64,000 nucleotides of DNA, from contig NZ_LT985747.1 in the NCBI RefSeq assembly GCF_900289175.1, forward strand, positions 538,006 to 602,005, written 5' to 3'. The notes beneath the pieces were generated by a model. It searched no databases and had not been told where the DNA came from. It saw only the letters and a list, made by a program, of their open reading frames with translations. Positions 1-64,000 of the stretch are shown in pieces. This stretch comes from Paenibacillus faecalis (GTDB lineage: Bacteria > Bacillota > Bacilli > Paenibacillales > Paenibacillaceae). Position numbers and translations under genes: made by a program. Positions within the stretch are counted from its first letter, which is position 1. Every line of letters starts with the position of its first letter.

Positions 1-1114
1 TAGCTGCAAGTCCAGGGGATTTATAAACATCCACTTTCGTAACTCGAACTTCTGGGGAGTGGGTCTGTTCAAATTGTTCGATCAGGGGCAATAGTTCGCG
101 GCATGCGGCATCAATAGCGTTCCATAAATAAACAATCGAAGGCTGGCCATTATTCTGAATCTGGTTTTCATAAATTTCACATTCAGAAATGTATTTTTCC
201 GCACCATACCCTGCAATCGCACCATCACCAACCGCCGTAGCAACCTGCTTTAGAAACTTGTCACAAACATCTCCCGCCGCAAATACACCGGAAATGTTCG
301 TCTCCATTTTTTCATTTACAAGAATATATCCGTTTCGGTTCATGTCGATCACACCGGAAAGTATTTCCGTATTCGGAATATACCCGATAAACAAGAAACA
401 GGAATCTACCTTGATCGGCAAGCGCTCGTTGGTTTTCACATTTTTCAATACAACGGTATCTAAATGGCCGTCTCCTTCAAAAGAATCCACCACCGTGTTC
501 CAGATGAATTCCATCTTCGGATTTTCAAGCGCCTCGGTTTTGGCAATTTCGTTGCAGTCCATTTTTCCAGGATCATGCATAACGGACACAATCACTTTAT
601 CCGCGAACTTGGTCAGGAACATCCCTTCTTCAATCGCCGCATCCCCGCTGCCAATAACCATGACGGTTTTGCCTGTATTCGCCGCCGCATCACATGTCGC
701 GCAGAAGGAAATCCCTTTATCATATAAGAACAGTTCCTCGTTCGCCGCACCTGTAACTCTTGGCTTGCCACCTGAGGCAATTATAACCGCCTTACATTCG
801 TAATTCGTTCGAAAGGTTTCCACCACTTTCGTATCTTCCGTCAGTTTTACCCCTTTCACATCGGTCATTTTAAAATGAACACCAAATTTTTTAGCCTGCT
901 TGTGAAATAGGCCCATAAGCTCGGTACCTGTAGCCCCTTCGGGAAACCCGGGATAGTTTTCAATTTCATTGGTATATGTAGCCAGTCCGCCCATTAAAGA
1001 TTTCTCTATTAGAAGTGTTTTTAATCTGGCACGTCCACAATAAATTCCAGCCGTCAAACCTGCTGCGCCTCCACCGATAATGACTACGTCATATTGCTCG
1101 GTTTTTTTACTCAT
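1..1114 (-). CDS. Thioredoxin-reductase-like flavoprotein with C-terminal thioredoxin-fold extension (partial, 3' end outside window)
   Basis: The frame is open from an ATG at 1114 (behind GAGGGGCG) to the left edge, at least 371 codons. Near the N terminus is the FAD-binding motif GGGAAGLTAG. The dithiol CATCD is about 135 residues in, followed by a second nucleotide-binding GSGDAAIEEG, and GVFAAGDV closes the flavoprotein core near residue 280. This is the order of TrxB-family reductases. Ordinary TrxB ends around 310-320 residues; here about 60 more residues follow that look like a thioredoxin fold, but the expected WCxxC position reads WNAIDAAC, so the usual redox pair seems absent. It lies downstream of the YeeE/TusA genes on the same strand, beyond a terminator-like hairpin, which suggests a role in sulfur or thiol redox. 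The substrate is unknown. Confidence 0.85.
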   Translation of the reverse strand, partial: MSKKTEQYDVVIIGGGAAGLTAGIYCGRARLKTLLIEKSLMGGLATYTNEIENYPGFPEGATGTELMGLFHKQAKKFGVHFKMTDVKGVKLTEDTKVVETFRTNYECKAVIIASGGKPRVTGAANEELFLYDKGISFCATCDAAANTGKTVMVIGSGDAAIEEGMFLTKFADKVIVSVMHDPGKMDCNEIAKTEALENPKMEFIWNTVVDSFEGDGHLDTVVLKNVKTNERLPIKVDSCFLFIGYIPNTEILSGVIDMNRNGYILVNEKMETNISGVFAAGDVCDKFLKQVATAVGDGAIAGYGAEKYISECEIYENQIQNNGQPSIVYLWNAIDAACRELLPLIEQFEQTHSPEVRVTKVDVYKSPGLAA

Positions 1115-1138
1115 TTCTTTCGCCCCTCTTATCGTTTT

Positions 1139-1168
1139 AAAAAACAGGCTGACCTGCGTCAGCCCTGA
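1139..1168 (-). terminator. Rho-independent terminator or attenuator before the TrxB-like gene
   Basis: On the minus strand a GGCTGAC/GTCAGCC stem (1147-1153 with 1158-1164) with a 4-nt loop is followed by TGTTTTTT. It lies between the YeeE-like gene and the flavoprotein gene, so it would end or attenuate transcription coming from the YeeE/TusA genes. Confidence 0.7.
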
Positions 1169-1187
1169 ATTTTGCATTCCTTGAATG

Positions 1188-1736
1188 CTACATAAAAAAC
1201 TTTGCTAATAATTTGCTGCCTATATAAGCACCTATAAACAGGAAAAGTGCAAAAACCCATCCCGAAAGGGATAACGAAGCGATCGATGTAAACAATGCGC
1301 CGATATTACATCCGTTTGCCAGTCTGGCTCCGTATCCCATGAGCAAACCACCAAACACAGCAGCGGCAACCTGCTTCTTCGATTTAATCTTTTTGATCTT
1401 AAACTCGGATGCAAACAATGTAGCCAATAAAGCACCCAGGATTATACCTATATTTCGGATTGATCCGCCATCATTCAGAAAGCCGGAAGACAGTTTGCTT
1501 TGGGCTTTTTCTGAGCTGAAGTAAGCCCAGTTTTCAACGTTTCCGCCGAACAGCTGATATAACCAAGCTCCCCAATCCGCAAATGCACTCGTCACTCCCC
1601 ATCCTTTAGAAAATACAGCCAGATGGGCAGTAGCAAATACAGCGAGAAGTACGGCTCCGGTAACATAAGTCAGCGGCTCTTTCAGCAGCTTTTTATAAAA
1701 GCGGTTAGAAGTTATTTTTAACCAGAATTCATTCAC
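1188..1736 (-). CDS. YeeE/YedE family membrane protein, C-terminal-half type (sulfur-compound uptake)
   Basis: This 182-residue membrane protein has about five hydrophobic segments. The motif GYGARLANGCNIGA near residue 135 matches the conserved Cys-containing loop of the second half of YeeE/YedE (TsuA) transporters. Full-length TsuA is about 350 residues and internally duplicated; here the two halves are separate genes, the partner lying at 2081-2770. TsuA imports thiosulfate into the cytoplasm and works with the TusA-like protein TsuB, and a tusA-like gene sits between the two halves. The start is GTG at 1736 behind AAAGGACGGTG. That the two halves form one transporter is inferred. Confidence 0.82.
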   Translation of the reverse strand: MNEFWLKITSNRFYKKLLKEPLTYVTGAVLLAVFATAHLAVFSKGWGVTSAFADWGAWLYQLFGGNVENWAYFSSEKAQSKLSSGFLNDGGSIRNIGIILGALLATLFASEFKIKKIKSKKQVAAAVFGGLLMGYGARLANGCNIGALFTSIASLSLSGWVFALFLFIGAYIGSKLLAKFFM

Positions 1737-1776
1737 TGCTTATTTCACCGTCCTTTCTTGCTCTTTTTCAACATTT

Positions 1777-2004
1777 TCACTTTGTCTTTTCAATAACAAC
1801 TTCCCATTCGCCGTCTTCGATCTCTTCGATTTCAACGTTATGGCCTTGCTTTCTTGCCCATTCCGGAACATTTTTCATCGCACAGCTATGGTCGATAGAT
1901 ACAACCAAAATGTCTCCAACGTTAAGTTCAGCCATTTTCTTCTCCGTTCTCATCAATGGAACCGGACAAGCTTCTCCCATGCAATCAAGTGTAAATTCAG
2001 CCAT
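1777..2004 (-). CDS. TusA family sulfurtransferase / sulfur carrier
   Basis: A 75-residue protein with the TusA signature: a Cys-Pro-x-Pro motif in CMGEACPVPLMR at the N terminus and a second conserved patch, DHSCA, in the middle. TusA proteins carry persulfide on the CPxP cysteine; in thiosulfate uptake modules the TusA-like partner (TsuB) receives sulfur at the inner face of the membrane. The start at 2004 is preferred over a GTG four codons upstream because the GGTGG ribosome site lies 8 nt before the ATG and overlaps that GTG. It sits between two half-size YeeE genes on the same strand, almost certainly one operon. Confidence 0.9.
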   Translation of the reverse strand: MAEFTLDCMGEACPVPLMRTEKKMAELNVGDILVVSIDHSCAMKNVPEWARKQGHNVEIEEIEDGEWEVVIEKTK

Positions 2005-2080
2005 CTTGAAAACCACCTTTTCTTATTTTTAGTTTTTGTTGATTGGTTAATTGTGAATATAATCACTTACTTTGCTAAGC

Positions 2081-2770
2081 TTAATCTGCGCTGCCCATCT
2101 TTTTCTCCTGCCACTTCACTGCTGCGATATATAGCAGCACAATGATCAGAAACTGGACGATTAATGCGCCAAGCCATCCAAACACATCAGGCAAAAATAC
2201 GGCCGGTGAATCTTTAATGACGTGAGCACGCCACCAGCCCATATCATGCGCCCCCCAAAGGGAACCGATAACAAAAAAGAGAAGTGAGAGCATCTGCATC
2301 GTAAACCCTTCCCCTACACGCATCAAGGTTCCTGACGCACAGCCTCCGGCAATGACCATACCTATACCAAACAATATGCCTCCGATGGCCAAAGCCAGAC
2401 TGATCTGTCCGACATTGCCCATGCCTGGAATCGGATTTCCTCCTGTAAACGCAGAGTACTTGATCGCTGTAAAACCAATCGTAGCTATAGCGAATGCAAC
2501 CAATACAGCTCTTGTTACAGAAGTACTGCCAGTAATACAAGGGTCCCGCATAGATGCGGTAAAACAGAACCGTGATCTTTGCAAAATAACACCAAACGAA
2601 ATTCCGAAGAGCAAATAGACGCCCATTTTGTCATTATACTGGTTTAATAGAACACCAAATACAATGATGAGAACCATAGCCGATAAAGCGATGGGCAGCT
2701 GACTTTTCTTAGGCTTTCTCGGAGCTCTGGTTCGGGTTGATTTCGTTGCGGGACGATTGATTTGTCCCAT
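2081..2770 (-). CDS. YeeE/YedE family membrane protein, N-terminal-half type
   Basis: A 229-residue polytopic membrane protein. After a basic N terminus rich in Lys, Arg and Thr come repeated hydrophobic spans. Two signature loops of YeeE/YedE proteins are visible: RSRFCFTASMRD near residue 67 and MVIAGGCASGTLMRVGEG near residue 140. These match the first half of thiosulfate/selenium-associated YedE/TsuA transporters, whose cysteines relay the substrate. It is the first gene of the minus-strand operon and starts behind GGGGGTG. A LysR gene is transcribed divergently from the same 170-bp spacer and is the obvious candidate regulator. Confidence 0.85.
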   Translation of the reverse strand: MGQINRPATKSTRTRAPRKPKKSQLPIALSAMVLIIVFGVLLNQYNDKMGVYLLFGISFGVILQRSRFCFTASMRDPCITGSTSVTRAVLVAFAIATIGFTAIKYSAFTGGNPIPGMGNVGQISLALAIGGILFGIGMVIAGGCASGTLMRVGEGFTMQMLSLLFFVIGSLWGAHDMGWWRAHVIKDSPAVFLPDVFGWLGALIVQFLIIVLLYIAAVKWQEKKMGSAD

Positions 2771-2940
2771 GTTTACACCCCCAACACATGTATTTCAATG
2801 ACTATGTGAAAATAGTAACATACTTATGATGAGTGTAGTTATATGCTTTATTTATGCAATATAAGTTTTGCTAATAGTGAATAAACTTGTATCGCATTGG
2901 CTAGCTTTGTTCAAATTTCGAGCCTTTGGAGGAATAAATC

Positions 2941-3825
2941 ATGAACCTGGAAACGCTTAGAATCTTTCTGGACATCGCTGCATTAAAGAGCATTTCAAAA
3001 GCTGCCCAGAAATCTCATCTCACCCAATCTGCACTTAGTCAACAATTGAAATCTTGGGAAAATGAGCTCGGAACCGAGCTGCTGCATCGAAGCAATAAAG
3101 GGGCACGCCTGACAGAAGCGGGGAAAGTTGCCCAGAAATACGCGTCCCAAATATGCAAGTTGTATGATGATATGAATACAGAAATTACCCAATTAAATCC
3201 AAGTCAACATACGTTGTCTGTGTACGCCATCCCGGAAGTATGCAATTACGCTCTTCCCTGTACGTTATATGAAGTTAAAAAGCATTTTCCGGAATATCAT
3301 ATCTCACTAAATGAAGGCAACTCTACCGCGATAGAAGAGCATATTTTGCTGGAAGAAGGCGATATCGGGTTTATTTCAGGGCCTTCGTCCAACCCTGATT
3401 TAAGTTCGTATAAAGTGTTTTCGGACCAGGTTATGCTCGTCATAAGCCGCTCCACCCTTTGCCCGGATGAAATCACTCTAAATGAACTGCCACGTTATCC
3501 ACTCATCTGGTCGCCGCAGCTCTGTTGTGTTCACAAAGCTATCAATAGTACGCTCGATCGAAATGTCAGTTTGAATATTTTGTACAATTTAGACTCTATT
3601 GAAGCCGTTAAACTGGCAGCCGTCAAAGGACATGGTGCCGCTTTTCTCCCTTATATGTCCATAAAAAAAGAGCTGTACAGCAAACAGCTCAAAATTATAA
3701 ATATCGATCAGTTTCAAATTTATAATGAGATCTATATGGTAAAGAAACAGAACCAGCGTTGTGATCATGATACAAAGCAATTGCTTCGATACATGGAAAA
3801 AACGCTGAACGATACATTGTGTTGA
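2941..3825 (+). CDS. LysR-family transcriptional regulator
   Basis: A 294-residue protein with an N-terminal winged helix-turn-helix (residues 1-60, including SISKAAQKSHLTQSALSQQLK) and a C-terminal periplasmic-binding-like effector domain (about 90-290), the standard LysR length. The RBS GGAGG is 7 nt before the ATG. It is divergent from the YeeE/TusA operon across 2771-2940 and convergent with a second tusA-like gene, so it very likely controls sulfur-compound uptake, in the manner of CysL or CysB-type regulators. The effector cannot be read from sequence. Confidence 0.93.
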   Translation: MNLETLRIFLDIAALKSISKAAQKSHLTQSALSQQLKSWENELGTELLHRSNKGARLTEAGKVAQKYASQICKLYDDMNTEITQLNPSQHTLSVYAIPEVCNYALPCTLYEVKKHFPEYHISLNEGNSTAIEEHILLEEGDIGFISGPSSNPDLSSYKVFSDQVMLVISRSTLCPDEITLNELPRYPLIWSPQLCCVHKAINSTLDRNVSLNILYNLDSIEAVKLAAVKGHGAAFLPYMSIKKELYSKQLKIINIDQFQIYNEIYMVKKQNQRCDHDTKQLLRYMEKTLNDTLC

Positions 3826-3834
3826 GTTCAACAT

Positions 3835-4050
3835 CTACGCTTCAACCGTGATTTCCCATACACCGTTGATCACTTCTTCGATGGTGCATTTTAGATGGGA
3901 AGTACGACAGTAATCAGAAATAGCTGTCTTCGCACAGCTATGATCCGTAACCAACATGACTTTCTCACCGTTTTGGATAGCCTGTCGATGTTTTTTCAAC
4001 AAAATAACAGGGACGGGGCAAATTTCACCGAGACAATCGATTTCTATCAT
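3835..4050 (-). CDS. Second TusA family sulfur carrier
   Basis: A 71-residue TusA-like protein with the active-site motif CLGEICPVPV and the DHSCAK patch. It differs clearly from the copy at 1777-2004. Its ATG overlaps the stop of the upstream acetyltransferase gene (ATGA arrangement), so the two are translationally coupled. It is convergent with the LysR gene, 9 bp away. It may be a second acceptor for the same sulfur pathway. Confidence 0.88.
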   Translation of the reverse strand: MIEIDCLGEICPVPVILLKKHRQAIQNGEKVMLVTDHSCAKTAISDYCRTSHLKCTIEEVINGVWEITVEA

Positions 4051-4517
4051 TTGTCCCCTCCATTGGGATCAGAGCTGCGACTGAATGTATACTGGGCCAA
4101 TTCTTCTCCCCAATCCGCGATGCCCCTTTTTTCAAAACCTACACTTGCATACAACTTTCTTGCACCAATATTATCTGGGTCGTAGCCAATCATGATTACT
4201 TTTCCTGAGTTGTTCATTCCTTCAATTAATTCGATCAGCAGCTTCATAGCCGCCTTCCCATAACCTTTTCCTTGAAACTGTTTATCAATCATAAATCGGT
4301 AAATCCAATAATTGTGATCATCTGGATCAATGCCAAACATCAGGAAACCAATCGCTTGATCCTTTAGATATACACCTCTTGTCATAAAACCTGGAAGAAA
4401 TTGCACCTCGGCTAAAGAATAAAGATTCGATGCCATAAAGTGCTGCTGCTCTTCCTTTAAGCTCAGGTGAATGATATCTTCCCAATTGGAACGATCAATT
4501 TCTCGTAAACTAATCAA
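4047..4517 (-). CDS. GNAT family N-acetyltransferase, spermidine/diamine acetyltransferase-like
   Basis: A 156-residue GNAT-fold protein. The acetyl-CoA pyrophosphate-binding motif A reads QFQGKGYGKAAMKLL around residues 80-94, followed by the NIGARKLYASVGF motif B. Length and the LREIDRSNWEDIIHLSL start recall the PaiA/BltD-type polyamine acetyltransferases, though the substrate is not provable. Its stop overlaps the start of the downstream tusA-like gene. Confidence 0.85.
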   Translation of the reverse strand: MISLREIDRSNWEDIIHLSLKEEQQHFMASNLYSLAEVQFLPGFMTRGVYLKDQAIGFLMFGIDPDDHNYWIYRFMIDKQFQGKGYGKAAMKLLIELIEGMNNSGKVIMIGYDPDNIGARKLYASVGFEKRGIADWGEELAQYTFSRSSDPNGGDK

Positions 4518-4591
4518 CTAAACTCCTCCTATTAAATAGAGAAATCTTACGCATATCCGAAAGCCTTATAAAATCTTGCTTCCTCTACAAA

Positions 4592-6049
4592 TTACAAAAT
4601 CGGTGACAACAGACGCGATATCGACTCTTTGATCTTGATCCAGCGCGAACGTTTCAAATACTTCTCCATCGTAAGTAAAGTAGATACGCCAATATCTTTC
4701 CTGAATTCCTGGCTTAACTGCTGGGCGATTCTTTCATCATATATAAAAGCGTTCACCTCAAAGTTGAGCTTAAAGCTTCGGAAATCAAAATTCGCTGTTC
4801 CTACGGAGGCGATTTCTTCGTCAACGACCAATGTTTTGGCATGCATAAATCCATTGTTGTACAAATATACCTTCGTGCCTGTATTTAACAGTTCACCTAT
4901 GTAGGAAAGGGTAGCCCAGTATACAAACATATGGTCCGGTTTATCCGGGATCATTATATTCACTTCTACTCCGGATAATGAAGCCACCCTTAAGGCATCA
5001 AGGACACTGGCATCCGGAATAAAATATGGCGTTTGTATATAAATGGACGAGCGAGCTGAAGTGATCATTTTTAAATAAGCGTTCTTGATATACTCGTACT
5101 CCGATTCTGGACCGCTAGAAACAATCTGTATACCTACATTGCCCGTGGTAGATACCAGGGGGAACAAACTTGGAAAATAGGCAATGTCGTGAATATGCGA
5201 AGCTTGATTCCAATCCAGAATGAACCTGGTCTGTATCGCATATACCGCTGTTCCTTCAATTCTAAGATGTGTATCCCGCCAATAGCCGAATTTAGGATTA
5301 AGACCGAGATATTCATCTCCTACATTAAACCCGCCCACATAACCGATTTTACCATCGATAATGACCAGTTTCCGATGATTCCGATAATTTATGCGAAGAT
5401 TAATTAGGCGGAGTTTGGATGGAAAGAATGCCTCTACTTGTCCACCGACTGCACGAAGCTCTTTAAGAAACCTTTTATTGATTCGTCTGGAGCCCAGTTC
5501 ATCATACAGGACACGGACTTCAACCCCTTCCTGAACCTTCTTCGTTAACAGCTTCATCAACTGTTTGCCGAGATTGTCTTTCTGGATAATATAATACTGA
5601 AGGTGAATATAATTTTTCGCCTGTTCAATGTCTTTAAACAAAGCGGCGAACTTCTCCTTTCCATCCGTATAAATTTTCACCTGATTGTCTTCAGTCAGCT
5701 CGGCTTGATTATGAAGCAGGTTCATCGCGATTAAGTCTTTATAACGAGCAGAAGAATAATTCCGAAACTGAAATTGCTGGGATTGAAACTGCGAAACCTG
5801 GGACTTTACTCCTCGATCCAAGCCTCTTTTTTTAATATCATCCCAATGAAACAACTTCTTGCGCCTGAAATTCTGGGCCAGGAATAAATAGAGTATAAAG
5901 CCGGCAACAGGGATCAATAGCAATACGAGCAGCCATGCCCACGTTGACCCTACATCTTCTTTTCTCTCCTGAAAAATAACGATAAGTGCAAATATGATGT
6001 TCAAAAAAATAACGAGTCCAAGCAGCCAGGATGTAATGTTCATATCCAT
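4592..6049 (-). CDS. cls: Cardiolipin synthase (phospholipase D superfamily)
   Basis: The 485-residue length is typical of bacterial ClsA-type enzymes. Two N-terminal membrane spans (about 5-27 and 38-59) are followed by two PLD catalytic motifs, HRKLVIID near residue 225 and HAKTLVVD near residue 403, each with the HxKxxxxD residues intact. The enzyme joins two phosphatidylglycerols to make cardiolipin at the cytoplasmic membrane. It is downstream of a lipid-kinase-like gene on the same strand, 33 bp away, so the two probably form a membrane-lipid operon. Confidence 0.95.
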   Translation of the reverse strand: MDMNITSWLLGLVIFLNIIFALIVIFQERKEDVGSTWAWLLVLLLIPVAGFILYLFLAQNFRRKKLFHWDDIKKRGLDRGVKSQVSQFQSQQFQFRNYSSARYKDLIAMNLLHNQAELTEDNQVKIYTDGKEKFAALFKDIEQAKNYIHLQYYIIQKDNLGKQLMKLLTKKVQEGVEVRVLYDELGSRRINKRFLKELRAVGGQVEAFFPSKLRLINLRINYRNHRKLVIIDGKIGYVGGFNVGDEYLGLNPKFGYWRDTHLRIEGTAVYAIQTRFILDWNQASHIHDIAYFPSLFPLVSTTGNVGIQIVSSGPESEYEYIKNAYLKMITSARSSIYIQTPYFIPDASVLDALRVASLSGVEVNIMIPDKPDHMFVYWATLSYIGELLNTGTKVYLYNNGFMHAKTLVVDEEIASVGTANFDFRSFKLNFEVNAFIYDERIAQQLSQEFRKDIGVSTLLTMEKYLKRSRWIKIKESISRLLSPIL

Positions 6050-6082
6050 CTTCCTTCAAGTATATTTCTCCCATCAACGCTT

Positions 6083-7000
6083 TCAACTTACTCGTCTATT
6101 CTCTTTACAAATGATATGTATTGCTTCTTGACGAATGGAAATATCGATCGGAGTCTCACCAATGATTTCCCCATCTCCATGGGCAATCATTTCGGAGCTT
6201 GAAAGCACCTTTACTTTTTTGCCTTTAAGCATCGACACTCCAGAACATGATGTATGTTTTCCAGTGATGACTCGCAGAAATAATCGTAAAGCTTCAAAAC
6301 GAGACACTCCATGAACGATACATATATCAAAAAATCCATCCGTATAAGACGCATGAGGACAAATATTCATTCCTCCCCCATAATTGGGTATATTGGCCAC
6401 GGCAATAAGCCATACATCCGAAAAGGTCATCTCCTTATCGTCCACTTGTATGCTTACTGAGAGTGAAGGACGATAGCGAGTAAATACTTGTAGAAAGCTT
6501 ACTATATAAGCTAAACGTCCCATTCTGACTCTATTAAACCATTTTTTATATTTCGACTGATTGACGTTTTGAGCCAGCTTTCCATCTAATCCGATGCCAA
6601 CGACGGTTATAAAAGTTCTGTTCCCATTTTGGGCCAAATCTATTTTTTGAATGGCTCCTGTCAGTAAGTAATCCAGCGCTTTTTTGGGAGATGACGGTAT
6701 CCCTAACGCCCTGGCAAAATCATTTCCCGACCCTGCGGGGATCACACCTAGTGGAATACGGGTCCCTGCCAATTCACCCACAATACTTTGGAGTGTTCCG
6801 TCACCGCCTATGACAGCCACAGCTTTCACTTGGGCAGCCTCTTTCACATGTTTCTTTAGTATTTGTGCAGCATGATCCGGGCTTTCCGAAAACTTGACCT
6901 GATAATGAACTCCTTTTTTTCGGAGCAACAGCCGTATTCTTTTCCACACCTTGAATCCTTGTCCGTTTCCGGAACGTCGATTGACTATAAAGAAAATCAT
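6083..7000 (-). CDS. Diacylglycerol/lipid kinase family protein (YegS/BmrU type)
   Basis: A 305-residue protein with the DAGK catalytic signature GGDGTLQSIVGEL near residue 70 and the downstream GSGNDFARALG phosphate-binding loop. YegS/DgkB-type enzymes phosphorylate diacylglycerol or related lipids with ATP at the membrane. The start MIFFIVN at 7000 is chosen because GGAGG sits 6 nt upstream; an in-frame upstream ATG at 7018 lies before that site. The cls gene follows on the same strand. Confidence 0.93.
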   Translation of the reverse strand: MIFFIVNRRSGNGQGFKVWKRIRLLLRKKGVHYQVKFSESPDHAAQILKKHVKEAAQVKAVAVIGGDGTLQSIVGELAGTRIPLGVIPAGSGNDFARALGIPSSPKKALDYLLTGAIQKIDLAQNGNRTFITVVGIGLDGKLAQNVNQSKYKKWFNRVRMGRLAYIVSFLQVFTRYRPSLSVSIQVDDKEMTFSDVWLIAVANIPNYGGGMNICPHASYTDGFFDICIVHGVSRFEALRLFLRVITGKHTSCSGVSMLKGKKVKVLSSSEMIAHGDGEIIGETPIDISIRQEAIHIICKENRRVS

Positions 7001-7031
7001 GCCAGACCTCCATTTCAACTACCGCGCCGAG

Positions 7032-7301
7032 TCATTGAACTCTGATTGCATTCCAGCAGCATTCTTCAACACCTGCAATAAGCTCGTCTGTTTCCTCTAA
7101 TATCCCAGATCTAGTCGTATTAAATAGCTGAACAAGAGCTCCGTAAAAAATAGCAATCAATGCATCCGGTGGCAATGGATGAATGGTGCCTAGCTGTTGC
7201 CCCTTTGCTAAAAAATGCCGAATAAAATCAAGACTTTCCTGAAACATTTTTTGACTTTCGTTCATTCCATATATATTATACTTACGGTTTGAAAATTTCA
7301 A
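7032..7301 (-). pseudogene. TetR-family regulator remnant (C-terminal part only)
   Basis: The reading frame (about 85 residues) matches the C-terminal ligand-binding/dimerisation half of TetR-family repressors: a helix SQKMFQESLDFIRHFLAKG followed by DALIAIFYGALVQLFNTTR and a terminal amphipathic helix. The N-terminal helix-turn-helix of about 50 residues is missing. A TAG stop lies two codons before the first possible start, a TTG with no good ribosome site. The WYL regulator gene abuts it directly, so the 5' part was probably lost by deletion. Confidence 0.72.
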
Positions 7302-7304
7302 AAC

Positions 7305-8225
7305 CTAGGAATTATCGTGTGGCTGTTCATACTGATTCAAGCTTCTGTGCAGCATTTCCATGACGAGTTCTTGCAATTGTCTGGGAGCTTTAACCTTAAC
7401 TTCGGGGCCATACGAAAGCAATCTGCGTGACACAAAGGGGATCTCATCCGTTGGAACTTGCCCCCGCCACTCATTGTGCTGCACAGCCTTGAATAAAGGA
7501 TCTGACCCTGCGAGTCTTGCACCAAAGTCCGTAAACTCTAATATTACTTCCACACCTTCCCTTTCTTCCTCAGAATGAAACCATTCCTTAAGAGTAGGGA
7601 CCGGTTCATTACTCTGGTTAAGGATGTCCACCTGCTTCATCCGATCAACACGATACAACCATACCCGTTCATGTTTCATTGCCGGCATATACCAAAATCC
7701 ATGCTCATAATAGATGCCAATCGGACAAGCGACTACATTCTTCGGCCCGCTGCGAGATGAGTAGATGAATTCGATATTTCTCTTTTCTACAGCAGCACTT
7801 AATATTTTCGTAGTTAATAACTCCGGATGTACAAAATCGTATTGAAGAAATGTAACGTGCTGTCTCATGCGAGTGATTTTATCCTGTACATCGGCGGGCA
7901 AACTTGAGAAATAATGTTCGGCTAGGTGGGATCGAATCGATCCATATGGAAAGTCCGGTACTTTTTCCAAGTATTCCAACATCATAAATAAACCAAACGC
8001 CTCATGCTGTCTAAGTTGAAGCGGTGGCAAAATTCGGTTCGGCAGCACACGATATCCCCCATGTGCCCCTACCTCGGTGTAAAGAGGTACGCCCATCTGC
8101 TGCAAATAATCCAGGTCACGCTGAATCGTGCGAACCGATACGTTGAATTGTTCAGCCAGTTCGCGGGCCGTAAACTTTTTTCTTGAGTCAAGCATCCGCA
8201 TCATCATCAGTCTTCGATCGTTCAT
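7305..8225 (-). CDS. YafY-type transcriptional regulator (HTH_11 plus WYL domain)
   Basis: A 306-residue protein. The first 60 residues form a DeoR-like winged helix (FTARELAEQFNVSVRTIQRDLDYL). A WYL domain covers about 135-215, with the characteristic YYEHGFWYMPAMKHERVWLYRVDRM stretch split across a Trp-Tyr core, and a WCX-like tail follows. The ATG at 8225 has AGGTG 6 nt upstream and is preferred to the GTG three codons earlier. It is divergent from a DHFR-like reductase gene, a pairing often seen for YafY regulators and their single target. Confidence 0.92.
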   Translation of the reverse strand: MNDRRLMMMRMLDSRKKFTARELAEQFNVSVRTIQRDLDYLQQMGVPLYTEVGAHGGYRVLPNRILPPLQLRQHEAFGLFMMLEYLEKVPDFPYGSIRSHLAEHYFSSLPADVQDKITRMRQHVTFLQYDFVHPELLTTKILSAAVEKRNIEFIYSSRSGPKNVVACPIGIYYEHGFWYMPAMKHERVWLYRVDRMKQVDILNQSNEPVPTLKEWFHSEEEREGVEVILEFTDFGARLAGSDPLFKAVQHNEWRGQVPTDEIPFVSRRLLSYGPEVKVKAPRQLQELVMEMLHRSLNQYEQPHDNS

Positions 8226-8238
8226 TTTATTCACCTAA

Positions 8239-8266
8239 TTACGTCATGTTTTGTCATAGTTATAAT
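8239..8266 (+). promoter_or_regulatory. Promoter with candidate WYL-regulator operator
   Basis: A TATAAT -10 box (8261-8266) precedes the DHFR-like gene, with no good -35. The direct repeat GTCAT (8243-8247 and 8253-8257, one helical turn apart) occupies the -35 region between the two divergent genes. A regulator site here is inferred from position and repeat spacing. Confidence 0.45.
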
Positions 8267-8298
8267 GTATCATACTATTTAGAAAGGAGCGATAAAAC

Positions 8299-8826
8299 AT
8301 GAACAATGATAAAATCGTGCTGTACATCGCCATGAGTTTAGACGGCTATATTGCAAAACCCGATGGTGCTGTTGACTGGCTGTTTGATGTTGAAGGAGAT
8401 GGAAAAGATAACGGATATGATGCATTTTATAAAAGGGTGGGTACTGTTGTCATGGGGCGACTCACGTATGAGGAAGTGCTAAAACTATCTGATGAATTTC
8501 CCTATGCGGATAAACCATGCTATGTTTTGTCCAGATCACAGCAATCCCCTCAACCGCATGTTATTTATACGGATGAGGATATAGAAACCCTTATTCCAAA
8601 ACTAAAACAGGCTTCAGAGGGGGACATTTGGCTGGTAGGCGGAGGACAGCTTGTATCGGCTTTTTTGGAAGCCAAATTACTTGATGAACTTCAAATCGCT
8701 GTCATTCCAAAAGTACTCGGGGAGGGCATTCCGCTGTTCCCTCGAGGAACCGTGCCCAGTACTTTTCAATTAACACAGGTGGAGAGAATCGGGCAGATCG
8801 TTTCACTAAGCTATAAAGTAATCTAA
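8299..8826 (+). CDS. Dihydrofolate reductase family protein (RibD C-terminal-like)
   Basis: A 175-residue protein starting MNNDKIVLYIAMSLDGYIAKPDG, the standard N-terminal signature of RibD_C/YyaP-type DHFR-fold proteins. The GRLTYEEV motif near residue 55 and VGGGQLVSAFLEAKLLDEL near residue 113 complete the NADPH-binding fold. Strong RBS AGAAAGGAG. The biological substrate is unknown for this group. A mutated copy of its last 60 bp occurs at 12361-12419. Confidence 0.92.
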   Translation: MNNDKIVLYIAMSLDGYIAKPDGAVDWLFDVEGDGKDNGYDAFYKRVGTVVMGRLTYEEVLKLSDEFPYADKPCYVLSRSQQSPQPHVIYTDEDIETLIPKLKQASEGDIWLVGGGQLVSAFLEAKLLDELQIAVIPKVLGEGIPLFPRGTVPSTFQLTQVERIGQIVSLSYKVI

Positions 8827-8846
8827 ACCATGCCTCTTTAAAGACT

Positions 8847-8888
8847 ACGTCATGCTGAACAAATGAGTACAGCATGACGTTTTTTTTC
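8847..8888 (+). terminator. Rho-independent terminator of the DHFR-like gene
   Basis: A perfect 11-bp stem ACGTCATGCTG/CAGCATGACGT (8847-8857 with 8870-8880) is followed by a T-run. Confidence 0.9.
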
Positions 8889-8956
8889 GCTACAAGGTAT
8901 CCAATCCATTCCGAAGAGAAGCGAGATTGGTTACTCACTGTTTTTCAACACATGAA

Positions 8957-10162
8957 TTAATACGCCTTCCCCCGTCTCATGGCCACCACATTGGCGGCGA
9001 CAAAGAACAAGACGGCGAACAGCAGCAGGATCATGGAAGGCAGAAAAGCAGCGTTTATTTCGGAACCTCTGGAAACCAGGTCGGTCATTCCTTTGATGAC
9101 CCAAGACTGCGGAACGAAATCAGCGATTCTAAGCAGAACATCGGGCATCAGTTCTCTGGACCACATGCATCCGGCAAGCAGCGAGGTCGGCATAATGACA
9201 ATCGCTGTGAGACTGCTAAGCTGTTTTTTGGTCGAAACCAGGTTCGCCATCAGCACGCCAAGTCCCGTTACGCTTAGAAGAAATGTGGAAAACAACAAAA
9301 TGATTCCGCCGGGAGAATTCCCCCAGTTTACCCCGAACACATACCTGCTGAAAAGAAGCAAAACTCCGACCTGAATCCACCCGAGCACAAAGATGGAAAA
9401 AATCTGCCCAAGCACGATATAGCTTGAACGTACGGAAGTCGATTGCAGTCTTCTCCACGTTCCGTTCTGCTTATCCTCCAAAATCGATCCTGTACTGTTC
9501 ACAATAAAAAATGCGATAAATATGATCAGAATCCCTAGCGTAGTATAGGACATGTCGCTCAGTCCAGTCTCTTCCCCGGAAGTATTGTCGCTAGACGCAA
9601 TTTCAATTCGGGGAGCACGCATATTGTTCAAAAAAGACTGTTCCAATTCCCGCTTGTCTTCAGGAATGGTTTCCTTTTCGGCAGGAGCCATAGCCGAGAC
9701 GACATTCAAAGTTTCGTCCACAAGTCTATGCTGTATTTTCAGTCTGTTGGCGTATCCGTCCAATTCGCTTTTCAATCCGCGTATTTTTTCATTGTCCTGC
9801 AAATGGAGAAGTTGAACAGGAGTGCCGTCACCGGTCAAGACATCCTCAGAAAATCCGTTCCCGATCACAACTGCCGCCACTACCTTGCCTTCAATGATCG
9901 CCTTTCTGGACTCGCTATAGCTTTTCAATTGAGCTTCATAGGCGGAATTGTCCTGTAACCAGGCAACAACCTGTTTAGAAGATTCAGTCTGATCCTGATC
10001 CACAATCAAAATTTTTAACTTATCATCGCCAGTTCCGCCTCCAAAGCCATAGATGACTACCGTCACAAAAAATAAAGGGGTCAAAAACATCCATACCAAG
10101 GAGGTTTTGTCCTTAAGTACCTGTTTTATTTTCAATAAAGCAATATAAAGCGATTGTTTCAC
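8957..10162 (-). CDS. ABC-2 type transporter permease (drug/lipid exporter type)
   Basis: About 401 residues: a first membrane span near residues 22-42, a large extracytoplasmic loop, then a cluster of five spans ending at the C terminus, the YhgE/NatB-like ABC-2 layout. The start is taken as GTG at 10162 with AGGAGG 7 nt before it; the frame extends further upstream but would overlap the neighbouring permease. It is the third gene of a three-gene exporter operon (ATPase, permease, permease). The substrate is unknown. Confidence 0.88.
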   Translation of the reverse strand: MKQSLYIALLKIKQVLKDKTSLVWMFLTPLFFVTVVIYGFGGGTGDDKLKILIVDQDQTESSKQVVAWLQDNSAYEAQLKSYSESRKAIIEGKVVAAVVIGNGFSEDVLTGDGTPVQLLHLQDNEKIRGLKSELDGYANRLKIQHRLVDETLNVVSAMAPAEKETIPEDKRELEQSFLNNMRAPRIEIASSDNTSGEETGLSDMSYTTLGILIIFIAFFIVNSTGSILEDKQNGTWRRLQSTSVRSSYIVLGQIFSIFVLGWIQVGVLLLFSRYVFGVNWGNSPGGIILLFSTFLLSVTGLGVLMANLVSTKKQLSSLTAIVIMPTSLLAGCMWSRELMPDVLLRIADFVPQSWVIKGMTDLVSRGSEINAAFLPSMILLLFAVLFFVAANVVAMRRGKAY

Positions 10163-10173
10163 GAGAATGCCTC

Positions 10174-11361
10174 CTATTGCAGCTTGAGTCTGGATATACC
10201 GAGACTTAGAAACACCACTCCCATCGAGCAAAGCACGATTGAAGGAGTAATAATGGACGAAAAGCCGTTGTTAACCATCAGGTTCAAATAGCCTTTGAGC
10301 GCCCAGTTGTTCAACAACATGTTTGCCGCATTTTGAAGGACGGGATGCATATCATAAATCGGCATCATATTGCCTCCCACAAAAGCCATAAGCATAATGA
10401 CGGCTGGATTTACGATATCGGCGGTTTTGGAAGTTTTGAACAGCGTGGCGAGCAGCATCGCCAGCCCGGAGGCCGCAAACGTCATCGCCAGCGAAAGCAC
10501 GATCAGCCCGGCTAACGAGTTCCCCCATTCCACGCGAAAGACATACTTTGTAAACAAAATTAGGATAGCTACGTCCATGATGCCCAATATCGTCAATCCC
10601 ACGAATTTTCCGGTGAGAATTTCCGCCTTCCCCGCTTTGGTCGTCAACAGTCTCCGCAGCGTCTGATCTTCCCTTTCCTCAATAATAGAAGTGGTTCCAA
10701 GCATCCCAACAAACAATATATACATGGAAACTACGGCCGCAGAGTAATACTGTATTGCAGACAGACCTTTGCTGTCCCCCGTAATATTTCCTTCGGAAAC
10801 GACCGATTCCGAATAGCTGATGGATTCCATCAGCGCTGGAACAATGCTTTCCCCCGGGATCGTGTATTCCGTAAGCAAAGAACCCGCCGCATCTGCGGCG
10901 GCGAGCATCGCAGATGACATGCCTGCGTAATTGTTCATGATACTGCCTACGATTGAGCTTTCGAGCTCATTGCCTTTATCTTCGTACAATCGAATTTGCG
11001 CCCGCCCTCCGTCTTCAATGTTTGACGAATAATTTTCGGGTACAATGACGGCGGAGGCCAGGTCTCCGTTTTTCACTTTCTCCAAAGCTTCTTGTTCTTT
11101 CATCTCGGTAACATGGATATAAGAGGACAGCGAATCCGATTCAAGGAAACTCTTTATACTTTTCGAATCATCGCTTCCGTCCAGATCCACAAAACCAACT
11201 TCGATCGCTTCCATCTTCGCTTCGCTTCCGCTAAACATAGAATTCAAGCTTAATCCCAGAACAAGGATCAGCACTATTGGCATCAGAATGATCAGCGCTA
11301 ATGCCTGTTTATCTTTGAGGATCACACGCAGATCCTTTAAAGCGATGCTCCATATCTTCAT
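10174..11361 (-). CDS. ABC-2 type transporter permease
   Basis: A 395-residue permease with the same plan as its downstream neighbour: an N-terminal span (about 22-42), a long extracytoplasmic region up to about residue 200, then repeated spans including IVNPAVIMLMAFVGGNMMPIY. It sits 11 bp before the second permease and 11 bp after the ATPase gene. The two permeases probably form a heterodimer. Confidence 0.9.
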   Translation of the reverse strand: MKIWSIALKDLRVILKDKQALALIILMPIVLILVLGLSLNSMFSGSEAKMEAIEVGFVDLDGSDDSKSIKSFLESDSLSSYIHVTEMKEQEALEKVKNGDLASAVIVPENYSSNIEDGGRAQIRLYEDKGNELESSIVGSIMNNYAGMSSAMLAAADAAGSLLTEYTIPGESIVPALMESISYSESVVSEGNITGDSKGLSAIQYYSAAVVSMYILFVGMLGTTSIIEEREDQTLRRLLTTKAGKAEILTGKFVGLTILGIMDVAILILFTKYVFRVEWGNSLAGLIVLSLAMTFAASGLAMLLATLFKTSKTADIVNPAVIMLMAFVGGNMMPIYDMHPVLQNAANMLLNNWALKGYLNLMVNNGFSSIITPSIVLCSMGVVFLSLGISRLKLQ

Positions 11362-11372
11362 CCGGATTCCCC

Positions 11373-12308
11373 CTAATCTCTGAGCGCTTTCCCAGTCAGT
11401 TTCAGAAAAACGCTCTCCAGATTCGGCTCTTCCACTTTCATTTGGACGATTCTAGCTTGATGTCCCGAAATGACGGTCAGAATGTCGGTCAAAGCTTGGT
11501 CCGCATCGTTTACGGATAGGCTGAGATCGTAATCGTTTTGTTGAATATGACGAACGGCTTCAAGTCCATGAAGACTCTTTACCAACTCCGGAGAAATTTC
11601 GGAGAGCCGGATATCGATCACTTCTCCGTCAAGCATGGTTTTTTTGAGATTTTCCTTATCGTCCATCGCAATAATTTTGCCGTCATCGACAATCGCGATT
11701 TTGGTGCAGAGAAACTCTACTTCCTCCATATAGTGGCTTGTGTAGATGACCGTTATGCCCGCACCGTTTAACTCTTTGACCGTCTCCAATATGTAATTCC
11801 GCGATTGCGGATCGATCCCCACCGTCGGTTCGTCCATAATGAGGATTTCAGGTTCGTGTATGAGAGCCGCCGCGATATTGATTCTGCGCTGCATCCCGCC
11901 TGAATAACTTTTGATTATTTGATTTTTACGGTCTTCCAAATTTACGATGCGAAGAACCTCCGTCACCCGTTCCTTCAGGCGCTTGCCAGTTACGCCGTAC
12001 ATCCGCCCCCAGAATCGCAAATTGTCAACGGCGCTTAACGTGGGATACAAGGCGATTTCCTGAGGGACCAAGCCGATTCGCTTTTTTCCTTCGATCGGAT
12101 GCTTGGAAATGTCTGCCCCGTTAATGTGAATGCTCCCGGACGTCGGTTTGACAAGCCCGGCGAGCATGGAAATCGTCGTGGACTTCCCCGCCCCATTTGG
12201 TCCAAGCAAACCAAACAACTCTCCCTTTTCAATACTCAGCGTAATTCCTGCAACGGCTGTTTTTTCGTTGTACTTTTTAACCAAGCCGTCCACTTTGATC
12301 AGTTCCAT
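11373..12308 (-). CDS. ABC transporter ATP-binding protein (drug-exporter DrrA/NatA type)
   Basis: A 311-residue ATPase with Walker A GPNGAGKST, a Q-loop in VPQEIALYPTL, the signature YSGGMQRR, Walker B ILIMDEP and the switch His in TSHYMEE. The C-terminal 80-residue extension is typical of DrrA-like exporters. The start at 12308 (MELIKVDG) is preferred because GGGAGG lies 6 nt upstream, while an ATG two codons earlier directly abuts that site. First gene of the exporter operon. Confidence 0.95.
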   Translation of the reverse strand: MELIKVDGLVKKYNEKTAVAGITLSIEKGELFGLLGPNGAGKSTTISMLAGLVKPTSGSIHINGADISKHPIEGKKRIGLVPQEIALYPTLSAVDNLRFWGRMYGVTGKRLKERVTEVLRIVNLEDRKNQIIKSYSGGMQRRINIAAALIHEPEILIMDEPTVGIDPQSRNYILETVKELNGAGITVIYTSHYMEEVEFLCTKIAIVDDGKIIAMDDKENLKKTMLDGEVIDIRLSEISPELVKSLHGLEAVRHIQQNDYDLSLSVNDADQALTDILTVISGHQARIVQMKVEEPNLESVFLKLTGKALRD

Positions 12309-12360
12309 CCCCATCCTCCCGTTTTACATGATTCCAAGTAAATAATATACATATATAGAC

Positions 12361-12419
12361 ATTAACACATATGGAAAGAAACGGGCAGATCGTTTCACTG
12401 AGCTATTAAAGTAATCTAG
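12361..12419 (+). pseudogene. Duplicated 3' end of the DHFR-like gene (remnant)
   Basis: This stretch aligns over about 60 bp with 8769-8829, the end of the DHFR-like gene, differing at scattered bases and by a one-base insertion. In frame it still reads ERNGQIVSLSY before a stop, against ERIGQIVSLSYKVI in the intact gene. Both copies have the same orientation and bracket the ABC exporter operon. Confidence 0.75.
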
Positions 12420-12457
12420 ATAGAGTTTCACTGGGTTAAAGATTTTTTTTACTTCCC

Positions 12458-12623
12458 TCATCAATAACCCACAGCCAGATACAAAGGTCGTTCTACGAGA
12501 TGAAATTCAAATATTATCTGAGGATCATGGAAGGTATCGGGTATATCCCTATTTTCCCTTTCAAGAGGATCGACCAGTTGACGTTATCAACAACCAAACA
12601 AAAAGAGTCATACTTCAACGTTA
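12458..12623 (+). pseudogene. Coding remnant of an unrecognised gene (C-terminal fragment)
   Basis: Before the hairpin at 12600 a plus-strand frame of about 55 codons ends at TAG 12621-12623. It reads like real protein (for example GRYRVYPYFPFQEDRPVDV) but has no start codon or ribosome site, and an upstream stop lies at 12421. Direct run-on into a good terminator suggests the 3' end of a lost gene. Family not recognised. Confidence 0.4.
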
Positions 12624-12648
12624 GTCGTTGTATGACTCTTTATTTTTA
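12600..12648. terminator. Bidirectional Rho-independent terminator
   Basis: AAAGAGTCATAC pairs with GTATGACTCTTT around a small inner hairpin and is followed by TATTTTT on the plus strand. It serves the plus-strand remnant and the converging phosphotransferase gene. Confidence 0.85.
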
Positions 12649-12654
12649 TCCATA

Positions 12655-13380
12655 TTAATCCGTAGCCTCAACAAAGTGAGTAAATAATTTCAGCCTGTCG
12701 GTATCAATATCGTTTCTGCCATAAGCATCTAAAAAAATATCGTTATACGCACTAGTCTTGAAATTAAATCCAAGTGTCCACAATCCCCAGTAGATATCAT
12801 AATGCCTATCTCCAATGCCGCCATTTCCCAAATCGATAAACGCCTTGAACGTAAAGTCATCCATAATCATATTAGGTAAACAATAATCGCCATGAATGAC
12901 AACATCGTCAACAGCCGCTTTTCTTAAATCCTCAAACATATCGTCCTTACCATGACTTGTTTCATTCAACATTTCGGCGGTCCGGTTTTGAAACGGGCAG
13001 CCTTCTGTCGAAAGGGAATGTAACATTCGCAGATTCTCACCGAAAGCAGCGGCCAGCTTTTTGGGATGATCAATATGTATTCTCGCTGTTCCGTCCTCAC
13101 CGCTCACGGCTTCCGTAAGTAAAAAGTCATTCTCCACATCTGATTCATACGCTATGGCTTTGGGTGCAACATGATACCTGCTTAAAAAAGAGGTCATTTT
13201 CTCTTCTCGTCCAAGACTCCCTCTTTTGCTAATCTTCAGATAGGCTCTTACTTCACCTTCTACTAACAATGTTCTTGCATCCTCAGAACAGCTGCTATCA
13301 TATATTTTTGCATTTACTAAGTATTCTCTTATGGGTGAAGGTACAGTCCCTATATCCAAAGAAACTTCAGTTCTGTTCAT
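12655..13380 (-). CDS. Aminoglycoside 3'-phosphotransferase-like kinase (APH family)
   Basis: A 241-residue protein with the APH(3') catalytic core: VVIHGDYCLPNMIMD (HGDxxxxN, catalytic Asp) near residue 164 and FIDLGNGGIGDRHYDI (metal-binding D) near residue 184. The N-lobe has GREEKMTSFL and a leader-like YLKISKRG nucleotide-binding Lys region. Classical APH(3') enzymes are about 260 residues, so it is slightly short at the C terminus. Such proteins transfer the ATP gamma-phosphate to aminoglycosides, but many relatives act on other substrates; resistance is not established. Confidence 0.85.
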   Translation of the reverse strand: MNRTEVSLDIGTVPSPIREYLVNAKIYDSSCSEDARTLLVEGEVRAYLKISKRGSLGREEKMTSFLSRYHVAPKAIAYESDVENDFLLTEAVSGEDGTARIHIDHPKKLAAAFGENLRMLHSLSTEGCPFQNRTAEMLNETSHGKDDMFEDLRKAAVDDVVIHGDYCLPNMIMDDFTFKAFIDLGNGGIGDRHYDIYWGLWTLGFNFKTSAYNDIFLDAYGRNDIDTDRLKLFTHFVEATD

Positions 13381-13439
13381 GACTTCCTCCTAGAAACGGT
13401 ATAATATGGCGTCATAATAGATGGCGCTAACTTCTCCTG

Positions 13440-13940
13440 CTAACGATCATTCATTTCGCTCTCAATATAATGCATGATCGTTTTGTTTAATTCGATATCA
13501 TTGTTTTTATCCCATATTGTACTTTGTTCAAATATTCCTGGTCTAAAAAACAACGCGATTCTCTCCCGAAACCAATCCTGCATAGGCAGTTCATCAAGTT
13601 GATCCTTGTTGACCCACAACAGCTCCCCTTCTGGAGGATTTACAAGAAGCTCGCCTTCAAATGATGTGACCAAATAATTAAAGACCATGTAACGAAGTCC
13701 TGAATTAATCTCACAAAATTCATTTAATCCCTTATATATGATGTCTTTTACGATTAAGCCTGTTTCTTCTCGAACCTCGCGTATGGCTCCATCTACAATA
13801 CTTTCTGGAAAATCCACTTTTCCGCCGGGGGCAATAAAACCCGGGAATCCCTTATGCTCCGGTCGGTTAATCAACAGTATCTGATCTCCATCTTTGACCA
13901 TGCTCATCGTTAGTATTTGGTAATTTACCTCAGTCTGCAT
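13440..13940 (-). CDS. NUDIX hydrolase (8-oxo-dGTP diphosphatase-like)
   Basis: A 166-residue protein with a complete NUDIX box, GGKVDFPESIVDGAIREVREETGL read as Gx5Ex7REVREETG, around residues 39-61. It hydrolyses nucleoside diphosphates linked to another group. Closest to the MutT/YvcI-type group by layout. Upstream 13941-14227 has no gene apart from the hairpin noted before the CPBP gene. Confidence 0.92.
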   Translation of the reverse strand: MQTEVNYQILTMSMVKDGDQILLINRPEHKGFPGFIAPGGKVDFPESIVDGAIREVREETGLIVKDIIYKGLNEFCEINSGLRYMVFNYLVTSFEGELLVNPPEGELLWVNKDQLDELPMQDWFRERIALFFRPGIFEQSTIWDKNNDIELNKTIMHYIESEMNDR

Positions 13941-14187
13941 TCAAATCCGTTCCCCATTCTTGTATAACACCTCAGTATATAACTCTTCCATAAGGCTGAG
14001 ACGTTTATTGAATCTTATTCTTCTTTTATTATACATGCAGTTACTAGGTAAGGTAAGTCGTTGAAACACACTATGCTACCTAGCATGAAGGAGACTCGTC
14101 GAATGCGTGATCACGCAAAAACAAATGCGTAAGCACGCCCCGAAATCAACGGGAAATACGGATTTCCCGCGCGCCAAAGTCCGTTAT

Positions 14188-14208
14188 GCTCAAAGAGTAA
14201 CTTTGAGC
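14188..14208 (+). promoter_or_regulatory. Hairpin directly before the CPBP-gene ribosome site
   Basis: GCTCAAAG/CTTTGAGC (8-bp stem, 5-nt loop) ends just upstream of the GGAGGG ribosome site of the next gene. It could protect the mRNA 5' end or influence translation. No T-run, so not a terminator. Confidence 0.3.
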
Positions 14209-14227
14209 TTACACGGAGGGATATATC

Positions 14228-15034
14228 ATGTCTACGATGTACCGCAAACTTGTTAACTTTTTCAACTTGTCCGATCCAAACTACGTTTCTTTCATCCGCA
14301 AGTATGAAGCCAAAACGAAAAAACAAATCGCCTTTTACCTGTTTCTCGGCCTTTTGCCCGGTTTGGTCGCGTACCTGTTCGTCTATCCGCTTCGCGAGCC
14401 GATCATGGAATGGACGGGATTGTCGGCCCAATATGTGCAGTTACTGGCGCTTACTTTCATGGCCGGCGGCTGGCATTTGATCGTTCCGTTCCTGATGCTG
14501 CGTTACAAGGACGGACTTACATTTAAGGAATCGCTCGTATATCTCGGCTTTACCAGACTCGATCTGAAAGGACTATTGATCGTTTTTCCAATCTTAACGA
14601 TACTGTTTACGCTCATATCACTGCCTTATATGAAATATGTGTACCCGCCGCTACACGATTGGCTGAACGGGTTTCCGATTTTCCATATGGGAGAATGGCA
14701 TATTTTTCATCATGATTATTACGACCCTAACTTTCCCTGGCCGCTGTTTCTGATTGGCCTGATCGGCAACTTTATCGGCGAGGAAGTCTATTTCCGCGGT
14801 TATCTGCTGCGCAAGGTGGGACGCCTCCGATTCGACTGGCTGTGGATCGCTATCATTTTTCAGTTTTATCATATGTGGCAAATTCCGATCAACTGGGCGT
14901 TCGTGCTGCTGGCCATGTTCATCCCGGAAGAAATACTCGTCAAGCTGCGTAAAAATATTTACGGTGCCATCCTGCTACACTTGTTCGTTAACTTTGTGTG
15001 GGGGAAAATCACATTGTACCTTGTCGGGGTATAA
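14228..15034 (+). CDS. CPBP-family (Rce1/CAAX-like) intramembrane protein
   Basis: A 268-residue polytopic membrane protein. The glutamate motif EEVYFRGYLLRK lies near residue 183 and is followed by a His-containing YHMWQ segment, both hallmarks of the CPBP intramembrane endopeptidase/Abi family. The RBS GGAGGG is 8 nt upstream. It precedes a two-component pair by 91 bp on the same strand. Related proteins process membrane proteins or peptide signals, but no substrate can be named here. Confidence 0.85.
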   Translation: MSTMYRKLVNFFNLSDPNYVSFIRKYEAKTKKQIAFYLFLGLLPGLVAYLFVYPLREPIMEWTGLSAQYVQLLALTFMAGGWHLIVPFLMLRYKDGLTFKESLVYLGFTRLDLKGLLIVFPILTILFTLISLPYMKYVYPPLHDWLNGFPIFHMGEWHIFHHDYYDPNFPWPLFLIGLIGNFIGEEVYFRGYLLRKVGRLRFDWLWIAIIFQFYHMWQIPINWAFVLLAMFIPEEILVKLRKNIYGAILLHLFVNFVWGKITLYLVGV

Positions 15035-15125
15035 ATCACCCGTGCTTTCAAACACCTGGCTTTGTTATTTTTTTGATCATTTCGGGGCTTGTAAAAAATG
15101 GTACAATGGGATCGGGTGATGCACT

Positions 15126-17408
15126 TTGCCGAAAATTATGCGCAAATACAACTGGGCTGTATACGGATCAGCCCTTCTATTTCTTCTTATTGCGGCTTAT
15201 ATTCATACTGTTACGCTACAGAATCCGTACACCGGTCTATTGTTCCGCGAAGATGCTGGCGGCTGGTCTGTCGCATCCGTCGATCCTGCGGGTCGGGCGA
15301 ATGAATGGAACATCCACATCGGTGACCACCTTCTAGCTGTCGATGGGGAACATCCGGACTTGGTAAAGCTCGGTGATCGTGCATACCTGAAAGAATCAGG
15401 TACACTACTGTTTCAGCGCGAGGGCATAGGACGCTTTGAAATACATAACAATGCTGCCATCACGGACGTGTACAAGGGAATGTTCGCTGTCTGTACGGAA
15501 CTGGCGCTTCTTGCAATCGGACTGGCAGCTTACAGAAACAAGCCAGAGTCTTATATGGTACGCCGCTTCTATGCACTGAACGTTTTCATGGCCGCAACGC
15601 TGCTGTCGGTCTATTCGACGGAAACGAACTTGACCGGGCTGATTCTGCCGGTCGCTGCAAGCTGGATGCCATACTTGCTGTTCGCCTTCTTTGTAGCCTT
15701 CGTGTTCCGCTGCGTCCCTAGATGGCTCGTCTCGGCAATGGCAGCCTACCGAATACTCGCAGCCTTGTTTGCCGTTTATGTGCTGATTGTCTTCTCGATC
15801 GGCGCTATTCCGGGATGGACCCGCAGCGTCATTCATACGGCTTTGATCGGCACACTGCTTGGCATACTCGCCATTGCAGCAATATATTGGCGTGCAATGG
15901 ACCGCGCCGAGAAGAATCGGCTGCTCACATTTGTTACAGCTCTGTCATTCGGATTAATGCCATACCTGTTCCTGTACGCGCTGCCTGATCTGCTGTGGGG
16001 CGAACCGATGGCACCGCCGGATATGACGCTGGCCGGTCTTATCGTTCTGCCTGCTTCGGTGCTGTTGATATGGGCTCGTCAAAAGCTGCTGGATATGTCC
16101 TTCTATCTTCCCCGTCTGGCCATTCACGGCCTATATGTGGGGCTTGCGACCGTTATCGTCGCCGCACTTGTCCGCAGCGGCGCATCCCCGGCAACTCTAG
16201 CACTGTGCGGCGCCTTCGCTGTTTTAGCACTGCTGCATCGTCTTGGCCTCGACGTTGTCAAGCGTCAACGGGAAAAGCGAGAAGTCCGGCTCGATCAACT
16301 TCGTCTGGAGATGTCGATCCGACTTGCCGAGCATCGCAACAGCCGTGATCTACTTCGGATGCCCGCGGAGCTTGTCCATAGTGTAACGGACATTGAGGGG
16401 TTATGCTTCATCTGGAATCGCGGAAGCGAAACTTTTGTATACGGAACTGGACCATTCGCTGAGTTATCAGAGCTGTCTGCTGCCGGAGAAACCATCTCAC
16501 ACGAAACACTCTCCAGTCAGAGCGGCTTCCTGCAGATCATCGACCTTGCGCAATCGGACGGGAAAGTCATTGGGCATTTGGGACTTGGTACGAAAATAAA
16601 CCATACTTCCTTCACCCCTGATGAACTGAACCTGATTGACAAAATAAAGTTCGAAACCGTCCGCCTGTTAACGAACGCTTCCTTGCTCGAAGAACTTCGT
16701 GAAGCCCGCAGAAATGTATCCGGAGCAGCACTCGATAACCGGCTGATGGAAGCACAGCACGCGGAGCGGATTCGAACATCCTACTATTTGCATGATCATG
16801 TTTTGCAAAATCTTATTTTCCTTACACGAGATCTAGAGGAATTACATGATACCGGACAAAGCGACAAGCAGCTGACTTCTGTCTGGTTGAAATGTCTATA
16901 CGATACACAACGTGACATTCGAATGCTGTGCGATGATCTCTACCCACACATCGTCGATCAGGCAGGGCTTGGGGCTGCACTTCGCTGGCTTGCGCGCACG
17001 TTGAAGGAAAACGGCGGACCGTCGACCGATCTGGAAAACAAGCTGCCGGAAACGCTACCTCCGTTATATCAGCTTACGCTATTCCGTATCGTTCGCGAGC
17101 TTACCAATAATGCGGTCAAGCATGCCAGCGCAGCCAGGCTGACGATTCGGCTATGGGAAACGGATGTTGCCATATATGCTCAGGTCAAAGACGACGGCAT
17201 TGGATTCGATCCGGCTGACGTAGGTGGCATTCGAACAGGGAACCGGGGGTTTGGGCTTGTCACAATAAACAGCCAGATCGCCCAGTTCGGAGGCGACATC
17301 GATATTGAAGCGGCACCCGGATGCGGAACAACAATCCATATTCGGCTGCCAAAGCTGGGAGGCGAAGTAAAAAATGGAGCAACCGATCAAGGTTCTACTG
17401 CTGGATGA
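15126..17408 (+). CDS. Sensor histidine kinase, ComP-like (polytopic, HisKA_3)
   Basis: A 760-residue kinase with about ten hydrophobic spans in the first 390 residues. Between spans one and two is a PDZ-like loop (VDPAGRANEWNIHIGDHLLAVDG split around IGDHLLAV). A GAF-like linker is followed by the HisKA_3 phosphoacceptor in LHDHVLQN (His near 556) and a HATPase_c domain with NNAVKHA and GNRGFGL. The length and many spans resemble ComP. The start is a TTG with GGGTG 7 nt upstream; an ATG four codons later is an alternative. Its end overlaps the response-regulator gene by 35 bp. No ComX-like or ComQ-like gene was found beside it. Confidence 0.9.
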   Translation: MPKIMRKYNWAVYGSALLFLLIAAYIHTVTLQNPYTGLLFREDAGGWSVASVDPAGRANEWNIHIGDHLLAVDGEHPDLVKLGDRAYLKESGTLLFQREGIGRFEIHNNAAITDVYKGMFAVCTELALLAIGLAAYRNKPESYMVRRFYALNVFMAATLLSVYSTETNLTGLILPVAASWMPYLLFAFFVAFVFRCVPRWLVSAMAAYRILAALFAVYVLIVFSIGAIPGWTRSVIHTALIGTLLGILAIAAIYWRAMDRAEKNRLLTFVTALSFGLMPYLFLYALPDLLWGEPMAPPDMTLAGLIVLPASVLLIWARQKLLDMSFYLPRLAIHGLYVGLATVIVAALVRSGASPATLALCGAFAVLALLHRLGLDVVKRQREKREVRLDQLRLEMSIRLAEHRNSRDLLRMPAELVHSVTDIEGLCFIWNRGSETFVYGTGPFAELSELSAAGETISHETLSSQSGFLQIIDLAQSDGKVIGHLGLGTKINHTSFTPDELNLIDKIKFETVRLLTNASLLEELREARRNVSGAALDNRLMEAQHAERIRTSYYLHDHVLQNLIFLTRDLEELHDTGQSDKQLTSVWLKCLYDTQRDIRMLCDDLYPHIVDQAGLGAALRWLARTLKENGGPSTDLENKLPETLPPLYQLTLFRIVRELTNNAVKHASAARLTIRLWETDVAIYAQVKDDGIGFDPADVGGIRTGNRGFGLVTINSQIAQFGGDIDIEAAPGCGTTIHIRLPKLGGEVKNGATDQGSTAG

Positions 17409-18003
17409 CCATCCGCTAGTTATGGAGGGTTTAAAAAACCGATTGGAGCGTGAGCCGGATATGCAGATCGTCGGGACGTTCAGCGACCCGCGAAAACTGC
17501 TTGCAGACATTCAGGGGCTTAACCCGGACGTCGCCGTCATCGACATTTCGATGCCCGGCATGAACGGCTTCGAGCTGGCGGAGGAGCTGAAACGAACTTA
17601 CGCTATAACCATCAAACTGATCATTCTGTCAGGGTACGTGTACGACGAATATATACATAAAGCATATGAAATAGGCGTTCACGCTTACTTGTCCAAGCAA
17701 GCAACCTATCCGCAAATTATTAACGCCATTCGCCAGAGTATGCTCGGGCACCGACTTGTGCCGGAGAGAATGACCACTCTGCCGAGAGCCGACCAGTTAA
17801 CGCCAACGGAACGGGAAGTGCTGAAATGGATCGCGCTGGAGAAGACAAATAAGGAGATCGCCTTAGAGCTGGCGATGAGCCAGCGAACGGTGGAGTACCA
17901 TATGGCAGCTATTAACCGGAAGCTTGACGTCAAGACAAGAATCGGTGCGGTAGCTAAAGGCTACGAGCTTGGATTGCTGGAGCGGCTATATAACGGAAAC
18001 TGA
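17374..18003 (+). CDS. NarL/FixJ-family response regulator (ComA-like)
   Basis: A 209-residue regulator. The receiver domain has acidic pocket residues D11/D12 and phosphoacceptor D57 in VAVIDISMPG. A LuxR-type helix-turn-helix covers about 145-205 (LTPTEREVLKWIALEKTNKEI begins it). Overlap with the kinase gene indicates translational coupling, so this is its cognate regulator. Targets are unknown. Confidence 0.95.
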   Translation: MEQPIKVLLLDDHPLVMEGLKNRLEREPDMQIVGTFSDPRKLLADIQGLNPDVAVIDISMPGMNGFELAEELKRTYAITIKLIILSGYVYDEYIHKAYEIGVHAYLSKQATYPQIINAIRQSMLGHRLVPERMTTLPRADQLTPTEREVLKWIALEKTNKEIALELAMSQRTVEYHMAAINRKLDVKTRIGAVAKGYELGLLERLYNGN

Positions 18004-18004
18004 C

Positions 18005-18030
18005 ACAAAAAAGGGGAGCACGTGCTCCCC
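18005..18030 (-). terminator. Terminator-like hairpin between convergent genes
   Basis: The perfect palindrome GGGGAGCACGTGCTCCCC (18013-18030) is followed on the minus strand by TTTTTTGTG, so it best serves minus-strand transcription from the acetyltransferase gene. Confidence 0.6.
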
Positions 18031-18153
18031 CCTATAGCATTAAACCGAATTCACGCCGGGTAATATCATATAACCGACTATCGAAAATGAAGCAGCACGG
18101 CGACGCCGAGTCTGCTTTTTCGAATGAATATACTACGGCAATGCACTTGGATT

Positions 18154-18603
18154 TCATATACTGCTGTACTTTAGCTCTTTCCTGAATCCTCTCACACGCT
18201 CCGGCTCATAGCCGAGCGATGCATAAAAGCGGTGCGCCTGCTGACGAAAATCGCTTGACACCAGCATGATGTAGGTGCATTCGCGTTCTCTGGCGATCCG
18301 TTCAATGTCCCCCATTAGCATTTTGCCAATGCCCATGTCCTGGTGCATGTCTGATACGACAACGTTCTCGACGACCATAAACGGCCGACATGAACCGACC
18401 AGATCGTGGCATACGATTCCCATTACCGAACCGACCAACACATCGTCCACATATGCCCCAAGTAAATGATACTGAGGATTGTTTTGAATCGTGTGGAACA
18501 ATTGGAGCATAGAGTCATTGTTTGCTCTTTCTCCTGATAATTGTTCATAAAGCTCATTCAATGGTATTAAGTCGCTCGCTGCGACAGACCTAATGGTTAC
18601 CAC
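18154..18603 (-). CDS. GNAT family N-acetyltransferase
   Basis: A 149-residue GNAT protein: MVTIRSVAASDLIPLNELYEQL at the start, motif A QDMGIGKMLMGDIERIARE (acetyl-CoA loop) near residue 90 and motif B SSDFRQQAHRFYASLGYE near residue 120. Substrate unknown. It is convergent with the ComA-like gene. Confidence 0.88.
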   Translation of the reverse strand: MVTIRSVAASDLIPLNELYEQLSGERANNDSMLQLFHTIQNNPQYHLLGAYVDDVLVGSVMGIVCHDLVGSCRPFMVVENVVVSDMHQDMGIGKMLMGDIERIARERECTYIMLVSSDFRQQAHRFYASLGYEPERVRGFRKELKYSSI

Positions 18604-18783
18604 CCACGGACCACCCTTTCTCTTTCGAATTTTTCAACGCTACGTTGGATAATCCTATAAATTGAGAATGATATAAATTATAAAGCTTGGATATTCTTTG
18701 AATGATTCTATATTATTTAGAGTATATGATACGTAAAGCCCGATTCATAGAGGGATTTTCGTTTTAATGAAGAGGTGGTTAAA

Positions 18784-19485
18784 TTGTCTTTTACGAATAT
18801 TCTAATTGTCGATGACCATATAGAAATTATACAATTGATGACTGATTTTTTAGAAATGGAAAATTACAAAGTTTATAGTGCTAAAAATGCTGAAGAAGCA
18901 CAATCCCTTTTACGTCAAGTAAAAATAGATTGTATAATTTTAGACATTATGATGCCTGGAATAGACGGTTTTGCACTTTGCAAGAGAATTCGAAAAGAAT
19001 CAGAAGTTCCTATCTTATTTTTGAGTGCATATCAAAGCGATGCAGATAAAATAAGAGGTCTTACGCTTGGAGCTGATGATTATATTGTCAAAACAGCTAG
19101 CCCAAGCGAAATTGTGGCAAGGGTTAAGGCAGTTGAAAGAAGATTTGCTATACATACTCGGAAAGCTAGAGAAGCACGGAGAGTTTTATCTATCGATCAA
19201 CTTGAATTAAACGAAGACACAAGGTCAGTGAAAGTAGCGCAGAAAGAGGTTGACCTAACGACAATTGAGTTCGATTTACTGCATTTTTTTATGGAAAATG
19301 AAGGGATTGTACTTACATATGAGCAGATCATAGAAAGAATATGGAATGATGACGTAACGAGCTTTCATAGTGTGCGAGTCCATGTTGCAAACTTAAGAGA
19401 AAAGTTAGCTCCTTTTTCTTCTATTCCTGAGATAAAAACAGTAAGAGCCGTTGGTTACCAGCTGCATAAAAGAGTGAAAGGATAA
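18784..19485 (+). CDS. OmpR-family response regulator
   Basis: A 234-residue regulator. The receiver has D10/D11, phosphoacceptor D54 in CIILDIMMPG and the K in the DDYIVK patch. The C-terminal winged helix contains FHSVRVHVANLREKL. The start is a TTG at 18784 with AGAGGTGG 5 nt before it; a GTG three codons upstream overlaps that site. The gene is AT-rich and uses codons unlike the preceding ComA-like gene. First gene of a regulator-kinase-transporter set. Confidence 0.92.
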   Translation: MSFTNILIVDDHIEIIQLMTDFLEMENYKVYSAKNAEEAQSLLRQVKIDCIILDIMMPGIDGFALCKRIRKESEVPILFLSAYQSDADKIRGLTLGADDYIVKTASPSEIVARVKAVERRFAIHTRKAREARRVLSIDQLELNEDTRSVKVAQKEVDLTTIEFDLLHFFMENEGIVLTYEQIIERIWNDDVTSFHSVRVHVANLREKLAPFSSIPEIKTVRAVGYQLHKRVKG

Positions 19486-19488
19486 AAG

Positions 19489-20892
19489 ATGCCAAAGGTT
19501 AGTTTTAGGGTGTTTATTCTATTGAGTCTAGTTGTTATTATTTTCTCACCGATTCTTTTGGTGAGGACAGTTTCAAATCTAACGGACATGTTGTCACCCA
19601 AAGAGAATCAAACATACAACTCGAATTTATGGGTACAAGAGAACATATTGGATGTAGATAAGACACAGTTCTACAAAGACGAATGGAAAAGTCAAATCAA
19701 AATGAAAGCCGAAGAAGATAACATGGGTTTACTAATGATTTTTGATAATGGAGATTTGCTTCAAACCAAAGACATGAAGAAACCTGACAATACTTTGTTA
19801 ATTGAAAGTGATCGAGCTCTTTCGGGAAATCTCTATGAACTCTATTATCCAGCCCTAGACCATTATAATATTTATTCAGACAATTCATTAATTGCATCCG
19901 TATATATTAACAATCCTAGACCTGCAGAAGAACAACTTAAAAGTATAAACTATGACTTCATCATCTACATTAGTGCATTTTCTCTAGTGTCCGTGCTCTT
20001 TATATTATTTCTACAAGTAAATTTAATAAAGCCCTTGCGCTCTATAAATGAATCTTCACATCTTATAGCGAAAGGGATATACAACATAAGCTTGCCAAGT
20101 TCAAGTATTAAAGAAATGAACTATACCGCTCATGCCTTTATTGAAATGGCTAAAAAACTTAAATTATCGAGGCAGGCTAATGAACGCTTAGAAGAAGAAA
20201 GAAAGCTCTTTGTGTCTTCCATTGTTCATGATTTAAGGACGCCTATTTTTTCATTACGAGGCTTCTTGGAAGGCTTGACAAAGGGGATCGTTAAAAATGA
20301 ACAAAAGAAAATGCAATATTTAGAAATGAGTATGAAACAAGCCAACCATCTGAATGAACTGGTCACGTCTTTGGCTAATTACGCAAATATTGAAGGACAA
20401 ATTAAACTCGAAGAAATAACAGTATTTCAAGTCAACAATGTGATCATCGACTTACAACAAATGTTAGTTTTCAACCTCTCGGAGAAAGACCTTATACTCC
20501 AAGTTGAGAATAGAACAAGTCAATTCATTGCTGGTGACTATCTACTACTACGAAGAGCATTTGAAAATGTGCTTGTCAATTGTATCCGCCATAGCCCGTC
20601 AAAAGAGAAAATTGAAGTGTTCATTAGTGAAAGTGAAGATTTTATCGAAACGATGATCCGTGATCATGGCAAAGGGTTTACCGAAGAAGATCTAAAGCAC
20701 CTATTCAAACCTTTATATAAAGGTGAAGAAGAAAAGTTCAGTTCAGATCAAAGAATGGGGCTAGGTTTAACCATTGCACAAGTGATTATTCAGAAGCATA
20801 ATGGTACAATCCAGGCCTCAAATGAGGAAGAAAAAGGTGCTAAAATCATCGTAAAGCTACCGAAAGTATTTCCAAATTACAAAAGAACATAA
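19489..20892 (+). CDS. Sensor histidine kinase (HAMP-HisKA-HATPase_c)
   Basis: A 467-residue kinase: membrane spans near 7-27 and 155-178 with a roughly 125-residue extracytoplasmic sensor between, HAMP linker, HisKA with His247 in SIVHDLRTP, and HATPase_c with ENVLVNCIRH, RDHGKGF and MGLGLTIAQ. It begins 3 bp after the regulator gene. With the adjacent ATPase/FtsX pair it resembles antimicrobial-peptide or cell-envelope stress detection units. Confidence 0.92.
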   Translation: MPKVSFRVFILLSLVVIIFSPILLVRTVSNLTDMLSPKENQTYNSNLWVQENILDVDKTQFYKDEWKSQIKMKAEEDNMGLLMIFDNGDLLQTKDMKKPDNTLLIESDRALSGNLYELYYPALDHYNIYSDNSLIASVYINNPRPAEEQLKSINYDFIIYISAFSLVSVLFILFLQVNLIKPLRSINESSHLIAKGIYNISLPSSSIKEMNYTAHAFIEMAKKLKLSRQANERLEEERKLFVSSIVHDLRTPIFSLRGFLEGLTKGIVKNEQKKMQYLEMSMKQANHLNELVTSLANYANIEGQIKLEEITVFQVNNVIIDLQQMLVFNLSEKDLILQVENRTSQFIAGDYLLLRRAFENVLVNCIRHSPSKEKIEVFISESEDFIETMIRDHGKGFTEEDLKHLFKPLYKGEEEKFSSDQRMGLGLTIAQVIIQKHNGTIQASNEEEKGAKIIVKLPKVFPNYKRT

Positions 20893-20928
20893 AAATCCGG
20901 AGGGAATCATTCCCTTCGGATTTTTTTA
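20891..20928 (+). terminator. Rho-independent terminator after the kinase gene
   Basis: AAATCCG-AGGGAAT pairs with ATTCCCT-TCGGATTT around a tiny loop and ends in TTTTTTTAT. It separates the regulator/kinase transcript from the transporter operon. Confidence 0.85.
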
Positions 20929-20943
20929 TAAAATGATGATCTT

Positions 20944-20999
20944 TCTTGATAAAGTCTTGATACAAGCTGGATAAAAAAATGATACCTCCTCGTTATAAT
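20944..20999 (+). promoter_or_regulatory. Transporter promoter with 11-bp-spaced direct repeats
   Basis: The octamer TCTTGATA occurs at 20944-20951 and 20955-20962, exactly 11 bp apart. A TATAAT -10 lies at 20994-20999, and the -35 position is a poor AT-rich match. Paired direct repeats upstream of a weak -35 are the usual operator form for OmpR-type activators, so the adjacent response regulator probably binds here. Confidence 0.6.
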
Positions 21000-21028
21000 A
21001 TGTGAAGCAAAATAAGGAGGAGATAAAA

Positions 21029-21781
21029 ATGCCAGTTCTTCAAGTCAAAGGACTATCTAAAGTATACGGTCAAGGACAAAACAAAGTAAAAGCATTGAAT
21101 CATATCCATTTAACCGTTGAACAAGGAGAATTTGTTGCAATCATGGGCACAAGTGGTTGCGGGAAATCAACTCTTTTAAATATGATATCTGGGTTGGACA
21201 AGTATGATGAGGGAGAAGTGCTGATAAGCGGTGAAAACATAAAAGGGTATTCGGACTATGAATTGACTCTTTTACGTAGAGAAAAAATCGGGTTTATTTT
21301 TCAATTTTTTAATTTAATCCCCGTATTATCTGTGATCGAGAATGTGACACTCCCAGCCATGCTAAACAATAAAAACCAAAAAGGTTTGGAGAAAAAAGCA
21401 GTGGATTTACTAAATTTAGTTGGTTTAGGTTCTTTTATTCAATCTAAACCCACTCTCTTATCTGGAGGGCAACAGCAAAGAGTAGCGATCGCAAGGGCAC
21501 TGATCAATGAACCCGAATTAATTCTGGCAGATGAACCGACCGGAAGCCTTGATTCCAAAACATCAAAAGAAATGATGCGTATACTACAACAATTTTGTAG
21601 TCAATTCAATCATACGTTAGTTTTAGTGACACATGATGCAAATGTAGCAGCCTATGCAAATCGAGTCGTTTTTATGTCTGACGGAAAAATTGTTGATACG
21701 CTTCATTTGTCCAATTCCGTCTTAGAGAATCAGGAGAAGGTTAGGATAATCTCTTCAAAAGTCGAGGGGTTGGGCATATGA
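21029..21781 (+). CDS. ABC transporter ATP-binding protein (MacB/LolD/BceA type)
   Basis: A 250-residue ATPase: Walker [11 protein letters not shown]-loop [12 protein letters not shown], signature LSGGQQQR, Walker [13 protein letters not shown] and switch His VTHD. It belongs to the MacB/LolD/BceA group that pairs with FtsX-type permeases. The ATG at 21029 has AAGGAGGAG 7 nt upstream. Its stop overlaps the permease start. Confidence 0.95.
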
Positions 21782-24291
21782 GAAAGTTATTTAAAACTGC
21801 TGCGAAATTTTTGTTAGCTCATAAAAGCAGAAATGTTTTTCTAATAACTGGCGTTTCGTTAGGAGTTGCGTTAATCGTTGTTGCCCAAATTTTGATTGCT
21901 AGTTTAGAAGCGTCCAATGAAAGGGCGATGAAAGAGCAACATGGTGACTTTGATTTATTAGTAGGTTATCAGACAGCAGAGAAATCCGTTGAAGCAGAGG
22001 AAATAAAAGCCATTAAAAGTTTAAGTGCTGTTGAGCATACAAGTCTGATCTTATATCCATATTTAAATAAAGAGACGGAAATGGATATGTGGGGAGAACC
22101 GATTTATGTAGGGTTTGAAAATAATGATTTATCTTTAGAGCATCCTTTTGTTTCCGTAGCGGAAGGGCATTTTCCGAAAGAAGGGGAAGCCTTAATTTCT
22201 TCTTTCTATGCAAAACAACATAACTTGAAGATAGATTCTTCAATTGAAATGAGATTTCCGCCAAATGGGATGAAGGAAATTGTGATTTCCGGGTTTACCG
22301 AAGACAATGAAGCACTCTCCAATATGGTTATTTTTGACTACGGATGGCTGCAACAAGCAACATCCAATGAAGGGCGAACGACAGCGGTCATTCTTCAAAT
22401 GGATCACTACCAGAATAAATCCAAGGTAATTAACCAATTGCGCGAAGTAAATCCTGATTTTTTTATTGACCAAAGAGAAGTGATTGATAAGGAGCGTGAG
22501 AATATTGGAGGCCTGGGACCGATTATACAAGGTCTTCATATTGCTATTTACCTTGTGAGTGCGTTGATCATGATCAGTACAATGCGCATGTCTGTTCAAG
22601 AAAAGCAAAAAGAATTAGCAACGTTGAGACTGTTAGGTTTTGAAAAAAGACATATCCTCTTGCTTGTCTTGATGGAATCCTTATTAATAGGATTACTATC
22701 TTTAGTGGTAGGGTTGGTTGCAGGAATGTTAGTACCTATTGCTTTCATTGACTGGTTTATGAATAAGATGGGTGTTCAATATGTTGAGCTTGTTTTTCCT
22801 TGGTCAGACTTATTCCTAAGTTTAGGCATATTTAGCCTTGTGATCTTCATTTCTTCGTTTATGCCTGCTTATCAAGCCAGCTTAGCCCCACCGATTGTTG
22901 CATATAGAGGTTCTGCGAACGTTCAATCATTGTCAAAGAGATTTTCACTCATAAGTATCCTAGTGACAATTATCGGATGTGCCTTATTCTTGATCAATTT
23001 ATTTCTATGGCAATCAAGGCACATGTACATTGTCAATGCAATCCTATTCCTCGTGTGTGCATTTCTTAGTATACCGATCATTTTTGCGCTCTGTAACAAG
23101 CTTATCGCTTTAATTTCTAAGTTTTACAAAGTACCAATCGAAGTGGTTTTAGCTGATCGAAATTTAATTAGACAATTAAATAGGAATGTACAGCTTTCCG
23201 TAATTTTTACGATTGGAATTGCGATTTCGATGATTGGAATTGTCATTTTAACGACCGTCAAGAACGATACCACTGAAATTATAAAAGAAACACATCCATA
23301 TGATTTCCGTGTGACTTCGATTTCGTCACCAGAATCAGAAGGATTTTCATACTCTTTCTATGAAATAGTGGAAACCGATCCGAGCATAGAAGCTTATTAT
23401 TATACAAATGTAGTTCTTTTTGATCTATTAAATCAAGATGGCTTATCAAATGTGGTATTTGGGATTAACGGGACAGATCTCCAATCGAGTTTTGATGCAG
23501 GAAATATTATGACAGAGAATGGTTTGTCATCCGAAGACAAGATGAGTAAAAATGGCGTAGTGATTCCGGAAAAAACAGCAAAAAAGCTGGGGTATGAATT
23601 AGGTGATACAATTGTTGTGAATGTATCAGATGACTCTGCTGTTTTAGATGAAAGAGAGTTCGTGGTAGAAGGAGTTGTTATAAATGCGGATCATTTGAAC
23701 GAAGATTACCACTTCTATACGACTCGGAAGAACATGGATAAACTATTTGGTATTCAAACACTCTATCGGGTAGATATGAATATTCTTCATGATGAAAAGA
23801 CAGAAACTGCAGCATCCATTCAATCACTGCTACAAGATCCTCAATATTCGAATACCATTTTATACGACCGCGCTGAAGAGTTAACAGCATTAGAGGAACA
23901 GTTTCTCCAACGGGTTTTTATTTTATATTTTGCTGTAGGATTAATCATTGTCTTTACGATCATTGGATTAATGAACAGTGCTGCGAGTAGTATAAAAGAA
24001 AGACTTAAAGAGCTGAGTATGTTACGAGTGCTTGGTAATACAAAAAAACGGTTATTCTCGTTGTTATTACTGGAAGGAGCTCTTTTAACGGGAACAGTTG
24101 GGATGTTCGCAGTCGGATTTTCAACAATTTCCGCTTACTGTTTGCTTGAAAGTTTAAATGCTGCTACCTTCCATGCAATGCCTTTCCTTCTGATTGGTTT
24201 AGTTGTTGCTTCTCCGATGATTGGTGCTGGAGCGGTTTTATATCCTGCTCTATGGGCGACGAGACAAGATGTGATAAAGGCATTACAATAG
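21778..24291 (+). CDS. FtsX-type ABC transporter permease (two FtsX domains)
   Basis: An 837-residue permease. Span 1 at about 18-42, an extracytoplasmic domain to about 250, three spans with STMRMSVQEKQKELATLRLLG, then a second repeat with its own large extracytoplasmic domain (about 480-710) and three spans around SAASSIKERLKELSMLRVLG. Twinned FtsX domains are typical of MacB-like lipoprotein or peptide transporters. The gene is AT-rich. It overlaps the ATPase stop by 4 bp, so the two are coupled. Confidence 0.93.
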   Translation: MRKLFKTAAKFLLAHKSRNVFLITGVSLGVALIVVAQILIASLEASNERAMKEQHGDFDLLVGYQTAEKSVEAEEIKAIKSLSAVEHTSLILYPYLNKETEMDMWGEPIYVGFENNDLSLEHPFVSVAEGHFPKEGEALISSFYAKQHNLKIDSSIEMRFPPNGMKEIVISGFTEDNEALSNMVIFDYGWLQQATSNEGRTTAVILQMDHYQNKSKVINQLREVNPDFFIDQREVIDKERENIGGLGPIIQGLHIAIYLVSALIMISTMRMSVQEKQKELATLRLLGFEKRHILLLVLMESLLIGLLSLVVGLVAGMLVPIAFIDWFMNKMGVQYVELVFPWSDLFLSLGIFSLVIFISSFMPAYQASLAPPIVAYRGSANVQSLSKRFSLISILVTIIGCALFLINLFLWQSRHMYIVNAILFLVCAFLSIPIIFALCNKLIALISKFYKVPIEVVLADRNLIRQLNRNVQLSVIFTIGIAISMIGIVILTTVKNDTTEIIKETHPYDFRVTSISSPESEGFSYSFYEIVETDPSIEAYYYTNVVLFDLLNQDGLSNVVFGINGTDLQSSFDAGNIMTENGLSSEDKMSKNGVVIPEKTAKKLGYELGDTIVVNVSDDSAVLDEREFVVEGVVINADHLNEDYHFYTTRKNMDKLFGIQTLYRVDMNILHDEKTETAASIQSLLQDPQYSNTILYDRAEELTALEEQFLQRVFILYFAVGLIIVFTIIGLMNSAASSIKERLKELSMLRVLGNTKKRLFSLLLLEGALLTGTVGMFAVGFSTISAYCLLESLNAATFHAMPFLLIGLVVASPMIGAGAVLYPALWATRQDVIKALQ

Positions 24292-24403
24292 GCAGAGCCA
24301 CAATCAGACTAAGAAAGAGGGTGCTTTTTCAACCCTCTTTAAGTGGTTCAAAGATTGAGGAATCATTTATACCGTTAATCTCCCAATTTTTTTGATGAAA
24401 CAT

Positions 24404-24436
24404 CAAAAAAGCCTGACTTGTACAAAAGCCAGACCA
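24404..24436 (-). terminator. Rho-independent terminator of the MOSC gene
   Basis: On the minus strand GTCTGGC pairs with GTCAGGC through two G-U pairs (24428-24434 with 24411-24417), followed by TTTTTTGATG. A second possible hairpin, AAAGAGGGT/ACCCTCTTT at about 24316-24342, lies after the FtsX gene but lacks a T-run. Confidence 0.6.
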
Positions 24437-24467
24437 AAAGTGTTTGCTTTCTATTTATATGGTTTAT

Positions 24468-25151
24468 CTATTTATCACCGGTTAATCTCTCTCGGGCGTT
24501 CGTTTCGCTGCCTTCCAGCCGTTTCAAAAATGTTTTTCTCCAGCTTGCCGACAGCTCTTCCACTTCAAGGATTTTTTGAATACCTTCGATATTGTTTTTA
24601 TCCCGGTGCATAATATGATTTGCATATGATACCGATACTGCTTTCGAATGGGAGTCGAGCTTGATCAAGCGATCCGACCTGGATACCATCCCCTGTTCCA
24701 AAACACGAAAATAAAATCCGGTATAGCCCGTTTCCTGTACTCTCAACGGCATATCAGGTTTATCATATTTGACGGACAATTTGTAGCAAGGCTGCCTCGG
24801 CTGGCTGATCTGAACAACCGCTTCACCCAACTTAAAAATATCACCTATACAAACTTCCGTTTCCACCATCCCCCGAATCGTTACATTTTCGCCGAAAGCT
24901 CCATATTCTAACGTTTTCTGCAATTCCTTTTCCCAATAAGAATAATGATCAAAAGAATAAACGCATACAGCTTTTTCTCTGCCTCCATGGTGGACAAGAT
25001 CAGCTTGTCCATCCCCCTCAAACTTCAACCACGACAAAAAAAGGGGGTCATTCGTGGGTGTCTTGAATATCCCCGTAGAAATTTCTTTGTTTTTAAACTG
25101 TACTTGTATTGGCTTGCCAATATTAATCGATAGGATTTCAGCAGTTCTCAT
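24468..25151 (-). CDS. MOSC domain protein (YiiM-like)
   Basis: A 227-residue MOSC-domain protein. Visible family features are DHYSYWEKEL, YGAFGENVTIRGM near residue 90 and the conserved Cys in PRQPCYKLS near residue 125. A YiiM-type C-terminal helical domain follows. Relatives bind molybdenum cofactor and detoxify N-hydroxylated bases. The ATG at 25151 has GAGG 8 nt upstream; an ATG seven codons earlier lacks a good site. Confidence 0.85.
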   Translation of the reverse strand: MRTAEILSINIGKPIQVQFKNKEISTGIFKTPTNDPLFLSWLKFEGDGQADLVHHGGREKAVCVYSFDHYSYWEKELQKTLEYGAFGENVTIRGMVETEVCIGDIFKLGEAVVQISQPRQPCYKLSVKYDKPDMPLRVQETGYTGFYFRVLEQGMVSRSDRLIKLDSHSKAVSVSYANHIMHRDKNNIEGIQKILEVEELSASWRKTFLKRLEGSETNARERLTGDK

Positions 25152-25304
25152 CAGCGCTACCTCAACTTCCATCTCTGAATGATTTGTTCCACTAATTGTA
25201 TAAATGGATCACTAACCCATATTATATACTACAATCTCGACTTAATCCTTGGAAAACATGCTGGATTCGTAAATTCTTATTTGCACAAATTGTAAAAAAA
25301 CATC

Positions 25305-25343
25305 ACAAAAGCCCTCACTTTATAAGAAGATGAGGGCTTTTGT
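25305..25343. terminator. Terminator downstream of ahpF
   Basis: A perfect 13-bp stem ACAAAAGCCCTCA/TGAGGGCTTTTGT (25305-25317 with 25331-25343). On the minus strand it is followed by GATGTTTTTTTAC. Bidirectional by symmetry. Confidence 0.85.
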
Positions 25344-25360
25344 TTAATAACTATGATTCA

Positions 25361-26890
25361 TTAATTGCGGATGATATAATCGAATGCACCTAAGGATGCA
25401 GTTGCGCCTGATCCCATAGAAATGATGATCTGCTTATATGGACTATTCGTACAATCACCAGCAGCAAACACTCCAGGAACGTTTGTAGCTCCGTGGCTGT
25501 TTACAACGATCTCGCCGAAGCGATTACGCTCAACCGAGTCACCTAACCATTCTGTATTCGGTACAAGGCCGATCTGTACAAACACACCTTGCAATTCGAT
25601 ATGGTGAGTTTCATTTGTCTCACGATCGATATAGGAAACACCGTTGACCTTATCGGTTCCGGTAATTTCTTTCGTCTGTACGTTCTTAAGTACAGTCACG
25701 TTAGGCAAACTATAGAGACGATCTTGCAACACAGCGTCTGCTTTAAGCTCCGGTGCGAACTCAAGAACGGTTACGTGTCTTACAATACCTGCAAGATCAA
25801 TCGCCGCTTCAATACCTGAGTTACCACCGCCGACGACGGCAACATCTTTTCCAGTGAACAAAGGACCATCACAATGCGGGCAGTACGCCACACCTTTGTT
25901 CTTGAACTCCGCTTCACCAGGAACACCCAAATTCCGCCAACGAGCACCTGTCGAAAGGATCACCGTTTTGCTCTTTAGAACAGCGCCGTTCTCAAGTTCA
26001 ATCTCAATAAGATCCTTCTTCTCCAAGCTTTTTGCACGTTGTAGTTTCATAACATCAATAGGATACGCTTTAACTTGCTCTTCAATACTGGCTACAAGCT
26101 TAGGACCTTCGGTATATTTAACGCTAGTAAAGTTCTCAATAGCCAAAGTATCATTGACCTGACCACCAAAGCGTTCAGCAAGAAGGCCTGTCCGAATCCC
26201 TTTACGCGCCGCATAAATGGCCGCAGTTGCACCTGCCGGACCACCGCCAACAACGAGCACATCATAAGGGTCCTTATTATCAAACTCAGATGGGTCTGGG
26301 GCACTTCCCAGCTTAGCAAGAATTTCTTCAACGGTCATACGACCACTTTCGAAAAACTCACCATTGAGGTATACGGTCGGTACAGACATAATGTCCTTGC
26401 TTTCTACCTCTTCCTTGAATACTGCACCGTCAATCATCGTATGACTGAAGCCAGGATTCAGGATGCTCATCAAGTTCAGAGCTTGTACAACATCAGGACA
26501 GTTTTGACAGCTCAGGCTGATATAAGTTTCAAACTTATATTCACCGCGAAGGTTTTTGATCTGATCAATTACGCTATCCTCCACTTTTGGAGGTCTGCCG
26601 CTAACCTGAAGCAGAGCCAGCACTAATGAGGTAAATTCGTGTCCCAGCGGAGTTCCAGCAAAGACAACTCCTGTATCTTCACCTACACGATTTACACTGA
26701 AACTCGGTGTTCTGGATAACTGCGTATGCTCAACCTTAATCTTGGAAGACATGCTGGCCAGTTCATTGACCAGATCCAGCATGTTTGTGGATGCCTCATC
26801 AGAGCCTGCGCTGACTTTGAGGACGATATCACCTTCCAAGAGTTCAAGATATTGCGCTAGTTGATTTTTAATTTCTTGATCTAGTGCCAT
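25361..26890 (-). CDS. ahpF: Alkyl hydroperoxide reductase subunit F (NADH:peroxiredoxin oxidoreductase)
   Basis: A 509-residue AhpF: the N-terminal thioredoxin-like pair contains the CQNC dithiol near residue 129, followed by the FAD motif [17 protein letters not shown] near 215, the CPHC dithiol near residue 345, NAD motif [10 protein letters not shown] and the terminal GVFAAGDC. It uses NADH to re-reduce AhpC. It lies 9 bp after ahpC and shares its promoter. Confidence 0.97.
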
Positions 26891-26899
26891 TTTATCACC

Positions 26900-27463
26900 T
26901 TAAATCTTTCCTACAAGATCAAGGCTTGGCTTAAGTGTTTGTCCACCTTCCTGCCATTTAGCTGGGCAAACTTCACCTGGATGGTTCCGGACATATTGTG
27001 CAGCTTTGATCTTGTTAATAAGAGTGCTTGCATCACGGCCAATGCCTCCCGCATTGATCTCAACAGCTTGAATAATACCGTCTGGATCAATGATGAAAGT
27101 ACCGCGATCTGCAAGTCCTTCCTCTTCATTCAGTACATCAAAGTTACGGGAGATGACATGGGAAGGGTCACCGATCATAATGTAAGTAACCTTGCCAATC
27201 GCTTCAGAGCTTTCATGCCATGCTTTATGTGTAAAATGAGTATCAGTAGAAACGGAATAGACTTCAACACCGAGTTCTTTTAATGTTGCGTATTGATCCT
27301 GCAAATCTTCAAGCTCGGTAGGGCAAACGAATGTAAAGTCCGCTGGATAGAAGCAAACAACACTCCACTTACCTTTGAAATTTTCCTCGGTAACGTCGAT
27401 AAATTTGCCGTTATGAAATGCGGATGCTTTAAATGGTAATACCTCTGTTCCAATTACTGACAT
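26900..27463 (-). CDS. ahpC: Alkyl hydroperoxide reductase subunit C (2-Cys peroxiredoxin)
   Basis: A 187-residue peroxiredoxin: peroxidatic Cys in [13 protein letters not shown] near residue 47 and resolving Cys in GEVCPAKW near residue 166. It reduces hydrogen and organic peroxides and is recycled by AhpF. RBS AAAGGAG. Two PerR-like boxes lie upstream. Confidence 0.98.
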
Positions 27464-27533
27464 GTCTCATATCTCCTTTGTTGAATATTAGTTTGAGGCT
27501 ATTCAGAACATGCAACACCATCTCCGAACTACC

Positions 27534-27548
27534 TTACAATCATTATAA
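27534..27548 (-). promoter_or_regulatory. PerR-like box upstream of ahpC
   Basis: The minus strand reads TTATAATGATTGTAA, one mismatch from the Bacillus PerR consensus TTATAATNATTATAA. It lies 71 bp before the ahpC start codon. PerR represses peroxide-defence genes with Fe or Mn. Confidence 0.75.
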
Positions 27549-27579
27549 TTAACCAAATTATGAAATCTGTCAAGCTTGT

Positions 27580-27594
27580 TTATAATGATTACAA
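27580..27594 (+). promoter_or_regulatory. Second PerR-like box
   Basis: The plus strand reads TTATAATGATTACAA, one mismatch from the PerR consensus and 46 bp from the first box. Two boxes would allow cooperative repression of ahpCF. Confidence 0.65.
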
Positions 27595-27709
27595 ACAAAT
27601 AATTCGTTTAAAATCTCCTTTTTTAAAAAGTTGTCACATTTCCACCCTTCAATTGTTATTATTGGTCATTTTTTCATTTTTATACTACATTACATACTGC
27701 GTACAACGT

Positions 27710-28375
27710 TTAATAGTTTATTGTCGCCTCTTCTTTCCAATACGTTGTCCCCATTCCAAATTCGCCGGTTTCATCATCCTTTATCGTTATATCAATTCTG
27801 TTATATTCAAAGAGATTTGTACTTGAATCCAAACTAACATGTATTAAGTAAGCATATATATTATTTTGATCCGCGTATTCCTGGACCTTGTTGATTTGAT
27901 AGATTTCTGATTTCTTTCCATTGATGAATACTTTAAGATCATCTTTTTTTAAATTGGGGGCGATATCTATGATCTGGGATGAATCTAATATTTGAATATT
28001 CTCTCTTAGTGGTTGCGATCTCTTTAAACTCATCGGCCTGAAGTAAAGCATTAATTGAGGAAAATTACGAAAAACTTTAAATGCTCTTAGTGAATAAACT
28101 TCTAATCCGTCTATTTTAGAATTCATTTCGATATCTTGATATGCGGGTATGTTCCATGCCCAATATTCCAAATAATGAACTCCATAATCTTTGCAGGCAT
28201 AAAATGCGTAATACATCCCTTTATCCAAAACAACCTCGAATTGTCCATGATCATTGGTATATGTATTGGTAATATCTTCAAATCTATCATTTAAAATACG
28301 GACGACTGCTCCTTCAAGAGGATGATTATAGAAGTCGGTTACTCTGCCATATATTTTGACGGTCTCGGCCTTCAT
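27710..28375 (-). CDS. Protein with carboxypeptidase-regulatory-like N-terminal domain, unknown function
   Basis: A 221-residue protein. Residues 5-70 (VKIYGRVTDFYNHPLEGAVV begins it) form a beta-sandwich of the CarboxypepD_reg type, with the usual GQFEVVLDKGMYYAFYACKDY continuation. The C-terminal 150 residues are not recognised. No signal peptide. The ATG at 28375 has AAGGTG 9 nt upstream; an adjacent TTG is possible. It stands alone between ahpC and the lanthipeptide regulator genes. Confidence 0.75.
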   Translation of the reverse strand: MKAETVKIYGRVTDFYNHPLEGAVVRILNDRFEDITNTYTNDHGQFEVVLDKGMYYAFYACKDYGVHYLEYWAWNIPAYQDIEMNSKIDGLEVYSLRAFKVFRNFPQLMLYFRPMSLKRSQPLRENIQILDSSQIIDIAPNLKKDDLKVFINGKKSEIYQINKVQEYADQNNIYAYLIHVSLDSSTNLFEYNRIDITIKDDETGEFGMGTTYWKEEATINY

Positions 28376-28625
28376 CAAATTTCACACCTTTTTCCCCTAT
28401 AATAGTATAAACAAACTATACCACATAAAAAGATGCGAACGTTCTATCAAGCATACTTATCCTCCCTCTATGGGGTATTAAAATCCGCCTTAATTTTGAA
28501 CCTCTTAATCCTTGCAAACATTCCCGAAAGCACGTATTCTTTTAGAATTATACTTTTATGGTATAATTTTATAATATATTAGATTTGTAGAGTACGATAA
28601 ATGAACATTTTTGGAGTTGGTAAAC

Positions 28626-29345
28626 ATGATACAGCCTCATATTTTAGCAGTGGAAGATGATCTGGAGATCAGTAAGCTGATCGTGAAAACACTTTCTGAA
28701 GAGAATTATATGGTAGATGCTGTATATGACGGAAAAACGGCTTGTGAAGCCTTGCGGAATCGAGTTTATCATTTGGTTATCCTCGACTTGATGCTGCCTG
28801 ATATGGACGGCTGGGAAGTACTGCAATGGATTCGGGAACATATGAATATACCTGTTCTGATCTTGACCGCCCGGGATTCAGAATCTGATACAATTCTTGG
28901 GCTCAATCTTGGTGCGGACGATTATCTAACCAAGCCGTACCATGTCGGTGAATTCATAGCACGGGTCAATGCTCAGCTCAGACGGTACTTGAAACTGAAC
29001 GAGCAGCCCTTAGAAGATCCTCCTATATTGGTTCATGGTGATCTAACGCTCAACTGCCATACTTGCGAAATCACGGTGCGAAATCAGACCATTCCTCTAA
29101 CTGCCAAAGAGTTTGCCATCTTGGAGCTGCTTATGCGCTCCCCGAAACGAATATACAGTAAGTCACAGATTTTTGATGCCGTCTGGCCTGATGACTATAC
29201 TTCAGATGACAACACCGTTATGGTTCACATCCGGAGATTACGTGGCAAGATTGAAGAAAATCCTTCTCAACCTGTCTATATCCAAACTATTTGGGGGATC
29301 GGTTACAGAATGGGCAAATTGGAATCGGAGACCGCCGCATGGTAA
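28626..29345 (+). CDS. OmpR-family response regulator of the lanthipeptide locus
   Basis: A 239-residue regulator: D11/D12, phosphoacceptor D54 in LVILDLMLPDM, K in ADDYLTKPY, and a C-terminal winged helix with DDNTVMVHIRRLRGKI. The ATG at 28626 has GGAG 9 nt upstream; a TTG five codons earlier overlaps that site. It is followed by a kinase with overlapping stop/start and then by the LanFEG-type transporter, so it most likely controls immunity to a cell-wall-active peptide. Confidence 0.92.
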   Translation: MIQPHILAVEDDLEISKLIVKTLSEENYMVDAVYDGKTACEALRNRVYHLVILDLMLPDMDGWEVLQWIREHMNIPVLILTARDSESDTILGLNLGADDYLTKPYHVGEFIARVNAQLRRYLKLNEQPLEDPPILVHGDLTLNCHTCEITVRNQTIPLTAKEFAILELLMRSPKRIYSKSQIFDAVWPDDYTSDDNTVMVHIRRLRGKIEENPSQPVYIQTIWGIGYRMGKLESETAAW

Positions 29346-30274
29346 CGATCTTAATTGTTTATGCCTTGGTCGTAACTCTGTTACTGGGCGGCTTGATCAT
29401 TCGGTATAGACATCTTTGCAAGCAGCTCCGTAAAATCACCCATACCCTGCTGCGCATCCGAACAGCCAATGACCACCAGCGTGTGCGCGTTCAATCATCC
29501 GTGCAGCTGCTGCATCAATTGACTGATGAGCTCAATCGCTTCTTGGAACATCATAAACAGTTAGGGGAGCGCACGCTTTTCTTGGAAGAGGAGCGAAACC
29601 AGATGCTGGTGCATCTCTCCCATGACCTGAGAACCCCGCTCACTTCATTGTTAGGATATATTGAGGTCATTCAGAGAAATGCTGCCGGCTTATCTTTGCA
29701 AGATAAGGATTCCTATATGAATGTGGTCCATGCCAAAGCTGTAAAATTACTAACCCAGATTAATGATTTTTTTGAATTGGCCAAACTTGATTCCATAGAG
29801 TCCCCTCTCCATCTTGCCCCTTTTGACATTGTTGCAGTTGTTCAAGAAGTCATTCTATCCCTGCATCAACCCATAGAACTTAGTCAGGTCGAGCCCGTGC
29901 TGCGTCTTCCAGATCAACCGGTACTTGTTTACGGCAATGCGCTTGGAACAGAGCGGATTTTGCTGAATTTGATCACTAACGCATATCGCTATGGCGCGGA
30001 TGGCCAACTTCTCGGTGTTGAAATTCAGGAGTCCACCGATGATGTTATTGTACAAGTATGGGACCGGGGCAAAGGGATTGCTCTTGCGGATTTGCCTTAC
30101 ATTTTCAACCGCTTCTATACAGGTCAGCGTTCCAGAGGCCATCATATACAAGGAAGCGGATTGGGGTTAGCTATCGCTAAGAAGCTAGCCGAGAAGCAAA
30201 ACGGATCACTGACCGTTACCAGCGTCCCCTACGAGAAGACGACTTTTTTTCTTACACTCCCTGCTAATCGGTAA
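29339..30274 (+). CDS. Short sensor histidine kinase (HisKA-HATPase_c)
   Basis: A 311-residue kinase with only one clear N-terminal span (about 2-22), no sizeable extracytoplasmic domain, His95 in LSHDLRTPLTS and a HATPase_c domain with LNLITNAYRYG, WDRGKGI and GSGLGLAIAK. NisK-type kinases of class I lanthipeptides are larger, so it resembles the small kinases paired with BcrA/LanF-like transporters. The ATG at 29339 overlaps the regulator stop and has GGAG 8 nt before it. Confidence 0.88.
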   Translation: MVTILIVYALVVTLLLGGLIIRYRHLCKQLRKITHTLLRIRTANDHQRVRVQSSVQLLHQLTDELNRFLEHHKQLGERTLFLEEERNQMLVHLSHDLRTPLTSLLGYIEVIQRNAAGLSLQDKDSYMNVVHAKAVKLLTQINDFFELAKLDSIESPLHLAPFDIVAVVQEVILSLHQPIELSQVEPVLRLPDQPVLVYGNALGTERILLNLITNAYRYGADGQLLGVEIQESTDDVIVQVWDRGKGIALADLPYIFNRFYTGQRSRGHHIQGSGLGLAIAKKLAEKQNGSLTVTSVPYEKTTFFLTLPANR

Positions 30275-30302
30275 GGTTTTTGTAAGATTCTGCGATTACA
30301 AT
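30271..30302 (+). promoter_or_regulatory. Candidate operator and promoter of the immunity transporter
   Basis: GTAAG(G/A)TT occurs at 30271 and 30282, an 11-bp direct repeat overlapping the kinase stop. A TACAAT -10 candidate lies at 30297-30302. TTGTAA and TTACAA also form an inverted pair (30280-30285, 30296-30301). Binding by the upstream OmpR-type regulator is inferred. Confidence 0.4.
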
Positions 30303-30329
30303 CGAAAGTAAGAAAGGAGTTTTCTCTCT

Positions 30330-31250
30330 ATGGAACCTATACTAAAAACAATCAATTTGACGAAGACATATGATCAACATATAGCCGTCAACAGGATGAA
30401 TATGTCGATCAGCAAAGGTGAAATTTATGGTTTTCTAGGACAAAATGGTGCCGGAAAAACAACTGCAATCCGGATGATGCTCGGTCTAGTGAAGCCTACT
30501 TCAGGAGAGGTAGAAATGTTTGGTGAGAAAATTACCAAAAACAGTTTTAGAGCTTTTGAAAGAGTAGGCGCCATCATCGAAACCCCCGGTTCATATAAAA
30601 ATCTTACAGCTTACGAGAATCTGGATATTCATCGAAGGCTGATGGGGATATCTTCGAAATCTTCAATTGAGGAGACACTCGAACTGGTTGGTTTGCTGGA
30701 AGTGCGAAACCGGAAAGTCAGCAAATTTTCTCTCGGCATGAAACAGCGGCTTGGATTGGCCCGAGCCCTGCTCCACCAACCTGACTTTCTCATCCTTGAT
30801 GAACCGACCAATGGACTCGATCCGCAAGGGATTAAAGACATTCGCCACCTTTTGCTGGATTTGGCCAAACACCGTGATATTACGATTCTCGTATCCAGTC
30901 ATATTTTAAATGAGATTGAACAGCTCGCAACCAAAATTGGCATCATTCATCAAGGCCAGCTTCTTGAGGAAATGAATATGGAACAGCTTCGGCAGAAGAA
31001 CAGGCACTTTTTGGAGGTTACCGTATCGAACGATCAGCATGCTGCCTTCATCCTGCAGGAGAACTTGGGAATAGAGGATTACATCATTATAGAATCGGGA
31101 AAGATCAGAATTTATGAGCGTATGGACGAATCGATGATGATTAACCGGACGCTAGTTGAAAACTGCGTCGATGTCGCGGAGTTGGTGTTCCATAAAGGAA
31201 ACCTGGAAGAATATTTCCTCGATCTTACAGGAGGGAATGCTGTTGTCTAA
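30330..31250 (+). CDS. Lantibiotic immunity ABC transporter ATP-binding protein (LanF / BcrA type)
   Basis: A 306-residue ATPase: Walker A GQNGAGKTT, signature FSLGMKQR, Walker B FLILDEPTNGLDP and switch His SSHI. Where most ABC ATPases have a Q-loop glutamine it reads GAIIETPGSY, the Glu variant known from LanF/BcrA immunity ATPases. With two small permeases it forms a LanFEG-like pump that removes lantibiotic from the membrane. RBS AAAGGAG. Confidence 0.92.
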   Translation: MEPILKTINLTKTYDQHIAVNRMNMSISKGEIYGFLGQNGAGKTTAIRMMLGLVKPTSGEVEMFGEKITKNSFRAFERVGAIIETPGSYKNLTAYENLDIHRRLMGISSKSSIEETLELVGLLEVRNRKVSKFSLGMKQRLGLARALLHQPDFLILDEPTNGLDPQGIKDIRHLLLDLAKHRDITILVSSHILNEIEQLATKIGIIHQGQLLEEMNMEQLRQKNRHFLEVTVSNDQHAAFILQENLGIEDYIIIESGKIRIYERMDESMMINRTLVENCVDVAELVFHKGNLEEYFLDLTGGNAVV

Positions 31251-32004
31251 TCTATTATTCACGGAAATGACCAAGCTGAAGCGTTCGCCGGTTGCCGCAG
31301 TCCTATCCATCTTTATTCTGCTGCCGCTAATTCTGCAAATTGTCATTAGCCTGGGAATTTTCAGCAGCGGAAAAAGTGTCGGCTGGTTTGATATATTTGC
31401 TACACATGAATTCCTGATCAATTTGCTGCTGGCTCCGCCCTGCTTTGCTCAAATTGCTGGTTTTATCTTTGCGCGTGAATATCAGGAAAACACGGTTAAT
31501 TATATTTTCATTTCACCTTATTCAAGACTGCGAATCTATTTAACAAAAATCTTGCTGCTGTTTCCCATCATTTTGATCAGCTTGTTTCTATCTTATGTGC
31601 TGGTAGGGATCGCAGGATTATTATTGACCCAGGAACAACTGACTGGAGCGACACTGCTGATCCATCTTCAAAATTTGGTTATTATCGCTATATGGCAGTT
31701 TGCCCTATGCTTTATTGCCCTCGTGCCAGCGGTTTTGTTGAAAAACAGCTATTCCAGTATCATCGTAGGCGCAGGCGGGGTGGCCGCTTCCATTATGACT
31801 GTCCTTACAAGTGTGCCTCCACAATACTCCGCATTCAATCCTTACTACTTCCCCTCCTACATAGTAAGTCAGTTGACCGTTGGCAATGGTATTCCTGATT
31901 GGATTTTATGGAGAGGCTTATTAACGATGCTGATTATTTTTATCGTATGCCTCTACACCACCCTTTACAGTTATACACAATCGGATATACACAGTGGAAG
32001 TTAG
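31243..32004 (+). CDS. Lantibiotic immunity ABC permease (LanE type)
   Basis: A 254-residue permease with about six spans and no large soluble domain, the size of LanE/MutE-type proteins. It carries the family motif FAREYQENTVNYIF near residue 77, shared in form with its neighbour. The best start is TTG at 31243 with AGGAGGG 7 nt upstream, overlapping the LanF stop; an ATG at 31237 abuts the ribosome site. Confidence 0.87.
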   Translation: MSNLLFTEMTKLKRSPVAAVLSIFILLPLILQIVISLGIFSSGKSVGWFDIFATHEFLINLLLAPPCFAQIAGFIFAREYQENTVNYIFISPYSRLRIYLTKILLLFPIILISLFLSYVLVGIAGLLLTQEQLTGATLLIHLQNLVIIAIWQFALCFIALVPAVLLKNSYSSIIVGAGGVAASIMTVLTSVPPQYSAFNPYYFPSYIVSQLTVGNGIPDWILWRGLLTMLIIFIVCLYTTLYSYTQSDIHSGS

Positions 32005-32025
32005 GAAATTAGCGGAGGTAGTGCA

Positions 32026-32778
32026 ATGAGAACCATTTTATATACAGAACTTCTTAAATGTAAGCGAGCTTCTATTCTATGGGTTTTAGCAGCAGTGATT
32101 GTAATTCCTTCTCTCATCTCGTTTTTTATCGGTTTCGGTTCTTGGTATGTACTGGATTCTCCACCTCAATGGAGCGGGTTTTTAGTGTACAGCCAAGCAT
32201 TAATTAATATGCTGATTGGCCCTCCTGTGTTTGCAATGCTGGCCAGTTTCCTGTTCGCGAGGGAATACCACGAGGGAACGGTTAACTCTATTTTTTTGTA
32301 TCCCCGGCATCGCGCTTTGTTTTTTTTCGGTAAACTATGCATCCTGCTCCTGCTCATCGCTGCGATCATTGGGGTTACCTTCCTCATCAGCTTGGGAATT
32401 GGGTCCATATTTACAACAACGAGCTTACCCTTCGATTTATTTACCAACAAAGTACTGGAGCTTTTAAAAATTATAGGACTACAATTTCTGCTCGTTCCGA
32501 TCGCTATTCTCGCAGGAGTCCTCAGCCGACAGGTCATCGCCGGGATTATCGTCGGTATTGCAGGAGTCACTTCATCGGTCATTCTGATGATTGCCGCCAC
32601 TCCATTCCAATATTCCGTCTATAATCCGTATTCATTTGTCACATTTATTATCGACAGCCCGCTGGAAGGCCCGCTCATGATCCGCGGCTTTGGAACCTTA
32701 CTGACCTTGTCCATTCTATGTACTGCCATCAGTTACTATCATTATGTATCCAGTGATGTGCAAGGCAGCGGCGTTTAA
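32026..32778 (+). CDS. Lantibiotic immunity ABC permease (LanG type)
   Basis: A 250-residue permease with six spans. It carries FAREYHEGTVNSIF at the same place as the LanE-type gene, so the two are ancient paralogues. Last gene of the immunity operon, ending before a strong terminator that it shares with the precursor gene on the other strand. Confidence 0.87.
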   Translation: MRTILYTELLKCKRASILWVLAAVIVIPSLISFFIGFGSWYVLDSPPQWSGFLVYSQALINMLIGPPVFAMLASFLFAREYHEGTVNSIFLYPRHRALFFFGKLCILLLLIAAIIGVTFLISLGIGSIFTTTSLPFDLFTNKVLELLKIIGLQFLLVPIAILAGVLSRQVIAGIIVGIAGVTSSVILMIAATPFQYSVYNPYSFVTFIIDSPLEGPLMIRGFGTLLTLSILCTAISYYHYVSSDVQGSGV

Positions 32779-32793
32779 AAATCATATCGTCAT

Positions 32794-32836
32794 AAAAAAC
32801 AACCCCCAGGATCAGGAATTGGGGGTTGTTTTTTAT
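32794..32836. terminator. Bidirectional terminator between lanG-type and lanA-type genes
   Basis: AACAACCCCC (32798-32807) pairs with GGGGGTTGTT (32821-32830), with TTTTTATT on the plus side and a run of T from AAAAAAC on the minus side. Confidence 0.9.
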
Positions 32837-32843
32837 TCGCTTG

Positions 32844-33020
32844 CTAGATATCACATTTCGGACCGTAAGTAGGACAACCTCTCCATGTAGTAAGAACACA
32901 ATTATTTCCACTGCAAGAACCAGGAGTGCAAATCAGTCTGCTCTGTGCTGCTTGAACATTTACCTCATCTTTCACCGACGTTACTTGAACGTCCAAGTCA
33001 AACATGGAGTTTTTAGCCAT
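32844..33020 (-). CDS. Class I lanthipeptide precursor (LanA type)
   Basis: A 58-residue precursor. The leader has the class I box FDLDVQV at residues 7-13. The C-terminal part from about residue 27 contains SRLICTPGSCSGNNC and then WRGCPTYGPKCDI: five Cys (31, 36, 41, 49, 56) and Ser/Thr at 27, 32, 35, 37, 44, 45 and 51. S27-C31 has the spacing of nisin ring A, and CTPG matches the nisin/epidermin ring B start, but TPGSC has one extra residue. The rest of the core matches nothing I recognise. RBS AGGAG is 8 nt upstream. It is encoded after lanC with its own promoter. Confidence 0.9.
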   Translation of the reverse strand: MAKNSMFDLDVQVTSVKDEVNVQAAQSRLICTPGSCSGNNCVLTTWRGCPTYGPKCDI

Positions 33021-33048
33021 TTTACTTACTCCTCTCAAAAATAATTTT

Positions 33049-33099
33049 GTAGATGATTATCTACTCTTTTATAGTAACATATAAATCTATCATTTACAA
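33049..33099 (-). promoter_or_regulatory. lanA promoter with 5' mRNA hairpin
   Basis: On the minus strand a TTGTAA -35 (33094-33099) and TACTAT -10 (33071-33076) are separated by 17 bp. Just downstream GTAGAT/ATCTAC (33049-33064) forms a 6-bp hairpin with a 4-nt loop, likely at the mRNA 5' end, where it may stabilise a highly expressed short transcript. Confidence 0.7.
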
Positions 33100-33112
33100 T
33101 ATATTACTATGT

Positions 33113-34477
33113 TTACTTAATAAGGAATACAGAGTCCCAATCATCTCCCGGCTCAAATACTGTATCCAGTAATGCCAGAGTGATTCCTGCCAAACCTTCC
33201 AACAGTCCTGGTTTGCTCACTTCGATAAACTTGCCATCGACAGAGACGACGTCTGTATATCCAAATGGAGCATCAGACTGATAAGATTCAAAAATAAGCT
33301 GAATAAGCCGGCCGCGTTCCCGCTGCAGATCTTTATGACCGCTCTCTCTCCACATTCGATTCGTAATCTGGAGTAATCCACTCCACCCATGGCAAAAGAT
33401 TGGAGAAAAAAGATTCCATTGTTCAAGAGGTCTCTTAAAAGTAGCGAGCATGGCTGACAACGCTGTATCTTTCCATTCTGGTTGATCTAACGCAGTACCT
33501 GCCAGCCACAGCGATCTAGCGACACCGGGGGAGCCATAGCACCAGGCTTCACGGCTTTTGGGTTCTCTCAAATATGTGTTCGTTATTTGTTCTTCCCAAC
33601 TTATAGAAGCAGGCCAAAATAGGCCGTATTCATCCTCGCTTGCCCATTGAATAAGCCATCCGGTAATCGTCTCGATCGCTTCTTTATGCCCCTGAACGAT
33701 CACACCCTGTTCATAGGAGAGAGACAAGAAAGCCAATACTCCAGGGATTCCATGACTCAATCCACAATTAAACAGGCCATTCGGATATAACTCCCGTTCA
33801 TGCTCATGGATGAGAAAACGGGAAGGAATATGCCATCCTGGAACCAACTGCCCGTTCACCGTTTTAGGCTGAGCTAAAAGTACGCAATATTCCAAAATAT
33901 CTTCTACTGCCTTCCGAATGTGAGGCTGATCTATGAAATGTAACAAACAACGCCCCATGCCGCTCCATCCCTGGATCACATCATAGTGAAACATATCGCC
34001 CCCGGATGATATAGCTTCCACAGATGCATCCAGCTGCAATTTATAATGATTCGTAAACAGGTTCAGCATTTGGTCAATAAAATGAGTATATCGGGTCCGA
34101 TCACGCGACAATGCTTTTGCCCCCATCAGAATCCCTGCTAACCCGCCCCATAGAGAAAGCTGCTGAATACCTTCCTCATCAATTCTCGCTTTCATGTCAA
34201 GCATATATTGGTGTCCAATCTCGTCATAGCCCCCATCCGGATCTAACCGATCCAGCTGTCCAAACAAGATACAAAGGCCCGGCAATCCATGGGAAAGGCT
34301 TAAATCATCCCAAACAGCTCCGAGCAGAGGATGCGACTCGGTTTTTTCTGCTTCCTGTAACACTATTTTTCTGACGTAATCACGGTCTCCTAATAAAGCA
34401 GCCGCTTGAAGCACCTCAGACCGTACTTTTTCCTTCAACTCACCTTCTCCTAAATCTATCAGGTCTGCTTTCATCAT
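33113..34477 (-). CDS. lanC: Lanthionine synthetase cyclase (LanC family)
   Basis: A 454-residue LanC-like cyclase with the repeated alpha-barrel pattern (LSLWGGLAGILMGAKAL, SHGIPGVLAFLSL) and zinc ligands in WCYGSPGVARSLW near residue 315 and FCHGWSGLLQI near residue 362. LanC adds Cys thiols to dehydrated Ser/Thr to close lanthionine rings in the cytoplasm. The ATG overlaps the stop of the transporter gene, so lanB-lanT-lanC are translationally coupled. Confidence 0.95.
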   Translation of the reverse strand: MMKADLIDLGEGELKEKVRSEVLQAAALLGDRDYVRKIVLQEAEKTESHPLLGAVWDDLSLSHGLPGLCILFGQLDRLDPDGGYDEIGHQYMLDMKARIDEEGIQQLSLWGGLAGILMGAKALSRDRTRYTHFIDQMLNLFTNHYKLQLDASVEAISSGGDMFHYDVIQGWSGMGRCLLHFIDQPHIRKAVEDILEYCVLLAQPKTVNGQLVPGWHIPSRFLIHEHERELYPNGLFNCGLSHGIPGVLAFLSLSYEQGVIVQGHKEAIETITGWLIQWASEDEYGLFWPASISWEEQITNTYLREPKSREAWCYGSPGVARSLWLAGTALDQPEWKDTALSAMLATFKRPLEQWNLFSPIFCHGWSGLLQITNRMWRESGHKDLQRERGRLIQLIFESYQSDAPFGYTDVVSVDGKFIEVSKPGLLEGLAGITLALLDTVFEPGDDWDSVFLIK

Positions 34478-36318
34478 ACTCTCACAACCTTTTCATTATC
34501 GAGATAAGCCGAAGCCTGCATCGTATACAGTTCGTGATATAAGCCCCGGAGCGCCATCAACTCATAGTGATTGCCATACTCCACAATTTTCCCTTCATCC
34601 ATGACTGCAATTTTATCGGCATATCGAACAGAGGAGAAGCGATGGGAAATAAAGATTCCCATTCGGTCTTCCACTAGCTGTCTAAACATTTGGAAAACTT
34701 CATACTCCGCTTCCGGGTCCAGAAATGCACTAGGCTCATCCAAAATGTACAGATCTGCGTTTCGGATATAGGCCCTGGCTATAGCAACCCGCTGCCATTG
34801 TCCTCCGGAGAGCTGATGCCCTTCTTCAAACCACTTGCCCATCTGTGTATCCAAACCTTGAGGGAGCCGATTTATTAACGGTAAAATGCCAACTTTCCTT
34901 GCAGCCTCCATAATCTGCTGATCGTTGTCTACTTGCCGAACTTCACCGAAAGCAATGTTATGCCTCATCGGCATCTCATAATGTACAAAATCCTGAAAAA
35001 CGACACCGATTTTCTGTAAAAGCTGAGAGTGATCCATATCCCTCACGGAGTGCCCATTGATCAGAATCTCTCCCTCATAATCTTGATAAAGTTGAGTTAG
35101 CAACTTCACTAAAGTTGACTTACCCGAACCATTCTTACCGACCAAAGCCAGCGTTTCCCCTTTGTTCAATTCCAGATTGACCTCGTGAACAGCATACTTT
35201 GAATTTTTCGGATATTTAAAACTGACTCCTTTAAGCTCCAACCGATTTAATTTGTCATTGTTTGCAATCTCCGGTTTTTGAGCGCCTGTTTCCTCCACCT
35301 TCAAATCCAGGAATGAAAATAACTGCTGCATATAGAGGTTGTGTTGGCAGAGTGATAGCAGATGCTGAAGTACTCCTTGAGAAGATGACTGTGTACTGCT
35401 GACAGCCTGTATCATGGCTACAAGACTGCCAATCATAATTTCCCCGGTGTACGCAGACCACAGGACGAGGAAAATGACGGAACTGATCACAGACAAATGA
35501 AACAGCTGAAAAGCACTGGACAGCGAAAACCTTCGAAACGCCAGTTTTTTATCTTCCGCAAAAAATTGCCTGTAAATAGCCTTGTAGTGACCCAGCAAGT
35601 AGTTGCCCAGATTGTACAGTTTTATTTCTTTAAAGCTGACGTCTTTCGTTAATAGAAAAGATAAATACCAGGACTCCCGCATTTTAGGTGCCCGCTTGAA
35701 ATGAACGTCAAACTCTCGCTGGCCTAATTTTAAAAAAGAGACAAATGAAGATACTGGCAGCAAAATTAATAAGACCGCCACCCACCACCGCCAGACAAGC
35801 AAAATGGCCGCGGTAGAAAAAAGCGTAACCGTCCCGCTTATTAAAGAAAGAATCGTCGTAAATATTTGATAGGGACGAATATTTGCTTCGTTTTGCGCCC
35901 GCGTTAATTGATCCTGAACCTCTGCTTCCTCAAATGTAGACAGAGACAACTTGACGGATTTAGCCATAATTTTAATATTCACTTCATTGGACAGCATCGT
36001 TTCAAACAAATGGTGAAAATAGTTGTCGGTATAACCTAAAAGCTCGTTAAACAAGGTAATACCTACCATCCAAATAAATGCATGTATAATACTTTCAAAG
36101 TTGCCACTGTCCTGCGCGATAACTACACTGTTTATCAGATTTTGGGTCGCCAGAAGCAGCGCAGCCGGGATGAGTCCCTTGATCACATTTAAGATCAGAA
36201 TGATAAGAAAGTAGACCTTGTGGGTTTCCCACAATATTTTGAACACACGTGGGAGCAATTTAAACGAGCGAATGATATTGATTATTTTGAAATGAAGGAT
36301 CTCTTCTCTGACTGTCAT
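34474..36318 (-). CDS. lanT: Lanthipeptide export ABC transporter (LanT, class I type)
   Basis: A 614-residue half-transporter: six N-terminal spans, then an ATPase domain with Walker A GKNGSGKST, signature LSGGQWQR and Walker B LYILDEP. There is no N-terminal C39 peptidase, as expected for class I systems, where a separate protease removes the leader after export. It overlaps lanB and lanC by 4 bp each. Confidence 0.94.
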   Translation of the reverse strand: MTVREEILHFKIINIIRSFKLLPRVFKILWETHKVYFLIILILNVIKGLIPAALLLATQNLINSVVIAQDSGNFESIIHAFIWMVGITLFNELLGYTDNYFHHLFETMLSNEVNIKIMAKSVKLSLSTFEEAEVQDQLTRAQNEANIRPYQIFTTILSLISGTVTLFSTAAILLVWRWWVAVLLILLPVSSFVSFLKLGQREFDVHFKRAPKMRESWYLSFLLTKDVSFKEIKLYNLGNYLLGHYKAIYRQFFAEDKKLAFRRFSLSSAFQLFHLSVISSVIFLVLWSAYTGEIMIGSLVAMIQAVSSTQSSSQGVLQHLLSLCQHNLYMQQLFSFLDLKVEETGAQKPEIANNDKLNRLELKGVSFKYPKNSKYAVHEVNLELNKGETLALVGKNGSGKSTLVKLLTQLYQDYEGEILINGHSVRDMDHSQLLQKIGVVFQDFVHYEMPMRHNIAFGEVRQVDNDQQIMEAARKVGILPLINRLPQGLDTQMGKWFEEGHQLSGGQWQRVAIARAYIRNADLYILDEPSAFLDPEAEYEVFQMFRQLVEDRMGIFISHRFSSVRYADKIAVMDEGKIVEYGNHYELMALRGLYHELYTMQASAYLDNEKVVRV

Positions 36319-39300
36319 GGCATCACTCCTCGGATCTGAGCCAAGTTCCGCATCGTATGTCTAGCCATAGTCAGAATTTTCATCTCTCTAACACGATCCG
36401 TTCCAACCAATCGGTTTACATGCATATGAATCATGCTTCTTACTAAGTATTGTGGATGATTCAACAAACTTCCCTGCAAGTCCATCATTTGGACCCGTTC
36501 AGCATAATCGCGTATCGAAGCGCTTCTCGCATCAAGCAGATTTGTCACTAGAGGACGGTCCGCATTCTCGGGAGCCTTGACAAGACCAGGTTCAACCCAT
36601 CCTAGCAGTTTAGTCCGGTATTTCCGGTACAAATCCAAATACTCCTTATGAGACGATCCAGGAATAAGCCAGTCCATAGATCCTGAGGTCGAATAACCAA
36701 AGTTGTTTAACATATCAATAACACTGACAATGCCAAAAAAGTCATAATCCATCTCAAGAAGACCCAGCTGCTTATTCCGAATCCATTCCGTAACCATGAG
36801 ACTGTCCTGACAAAATAGCCTCTCTGCCGCCGAAATGAGCGACTTACCGCCATATCTCTCAATTTCAGGATCATAACTATCAATGACCATGCGCGATAGC
36901 AAACCTTCCTGCTGTAAACCCTTCGCCCACTGATAGAGCTTCGGTATTCCTTCTTGAACTAGATTCGCAGCATCCCCGTGAAATCTAATCCGCAGATGGG
37001 CCCCTTCATCTGAATAACGGATAAAGAAAAATTGATCCGTCCACCCCTCTTGCAAAGACTCTTTAACAAAGTTGTATAGTGGATTAGCAATAAACTCTTC
37101 TTGCCGCCCACTAAAACCATACATTTTTACATACAGCCATTCACTGCCCGGAAGGTGCAAACGCTCGGCTGTTGAAATATACTCATGCTTAACCGGAGGG
37201 GAAGAATTTTGATGATGAGTAGAAGTTGAAGATCTTCTAATCAATGGAACGGCGATCTCCGTCATATATCTACCGTCCGGGCCTGTACAACAGTGTTCTT
37301 CTGAAAGCATCTCCGTTTCGGTTAGGCGGATTAACTCACCCGGCTTCAGCCGTTCATACTCCTGCCGAATTAAATCCACATGAAGAATCTGATCCAAATT
37401 TAGCAGTAGACGATGGTCTTCTTCCCTTAAAAAGACATATTGGGGGATTTTCATTTTGTTCCGAAATGCCATAAATTCTTTCATCCACGCTTCTAGCGAC
37501 ATGCTTTTGTCGACTTCAAGCGTACTTTGGTTTAGTCTCCATTCCGCCGGAATCAGGACGACACGGCCGACTCGAATTCGGGGGATGACCGGAAGAATAT
37601 CTTTGCTGGTCCAGTGGATCGGAACCCATCTGCGCTTGCCTTCAAAAGCCATATCCGCCAGGAAGTGATATATATTCGGAGCTTTAGACCAATCGAGCAT
37701 ATTGTTAATATGCGGCACAATTCTCTTGCCCAACGACTTGGATTTTAAATAAAAACAATGATTATGGCATCCTACGAGAATGTCTGAAACGGGAATGGTC
37801 TGTCTCTCACTCTTAGAAGAATGCGTGCCAATCGCCAGCTCATAGAACGAAAGATTGTCGCTGATCGCTAAATTCGCAGATCGGCCGGCAGAAGGTAGAT
37901 AGACAATCTCCACCCAGATTTCATCCTCACCAAGGCTTTTCTCCTCTTCATACAACTGTTTAAGCTTATCTTTAGTAGACTCGCCCATCATATGCATGAA
38001 ACGCCCAAACGTCTTACCTGCTCCCAGGGAACCAGGATTAGGCGCAAGTATCAGCTGATAATCCCCCTGGTCGACGGCTGCAGCAGAGGACGCAGACAGG
38101 TTGAAATAGAGTTCCATTGAAGTAGGAAGCTCATGTTCCTGTAGCTCCCCTACCTGTAACTGTTTAATCTTCTCCTCTGTCAACTCAATCTCCATACTGT
38201 GATCCATCATCGCCTGGCGAATCCATTCTTCTATGAGAATCTCCCTCTCTTTAGGGAAAATCTCCGGTTTTTGTCCCAGTGTTCGGCTGGATGGCGGATA
38301 TAAATATGTAGCCGGGGCCCCTAATCCCAAGTCAGGATCTAACAATTCCAGCAAGGGGACCTCCTGATCTTCTCCGTAGTGCTCCATAAAATCGTTCAGA
38401 TAAGATTGTAGAGAAACAGTGCCTGTCATCGAAGGAGCAAGTTTCCATAGAACATCCGCCGCACGTTCAATTTCTTCCTGGATGGAACTGTGCAGGTGGA
38501 GAGGCTTGCTGGATAAGGCCAAATCCACTTGCAAGACATCTTTTGCTTCATGAATTTGTTTCATGAACTGCCGTATATTACGCAGTTGCTTCTCCCCTTC
38601 TCCGATCGGTAAGCTGTCAAAGTCCTGCAGCATTTTATAAAGCGTATTTAAGATGCTGTTCATGTCGTCTATCCTGCTGTTTTTCTGAAGTTCCTGCAAG
38701 AGGTAGGAGAAAGGCTCTGTGTTCATCAGAGGTGGTCGTAAGGAGGTCATTAAAAATTCCTGTCGAATGAGTTCTTTTAGAAATGGCTTGATGACTTCAC
38801 GATCGGTTTCGGGATATTTATTGTAAACCCAATCCTGTAACTCCAAAAAGGAGAGCGGTTTCTGTGCCTTGTCTAATACATCCTCGACAACCGGGGTCAA
38901 GCGGATCGTCACGGAATCGTTCTGAAACGATTTCCCTACCTTTAAATTTTGACCAAAGCCAGTGTGGTAAGGGTTCTTTAATCGGCTGCCCGCTCTGTAA
39001 ACGGAAGGATTACTCTGAACCGTAACGCCGTCGATGACCCGGTCATCTTTTTCCAGATCACTGATTACCTTCAGCAACCATTCCATATCCGGACGTGTAT
39101 ATTTTGTATAGCTTTCTAAAGGTTCTAAAGATAACTGGGTATGATCCTTAAAAGTGCCATAATCCAGACCTGAAAGTAATCCAAATGGCGTTGGACGGGT
39201 CGTGATGCGTATCAGGTAACGGGTTAGGCTTCGGATTCGCTGCAAACTCTTTTTATGGCTGAATGAAAAATCAAAATTATCAAGGGAAGCCAATAAACTT

Positions 39301-39539
39301 GGACTTGAGATCGCAATCGCTTCCCGAATTATTGGATGAAGAGCCGTATGCACTAGGTAGCTAGCATGAGCCTGATATTCATTTTGACCGTTATCCTGCC
39401 CGCCTCCTTCTGTCCCTGAGAAGACATCGTCATATACATTTAGAGGCAATAAAGGAGTACGAAACATAAAAAAATCTGCGGTTCTGAAAGAATATAATGC
39501 TTGTACTCTTTCTGGTGTCATTAAACTTGCATCTGGCAT
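36315..39539 (-). CDS. lanB: Lantibiotic dehydratase (LanB, full length)
   Basis: A 1074-residue dehydratase. The glutamylation domain carries ITTRPTPFGLLSG near residue 115, the family's RxTPFG motif. The C-terminal elimination domain (from about 800) includes FFIRYSDEGAHLRIRFHG, the HLRIRF motif of SpaB_C domains. LanB transfers Glu from Glu-tRNA to Ser/Thr of the precursor and eliminates it to give dehydro residues. The start at 39539 has GGGGTGG 5 nt upstream; an ATG twelve codons before lies ahead of it. First gene of the operon. Confidence 0.96.
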   Translation of the reverse strand: MPDASLMTPERVQALYSFRTADFFMFRTPLLPLNVYDDVFSGTEGGGQDNGQNEYQAHASYLVHTALHPIIREAIAISSPSLLASLDNFDFSFSHKKSLQRIRSLTRYLIRITTRPTPFGLLSGLDYGTFKDHTQLSLEPLESYTKYTRPDMEWLLKVISDLEKDDRVIDGVTVQSNPSVYRAGSRLKNPYHTGFGQNLKVGKSFQNDSVTIRLTPVVEDVLDKAQKPLSFLELQDWVYNKYPETDREVIKPFLKELIRQEFLMTSLRPPLMNTEPFSYLLQELQKNSRIDDMNSILNTLYKMLQDFDSLPIGEGEKQLRNIRQFMKQIHEAKDVLQVDLALSSKPLHLHSSIQEEIERAADVLWKLAPSMTGTVSLQSYLNDFMEHYGEDQEVPLLELLDPDLGLGAPATYLYPPSSRTLGQKPEIFPKEREILIEEWIRQAMMDHSMEIELTEEKIKQLQVGELQEHELPTSMELYFNLSASSAAAVDQGDYQLILAPNPGSLGAGKTFGRFMHMMGESTKDKLKQLYEEEKSLGEDEIWVEIVYLPSAGRSANLAISDNLSFYELAIGTHSSKSERQTIPVSDILVGCHNHCFYLKSKSLGKRIVPHINNMLDWSKAPNIYHFLADMAFEGKRRWVPIHWTSKDILPVIPRIRVGRVVLIPAEWRLNQSTLEVDKSMSLEAWMKEFMAFRNKMKIPQYVFLREEDHRLLLNLDQILHVDLIRQEYERLKPGELIRLTETEMLSEEHCCTGPDGRYMTEIAVPLIRRSSTSTHHQNSSPPVKHEYISTAERLHLPGSEWLYVKMYGFSGRQEEFIANPLYNFVKESLQEGWTDQFFFIRYSDEGAHLRIRFHGDAANLVQEGIPKLYQWAKGLQQEGLLSRMVIDSYDPEIERYGGKSLISAAERLFCQDSLMVTEWIRNKQLGLLEMDYDFFGIVSVIDMLNNFGYSTSGSMDWLIPGSSHKEYLDLYRKYRTKLLGWVEPGLVKAPENADRPLVTNLLDARSASIRDYAERVQMMDLQGSLLNHPQYLVRSMIHMHVNRLVGTDRVREMKILTMARHTMRNLAQIRGVMP

Positions 39540-39701
39540 TACTACCACCCCTTCGATGAATAATAAGGACGACAAGTTGCGACAAAAAATTTACAATAAA
39601 CATAGATATAAACTAAAATATGGATATATAATAACATAAAAAAGGATTTCAGTATACCAGAAATGGATTAGTTTGGATTTATTGACATATAAATTGAAAC
39701 T

Positions 39702-39733
39702 ATAAAAACCTTCTGCTTTTTAGCAAGAAGGTT
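39702..39733 (-). terminator. Rho-independent terminator of the S66 peptidase gene
   Basis: On the minus strand AACCTTCTTGC pairs with GCAGAAGGTT, followed by TTTTATA. It separates this gene from the lanB operon 160 bp downstream. Between it and lanB (39540-39701) is an AT-rich leader that should hold the lanB promoter, but no clear -35/-10 pair stands out. Confidence 0.8.
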
Positions 39734-39780
39734 CACTAGCCGATATATTCATATAGCATGCCGTCCGATTATACTTTGTA

Positions 39781-40650
39781 TTACAAAACAATATTCTGCC
39801 CAATCATAATACATTTACTATGACTTCCATGCCCTAATTCATCGGTTTTGATGATAGGAATTCCGGTTCGTTGCGTAATCTCTTTAATATATTCTTCGAC
39901 GATAGAATATTCATTATAGTTCTCTAATTCTGTAAATGATCCAAGGATCAATCCCGCACATCTATCCAGATATCCGATCTGATGCAGTTGAGTTGTTAAC
40001 GAAACGATTCTGCTCGCCCGCCCACTTAAGCTCTCCAAAAATAGTATCTTACCTTCGGGGTCTGGCAAATAGTTTGTTCCCGACAATTTCAAAAAGCATC
40101 GAATGTTTCCACCAATGACTATTCCACTCATATGATTTCCGCGAACCCATTTGTATTTAAAATCGAAAAGATCGTGCTGGCCCTCGAAAAAGGTTCGGTA
40201 AAACCATTTCCTTTGTACTTCTCCATCAGAATAGACCAGATTCATTAACCGAAAGTGAAATGAAATCGAATCACTTCTTGTATACAATCCATTCAAAATA
40301 ACCGACAGATCGCTAATTCCAAAAAAAGGTTTTGGATTTATTCTGATACAATCATAATCCAGGTAATCTAGGATTTGATTAGCTGAATCTCCGCCGGATA
40401 TATCGAATATTGCGGATATTTCATCGTTCTTGAACAATCGGTTCAGTTCCTCCGCTCGTTCCGCTGGAGTCCCACTGAAATAGCTGGCTCTTCTCATCAA
40501 AGTACGCGCAACAATGACTTCAAGTCCAAAATGGTTTAAAGTTTGGATGAGTTCATTAATTTTGGGCAACGCCTCCTCTTTCAAACCATCCGAACAAGCT
40601 ATCAGCCCTACCTTGCTGCCTTTAGTGAATTTCAAGGGTTGGTTGTTCAT
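39781..40650 (-). CDS. S66 family LD-carboxypeptidase / MccF-like peptidase
   Basis: A 289-residue S66 peptidase: nucleophile Ser in FFGISDLSVI near residue 110, Glu in ILFLES near residue 207 and His in GHGSHSKC near the end. The N-terminal KGSKVGLIACSDG is typical. Relatives trim murein peptides (LdcA) or inactivate microcin C-like toxins (MccF). It sits upstream of the lanthipeptide operon with its own terminator, so any link to the lantibiotic is only positional. Confidence 0.88.
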   Translation of the reverse strand: MNNQPLKFTKGSKVGLIACSDGLKEEALPKINELIQTLNHFGLEVIVARTLMRRASYFSGTPAERAEELNRLFKNDEISAIFDISGGDSANQILDYLDYDCIRINPKPFFGISDLSVILNGLYTRSDSISFHFRLMNLVYSDGEVQRKWFYRTFFEGQHDLFDFKYKWVRGNHMSGIVIGGNIRCFLKLSGTNYLPDPEGKILFLESLSGRASRIVSLTTQLHQIGYLDRCAGLILGSFTELENYNEYSIVEEYIKEITQRTGIPIIKTDELGHGSHSKCIMIGQNIVL

Positions 40651-40722
40651 AAATTTTTTCCTTTCTTAGCCGATTTTTTCTGATAAATGTGCATTCATAT
40701 TTTCCGAACATATCTAAACACC

Positions 40723-40848
40723 TTATATTTTTCTCCATTTTTGTTTGATGCCTCCACCAATAGCACCAACAACTTCTTCTTCATCTAAAGCAACAAACCA
40801 ACCATCCCAACCGTCATCTTCAAATATGATCTCTCTTTCAATAATCAG
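40723..40848 (-). pseudogene. GNAT acetyltransferase fragment
   Basis: An open stretch of about 42 codons without a start codon, bounded by TAA on both sides. It reads EDDGWDGWFVALDEEEVVGA and IGGG, the beta-strand pair preceding motif A in GNAT proteins. N- and C-terminal parts are absent. Confidence 0.6.
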
Positions 40849-40889
40849 TTATGATTATCTAACCTCCTATCATCATACTCATGACTTCA

Positions 40890-41459
40890 TTATTTCAATT
40901 TCAATCCTTTTAAAAATAATTCCATGATCTCATTTGAAATATGGATTGCTTCTGCTCTGCTACTAGCTGGCACTGTTATCATTTGACCATCTTCCTCACT
41001 CCAAGATATACCCCCATTTCCTTTTATTTGATTTTGATCAGAAACTAAAATCGTCACTTTACTGAAGTCATTATTTATTACGAGTGATCCGTACTGATAA
41101 ATATTAGTACTAGCTACTCCATTGTCTTCTTTTCTGTATGTAAAATACGGGTAGCTAATAGCGCCCCAGCCATCATTTGTTATTGGTATATTTAGTTTCC
41201 TCTGATCTTTTGGAACAGGTATTTCTTCACCTTCTATGTCGATCGTCCCTTCAAATCTTCTTTCACCAGAAATTTTTTTATATAACTTTCCTTCAATATT
41301 TACATTTACAAGTTTCTCTGACTCATCATGCTCAGTTCCTAATCTATATTTTATTCCTTGTGCGTTAATTTTAACTTCCTTGGGATAAAAATTGGCCACA
41401 ATTACAACGGATAAAGTTGTTAGAATGATAACTGTAAACAGTAAAATCAATCTCTTCAT
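40890..41459 (-). CDS. Membrane-anchored or secreted protein of unknown function
   Basis: A 189-residue protein with one N-terminal hydrophobic segment (about 4-24, MKRLILLFTVIILTTLSVVI) that could be a signal anchor or signal peptide without a lipobox. The rest is polar and beta-rich (GKLYKKISGERRFEGTIDIEG). Strong RBS AAAAGGAGG. Family not recognised. AT-rich like its neighbours. Confidence 0.7.
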   Translation of the reverse strand: MKRLILLFTVIILTTLSVVIVANFYPKEVKINAQGIKYRLGTEHDESEKLVNVNIEGKLYKKISGERRFEGTIDIEGEEIPVPKDQRKLNIPITNDGWGAISYPYFTYRKEDNGVASTNIYQYGSLVINNDFSKVTILVSDQNQIKGNGGISWSEEDGQMITVPASSRAEAIHISNEIMELFLKGLKLK

Positions 41460-41504
41460 TATGGCCTCCTTTTAGCTTTCGTTATATATTTTGTACGATC
41501 CATG

Positions 41505-42185
41505 TCACTCATCACTTTCAAGCAAAACTCTACTTCCATCTCTGGATATCTCTACCTCATACGGTTTTACTGTATGCTTCAATACCTTCCAGTTGTTATA
41601 CATCTTCTCAAGTTTTTCATTTAAATATGTAGTCTCGAACATCAACTCGTACATTGGCTCGATATGCTCGCCAGTATCCATTCGTGTCTCTCTAACCCCT
41701 GTGCTAATAATTATGCAATTTACACCCTTTTTCTTTGTACCATAGAGCATATTTTCGATTACGTCATCAAATCTCTCCTCCGACTCCAAATGTTCAAGTG
41801 AAGAGACTGAAAAAATCAAATTAAAATAATCATTAGGAATCATATAATCTGCAATGTCTGATAACACCGGACTTATCTTAGCACTCACACCATATTTTTC
41901 ACTATATTCCTCTAATTTTGTTATAGCTGATTCCAATAAATCGATGCAGACTACTTTGCCTTCTTTGTGTTTTAAAATCTCTGCTATAGGAATACTATTC
42001 CTTCCGACACCGCTCCCTAAATCTAATACATTCACTGTATCCAAGCTTTCAAAATTACACATTAAATCCATTACTGTCTTTACTGGTTTATGTAGCCATG
42101 ATCCTGGTTTGAAAAGTTCAAGATTTTCGTAACAATCATCATGATATTCTTTTTCTTTTTTTCTAATCATCTGAAGACGCTTCAT
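41505..42185 (-). CDS. Class I SAM-dependent methyltransferase
   Basis: A 226-residue protein with motif I VLDLGSGVGRNSIPIA near residue 55, motif II VVCIDLLESAI near 78 and motif III/post-I ILSDIADYM-like region followed by FNLIFSVSSLEHL. This is the standard class I Rossmann methyltransferase core; the substrate is unknown. It starts 4 bp after a small upstream gene on the same strand. Confidence 0.88.
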   Translation of the reverse strand: MKRLQMIRKKEKEYHDDCYENLELFKPGSWLHKPVKTVMDLMCNFESLDTVNVLDLGSGVGRNSIPIAEILKHKEGKVVCIDLLESAITKLEEYSEKYGVSAKISPVLSDIADYMIPNDYFNLIFSVSSLEHLESEERFDDVIENMLYGTKKKGVNCIIISTGVRETRMDTGEHIEPMYELMFETTYLNEKLEKMYNNWKVLKHTVKPYEVEISRDGSRVLLESDE

Positions 42186-42189
42186 TTCT

Positions 42190-42423
42190 TCAACTCTCTT
42201 TCGAACTCTGATCGTATTGAATGTACTGCCTCAGAATTAATCCTTGAAAATTTTTGGATCTTTGAGTTCTCCATTGTATTTTATGGTTTTCATCTTCATC
42301 GATTGTAATAGTTCCTATCATAAATACAGTTTTATTTTGATTGTTTTGATAGTGCTCTAGCATAAATTTTATGATCCTTGACGTGTGTAGTTCTTCAAGT
42401 TCATCTATATGCTTCCAATTCAA
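42190..42423 (-). CDS. Small protein of unknown function, coupled to methyltransferase
   Basis: A 77-residue basic/acidic protein (HTSRIIKFMLEHYQNNQN, TIDEDENHKIQWRTQRSKNF) with no recognised family. The start is a TTG with AAGGCGAG upstream. It ends 4 bp before the methyltransferase ATG, so the two are probably co-transcribed. Could be an N-terminally truncated remnant. Confidence 0.45.
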   Translation of the reverse strand: MNWKHIDELEELHTSRIIKFMLEHYQNNQNKTVFMIGTITIDEDENHKIQWRTQRSKNFQGLILRQYIQYDQSSKES

Positions 42424-42467
42424 CTCGCCTTCATCTCAATTTACATATTCCATACCTCTTGCTGTAT

Positions 42468-43412
42468 CTACGAGCCTACAATATTATCAGAATAATTTTC
42501 CATCCTCGATTTCTCTAAGACTAAATATTCTTTAATTGCAGTTATTAACTGAGTATCTTTAGTTAATCCAAATATCTTATAAAAGTAAATAAGTGATTTC
42601 CCTTCAGAGTTGATTAGATCCAAAAGAATTCTGGACCTAATTACTTTTTGTAGATTTACAGTTGAAGATAATTTCAAAAAAATTTTTTGCCTACCATTTA
42701 GAATTCCCAATAAGTTATTTATTGAATTTTTATTATGTCTCATACTTTCAAATATATATTCGCTGTCTTCTTTTTCCGACATTCCATATAAAGAAATTAC
42801 CAATTCATATATTTCATTACTCATATCAAATTTTTCTTGGTTGAGTTCTGTTATTTGATATCTAGCATTTTTTATTGTTCTATTCTGTAAATCAATATCT
42901 CCCCATTGAAGGTTAAATAAATGCCTTTGTTCAAACAGATAGTTATATGAGAAAAGTAATATTAGTTTTAGTAGTTGTTTTTCCATTTTCTCTTGATCAT
43001 TTTCTTCTAACTCTAATGCAGAACTAAAAAGAAATTTGAAGTCATTCTCAGATAAAAAGTCCATATCTTGTGGCTTTTTTTCTTTATATTTCTTCAATTC
43101 ATTTTTAATTTCCAGAAAAAAACTATCACTAACTCTCTCATTATAATGGTAAAAAGATAACAGATTAGAAAGTGCATACTTTGCAGTTGCACTCTTTCTA
43201 GAAGTTAGAAATGCCTTTATATCTGATTTGTTAAAAATATCAGTATAATCTTCAACTAAAATTCTAGACTTAAGATGATCCTCTATGTACACTTCAAGAT
43301 CATCATAGTACCGTTTCTTTGTATCGGTAGTATTTGCACGATCTTTAAAGTCAAGATACTTAGAGAAATCAGTTCTAATTGAGTTGAATATATAGCTTTT
43401 GAAGTTCCCCAT
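42468..43412 (-). CDS. Tyrosine-recombinase-fold protein with degenerate active site
   Basis: A 314-residue protein with an N-terminal SAM-like core-binding region (KRYYDDLEVYIEDHLKSR) and a C-terminal domain whose LFEQRHLFNLQWGDIDLQNR resembles the box I region of phage-type integrases (GLRxSELLxLxWxDID). Only one candidate Arg is kept there. The HxLRH box and the GH motif are not recognisable, and no final catalytic Tyr is evident. RBS AAGGAG. It may be an inactivated integrase or a DNA-binding derivative. Confidence 0.6.
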   Translation of the reverse strand: MGNFKSYIFNSIRTDFSKYLDFKDRANTTDTKKRYYDDLEVYIEDHLKSRILVEDYTDIFNKSDIKAFLTSRKSATAKYALSNLLSFYHYNERVSDSFFLEIKNELKKYKEKKPQDMDFLSENDFKFLFSSALELEENDQEKMEKQLLKLILLFSYNYLFEQRHLFNLQWGDIDLQNRTIKNARYQITELNQEKFDMSNEIYELVISLYGMSEKEDSEYIFESMRHNKNSINNLLGILNGRQKIFLKLSSTVNLQKVIRSRILLDLINSEGKSLIYFYKIFGLTKDTQLITAIKEYLVLEKSRMENYSDNIVGS

Positions 43413-43484
43413 GTTTTAGCTCCTTGTGTTTTATAATTTTACTAATGATTTCTGATAAAAATTCCTGTATTTTCTTATTTCACG

Positions 43485-43527
43485 AAATGACCCAGCCTCA
43501 GGATTCCTATCTTAGGCTGGGTCATTT
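43485..43527. repeat. Perfect 14-bp inverted repeat
   Basis: AAATGACCCAGCCT (43485-43498) pairs with AGGCTGGGTCATTT (43514-43527) around a 15-nt loop. T-runs are short on both sides, so it may be a weak bidirectional terminator or an insertion-element end. Confidence 0.65.
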
Positions 43528-43641
43528 GTTGTCAGACTCTCTTCCATAAATTAAGTATCTGACAACCAAAGGGGTGGTAGCATCCAAATGTTAAAGGGTG
43601 TAGGTCTCTTCGTTGATTTACATTCAACCTTTTTATATTTT

Positions 43642-44220
43642 TCATTCGTAAATGCTTACCAATCTCCGATAATATTCTTCATTTTGAACAACTTTCAAAT
43701 ATTCTATTTGTCTCTGCTCAACTAAAGTTTGGAGTTCAACAGCTTTATCACCAGTAGGAGGTATCTTCGAAGAAATTAGAGCTTCAATAAGTCTCGTTAA
43801 AGGTATTCCGATCGCCTGTTTAAAATTAAATCCCATAATTTGTAGAATATTAAAAGTTTCCTTTGATAATATTGGCTTGAACATTTCAATACCTTGTCTT
43901 ATCTTATCAGCTTCTTCATTACTATTCTGTTGAATAAGACTTTCCAATAATGGAATGAAACTGCTTGTAATATAGCTTATGTCTTCTTCAGAAATTTTCT
44001 GTGCTATTAATTTCTCTTCATATGCTTGAGTAATTTGAATAAGTTGATTTTTATCGGAAATTAATTCATTAATTATTTCCTCTAGACTACTAATTACTTC
44101 TTCGCTATTACCTTTTTGTTTTACAGTACGTATTTTATCAAATATAGCTTCTACGCTTTTTTTTCCAATTTGACCAACTAGTTCTGAAGCCATCTTCATT
44201 GACTCCGAACCGATATCCAT
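43642..44220 (-). CDS. Helical protein of unknown function
   Basis: A 192-residue, mostly alpha-helical protein with no membrane span and no recognised domain. The middle (ISDKNQLIQITQAYEEKLIA) is predicted coiled-coil-like, and the C-terminal part has KETFNILQIMGFNFKQAIG then PLTRLIEALI. The start at 44220 has GGGAGGGG about 5 nt upstream. It lies downstream of a 49-residue peptide gene on the same strand with a terminator between them. Confidence 0.65.
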   Translation of the reverse strand: MDIGSESMKMASELVGQIGKKSVEAIFDKIRTVKQKGNSEEVISSLEEIINELISDKNQLIQITQAYEEKLIAQKISEEDISYITSSFIPLLESLIQQNSNEEADKIRQGIEMFKPILSKETFNILQIMGFNFKQAIGIPLTRLIEALISSKIPPTGDKAVELQTLVEQRQIEYLKVVQNEEYYRRLVSIYE

Positions 44221-44310
44221 AACAACCCCTCCCAAAATAATTATTTGTTTTCCCAATTTCTTTAGACCGCCGATTTGTAACTATGAGCCCTAGAGTAAAT
44301 TTATTAAACA

Positions 44311-44350
44311 ATAAAAACCGTTCGCCAACGGATAATTGGGAACGGTCTTT
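44311..44350 (-). terminator. Rho-independent terminator of the 49-residue peptide gene
   Basis: On the minus strand ACCGTTC pairs with GAACGGT (44340-44346 with 44317-44323), followed by TTTTTAT. It ends the short transcript right after the peptide stop. Confidence 0.8.
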
Positions 44351-44358
44351 TATGATAA

Positions 44359-44508
44359 TTAGTTTTTACAACCGTTTTTATCACAAGTAATTCTAGAAGC
44401 TGTATTTACCCAATGACTTGAATGTTCATTGGTATTAAATCCGCAACCAGTTGTCCCACCTTTTGTCCCATTATGAACTATTCCAGTTGGAATATGTTTA
44501 ACTGCCAT
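44359..44508 (-). CDS. 49-residue Gly/Thr/Cys-rich peptide, possible bacteriocin or RiPP precursor
   Basis: A 49-residue peptide with GGAGGTGG 5 nt before its ATG and its own terminator, so it is very probably expressed. It contains KGGTTGCGFNTNEHSSHWVN and then SRITCDKNGCKN: three Cys (22, 42, 47), many Thr/Ser and Gly, and a basic end. There is no FNLD box and no clear double-Gly leader; GG at 17-18 is the only candidate. No modifying enzyme or transporter lies beside it. It may be an unmodified small secreted peptide, a modified peptide served by the lan enzymes 5 kb away, or something else. Confidence 0.6.
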   Translation of the reverse strand: MAVKHIPTGIVHNGTKGGTTGCGFNTNEHSSHWVNTASRITCDKNGCKN

Positions 44509-44887
44509 TTTTCCACCTCCTTGAAAGAAAGACTGCGAATCTAAGAATAAATCTTATATATAATTGTAACAAATACAAAATGATAGAACAAGTGTTCTTA
44601 TTCTTAGTATTTTTGAACTCTTGAAGATTTGCATAATATATTATTTTGATTATTTTGTCTTGCACGGGTTTCGCTTGACTTGTTTTGTTACTGTATCGAT
44701 TCCCAATAGATAGACCGAGTAGCGACAGTGAAACGACTGTGTTATCGAGTTCCCTCTTCTTCCGTTTAGTTATAAAAATAATTAATTCTTCGTCATATCC
44801 TTAATCTTAATTTTCTAAAGCATTTTTTTACTATGACAAGCGATTTAAATCTAAAATCCCTTATAAGGATCAATTGCCGCTCTATTT
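44509..44887. other. Gene-free AT-rich interval
   Basis: I see no supported gene in these 379 bp. The part next to 44508 should hold the promoter of the 49-residue peptide. The middle has moderately GC-rich patches (around 44665-44755) unlike the surroundings, possibly decayed sequence. Confidence 0.5.
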
Positions 44888-45397
44888 TCACTTTTTTAAT
44901 TGATCTATTAAGTTTGTTACTTCCCTTGGTGTTCTAAGTATGATGATCTTCTTTTCTTTTTCATATTTCTTTAATTTTTCGAGTATTCCTGGTCTTTTAT
45001 GTTTTCTGAAATTCCATACCCATTTAATGAATTCCCAATCTATTTTCTCAGGGCATCCTTCATTCAAATCTGGTCTCGTTCTTCCATGGTATTTAATTCT
45101 TCTTTTAATGACTCTAAAAGTAGCTATCCACGAAGGTAAATCCAAAAAAATGATTGTATCCGCTCTCGAAATTCTAATATCTAATGTTCTATTATAGTTT
45201 CCATCAATAATCCATTCATCATTAAGAATAAGCTTTCTTTGAAATTCATCCCATTCATGATTAGGGGTTGCAACCCATCCCGGTTCCCAATAATATACAT
45301 CTAAATGATACAAGGGTAATCCAAAAATTTCAGAGAGTCTACTTGATAAAGTAGATTTTCCTGACCCTGCAGATCCAATGACCATTATTCTCTTCAT
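44888..45397 (-). CDS. P-loop kinase-like protein (FlaR/DNA topology modulation type)
   Basis: A 169-residue P-loop NTPase: Walker A IGSAGSGKST at the N terminus, then LPLYHLDVYYWEPGW and WIIDGNY, the signature stretches of the family annotated as DNA topology modulation protein FlaR. The IIFLDLP strand acts as Walker B. Overall an adenylate-kinase-like fold. Real function unclear. RBS AGGAG. Confidence 0.85.
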   Translation of the reverse strand: MKRIMVIGSAGSGKSTLSSRLSEIFGLPLYHLDVYYWEPGWVATPNHEWDEFQRKLILNDEWIIDGNYNRTLDIRISRADTIIFLDLPSWIATFRVIKRRIKYHGRTRPDLNEGCPEKIDWEFIKWVWNFRKHKRPGILEKLKKYEKEKKIIILRTPREVTNLIDQLKK

Positions 45398-45482
45398 TCA
45401 TGTTCTCCTGGTTTATTAGTGGTTAAATATTATCTTCTTAATAGAAAGTACACCAAAAAACCTTATTAGCCTGCCCTACAAT

Positions 45483-45757
45483 TTAAGGTATCTCAGTTAA
45501 AATAATCCTAATATCAATATAACTTCTGCCAATAAATCTATCTTCATCAACATTATAGTGCTGGTAAAAAGCAACTTTATAAATTCCGTTATTCTCACGA
45601 ATGCTCAATGCCCTCATTTGTCATCTGGCACACTAAAATATTTTCACTTAACATTTCATTACTAAAATGCTCTAATATCATTAACAAATGACTTGTATTC
45701 CTGAGCGTTCACTAATCCTATAAAATTTGTATCTCCGGACTTTAAACAAATATTCAT
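45483..45757 (-). pseudogene. Frameshifted small gene of unknown family
   Basis: It starts with a good RBS (AAGGG) and ATG at 45757 and reads MNICLKSGDTNFIGLVNAQE and on for 31 codons to a stop. Protein-like sequence then continues in other frames (HFSNEMLSENILVCQMTNEG; then GIYKVAFYQHYNVDEDRFIG) to a TAA at 45483. At least two frame changes are needed, so this is a decayed gene of about 90-100 codons. Confidence 0.6.
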
Positions 45758-45806
45758 AATAAGAATCCCTTTACACAATCGTCATTCATATGGGTATTGC
45801 GTAATA

Positions 45807-46145
45807 TTAATCTACTATTATCCTGTCATTCATAGTATTCGGTTGAGATATGACTAAAAATTCTATATCTTTATCCGACTTATTGAATACTTGATGAGCT
45901 CTATACGGTTTTACTTCGATACCTTCATGTTCCTTAAGAATGTATTCCATTCCCTCCACTTCGATAGTCATTGTACCTGATAACATAAAGAAAAATTGCG
46001 TTGACCTTTTATGGAAGTGTCTTACTTCACTTGTACCTATCGGCATTCTCTCATGTATTATACTTCTTTCTTCTTCATCTATAAGCCGCCAACCGTCACA
46101 TTTATCGCCCCAAATATAATGTTCTGCATTATTCCTACTAATCAT
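45807..46145 (-). CDS. Cupin domain protein
   Basis: A 112-residue single-domain cupin: metal-site motif EVRHFHKRSTQFFFMLSGTM around residues 37-56 and the second motif PYRAHQVFN near residue 83. Such small cupins act as dioxygenases, isomerases or sugar-binding proteins; no substrate can be assigned. The ATG at 46145 is preferred (AAGG 9 nt upstream). Its leader begins directly after the attC-like element at 46179-46261. Confidence 0.83.
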   Translation of the reverse strand: MISRNNAEHYIWGDKCDGWRLIDEEERSIIHERMPIGTSEVRHFHKRSTQFFFMLSGTMTIEVEGMEYILKEHEGIEVKPYRAHQVFNKSDKDIEFLVISQPNTMNDRIIVD

Positions 46146-46178
46146 CCTATCCATCCTTTTATGTATTTCGTAGATTTC

Positions 46179-46261
46179 ATATAACGTTTCGCATTCAGAC
46201 TTTAGGGTTGTCTGCTAATACGCTACCTAGAAATTTCTCTGCAGACCAAGGACCGTTAGGA
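46179..46261 (-). repeat. attC-like intergenic element A
   Basis: Read on the minus strand the element starts TCCTAACGG, contains GGTCTGC...GCAGACAACCCT and ends TGAATGCGAAACGTTATAT. TAACG pairs with CGTTA at the ends and GTCTGC with GCAGAC inside, giving a two-step imperfect hairpin of 83 bp. It lies 60 bp after the stop of one acetyltransferase gene and 34 bp before the cupin start. It shares this plan with 47937-48067. Confidence 0.6.
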
Positions 46262-46320
46262 CCGCCGCGTGAATATAGTGTTATCCGGAATTAACGACTT
46301 CTAGAAATACTTCCAAAGAT

Positions 46321-46755
46321 TTATTCCAAGTCCTTACTAAATACTAGCTCTTCTTCCTGAATATAACCTGCTTTTTCATATGTTTTTATAGCCTTTATAT
46401 TCTTTAATCCTGTCAAGATTTTTATATTCTTTACTCCAGAACTCTTAAATATTTCTTCTAATAAGTCTATCATCATTACAGCCAAACCATTCCTTCGTGC
46501 AAATTCTTGTATGTACATTTCTGTAATTTCTGCCTGATATTCTGCATAGCAAAACGATTTATAGATCTGTCCACATGCAAATCCCACGACTTGCTTTTCC
46601 ATTACAGCTACTACAATAGTTTCCCTAGCATTTAATAGATCAGTTTCCACCTCTTCTTTGCTTCGCTGAACCCCATTAAATTGGTAATTCAATTCTACCA
46701 AAGACGGTATATCCTCTTTCACGGCTACACGAACGAGTATTTTAGGCGCTGACAA
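46321..46755 (-). CDS. GNAT family N-acetyltransferase
   Basis: A 144-residue GNAT: VRVAVKEDIPSLVELNYQF at the start, motif A FARRNGLAVMMIDLLEEIF near residue 87 and motif B NIKAIKTYEKAGY near residue 123. It starts at TTG with AAGGAGG 7 nt upstream. Probably a cassette-type accessory gene; substrate unknown. Confidence 0.85.
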   Translation of the reverse strand: MSAPKILVRVAVKEDIPSLVELNYQFNGVQRSKEEVETDLLNARETIVVAVMEKQVVGFACGQIYKSFCYAEYQAEITEMYIQEFARRNGLAVMMIDLLEEIFKSSGVKNIKILTGLKNIKAIKTYEKAGYIQEEELVFSKDLE

Positions 46756-46888
46756 TGAAATGCCTCCTTAAAAGGTTTTGAGTCTTTTTTATTGTAAATT
46801 TCCGATAGTCAGGTGACACAAACAGTATCCCATGAATGACACAAAATCTAATTAAGCCACAGTAAATATTAAATCCATGATTGAAATA

Positions 46889-47770
46889 TCAGATGTTATA
46901 CCAATAGAAAGTATAATGTGAATGCTGATGAAAGCCTATGGACTTATAAAAAGGATTATCAGAAATAACGTATGCTTTTTTAGCACCTAAGGAACAGCTT
47001 CTTTTTAAGGCTTCTAAAACCACCACTTTACCAAGTCCCTTCTGCCGGTACTCTGGAATCGTACATACTGGTTCAACATAAGCATAATCAGTTTTCTGAC
47101 TATACCATAAGCCGCAGTATGCAACATATTCCCCATCTTCATTTTCTGCCACAATATGTAAGAATGAATTCATATTCGTTGCTGACAACATTGTTTTATG
47201 CTTATGAATTGTAATTTCATCAACAGGTACATGTCCTTCGTGGTCAAATGCCTTCCATAATAATTTCTGATGCTTATATAAATCATTCTCTTTATTAAGA
47301 TTTTTCACTGTTATGCCTTCAGGAGTTATGTAATCAAGCCTAACATTCTCTAGTTCAACTTCAAGTACATTTTCAGTCTGATCATTCTTCACAAATTTCC
47401 TACTACGCAATAAGTCTATAGTGTGAGTATCCGTATCATTCACCGCAATCCCAAGGCCTTTTTCATCACTGAAAGTAGCAATGGCATATTCTAATATATC
47501 TTTTTCTAATTCTTTATACCCTTGTTTAGTTGCAAAAAATGCTTCGCCAAAATAATGGTCATAAGTTGTTATACCTACTAACTCGTCATTACAATACCAC
47601 AAGCCAATCTTATCCATTAAGCTACTATTAAAATCAGGATGAAAAAACATCCACTCCCACCTAGCCCAATTCCAATTTATATGTAAACGGTCATCCTTTG
47701 ATAATTCAATCAAAAATTGATAAACTTCATCATAATAAGAATTATCGAAATTTCTAAAATCAATTTTCAT
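46889..47770 (-). CDS. GNAT family N-acetyltransferase (two-domain length)
   Basis: A 293-residue protein. The C-terminal GNAT domain carries PVCTIPEYRQKGLGKVVVLE (motif A) near residue 235-250 and ends with SDNPFYKSIGF. The N-terminal half is a degenerate second GNAT-like domain, a layout seen in Eis-like and aminoglycoside-acetyltransferase-like groups. The start at 47770 has GGGGG 6 nt upstream. Substrate unknown. The 133-bp gap to the next gene shows no attC-like element. Confidence 0.83.
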   Translation of the reverse strand: MKIDFRNFDNSYYDEVYQFLIELSKDDRLHINWNWARWEWMFFHPDFNSSLMDKIGLWYCNDELVGITTYDHYFGEAFFATKQGYKELEKDILEYAIATFSDEKGLGIAVNDTDTHTIDLLRSRKFVKNDQTENVLEVELENVRLDYITPEGITVKNLNKENDLYKHQKLLWKAFDHEGHVPVDEITIHKHKTMLSATNMNSFLHIVAENEDGEYVAYCGLWYSQKTDYAYVEPVCTIPEYRQKGLGKVVVLEALKRSCSLGAKKAYVISDNPFYKSIGFHQHSHYTFYWYNI

Positions 47771-47936
47771 TTCAATCCCCCATTTTTTACGACACAATAA
47801 AATAACTAAAACTTCTTAAAGTACTCAAATAAAATGAATTATACCGCGCATTTCCAATAGTTAGGCAATAAAGTTCAATTATAACTGAAGTGATTCACTC
47901 CGTTAGCTAGTGGTTTTTTGCTCTTGTAGATATTTC

Positions 47937-48067
47937 TTGTAACGTTCTCTGCATTCACGAGCCCGATAACTTAAGGCGCGAATGCACCGGGTGGCTCTGC
48001 CTTGCAGGGTTATCTGTCAGGTTCCACATCTCCGAAATTCCTCGAGCAGATCAAGGATCCGTTAGGC
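47937..48067 (-). repeat. attC-like intergenic element B
   Basis: On the minus strand it starts GCCTAACGGATCC (GCCTAAC fits RYYYAAC, the integron inverse core site), contains GATCTGC...CAGATAACCCT and ends GTGAATGCAGAGAACGTTAC. TAACG/CGTTA and ATCTG/CAGAT pair as in element A; about 48 bp more are inserted between the inner arm and the end. It lies 81 bp downstream of the 48149 gene and 167 bp before the 47770 gene. Confidence 0.6.
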
Positions 48068-48148
48068 GACGCGGTGTGAATGCGATGCTATGAGATGGTG
48101 ATGTCTTCTATAGGATACTCCCATATATCTTACTAGAGTATGGTTTTA

Positions 48149-48577
48149 TTAATAGATCTGGAAGTTTGTATTTCTTGTTTCATGTTTTATGAATGGTTCA
48201 AATTTTATTAGTTTGCTATATTGCAACATTTCAAAATAATCCATTTCGAATAAAGATTTAATTGCGTTATTCATATCATGAAACTTGGATATGTTTATTT
48301 CAAAATTACTAGGTTCTCTACATGCTTCTTCCAGTCCAAGTGAAAAATCAACTAATAAATCATTCATCACAATATTCTTCAGCAAACTCAGTAGTTCTTC
48401 AGAAATATTATCTGTTACACTCACAAAACTACTTGGATCTTTGTAAAATTTAGATAAATAAATGCAAATATTTGTATCTAAATATAGTTTGATTAATTTA
48501 GGATCTATTTTATTTTTGAGGTCTTCAAATGAATTCAATGTTTCATGTATGTACAAAGATGAATAGAAAAATTTCAT
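48149..48577 (-). CDS. Unknown protein with PIN-like N-terminal patch
   Basis: A 142-residue protein. LIKLYLDTNICIYLSKFYK near residue 29 resembles the first strand and catalytic Asp of PIN-like nucleases (LDTNxxI). Later acidic residues (LGLEEACREPSNF) could be the second site. The usual third Asp is not evident and the protein is short, so it may be truncated. The ribosome site is weak (AAGGGA 15 nt upstream). Its leader starts beside a GTTATGC sequence like those ending the attC-like elements. Confidence 0.45.
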   Translation of the reverse strand: MKFFYSSLYIHETLNSFEDLKNKIDPKLIKLYLDTNICIYLSKFYKDPSSFVSVTDNISEELLSLLKNIVMNDLLVDFSLGLEEACREPSNFEINISKFHDMNNAIKSLFEMDYFEMLQYSKLIKFEPFIKHETRNTNFQIY

Positions 48578-48607
48578 TTTAGCTAATCATTCCCTTAATG
48601 TAATTTC

Positions 48608-48715
48608 GCATAACTTCCTATCTACGAACTTCGCGAATACTTCCATATTACGCTTGTTCCCGTACTTCGTAAACACTCCCTTCACCAGGATATTTACGAA
48701 CTTCCCCTACCTAAC
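48608..48715 (-). repeat. Partial attC/attI-like sequence next to the integrase remnant
   Basis: On the minus strand this begins GTTAGGT (48709-48715), an exact GTTRRRY core-site match 10 nt after the integrase stop region, and ends GTTATGC (48608-48614) before the PIN-like gene. Between them are degenerate repeats of GAAGTTCGTA (three to four variants). A 22-bp stretch at about 48623-48645 also recurs in altered form at about 46290-46312, beside element A. Confidence 0.4.
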
Positions 48716-48724
48716 ACCACTTCT

Positions 48725-49078
48725 CAATTATCTACCGGGCTCTTAATCCGCCTGGCGTCTTTCACGGATACAAGAGTATAACGCTCTGTAGTTCGGCTGC
48801 TTTGATGTCCCAGTAACTCTTGTACATATCCGGAGAGCCGTACCGACTTTCAGTAAATGCGTGGCAAAAAAAATGTTGGAGTAGTATATTAACTCACCTT
48901 TTTCGCTACATTGGACCTGTTTAGCGCTTGTTCGAACACCTTCTGTATAGATCTCTCCGTTAAGTGACTTCCTACAGGCCTGGGAAAAGCCATTTTTTAG
49001 ATTTATACAACTCGATATATCGTTGAAGCAGTGGATACGCTATAGACATATTCGCTCGAAATCCACCGTCGTCCCTGT
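48725..49078 (-). pseudogene. Decayed tyrosine recombinase, integron-integrase-like C terminus
   Basis: Minus-strand translation across several frames and stops shows the C-terminal catalytic domain: KSKKWLFPG, then LTERSIQKVFEQALNRSNV, a damaged HxLRHSFATHLL box, then VQELLGHQSSRTTERYTLVS with the GH motif and catalytic Tyr, ending DARRIKSPVDN. The (R/K)SPLD-type ending is typical of integron integrases and close XerCD relatives. In-frame stops and substitutions make it non-functional. The N-terminal half is missing. Confidence 0.8.
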
Positions 49079-49279
49079 ATTTGTTAAATTTTATTAATGC
49101 CGTTTCCAGCAAAAGACCTCAATTTCACGTCCTACCAATATCCATCCCGCATATCAACTTGACCTCAACCATCTCCATCCCCCTGCCTTTCTCGTATTAT
49201 GTGAGAAACCACGACCACATCAAGCAAAGAAAACAACCTCCATCTGCCTACAAATACCTCCTACCTGAATATAAAAAAG

Positions 49280-49313
49280 AGACCCGCAAGTCACTTTTGT
49301 GACCTGCAGGTCT
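49280..49313 (-). terminator. Terminator downstream of nrdJ
   Basis: On the minus strand AGACCTGCAGGTCAC pairs with GTGACTTGCGGGTCT (two G-U pairs) around AAAA, followed by CTTTTTT. The remaining 49314-49477 is pyrimidine-rich and shows no gene. Confidence 0.8.
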
Positions 49314-49477
49314 TTCGTTCTCCGAAGCCTTTATTTATATCTCTTTTACTATCGCTTCTATCTGTCTATCCCTAGACAATAATCCCTGAACATTTCTCTA
49401 TAGATAATGCAGACAATGTTCTTATCAATCTCTATCTATGATCTATATCATTAACCGTTCTTCTCTAACCTTTTTCC

Positions 49478-52048
49478 TTAAGAACACTTGCTGTAACCAC
49501 AGCTGCTGCATGTTTTGCAGCCCTCGATATTAATCAGCGAAGCGCCGCCGCAGGACGGGCACAGGTCGCGGGAAGTGGCGACATGACTGCCATGACCGCC
49601 TGATGTGTGGCTGCCCAGCTGTTCGGCAGGTGCTATCGTTGCAGCTACCGGAGCGGGATCGTGGTCATGATCATCATGGGTTCCATGGGCAACATGGGTT
49701 TCCAACGCTTTAGCAACAGCATCCGCAATGGACTCCACACGGTTTGCACCGAAGCCGATAGCCCCTGATCCGCCGATGCCTTTAAGATGCTTAATCAGCA
49801 GTTCCACCTTGTTGCCATGATCACCATAGCGCAGGAACAAGGAGCAGACACGGCCAAGAGCTTCAGCCATGGCAAACACATCCGAACCGGCCTTCCCAAC
49901 GTTCAGGAAGATTTCTCCCGGAATACCGTTCATGTCGTTGATCGTAATGTACGCCATGCCAAACGGTGTATTGATTTTGTAAGTCGCACCACGCAAAATT
50001 TGCGGACGACTCTTGTATTGCTTATCTAAACCGCTCTTGCTGGAAGCCTCGGCGGATACCGAACTTTCCTTCCCAGCACTTTCCGCTGCTACTACCGCAT
50101 CTTCTGCCTTATCTTCCTTCTTCTCTGTCTGCAACACCTGAACATCACGGCTGCCGTCACGATAAATCGTTACGCCTTTGCAACCCAGATCAAAAGCAAG
50201 TTCATACAAACGTTTTGTCTCTTCTACCGTGAAATCAGCCGGGCAGTTCGCTGTCTTCGAGATCGAACTGTCTACCCAGCGCTGGATCGCAGCCTGCGCA
50301 CGGATATGATCCTCAGCGGACAGATCCATCGCCGTAACGAAGTAATCCGGCAGCTCCTCGCCCGGATGGCTGTCAAGCCATTCTTGGGCAATTGGTACGA
50401 ACTGCTCATCGAAGCCAAGACGGCTTTGACGGAAATATTTAAACGCGAAGTACGGCTCAATGCCAGTTGACGTGCCGACCATAGTACCCGTGCTGCCTGT
50501 AGGCGCCTGAGTAATAACCGTTACGTTACGCATACCTTTTGCACGTACCGCTTTTTCCACCTCAGGATATGTTTCAGACATATTTTTCATAAAGCCGCTT
50601 TGCAGGTAAAGATCAGCGTCAAATGCCTGGAACGAACCTTTTTCTTCAGCGATATCCGCAGATGCCAGATATGCTTCACGAGCGATAAAGCCATACAGCT
50701 TATCCAGGAATTCCAAAGATTCAGGGCTTCCGTAACGAATGTTCAGCTTGATCATTATCTCGGCAAGACCCATGGTTCCCAGTCCAATGCGGCGTTCTTT
50801 TTTCTGATTCGCTTCATTTTCCGGGAAATGATAAGGAGTTGTATCAATAACATTATCCAGGAAACGAACGGAATAACGTGTAACGGTCGCCAGCTCATCC
50901 CAGTCTACATCATGATTTTCTTCATCATAGAACTTGGACAGATTCATGGCGGACAGGTTACATACCCCCCAGCCTGGCAAACCTTGCTCACCGCACGGGT
51001 TCGTACAGATGATCGGATTAAAGTACCAGCTGTTGGACATCTGGTTATAGTATTCCATAAATACGACGCCAGGCTCCGCCGACTTCCATGCCGATTCAAT
51101 AATCGTATGCCAAATATCGCGTGCCTTGACCGTTTTGTATGTGATCACTTTACGACCTGCTTTTTTCCACTTATCCAGGTCGCCATCCCATACTTCATCA
51201 TAGTCAGGGTCGTTTGTATCCGGGAAAACAAGATCCCAATCAAGGTCCTCTTTTACAGCCTTCATGAAGTCATTGCTGACGCATACCGACAGGTTAGCAT
51301 TCGTCACTTGCCCCATCGTCTGCTTCACTGTAATGAAATCCATTACATCCGGATGCCAGTCATTCATCATCAGCATGAGGGCACCGCGTCTGCTGCCTCC
51401 CTGCTCGATCAGTCCGGTTGTGTAGCTGAACAGTCCGCCCCAGGATACAGCGCCGCTGGAAGATCCATTCACGCCTTTTACAATCGAACGTCGCGGACGA
51501 AGGGAGGACAGGTTAATGCCTACACCGCCGCCGCGAGCCATGATCTCGGTCATTTCAGACAATGTCTGCATAATGCCGCCCCGGCTGTCCTTCGGTGAAG
51601 GGATAACATAACAGTTGAATAATGTCAGCTCGCTGCTTGCTCCAGCTCCTGCCGCAATCCGTCCGCCCGGAACCAGTTTCCAGTCTTCCAGAATATAACG
51701 GAATTTTTCCTTCCACTCTTCCTGCAGTTCTGGCGTTGCTTCTGCCGATGCCATTGCAGCTGCCAAGCGTTCCCACATTTCCCCAGGTGTCTTCTCAATC
51801 GTTAGCGTCAGCTTCTCTACATCGCTTTCCACCAGTTCACCCGAACGGGTTTTCACTGTGACTACACGACCATCACGCTTTACAATCTCTCCGACTTCCT
51901 TCGTCGGGAACTTGGGATCATCTTTAGTAAGAACCAGAACAACATCGCCTACCTTGGCGTTGTTAGAATCCGCATCCTTCCATGCATATCGATCCAAAAA
52001 GATCTTCTCACTTAAACCTTCCAGCCGCTGATTTTGCATCGTACTCAA
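49478..52048 (-). CDS. nrdJ: Adenosylcobalamin-dependent ribonucleotide reductase (class II)
   Basis: An 856-residue class II reductase. Visible core motifs are NPCGEQGLPGWGVCNLS near residue 350 and the loop QAPTGSTGTMVGTSTGIEP near residue 510. A C-terminal zinc-finger-like segment CPSCGG...CSSCGYSKC holds the shuttle cysteines. It makes deoxynucleotides without oxygen, using coenzyme B12 as radical source. The start is TTG with AGGAGG 9 nt upstream; a later ATG is too far from the site. No cobalamin riboswitch is seen upstream, but NrdR-like boxes are. Confidence 0.96.
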   Translation of the reverse strand: MSTMQNQRLEGLSEKIFLDRYAWKDADSNNAKVGDVVLVLTKDDPKFPTKEVGEIVKRDGRVVTVKTRSGELVESDVEKLTLTIEKTPGEMWERLAAAMASAEATPELQEEWKEKFRYILEDWKLVPGGRIAAGAGASSELTLFNCYVIPSPKDSRGGIMQTLSEMTEIMARGGGVGINLSSLRPRRSIVKGVNGSSSGAVSWGGLFSYTTGLIEQGGSRRGALMLMMNDWHPDVMDFITVKQTMGQVTNANLSVCVSNDFMKAVKEDLDWDLVFPDTNDPDYDEVWDGDLDKWKKAGRKVITYKTVKARDIWHTIIESAWKSAEPGVVFMEYYNQMSNSWYFNPIICTNPCGEQGLPGWGVCNLSAMNLSKFYDEENHDVDWDELATVTRYSVRFLDNVIDTTPYHFPENEANQKKERRIGLGTMGLAEIMIKLNIRYGSPESLEFLDKLYGFIAREAYLASADIAEEKGSFQAFDADLYLQSGFMKNMSETYPEVEKAVRAKGMRNVTVITQAPTGSTGTMVGTSTGIEPYFAFKYFRQSRLGFDEQFVPIAQEWLDSHPGEELPDYFVTAMDLSAEDHIRAQAAIQRWVDSSISKTANCPADFTVEETKRLYELAFDLGCKGVTIYRDGSRDVQVLQTEKKEDKAEDAVVAAESAGKESSVSAEASSKSGLDKQYKSRPQILRGATYKINTPFGMAYITINDMNGIPGEIFLNVGKAGSDVFAMAEALGRVCSLFLRYGDHGNKVELLIKHLKGIGGSGAIGFGANRVESIADAVAKALETHVAHGTHDDHDHDPAPVAATIAPAEQLGSHTSGGHGSHVATSRDLCPSCGGASLINIEGCKTCSSCGYSKCS

Positions 52049-52173
52049 GAGCAACTACCTCCTATAAAAACAAAAAATTGTACAAGTTTGCGTTTAAGCC
52101 GCTATAAGTCCTGTCTATAATTACAAGTTAACCTATATGTATACCGGTTAAACGAAAAACACAAGGTTCGACA

Positions 52174-52218
52174 CCACATATTGTGGGCGAAATCCATTAT
52201 ACTATACTACATATGGTA
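52174..52218 (-). promoter_or_regulatory. Two NrdR-like boxes at the nrdJ promoter
   Basis: CCACAATATGTGG (52174-52186) and ACCATATGTAG (about 52207-52218) are partial palindromes with centres about 32 bp apart, three helical turns, resembling paired NrdR boxes. A TATAAT -10 candidate lies between them on the minus strand. NrdR represses ribonucleotide reductase genes. Confidence 0.45.
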
Positions 52219-52241
52219 AAACTATACCTAAGAAATGAAAT

Positions 52242-52433
52242 TTAAGGCTTGTACCTCTTTCTGAAGCGTTCAGCCTTCCTTTTCCTATCTCTCTCTCCTT
52301 TTTTCGCCGATCCATCTATGAAAAGAGCCTGAAAACCGCCAAATACAGTATCCACGCGACCTCCCGGCTTTCTGAAACAAGGAGAAATACCCGATTGGTT
52401 ATGAAGTCTTCTTTTTTCGTCCATACTACACAT
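52242..52433 (-). CDS. Small basic protein, doubtful
   Basis: A 63-residue frame ending in a strongly basic stretch (KKGERDRKRKAERFRKRYKP). No ribosome site precedes the ATG and no family is recognised. It fills the space between nrdJ and the divergent helicase gene. Could be chance. Confidence 0.25.
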   Translation of the reverse strand: MCSMDEKRRLHNQSGISPCFRKPGGRVDTVFGGFQALFIDGSAKKGERDRKRKAERFRKRYKP

Positions 52434-52472
52434 ACATCGCTACTCTGAAATCGACATCTAGGAGGAGATTTT

Positions 52473-54227
52473 GTGAACAACTCATTACCCGTTACCTCGG
52501 ATTCTTGTCATGATCCGCGTCTCCCTGTCCCGATTCATGTGGATCGCTCCTGGCTTGAAGATTTAGAGAACCGTCTCGATAAAGGCGGACCTTGGGGAGA
52601 TTGGACTCTGTCACAGCTGGCCATACAAGGCGAGCAATCCCGTCTGGTCACAAGCTTTGAAGAGCTGCAATGCCTAAAGCATATCGGCAGCCTGTCCCCG
52701 CTTCCGCATCAAACGGATACAGCAAGGCGTGTGCTGTTCGAAATGTCTGGCAGAGCGATTTTAGCGGATGAAGTCGGCCTTGGCAAGACGATTGAAGCCG
52801 GACTTATTTTAAAAGAATACATCGTACGCGGACTCGTCTCCAAAGTGTTGATTCTAGTGCCCGCTTCCCTTGTGCTGCAATGGGTGCGTGAGCTCAACTC
52901 CAAATTCGGAATACCGGCCATCGCACAAAAAAAGGTCTATTCTTGGAGCAACGACATCGTCGTCGCATCCATGGATACAGCCAAGCGCAGTCCGCACCAG
53001 GAAATTCTATTAAACGAAGAGTATGACATGCTCATCATTGATGAAGCACATAAACTAAAAAACAAGAAAACTTCAAATTATCAATTCGTGCAAAAGCTGC
53101 GAAAAAAATATTGCCTTCTCCTTACCGCAACACCCGTACAAAATGATCTTAGCGAGCTGTTTAATCTTATCACGCTGTTGAAGCCGGGGCAATTGGGACG
53201 GCAAGGTGATTTTTCGGCTAATTTTGTCGTCGACAAGCGCATGCCAAAGAACGAGGACCAGCTCAAGGACGAGCTGTCCAAAGTGATGATACGTAATCGC
53301 AGAGGCGATGGACCTGTAAAATTTACCAAACGGACCGTTCGCAATGTCGGCCTTGAGCTTTCACCCGAAGAAAGGTCATTATACGATGGAGTTACAGCTT
53401 TCGTCAAAGATCAGTATCAGGCAGCAGGGGGAAATTTAAGCAGTATGCTTTCTCTCGTTACCCTTCAGCGGGAAGTATGCAGCAGCCGTGACGCTGTCTT
53501 TGTCACGCTTGTCAACTTGTCCAAAAAATTGCCCGAAGACTCACCGCTTCGCGATAAAATATGGGAGCTTGTCTATCTGATCAAAGCGATCAAGACCAAC
53601 ACGAAAGCCGAGAAAACAATCGAATTGATTAAAGAAATGAATGAAAAAGTCATCGTCTTTACTGAATACCGGGCCACCCAGGAATACCTGCTTAACTACT
53701 TTCGGGATTATGGCCTGATCTCCGTACCGTACCGCGGTGGAATGAACCGTGGCAAGAAGGACTGGATGATGGACCTGTTCCGCGGAAAAGCTCAGGTCAT
53801 GATTGCAACCGAGGCTGGAGGCGAAGGCATCAACCTGCAGTTTTGCCACCATATGATCAACTTCGATCTTCCCTGGAACCCGATGCGGGTGGAGCAGCGG
53901 ATCGGACGGGTTCACCGGCTTGGACAGACGAACGACGTTCGGATCTTCAACCTGTCCACGGCCGGGACAATCGAGGAACATATTCTTAATCTCCTGCACG
54001 AGAAAATCAATATGTTCGAGATGGTTATTGGCGGTCTTGACGTTATTTTAGAGCGATTCGAGAAGAAGGAATCCATCGAAAAAAGTTTGTACAAAATCAT
54101 GCTGGAGTCCGGCAGTGACGACGAAATCCGGAAACGTCTCAGCACCCTTGGCGACTCACTTCATACTATTAAACGGGATTTGGAACAAGAATCATCCGAA
54201 GTACCCTTAAGAGAGGAAGAAGCCTAA
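52473..54227 (+). CDS. yqhH: SNF2-family DEAD/DEAH helicase (YqhH-like)
   Basis: A 584-residue SWI2/SNF2 ATPase: motif I LADEVGLGKTIEAG near residue 100, DEAH near 189, LLTATPVQN (motif III) near 215, and the C-terminal helicase motifs EGINLQFCHHMINFD and RVEQRIGRVHRLGQ near 450-480. It starts at GTG behind GGAGGAG. The neighbouring yqhG-like gene repeats the Bacillus subtilis yqhH-yqhG order. Probably DNA translocase or remodelling activity; role unknown. Confidence 0.93.
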   Translation: MNNSLPVTSDSCHDPRLPVPIHVDRSWLEDLENRLDKGGPWGDWTLSQLAIQGEQSRLVTSFEELQCLKHIGSLSPLPHQTDTARRVLFEMSGRAILADEVGLGKTIEAGLILKEYIVRGLVSKVLILVPASLVLQWVRELNSKFGIPAIAQKKVYSWSNDIVVASMDTAKRSPHQEILLNEEYDMLIIDEAHKLKNKKTSNYQFVQKLRKKYCLLLTATPVQNDLSELFNLITLLKPGQLGRQGDFSANFVVDKRMPKNEDQLKDELSKVMIRNRRGDGPVKFTKRTVRNVGLELSPEERSLYDGVTAFVKDQYQAAGGNLSSMLSLVTLQREVCSSRDAVFVTLVNLSKKLPEDSPLRDKIWELVYLIKAIKTNTKAEKTIELIKEMNEKVIVFTEYRATQEYLLNYFRDYGLISVPYRGGMNRGKKDWMMDLFRGKAQVMIATEAGGEGINLQFCHHMINFDLPWNPMRVEQRIGRVHRLGQTNDVRIFNLSTAGTIEEHILNLLHEKINMFEMVIGGLDVILERFEKKESIEKSLYKIMLESGSDDEIRKRLSTLGDSLHTIKRDLEQESSEVPLREEEA

Positions 54228-54228
54228 T

Positions 54229-55188
54229 ATGACCATGACGCCGCAGGAGGTGCAGCAGCACTTCATGGCCTATCTGGAAGCCACCGAATGCACCGTCATC
54301 GAAAAATCACCTGAACACGTAACGGTCAAGCTGTCTCCCCAAGCGGATAAAATGCTGACGAACCGTCCTTATTACTGGAGCTTCGTGGAACGAACCGGCG
54401 CACCACCTGAGACCCTGTCGTTCTGCTTCGTATTTGACCCGCCTAAATACGACGAGCGTTTAGCCGAAGAAGCCGCATCCAGGCAAAGTTCAAAACAAGG
54501 AGCAGAACAGGACGCTGTTCTCTCGAGATACTACGGCAATGCCCCGATCCTTCCCGTCGTTGGGCCGGGACGAATCCAGCGGGAGGATGTCCTCTATGGC
54601 AGCCGCAGACTTGCTCAAATTTGGGAAGCCTCCCGTGAGGAAGGTAAATGCGTCTATTTGTTCGAGCAGCCGAATGAAGAAAAGCGTCCCAAAACGCGCT
54701 CCGCCCCATACGAGCAATGGCTGGGCATCTGCTTTAAAGTGGAGTTCAGCTGTGATCTAAAACGGGAAGAGCTTCATTTTCTCGGTATCTCTCTTTCCCG
54801 AAAAAAGATCATCGATCAATTCCATGCACAGCTGGACAGCAAAGTTATAACTCCCCGTCTTCCTGAAAATGTTCATGTCCGTCCTGCTGCCATCACGCTG
54901 GCACAAGCTTCCGCTATGCTGGAAGACTATTTAATCAGCAAGATCAGCAAGTTGGATTACACCTGGGCAGAGCAAGCTGAAATTCGTCTCCAAGAGGAAC
55001 TCGCGATTGTAGACAGTTATTACGAGGACCTGTTGAACGAGCCTGAAGAAGAGAAAAAGTCTGCGATACAAGAGCAGCATCAAAACCGCCGCTCCGAAAT
55101 GAAATGGCAGTATTCACCCAAAGTGAGCGTATCTGCCATAACCTGCGGGCTGTTCCACCTATGCTCGTCCAGTAACGGGGTCTCCTGA
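54229..55188 (+). CDS. yqhG: YqhG family protein
   Basis: A 319-residue soluble protein directly after the helicase stop. It begins MTMTPQEVQQHFMAYLEATECTV-like residues and has a long helical C-terminal half (WAEQAEIRLQEELAIVDSYY, then EEEKKSAIQEQH). Its position and start match YqhG of B. subtilis, which is shorter. Function unknown; it likely works with YqhH. Confidence 0.85.
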   Translation: MTMTPQEVQQHFMAYLEATECTVIEKSPEHVTVKLSPQADKMLTNRPYYWSFVERTGAPPETLSFCFVFDPPKYDERLAEEAASRQSSKQGAEQDAVLSRYYGNAPILPVVGPGRIQREDVLYGSRRLAQIWEASREEGKCVYLFEQPNEEKRPKTRSAPYEQWLGICFKVEFSCDLKREELHFLGISLSRKKIIDQFHAQLDSKVITPRLPENVHVRPAAITLAQASAMLEDYLISKISKLDYTWAEQAEIRLQEELAIVDSYYEDLLNEPEEEKKSAIQEQHQNRRSEMKWQYSPKVSVSAITCGLFHLCSSSNGVS

Positions 55189-55228
55189 CGACCATCACCA
55201 AAACAAGCTAAAAAAAGACAGCTATATA

Positions 55229-55278
55229 AGCCCTGAACAAAGACATCTTGCAACAGTCTTTTCAGGGCTTGTCTTTTA
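55229..55278 (+). terminator. Terminator after yqhG
   Basis: AAGCCCTGAACAAAGAC (55229-55245) pairs with GTCTTTTCAGGGCTT (55257-55271) and is followed by GTCTTTTA. Confidence 0.8.
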
Positions 55279-55329
55279 AAATAAATCTATCCTGAATGAT
55301 ATTACGATGATCCCGGGAGGTTTTTGCCT

Positions 55330-56325
55330 ATGATTAACTCATCCGCATTACATAATCAAATAATTCGATTCCTATCAGCAGCCCTAATTTCTACAACGCT
55401 TCTCACTTGTTTTCCCGCAGCGAATTCAGCTTTGGCAGTCTCTGCTTCAGCCGCTGCTACAGCCGCGCATAAGGTTCCCCAGCAGCTCGAGACATTCACG
55501 AAACAAACGATTGAAGATCTGGCACAGCACATCCCTTTCAACAGTTGGCAGGACGCCGATGTGGTTTATACACCGCTTGGACCGGGAACCCACAGCTGGC
55601 TGGTCACGCTCAAAGATGATAAAAAGCCACTTGGATACATCATTATCACTTCTGACGATCACGGTGGATATATTTTGAGTGAATACGGAATCGGTTCCGA
55701 ACTGCCATACAGCCTGGCCCCCTTGAAAAATACACTTGCATCGACGGTCATATTACAAGAAAATATGCAGAAAAAACAAGACAAATCTTCTACTCTGCCT
55801 AAGGGAAGCAATATAAAGGCTCTTTACAGCTCCGTTGCCCCATATTGGAAAATAACCCTTAAAGACAAAAAGCCGATTTATGTTCATGCTGTAACGTATG
55901 AGATCATCCCTGACCCGCCGAGCACGAAAGCGCCACTAGCACCGATGAAGGACAATGCTCTGTCTTTGAATCTCACCTCTGGTAAAAACACCTGGTCTTC
56001 CGGTACTGTAATCACGACAAAGGCTGATCAAGACCCTTACCAGAACTTAATGTGGCTTAGTAAAAAGGCACTCCCCATCCGAACGGAAAAAGATTTGGTC
56101 TCTCATCTTCCCGCAGGAAGCCAGACATCTCTCGTCTATACCGCGGACAAGCAAAACGCAGCCTACGGTGCCCCATTTCATGTGACCGGCTGGCAGCGCT
56201 GGACTCATAGGGACAAGCCGAATGCCGAAGTCATCTATGTAACTGTTCCGCAGCGAAATACGGACCTGATTCGTTTTCTTCCCGCAAATCATCTCATCGG
56301 TCCCGGTAAATTTCGTGAGAAATAG
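55330..56325 (+). CDS. Secreted protein of unknown function
   Basis: A 331-residue protein with a Sec signal peptide (hydrophobic core about residues 12-30, cleavage probably after an Ala in NSALAVSASA). The mature part begins with a helical HKVPQQLETFTKQTIEDLAQ and has beta-rich repeats ending VIYVTVPQRNTDLIRFLP. No catalytic motif is evident. The ATG at 55330 has GGGAGG 9 nt upstream. It stands alone between two terminators. Confidence 0.8.
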   Translation: MINSSALHNQIIRFLSAALISTTLLTCFPAANSALAVSASAAATAAHKVPQQLETFTKQTIEDLAQHIPFNSWQDADVVYTPLGPGTHSWLVTLKDDKKPLGYIIITSDDHGGYILSEYGIGSELPYSLAPLKNTLASTVILQENMQKKQDKSSTLPKGSNIKALYSSVAPYWKITLKDKKPIYVHAVTYEIIPDPPSTKAPLAPMKDNALSLNLTSGKNTWSSGTVITTKADQDPYQNLMWLSKKALPIRTEKDLVSHLPAGSQTSLVYTADKQNAAYGAPFHVTGWQRWTHRDKPNAEVIYVTVPQRNTDLIRFLPANHLIGPGKFREK

Positions 56326-56369
56326 AAATCATCCAGAACATTCCGTACTCAAGCCGGGTTTTGTCATAC

Positions 56370-56406
56370 AAAAAGACGTATCCTTTTTCCAGGGTACGTC
56401 TTTTTA
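56370..56406. terminator. Bidirectional terminator between secreted-protein gene and yqzE
   Basis: AAAAAGACGTA (56370-56380) pairs with TACGTCTTTTT (56395-56405) with CC/GG inner pairs. Confidence 0.85.
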
Positions 56407-56450
56407 TGATAAAGATATATCGTGGCTGCTACTTGAAGCCCCTCTGATCG

Positions 56451-56645
56451 TCATCCCTTACGTTTCCCGTCCTTTTTTGACACGATATCCTTTTTCCATA
56501 ATGACATAGAAAACGGGATCATGCCGAACCAACGAACGGTCCACGGTTCCTTCCTTCTTCCCTGCTTCCTGACTTCCTTCGGTGTATCGATATAATTGAC
56601 GACCCGCTCTGTTATATATTTAATGAGATCATTACTACTCGCCAT
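56451..56645 (-). CDS. yqzE: YqzE family protein
   Basis: A 64-residue protein with SNDLIKYITERVVNYIDTPKE, a basic linker and RWFGMIPFSMSLWKK, matching B. subtilis YqzE, including its RWFGMIP motif. In Bacillus the gene ends the comG competence operon; no comG genes lie here. The ATG at 56645 has GAGGA 7 nt upstream; an in-frame extension to 56690 is unlikely. Function unknown. Confidence 0.85.
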   Translation of the reverse strand: MASSNDLIKYITERVVNYIDTPKEVRKQGRRKEPWTVRWFGMIPFSMSLWKKDIVSKKDGKRKG

Positions 56646-56806
56646 TATGCATTCCTCCTCAAATGCTAATCTTTTTGCGCTTCTTATCATCAGGATGCAC
56701 CGATTTGCAACAATCTAGACCTCAGCATGTTTTCCCGTTTTTTGCACAAAATATAACTGTAGTGAACAACCAGTGCATTTACTCGATGAAGAAAGAGGGT
56801 AGCATC

Positions 56807-57520
56807 ATGATTATGCGAACATCACTGATTGTTATAACGATCTTGTCCCTCGCCCTCTGTCTTCTGACCCTTCCCATATACGCAGACAACTTTCAACAAG
56901 AACCGGAAGACAGCAGGAGTAATCAGCATCACCCTTTTCCTCATGATGTCATTCTGATCGACGCTGGTCACGGAGGAATCGACGGAGGGACATCCTATGG
57001 CGATATTTTAGAAAAAGACATCACCCTGGAAATTTCACGCCGTTTATTTATGCTGCTGCGCAGTGAAGGATATCATGCGGTATTAAATCGGGATGGCGAT
57101 TATGCCTTAAGCGATGATAATCGCTGGCATAGAAGCAAATCCCGTCATCGACGAGATTTAGCCCAGCGGAAACAGCTGAGCAGTGAGATCCCTACAGAAC
57201 TGGTCGTCAGCATTCATGTGAACTGGGGAAAGAGCTCGTCCAATTCAGGCGGTATTGTTCTTCACCAAGCGGAAGGGCGCAGCTTTCTGTTGGCACAATC
57301 GATACAGCGTCAATTAAACCATCTGTATACAAAAAGCAATCGCACTTCAGTCGGCAAACCTTTCTATTTGCTCAATACAATTAAAGTTCCTGCCGTCATT
57401 GTGGAAACTGGTTTTTTAAGTAATCCCCATGACCGCGAGAAACTATGCAGCCGAGACGGCCAGATGCGAATAGCCGAGGCGATTGTCGATGGAATTGCCG
57501 ACTACCTGACCACCTTGTAA
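56807..57520 (+). CDS. N-acetylmuramoyl-L-alanine amidase, CwlD-like
   Basis: A 237-residue Amidase_3 enzyme. An N-terminal signal/anchor (about 4-25) precedes ILIDAGHGGIDGG (first Zn His), LEKDITLE (Zn Glu), VSIHVN (third Zn ligand His) and VETGFLSN (catalytic Glu). It cuts the amide between muramic acid and L-Ala. Length and layout fit CwlD, which makes muramic delta-lactam in the spore cortex, but other amidases share the fold. The ATG at 56807 has GAGGG 7 nt upstream. Confidence 0.9.
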   Translation: MIMRTSLIVITILSLALCLLTLPIYADNFQQEPEDSRSNQHHPFPHDVILIDAGHGGIDGGTSYGDILEKDITLEISRRLFMLLRSEGYHAVLNRDGDYALSDDNRWHRSKSRHRRDLAQRKQLSSEIPTELVVSIHVNWGKSSSNSGGIVLHQAEGRSFLLAQSIQRQLNHLYTKSNRTSVGKPFYLLNTIKVPAVIVETGFLSNPHDREKLCSRDGQMRIAEAIVDGIADYLTTL

Positions 57521-57547
57521 TACAAATCCTTGCCCAGCATTCATGAA

Positions 57548-57588
57548 AAAAAGGTGTTTCCATGATCACAAAATGGAAACACCTTTTT
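57548..57588. terminator. Bidirectional terminator
   Basis: A 16-bp perfect stem AAAAAGGTGTTTCCAT/ATGGAAACACCTTTTT (57548-57563 with 57573-57588) between the convergent amidase and deacetylase genes. Confidence 0.92.
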
Positions 57589-57645
57589 AGGTATGAATAC
57601 ACCTACCGCCTTTTTGCAACCTTAAACACGACATACATATTCTTG

Positions 57646-58476
57646 TTAATATTGAACCGGGCTCGGATACCAATCAAATCTCTCTTGTACAAGCTCTTGA
57701 ACGCCGACGAACTGCACCTGTTTTTGCAGCTCAGGAATAGAGTCTTTCAATGCAGCAGCCGTCCGATCGCCAAAGGTTCCTACATGTCCAATCGTGATAC
57801 AGTACTTGTTCTGAACCGCTTGCTGAGCAGCAGCCTTAAGCTGTTTCGTAACGTGTTTGACAGTGTGTACATCATCAAGGAAGATCTCATTCGCTAAATT
57901 CGGCATTCCTTTCTCGGCAGCAAGCTTACCGGTCACGGAATGATAATTGGTCTTGCTGTCTAAAAAGAAGAGCCCTCGCTCCTTACAAACATCAAGCACA
58001 ATCGACATGATCCGCTCATCACCTGTTATTTTAGACCCCATATGATTGTTCATTCCGATCGCATACGGAACCTGATCAATCGCATCTTCCAGCTGCTTTC
58101 GAACCTCTTCGTCCGTCATCTGGCTCGTTATAACCCCTGGACCCAGTCCTTTCTTGTTCCCACGCTTGGCTTCCATCGGCATATGAATAATTACATCATG
58201 CCCAAGCTTATGTGCCCGCTCCGCATCACTTTTGCTCGTTGGGAGAAAAGGCATGACCGCAACCGTAATTTTCACAGGCAGATTCAGCATTTCATCCGTT
58301 CCTTTTTGCCCGTTGCCAAAATCATCGATGATCACAGCCAGCTTGTTCGCCGGGGATGTATTTTTTTCTTGTACAGCCGATGGTTCTGCTTCTGCCGTTT
58401 CTGCACACAGAGCTCCCAACCATAAAACGAACAGCCCAAAAAGTGCCAATGCAAATTTCGATGTTCTGTTACACAT
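57646..58476 (-). CDS. Divergent polysaccharide deacetylase family protein
   Basis: A 276-residue secreted protein: signal peptide at 1-27 (FALALFGLFVLWLGALCAETA), then the divergent polysaccharide deacetylase core, with KLAVIIDDFGNG (catalytic Asp pair) near 47, HDVIIHMPMEAK near 95, GMNNHMGSKIT near 140 and FFLDSKTN. Members are of the YibQ group. Substrate unknown, probably cell-envelope glycan. Confidence 0.92.
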   Translation of the reverse strand: MCNRTSKFALALFGLFVLWLGALCAETAEAEPSAVQEKNTSPANKLAVIIDDFGNGQKGTDEMLNLPVKITVAVMPFLPTSKSDAERAHKLGHDVIIHMPMEAKRGNKKGLGPGVITSQMTDEEVRKQLEDAIDQVPYAIGMNNHMGSKITGDERIMSIVLDVCKERGLFFLDSKTNYHSVTGKLAAEKGMPNLANEIFLDDVHTVKHVTKQLKAAAQQAVQNKYCITIGHVGTFGDRTAAALKDSIPELQKQVQFVGVQELVQERFDWYPSPVQY

Positions 58477-58551
58477 AACAATCCCCTTTCACTGTAGAAA
58501 CATGTTCTATAGTGTTTGAGAAACAAGCGGTAAATATGTAAGGCAGAAACG

Positions 58552-58586
58552 CAAAAAGGACGCATCCCACTTAGAGGGATACGTCT
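58552..58586 (-). terminator. Terminator of tRNA-Leu
   Basis: On the minus strand GACGTATCCC pairs with GGGATGCGTC (one G-U pair; 58576-58585 with 58559-58568), followed by CTTTTTG, 7 nt after the tRNA 3' end. Confidence 0.88.
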
Positions 58587-58592
58587 TCAGGA

Positions 58593-58676
<84 letters not shown>

Positions 58677-58850
58677 ATATTGAGTTGTCACATCAATATT
58701 CCTTATTGCAGCGACAAGATATATTCTAACACGCCAGCATTCTTGAGTCAACAACTTTTTTTAATCTTGATTAAAACATGAGAAATAGGATAAAATAAGA
58801 ACATAGGTTCGTATTTCGAGTGATTTTCTATATAAAGGCGGTGATTATCC

Positions 58851-59252
58851 ATGGCACTCACAGGAATTACAGTAGAGGAAAGGTCTTTGATCAAAAGCTA
58901 TCTGCTTCTCCTGTTCATACACAAAGTGTTCGAAAGGGATTGCCGGATTATTCAAGAGAGTGGCGTCTTTAAGACTCCCCACTTGTACGTTGAAGTCGTT
59001 GGAAATGGAGCGAAACGCGCTGCTATCTTGCTGAAGGAGGTTAAACAGGAGTTCGGCTCCCGAACGATTAAAGTATTTGATATACACCGAAATCACAATG
59101 GAATCGAAGCACGCTACGCCTGTCGGGGTTATGTTGGAAGCATGGAAATTCTGTGGCCTTCCTTTCGCGAAGAAATGATGTCCCGTATGCGGGCTTATCT
59201 CGGACTCACTCCAACGCACTCCCATCCCCCGCAAGCTGCAGCTGGCCATTAA
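58851..59252 (+). CDS. Conserved hypothetical protein
   Basis: A 133-residue soluble protein with RBS AAAGGCGG. It starts MALTGITVEERSLIKSYLLL, with a middle beta section (TPHLYVEVVGNGAKRAAILL) and RGYVGSMEILWPSFREEM near the end. No family is recognised. It is followed by a good terminator and is transcribed away from tRNA-Leu. Confidence 0.75.
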   Translation: MALTGITVEERSLIKSYLLLLFIHKVFERDCRIIQESGVFKTPHLYVEVVGNGAKRAAILLKEVKQEFGSRTIKVFDIHRNHNGIEARYACRGYVGSMEILWPSFREEMMSRMRAYLGLTPTHSHPPQAAAGH

Positions 59253-59298
59253 TATGGCTATAGAGACAGCCTTCTTAATATAAAAAAACAAAATGAGA

Positions 59299-59345
59299 AA
59301 AACCGTCTTCTCCCATCAATTTTTCACGGGTCCAAAGACGGTTTT
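59299..59345. terminator. Bidirectional terminator
   Basis: AAAACCGTCTT (59299-59309) pairs with AAGACGGTTTT (59335-59345) between convergent genes. Confidence 0.85.
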
Positions 59346-59372
59346 ATAAAACTTTCAACTGCACAGACTGAT

Positions 59373-59702
59373 TTAATGAAGGTTGGGCTGAACACGCATT
59401 AATCCTTGAGCCAGCGCATGACCTGCACTCGCTGCCGAAGCGACAGCTACCACTTCCATTATCTGCGCCTCTGTAGCACCTTTTGAACGCGCTTCTTCCG
59501 TATGATAGAACGTGCATAATTCGTTGTTCGCGAACAGTCCAATGCCAAGGGCTATAAGCTGTTTCGTCATTTCGTCAAGCTCGCCTCCTTGAAAGCAGGC
59601 GCCTGTAAAGTGATGATAAGACTCCGCTACCTTCGGCATAGCTTTTTTAAGATGAAGAATCTCATCCTTGTATGTGCTGATTTTGTCGTTCGATAAATCC
59701 AT
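59373..59702 (-). CDS. Carboxymuconolactone decarboxylase family protein
   Basis: A 109-residue CMD/AhpD-fold protein: TKQLIALGIGLFANNELCTFYH then TEEARSKGATEAQIMEVVAVA and SAGHALAQG. The usual CxxCxxxH redox box of AhpD is reduced to a single Cys (LCTFYH). The ATG at 59702 has GAGGTG 9 nt upstream. Function unknown. Confidence 0.85.
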   Translation of the reverse strand: MDLSNDKISTYKDEILHLKKAMPKVAESYHHFTGACFQGGELDEMTKQLIALGIGLFANNELCTFYHTEEARSKGATEAQIMEVVAVASAASAGHALAQGLMRVQPNLH

Positions 59703-59772
59703 CGCGTAAAACACCTCACTGATTCATCAGAATTCCTGCTTAAGGTGTCCTGCTTGTTGTAAATCTATGCTT

Positions 59773-59988
59773 TCAGCCCAAAGGGCTTGTTCGCGGTTCA
59801 TCAAAAAGCTGGTAACTGTATTTCCGATCCAGCTTTACTACACGGCGGTTTCGACGGCGGATGAGCACATGCTGCTCATCCCATGCAACGACGATGCCGG
59901 TCACATCATTACTTTCAAGATCATCACGCACCACCCGGACTCTCTTCCCGGATAAACGCAGCTGATTCAACTGTTCATCGCTTATCAT
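59773..59988 (-). CDS. Small SH3-like protein of unknown function
   Basis: A 71-residue protein rich in beta-strands: RVRVVRDDLESNDVTGIVVA, then WDEQHVLIRRRNRRVVKLDR. The pattern suggests a small barrel that might bind nucleic acid. RBS AGGAG 11 nt before the ATG. Family not recognised. Confidence 0.65.
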   Translation of the reverse strand: MISDEQLNQLRLSGKRVRVVRDDLESNDVTGIVVAWDEQHVLIRRRNRRVVKLDRKYSYQLFDEPRTSPLG

Positions 59989-60038
59989 CTGTTTTATCTC
60001 TCCTCTTCCTTAAAGGACCTATTGTTCTCGTATTCCAA

Positions 60039-60072
60039 AAAGAGACCTAAATGAAAATCATTTAGGTCTCTT
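60039..60072 (-). terminator. Terminator of the 109-residue protein gene
   Basis: On the minus strand AAGAGACCTAAAT pairs with ATTTAGGTCTCTT, followed by TTTGG (CTCTTTTTGG). Confidence 0.82.
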
Positions 60073-60117
60073 CAGTAGTATGGTTTAACATCCAACCAGA
60101 TGTCCCCAGAAAATTCA

Positions 60118-60447
60118 CTAACGTTGAGCCGGCTCGATGCTATCGTTTTTTTCAAACCAGAAATCGAGCACCGTAGACGACATGACCCGCTTCTCAACAT
60201 ACTCTACCTGCTGTGGTGTAAATTGCTTTCTCCAATCATAAGAGAGCTCTTCACACAGACCCGTAATCGTGAGCAGCTCAGACCAAGCAACGTAACGCTT
60301 ATACCAGAAAAACTGAGGATGTTCAATCATATAGGGATAAAGATCATCAAACTCCGTATGTTTACAATCCAAAGCACGTTCAAAATGGACCTTCGCCCCA
60401 CTCAACTTCTCAATCAAAAACGGCTCGGTTACCGGTTCTTTTCCCAC
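60118..60447 (-). CDS. Conserved hypothetical protein downstream of xpt
   Basis: A 109-residue soluble protein starting at GTG 60447 with AGGAGG 8 nt upstream. Upstream in-frame codons would overlap xpt and lack a ribosome site. It contains AKVHFERALDCKHTEFDDLY, then HPQFFWYKRYVAWSELLTIT and a TPQQVEYVEKR helix. No family recognised. Possibly co-transcribed with xpt. Confidence 0.7.
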   Translation of the reverse strand: MGKEPVTEPFLIEKLSGAKVHFERALDCKHTEFDDLYPYMIEHPQFFWYKRYVAWSELLTITGLCEELSYDWRKQFTPQQVEYVEKRVMSSTVLDFWFEKNDSIEPAQR

Positions 60448-60511
60448 TATCGTTGCCTCCTCTCTTTTTCCTACCCTTTTATTATAAGACAAAAAAGCAA
60501 ACCCGAAAAGA

Positions 60512-61084
60512 CTATTCTCCAAATGTGATCTTCCCGCCTTCAAGTGAGGTGATGCAGACAAGTGATTCGACCTGAACCCCCTGTTCACGAAGCGTTCTTG
60601 CTCCTGCCTGAAAACTCTTCTCGATCACGACGCCGAGGCCTGCCAGCTTGGCGCCGGCACGATCGATAATTTTAATCAGCCCCCGCGCTGCATCACCGTT
60701 TGCGATGATATCATCTATAAACAGCACATGATCGCTCTCTCCAATATATTGGCGAGACATCATAATATCCGTAACAATCCCCTTCGTAAAAGAAGGCACC
60801 CGCTCACATAACGCATCCGGATCGGCCAGCAGTGTTTTTTTCCGCCGGGCAAACACCATCGGGACTCCAAGCTCAAGCGCTGCCGCAAAGGCAACAGAAA
60901 TACCGGAAGATTCAAGAGTAACAACCCTGGTCACACCCTTGTCCTTAAAACGGTTTGCAAATTCCTTGCCCATCTTCATAATCAATGCTGGATTCACCTG
61001 ATGTGTCAGCATCGCATCAAGTCTAACAACCTGATCCGATACAACGACGGCTTCTTCAATGATCTGCTGTTTCAACCAATCCAT
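60512..61084 (-). CDS. xpt: Xanthine phosphoribosyltransferase
   Basis: A 190-residue type I PRTase, the length of B. subtilis Xpt. The PRPP-binding motif is VLFIDDIIANGDAARGL near residue 120. It converts xanthine and PRPP to XMP in purine salvage. RBS GGGAGG 7 nt before the ATG. The classical guanine riboswitch core is not seen upstream; a different hairpin lies there. Confidence 0.96.
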   Translation of the reverse strand: MDWLKQQIIEEAVVVSDQVVRLDAMLTHQVNPALIMKMGKEFANRFKDKGVTRVVTLESSGISVAFAAALELGVPMVFARRKKTLLADPDALCERVPSFTKGIVTDIMMSRQYIGESDHVLFIDDIIANGDAARGLIKIIDRAGAKLAGLGVVIEKSFQAGARTLREQGVQVESLVCITSLEGGKITFGE

Positions 61085-61159
61085 TCAACGACCTCCCGCT
61101 ACAATTCCTTGTCGTAAAAGTACCATATATGAAATGCTTTCGGCAAGTACTCCCGTCAT

Positions 61160-61192
61160 GGTCCAAGGACATGTTACAGTCATGTCCTGACC
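61160..61192 (-). promoter_or_regulatory. Hairpin in the xpt-ykvI divergent region
   Basis: On the minus strand GGTC-AGGACATG pairs with CATGTCCT-(TG)-GACC, a 12-bp stem with a 2-nt bulge and a 7-nt loop. A competing pairing with the adjacent CTGGACAGG is possible. No T-run follows. Role unknown; could be an operator (near-palindrome) or an RNA leader element for xpt. Confidence 0.4.
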
Positions 61193-61256
61193 TGTCCAGG
61201 CATATCTTGTACTATGCAGTATGGAGCGAAAACTCATCAAACAAGGAGGCAGCCAA

Positions 61257-62300
61257 GTGAAAAGTCGGATTCGTGTCTTCCAGATCGCTTTTACATACAT
61301 TGGTACGATCGTTGGTGCAGGTTTCGCTACAGGGCGTGAAATCTTACAGTTTTTTACGCAGTATGGACATTGGGCAACCATCACCATATTGTTTTCAACG
61401 ATGCTTTTTATTTGGCTGGGGACCAAAATGATGACCATCTCCAGAAAAATCAAAGCGAAATCCTATGAGGACTTAAACAAGCATTTATTCGGTGAACGGT
61501 TAGGCGGATCGATAAGTCTGGTCATGCTTGTCATCCTGCTAGGAGTAAATTCCATTATGCTCGCAGGTGCCGGCTCTGTTTTCATGGAAAATTTCAATCT
61601 GAATTATCAGACAGGATTGATCATCACGATAGTTGGCGCTTTTTTCATTCTGCGCAAAGGAATAAAGTCCATCCTCTATATGAACAGCCTGGTCGTGCCC
61701 ATGATGCTGATTCTGTCGCTGCTTATCATTTCTCAAACGTTAAACACGCCCGGTGCGACCCGGTTCCTTACCCTGACCACCGATCACAGCCTGCCTTCAG
61801 CCTGGATTGCACCGCTATTGTACACAGCCTTCAACCTGGTCATGGCCATGCCTGTCCTGGTCCCCCTTGGCAGTCAAACAGATAGCGCCAGAGCCGTCCG
61901 ATGGGGGGGTATAATCGGCGGCGCAGGAGTCGGATTTATGCTGATGTCTGCCCATTTTGCCATGTCCGCTCAAATGCCCGGCATTACCCAGTTTGAAATT
62001 CCAATGGGGAATATCGCTTACCAGCTCGGATGGTTTGTACAAACCGTCTATGTTATTCTCATTTTTCTGGAAATCTTCAGCACGTTTGTCGCCGATGTTT
62101 ATGGAATCACGCTGCAAATACAGCAAAGAACTTCCCTTTCACAACAGACCATTGTGATCGGCATAATGGTATTCTGTTACTTTTTCAGCCAGTTTGGATT
62201 CAGCTCTCTCTTGTCCGTGCTCTATCCGCTATTTGGGTTAATCTGTTTTTTCTGGGCTTTACGCTTATCTGTCTTCCGTACTTCACCTTCGCGCAGGTAA
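61257..62300 (+). CDS. ykvI: YkvI family membrane transporter
   Basis: A 347-residue, about ten-span membrane protein beginning VKSRIRVFQIAFTYIGTIVG and continuing AGFATGREILQFF, the signature of the YkvI family in the APC (LeuT-fold) superfamily; the length equals B. subtilis YkvI. GTG start at 61257 with AAGGAGG 7 nt upstream. Substrate unknown. Confidence 0.9.
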   Translation: MKSRIRVFQIAFTYIGTIVGAGFATGREILQFFTQYGHWATITILFSTMLFIWLGTKMMTISRKIKAKSYEDLNKHLFGERLGGSISLVMLVILLGVNSIMLAGAGSVFMENFNLNYQTGLIITIVGAFFILRKGIKSILYMNSLVVPMMLILSLLIISQTLNTPGATRFLTLTTDHSLPSAWIAPLLYTAFNLVMAMPVLVPLGSQTDSARAVRWGGIIGGAGVGFMLMSAHFAMSAQMPGITQFEIPMGNIAYQLGWFVQTVYVILIFLEIFSTFVADVYGITLQIQQRTSLSQQTIVIGIMVFCYFFSQFGFSSLLSVLYPLFGLICFFWALRLSVFRTSPSRR

Positions 62301-62354
62301 CTTGCGATCCATGTATCATGTTATGCAGCCTTCTGATCTCTGACTCAAATGAAA

Positions 62355-62401
62355 GCAGCCCATCCAACAGATTCTTTTCTCTGGATGGGCTGCCTGTTTT
62401 T
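62355..62401. terminator. Terminator after ykvI
   Basis: A perfect 12-bp stem GCAGCCCATCCA/TGGATGGGCTGC (62355-62366 with 62382-62393), followed by CTGTTTTTA on the plus strand. It also lies beyond the stop of the converging ATPase gene. Confidence 0.9.
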
Positions 62402-62417
62402 AGCGTTTGTCCCCTGT

Positions 62418-64000
62418 TTACATCTTTATCATCTGAACGGACGGATGAAGCTCGCGCATCATTTTCATTACATGTTCGTGGCAGGTCATCAGGACAATCT
62501 GTCTTTCAGAAGACACCTCCGCCAATACCTCAAGTGCATATCCCAGCCGCTGTTTATCGAAATTTACGAAAACATCATCAAAGATCATCGGTATCTTTTC
62601 TTTATGCGGCATGAGCTCCGCCAAAGCAAGACGCATCGCCAAGTACAGCTGTTCTTGCGTCCCGCGGCTCAGCCGCGAGCTCTCCATCATGTTTCCGCCC
62701 TTCTGCTCGGTCAGCAGCATCTGATCTTTCATCCGCATCAAAACTCTGATATAAGCCCCGCCAGTCAATCGCTTTAGATAACCTGAAGCGAGTTTCAGAA
62801 CATGAGGCTGCTTCTCTTCCTCGTAATATTTACGGGTCCGGCTGATCAGTTCTGCACCGATTGAACGAACGGCATACTGAACGACAATATCTTTTAATGC
62901 CGCCTGCTTCTCCTCAAGCTGCTGAATAGCATCCTCCTGAAGCCCCTTTTGCTCCAGACTCTCCTTCTCCTGCAAAAGACGACCGCGTCGCTCCTGCAGC
63001 TCGCCCCGTAATGCTTCTTCAGCAGCTGCTGCTCCTTCTTTTTCCTGACATCGACTTTCAAGCTCAGAAGCATCGCATTGATCCAACACAAACTCCAGCT
63101 GCTTTCGCTCCTCCAAGCTCCAGCCGCTGAACATAGCCACTTCCGCATGACGTATACTTCGGCTTAGTTCCTCACGGCGAACAGCAGCAGCACCAAGCCT
63201 AAGGAACTCTTCTTCCCGCTTTACACCGCAAACTTGAAGCAGAGCCTGCCTTCGCTCTTTCAGCCTGCTGCTCTCATCATCTGCTTCATCAGCCTCCTTC
63301 AACAGCTCGTCAAGCCTGACAGACAGATGCTTCCGTTCGTTTATCGTCTCCTTGTAACTGCTCCACTGATGATACACATTTTCCATAAGCGATGGGTTTT
63401 GGGTCTCCTCCATCCCCATTTCTCGTATCAGAAGAAGGCATTCTTCCTCATAGCGAGCGCCTTCATGCGACAGCCTTTCTATTTTCCCTCGAAGCTTTTC
63501 CAGCTGCCGGATCAGCTCATTCCCTTGTTCGGCTCCGTTCAATATATCCATCACTGCATCGGGGGACAAGCGTTCCGGCAACTGCCATTCATGAAGCCAA
63601 TCATCCCACTGCTGTTCCAACTGAAGAAAGCGCATTTCTTCCTGCTGAATCATTTGCTCTATTTGTGCAAGCTCGGAATTTTGCCGGGATACCTGTTCTT
63701 CCGCCGCGCTCACTTCCCCCTTCAGCCGCTCTAGCCGCTGCTGCCAGGACTGCCAATCCTCCATCGTTTTCCGCAATTCACGCAGGCGCGCCTCGATCAG
63801 AACTGGATCAACAGAAAAGGTCATTTGTCCGGCCCTCTGCCCGCGCCGAGGTGTTGACTCCAGATCCGAAGCAGCATAAGGGTCCTCAACCAGACCGTTG
63901 ATCAGACGGATAACCTCTTTTCCATCTAGAGCCTCATCGCTGCTTATTCCATCAACATGTGCCTCTTCACCGATCATCGATTGCTCACGTCGGCCGCTCC
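62418..64000 (-). CDS. yhaN: YhaN-like AAA ATPase, SbcC/Rad50 type (partial, 5' end outside window)
   Basis: At least 527 codons of C-terminal sequence are present and the frame stays open to the right edge. Long coiled-coil arms (rich in Glu, Gln, Arg) occupy the first 400 residues seen. The ABC-type head follows: RLTGGAYIRVLMRMKDQ, signature LSRGTQEQLYLAMRLAL and Walker B PMIFDDVFVNFD, with the switch His in MTCHEH. It resembles YhaN, which works with the nuclease YhaM/YhaO in DNA maintenance. The Walker A region lies outside the window. Confidence 0.88.
   Translation of the reverse strand, partial: SGRREQSMIGEEAHVDGISSDEALDGKEVIRLINGLVEDPYAASDLESTPRRGQRAGQMTFSVDPVLIEARLRELRKTMEDWQSWQQRLERLKGEVSAAEEQVSRQNSELAQIEQMIQQEEMRFLQLEQQWDDWLHEWQLPERLSPDAVMDILNGAEQGNELIRQLEKLRGKIERLSHEGARYEEECLLLIREMGMEETQNPSLMENVYHQWSSYKETINERKHLSVRLDELLKEADEADDESSRLKERRQALLQVCGVKREEEFLRLGAAAVRREELSRSIRHAEVAMFSGWSLEERKQLEFVLDQCDASELESRCQEKEGAAAAEEALRGELQERRGRLLQEKESLEQKGLQEDAIQQLEEKQAALKDIVVQYAVRSIGAELISRTRKYYEEEKQPHVLKLASGYLKRLTGGAYIRVLMRMKDQMLLTEQKGGNMMESSRLSRGTQEQLYLAMRLALAELMPHKEKIPMIFDDVFVNFDKQRLGYALEVLAEVSSERQIVLMTCHEHVMKMMRELHPSVQMIKM

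Follow-up and report, generated by a model that had tools for sequence, protein, structure and literature searches.

The window analyzed here, a 64,000 nt stretch of the genome of Paenibacillus faecalis, very probably holds the decayed head of a gene cassette array. Two intergenic elements appear to be the attC-like sites of this array. They adjoin an attI-like site and the broken gene of a recombinase, the intact relatives of which lack the insertion that is specific to the integron integrase IntI, yet likely take up and shuffle cassettes. Judged from comparisons of sequences, the window would thus contain the relic of an integron variant that is distinct from the known integrons. An earlier note on this DNA had proposed a relic integron. 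The integron-like character of the relic is borne out by the arrays in relatives, the complementarity of cassette ends, the attI-like site and the recombinase at the array head, but the strict definition of an integron does not cover it.

The layout of the region is summarized in Table 1. The dead integrase that had been suspected beside the elements is real, as its pieces were recovered by tblastn. From 48611 to 49044, the window shares 83% DNA identity with the array head of a relative (G010), and the identity stops at the core. The attI-like site follows the plan of the sites found in relatives between the recombinase and the first cassette. A GTTAGGT core site had been noticed earlier; this sequence is indeed present near 48715, but the alignment with the attI-like sites of relatives puts the core further downstream (Table 1). 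The G010 array contains more copies of a recombinase end plus attI, at L044:2047-2312 and L044:15805-16243, which are 76–79% identical to the corresponding stretch of the window.

Table 1. Features of the decayed cassette array in the window, from the recombinase remains downstream (R1, covariance model of the element).
Feature	Position	Strand	Length	Evidence and remarks
Array recombinase remains, in pieces	48730..49128	-		tblastn with 55 relatives
Pieces of the broken recombinase	48996-48730, 49082-48978, 49128-49033	-		tblastn; best piece 48996-48730, E 4e-27
attI-like site	48604..48707	-		core GTTATGC, G at 48614; GTTCGTAAAT-type boxes before core
Cassette gene 1	48149..48577	-	142 aa	ORF
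attC-like element b	47931..48098	-		R1 match, 72.5 bits, E 1.4e-12
Cassette gene 2, GNAT acetyltransferase	46889..47797	-	302 aa	ORF, PF00583 E 3.1e-10
Cassette gene 3, GNAT acetyltransferase	46321..46755	-	144 aa	ORF, PF00583 E 6.9e-14
attC-like element a	46173..46291	-		R1 match, 84.6 bits, E 5.1e-15
Cassette gene 4, cupin	45807..46154	-	115 aa	PF07883 E 5.9e-14
P-loop protein	44888..45397	-	169 aa	weak AAA match

For cassette gene 1 the Pfam scan was empty, and the label PIN-like is that of the earlier note. No element is left between cassette genes 2 and 3, and none was found after cassette gene 4 by the element scans. The P-loop protein has 50% amino acid identity to a gene located between two elements of a Gorillibacterium array (L046:17983-18462), and its gene is probably a former cassette gene. 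The cassette ends in the window have decayed: the attI triplet agrees with the first element at two of three bases, and the second element misfits the first. Elsewhere in the window (42468-43412, minus strand) lies the gene of a 314-aa protein that matches the phage integrases weakly (PF00589, E 1.4e-4, below the cut-off) and is unlike the array recombinase.

The two proposed elements exist, share one plan and lie between genes on the minus strand. A covariance model of relatives (R1) matched both copies far above chance, element a being one of the 11 training rows of R1 and element b lying outside the training set. The positions given earlier, 46179-46261 and 47937-48067, are those of genuine elements, but these reach outward by roughly another 30 nt; the borders of 83 and 131 bp were dropped in favour of the wider ones of the model. 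Likewise, CCTAACGG, previously taken to form the 5' borders, is internal to the elements. The conserved 5' box lies further out and consists of TAAC followed by ATTCAC (TAGC in the second window copy), and full copies have the plan TAAC-Ann-ryATTCACG ... CGTGAATrC-ragAAC-GTTAknyGAAA. That the right ends do not fit GTTRRRY, which had been listed as a weak point, is a property of the whole class, because the 3' boxes fit in only 73 of 396 cases, even with their GTTR part guaranteed by the construction of the search, and the 5' boxes fit RYYYAAC in 82 of 376. The 7-base boxes by which integrons are recognized are therefore not characteristic of these elements. Patterns built from the motifs of the earlier note retrieved one match in the own genome and six in 60 relatives, fewer than a reversed control pattern.

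The elements share a conserved fold. Across 150 copies, 93.0% of the cells were paired, compared with 79.5% after shuffling, and 512 double changes were counted versus 146; the structure of R1 was made by hand on 11 short copies and the covariation alignment was fitted to it, so that these counts lean towards that structure. Shuffles and slid partners nevertheless remained far below the observed covariation. RNAalifold, run on the alignment of mixed lengths, returned only 8 pairs. Inverted R and L boxes together with a conserved single-strand fold, as expected of the attC sites of integrons, are thus seen in the consensus and in the covariation. Covariation of this strength would suit an RNA as much as single-stranded DNA, and a transcribed element between the genes, be it a terminator, a riboswitch-like structure or an RNA-stability structure, would also fold. 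However, one tRNA was the sole Rfam match of the window at the gathering score, and an RNA element would leave both the match of ends and starts across a whole gene (see below) and the recombinase at the array head without a role; we regard this reading as extremely unlikely.

Elements of this type form arrays in many relatives. When the second element was used as a DNA query, 22 of 60 genomes matched, the own genome included, with many of the matches in same-strand clusters. An iterated profile gave 230 copies, distributed over 14 stretches; 228 have the orientation of the array. The arrays of relatives comprise up to dozens of elements. In a survey of the genus with an E threshold of 1e-4, 66 of 100 genomes contained one or more R1 matches and the remaining 34 contained none; the copy numbers in this survey are floors because 33 candidates were scored per genome.

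The unit of these arrays was delimited by comparing the variable bases before TAAC either with those after the previous GTTA, that is, at the start of the same cassette, or with those after the adjoining GTTA. Exact triplet matches between the end of a cassette and its own start were found in 108 of 138 cases, compared with 12 of 140 for the adjoining cassette and a random expectation of 5.8%; in 2000 permutations the mean was 8.7 and the maximum 19. This comparison left out the two opposite-strand copies among the 230 and the elements without a core found by pattern, so that 167 5' cores and 183 3' cores of the 228 copies were kept. For five bases in the named genomes, the values were 99/134 (own start) versus 7/141 (adjoining). 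In addition, homologous cassettes located in different places were 0.78–0.99 identical inside, whereas the previous and next genes were only 0.58–0.64 identical. This was the case for all 18 pairs examined. These pairs had been selected because their bodies are similar and, drawn from 25 cassettes of 11 families, they are not independent of each other. In an earlier and less clean comparison, both ends fell within 60 nt of a core in 28 of 136 matching stretches, many of which lay outside arrays. The match of the end with the own start and the agreement of homologous cassettes inside only indicate that gene and element moved as a unit, and by these comparisons they would move together as in integrons. 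The arrays of one-gene cassettes that are typical of integrons are accordingly present, each cassette end matching its own start. As a side observation, near-identical cassettes with changing neighbours are repeated in a row in Fusibacter sp. 3D3 (L168:11140-18580), and a patch-less recombinase, that is, one without the IntI insertion, adjoins them.

The 308 cassettes have a median length of 763 bp. An ORF of at least 80 aa is present in 276 of them, and the longest ORF runs with the array in 252 and against it in 24. Among 110 cassette proteins that were scanned, eight matched an acetyltransferase family and others matched NUDIX, DinB or nucleotidyltransferase. PADLOC assigned one cassette protein to Shedu SduA and labelled another as NucC-like.

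In the own genome, BLAST returned the query alone and missed a second array. R1 gave six matches: the two in the window, three clustered at C2:2230118-2231743 (plus strand; L235:8119-9744), and a weak one. As these matches fall mainly in two clusters, the copies are clustered rather than scattered. Scatter through the genome without a cassette context had been named in the earlier note as the finding that would speak against an integron, and the two clusters favour an array instead. The second array retains three elements, its testable end/start triplets fit in 2/2 cases, and no recombinase match was found in the 18 kb stretch that contains it. The own genome has no match to the recombinase family at E up to 1e-45 and only the broken piece is left, which marks the window as a relic. 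Both arrays of this genome are remnants.

These results also bear on the possibility that the elements are MITEs or other scattered repeats, i.e., non-autonomous transposons or stem-loop repeats that lie between genes by chance. The existence of many similar, structured, intergenic copies would be compatible with such repeats. The copies, however, follow each other on one strand at the distance of genes, each element needs the far end of the adjacent gene unit to complete its repeat, gene and element move together, and the own genome shows two clusters in place of scatter. A unit that runs from core to core does not fit MITEs and refutes this explanation, to which we give practically no weight.

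The complementarity of the cassette ends extends well beyond the triplet. Analyzed position by position for 300 cassettes, own start and own end are complementary out to p14 (p7, for example, being position 7 outside GTTA), with values of 0.83–0.89 from p8 to p12 compared with an expectation of 0.26–0.43, and with a break at p7 (0.02) and, in part, at p6. Around the core, the ends thus pair across roughly 17 positions, interrupted at p7 by a conserved A.C mismatch. In 231 of 259 Paenibacillaceae cassettes, the start base at p7 is A and the end base is C, which corresponds to a G.T wobble on the other strand. For the joined site, prediction gives the bottom strand the greater stability in 231/259 cassettes, and the joined site is predicted to be more stable than the site within the array in 252/259. 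The A.C mismatch was also found in arrays detected de novo beside members of the same recombinase family in Flavobacterium (13/14), Treponemataceae (5/5) and a Bacteroidota MAG (3/4). Because end and start of a cassette are complementary, a complete site exists only when both ends are joined.

A tyrosine recombinase gene is located at the head of the array, in array direction, in 11 genomes, and is broken in three of them. Of the 27 Paenibacillaceae loci in a protein-based scan, 24 have elements downstream of the recombinase and the remaining three lie at contig ends. Element and recombinase co-occur across the 60 relatives (Fisher p 7e-6). Six of 17 relatives have a recombinase match without an adjoining element: four matches are at contig ends, one is G045, with stops in the gene and ample room, and one is G052, a recombinase of another type. 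The stop codon of the recombinase gene is followed by GTTCGtrrATAAGAC-GTTAnnnGAAA, and in 8 of 11 heads the triplet of this attI-like site agrees with the first cassette; it misfits in G014 and G049, and the match in G041 is to an element that abuts the truncated gene. As in integrons, an attI site therefore seems to lie beside the recombinase gene.

The predicted structure of the recombinase (pLDDT 84.7) has the IntI-attC complex 2A3V as its nearest solved fold in Foldseek, and the best sequence matches in the PDB are the XerA-like 4A8E and 5HXY. With an E limit of 0.1, the N-terminus matched the HARP domain (PF07443) in 18 of 55 family members, the best E being 6.6e-6; the protein of G032 was not matched. 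In a Bacteroidetes MAG (L181:9392-11050), a recombinase ORF of 553 codons seems, by eye, to have three HARP-like repeats before the catalytic part. The G032 protein scores 225.3 bits against the XerA-like family NF040815 and passes the cut-off of 220, and it fails the cut-off for IntI. This assignment by NCBIfam, together with the existence of arrays and remnants that have no intact head gene, would agree with cassettes moved by host recombinases of the XerC/XerD type, the head gene being a passenger. The array recombinase shares with XerA-like proteins a catalytic domain without the IntI insertion, but differs from them by about 90 additional N-terminal residues, by its location at the head of cassette arrays, and by a nearest fold that is 2A3V and not XerA. 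Moreover, arrays of different appearance in three phyla have one and the same recombinase family at their head, and the adjoining attI-like site fits the first cassette in most heads. Movement by host Xer proteins is therefore very unlikely.

A simpler proposal would be that the window is the relic of an ordinary integron, derived from classical IntI arrays, with an integrase sequence that has merely drifted. The architecture is the same, and the IntI array of Vibrio sp. HDW18, our sole IntI control, shares with the arrays described here a tyrosine recombinase at the head, an attI, co-directional one-gene cassettes, TAAC/GTTA cores, structured attC sites (about 120–175 nt), and a cassette end that is complementary to its own start. 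Partial scores were also obtained with the IntI model TIGR02249. However, 0/11 array genomes had an IntI above the cut-off of this model, and the additional domain that is specific to IntI is lacking from the array recombinase. The catalytic boxes are 55–61 residues apart in the 74 measured of 80 loci (57–65 in 208 measured of the 240 relatives listed), compared with 100 and 101 in two IntI proteins, which contain the specific insertion. The alignment of the G032 protein with the Vibrio integrase (2A3V) falls into two segments separated by a gap. In the Vibrio array, the pairing of the cassette ends fades by p9 and the A.C mismatch occurs in 0/55 cassettes, in contrast to about 17 paired positions with A.C in the arrays described here; in addition, the Vibrio integrase gene is directed away from its array, whereas the recombinase gene runs with the array here. 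In a quick tree, in which the Xer branches are long and IntI is represented by two rows, the patch-less recombinases are separated from both IntI rows with an SH-aLRT of 97. We therefore consider an ordinary IntI relic unlikely. The patch-less branch of the tree also includes G016 and G052, IS91-type tyrosine recombinases of 286–287 aa that have no HARP-like N-terminus and are not found at array heads. We take them to be the type found beside IS91-like transposases; an IS91 transposase is annotated next to a tyrosine recombinase in one record.

Intact arrays of the same kind, with the same recombinase family, were found in three phyla, Bacillota, Bacteroidota and Spirochaetota. With its shorter relatives counted, the recombinase is matched in 32 of 398 Bacillota genomes (E up to 1e-70), and in Fusibacter (L168, Bacillota) the cassette pairs fit in 5/8 cases. 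Family members are also present on two Chryseobacterium plasmids. On the plasmid of Chryseobacterium sp. SNU WT5 (L239:11971-17766), a patch-less recombinase is followed by attC-like elements; on that of C. oryzae (L240), the recombinase is present and the same scan found no element. Outside the three phyla, fitting cassette pairs were counted in Nitrospinae L140 (1/1), L141 (1/2), L169 (0/2) and L156 (0/1), and the other loci contain no testable pair. A locus of Candidatus Altarchaeum (L155) has a patch-less recombinase and TAAC..CGTTA elements; 1/2 pairs fit, and the p7 mismatch was not seen.

Cassette arrays have been described in some of these groups. A report on Treponema integrons gives attC lengths of 63–132 bp, a GTTAGGT site between integrase and attC and, by its coordinates, an integrase of about 398 codons in T. 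brennaborense, and it found no traces of an integron in T. primitia (PMC3607928). A T. primitia protein of 394 aa has a box spacing of 59 and is thus patch-less, and some published spirochaete integrons may belong to the patch-less class. Archaeal cassette arrays with attC sites outside the usual clades have likewise been reported, in a search that required the IntI-specific domain (PMC9668308); the archaeal loci found here, such as L155, differ in carrying patch-less recombinases. The same 2022 article calls this domain necessary for integron recombination (PMC9668308). IntegronFinder 2.0 detected one complete integron in all Firmicutes, and its authors leave the near-absence from such clades open (PMC9024848). 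No account of a patch-less integron class was found in the literature searched, preprints and most subscription papers being outside this search.

The substrate of IntI is the folded bottom strand of attC. A cassette of the arrays in relatives, which runs from core (GTTA) to core and as a rule comprises one small gene and one element, would be excised by the recombinase in circular form. In the joined site, it is the bottom strand that would then fold; on this strand A.C becomes a G.T wobble, and it is the strand predicted to be more stable. The folded strand would be recombined at the attI beside the recombinase gene, with the HARP-like N-terminus and the marked arm in the roles that the insertion of IntI and, in classical attC sites, the extrahelical bases have. 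We lean, with some reserve, towards a second class of integrons in at least Bacillota, Bacteroidota and Spirochaetota that is built on patch-less recombinases of the HARP type, the HARP part and the G.T wobble arm replacing the insertion and the extrahelical bases.

If this class is real, searches that depend on the IntI domain are blind to it, and this blindness would largely account for the seeming lack of integrons in Bacillota: IntegronFinder looks for this domain, yet two thirds of the genomes surveyed in one genus of this phylum match the array element. Should the recombinase be active, the insertion would be unneeded for cassette recombination and cassette systems would be more widely spread than has been thought, and the conserved A.C/G.T position would offer a direct test of the choice of strand by the recombinase. 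The cassettes represent a large gene reservoir, with 259 proteins in 229 families, the Shedu defence protein included.
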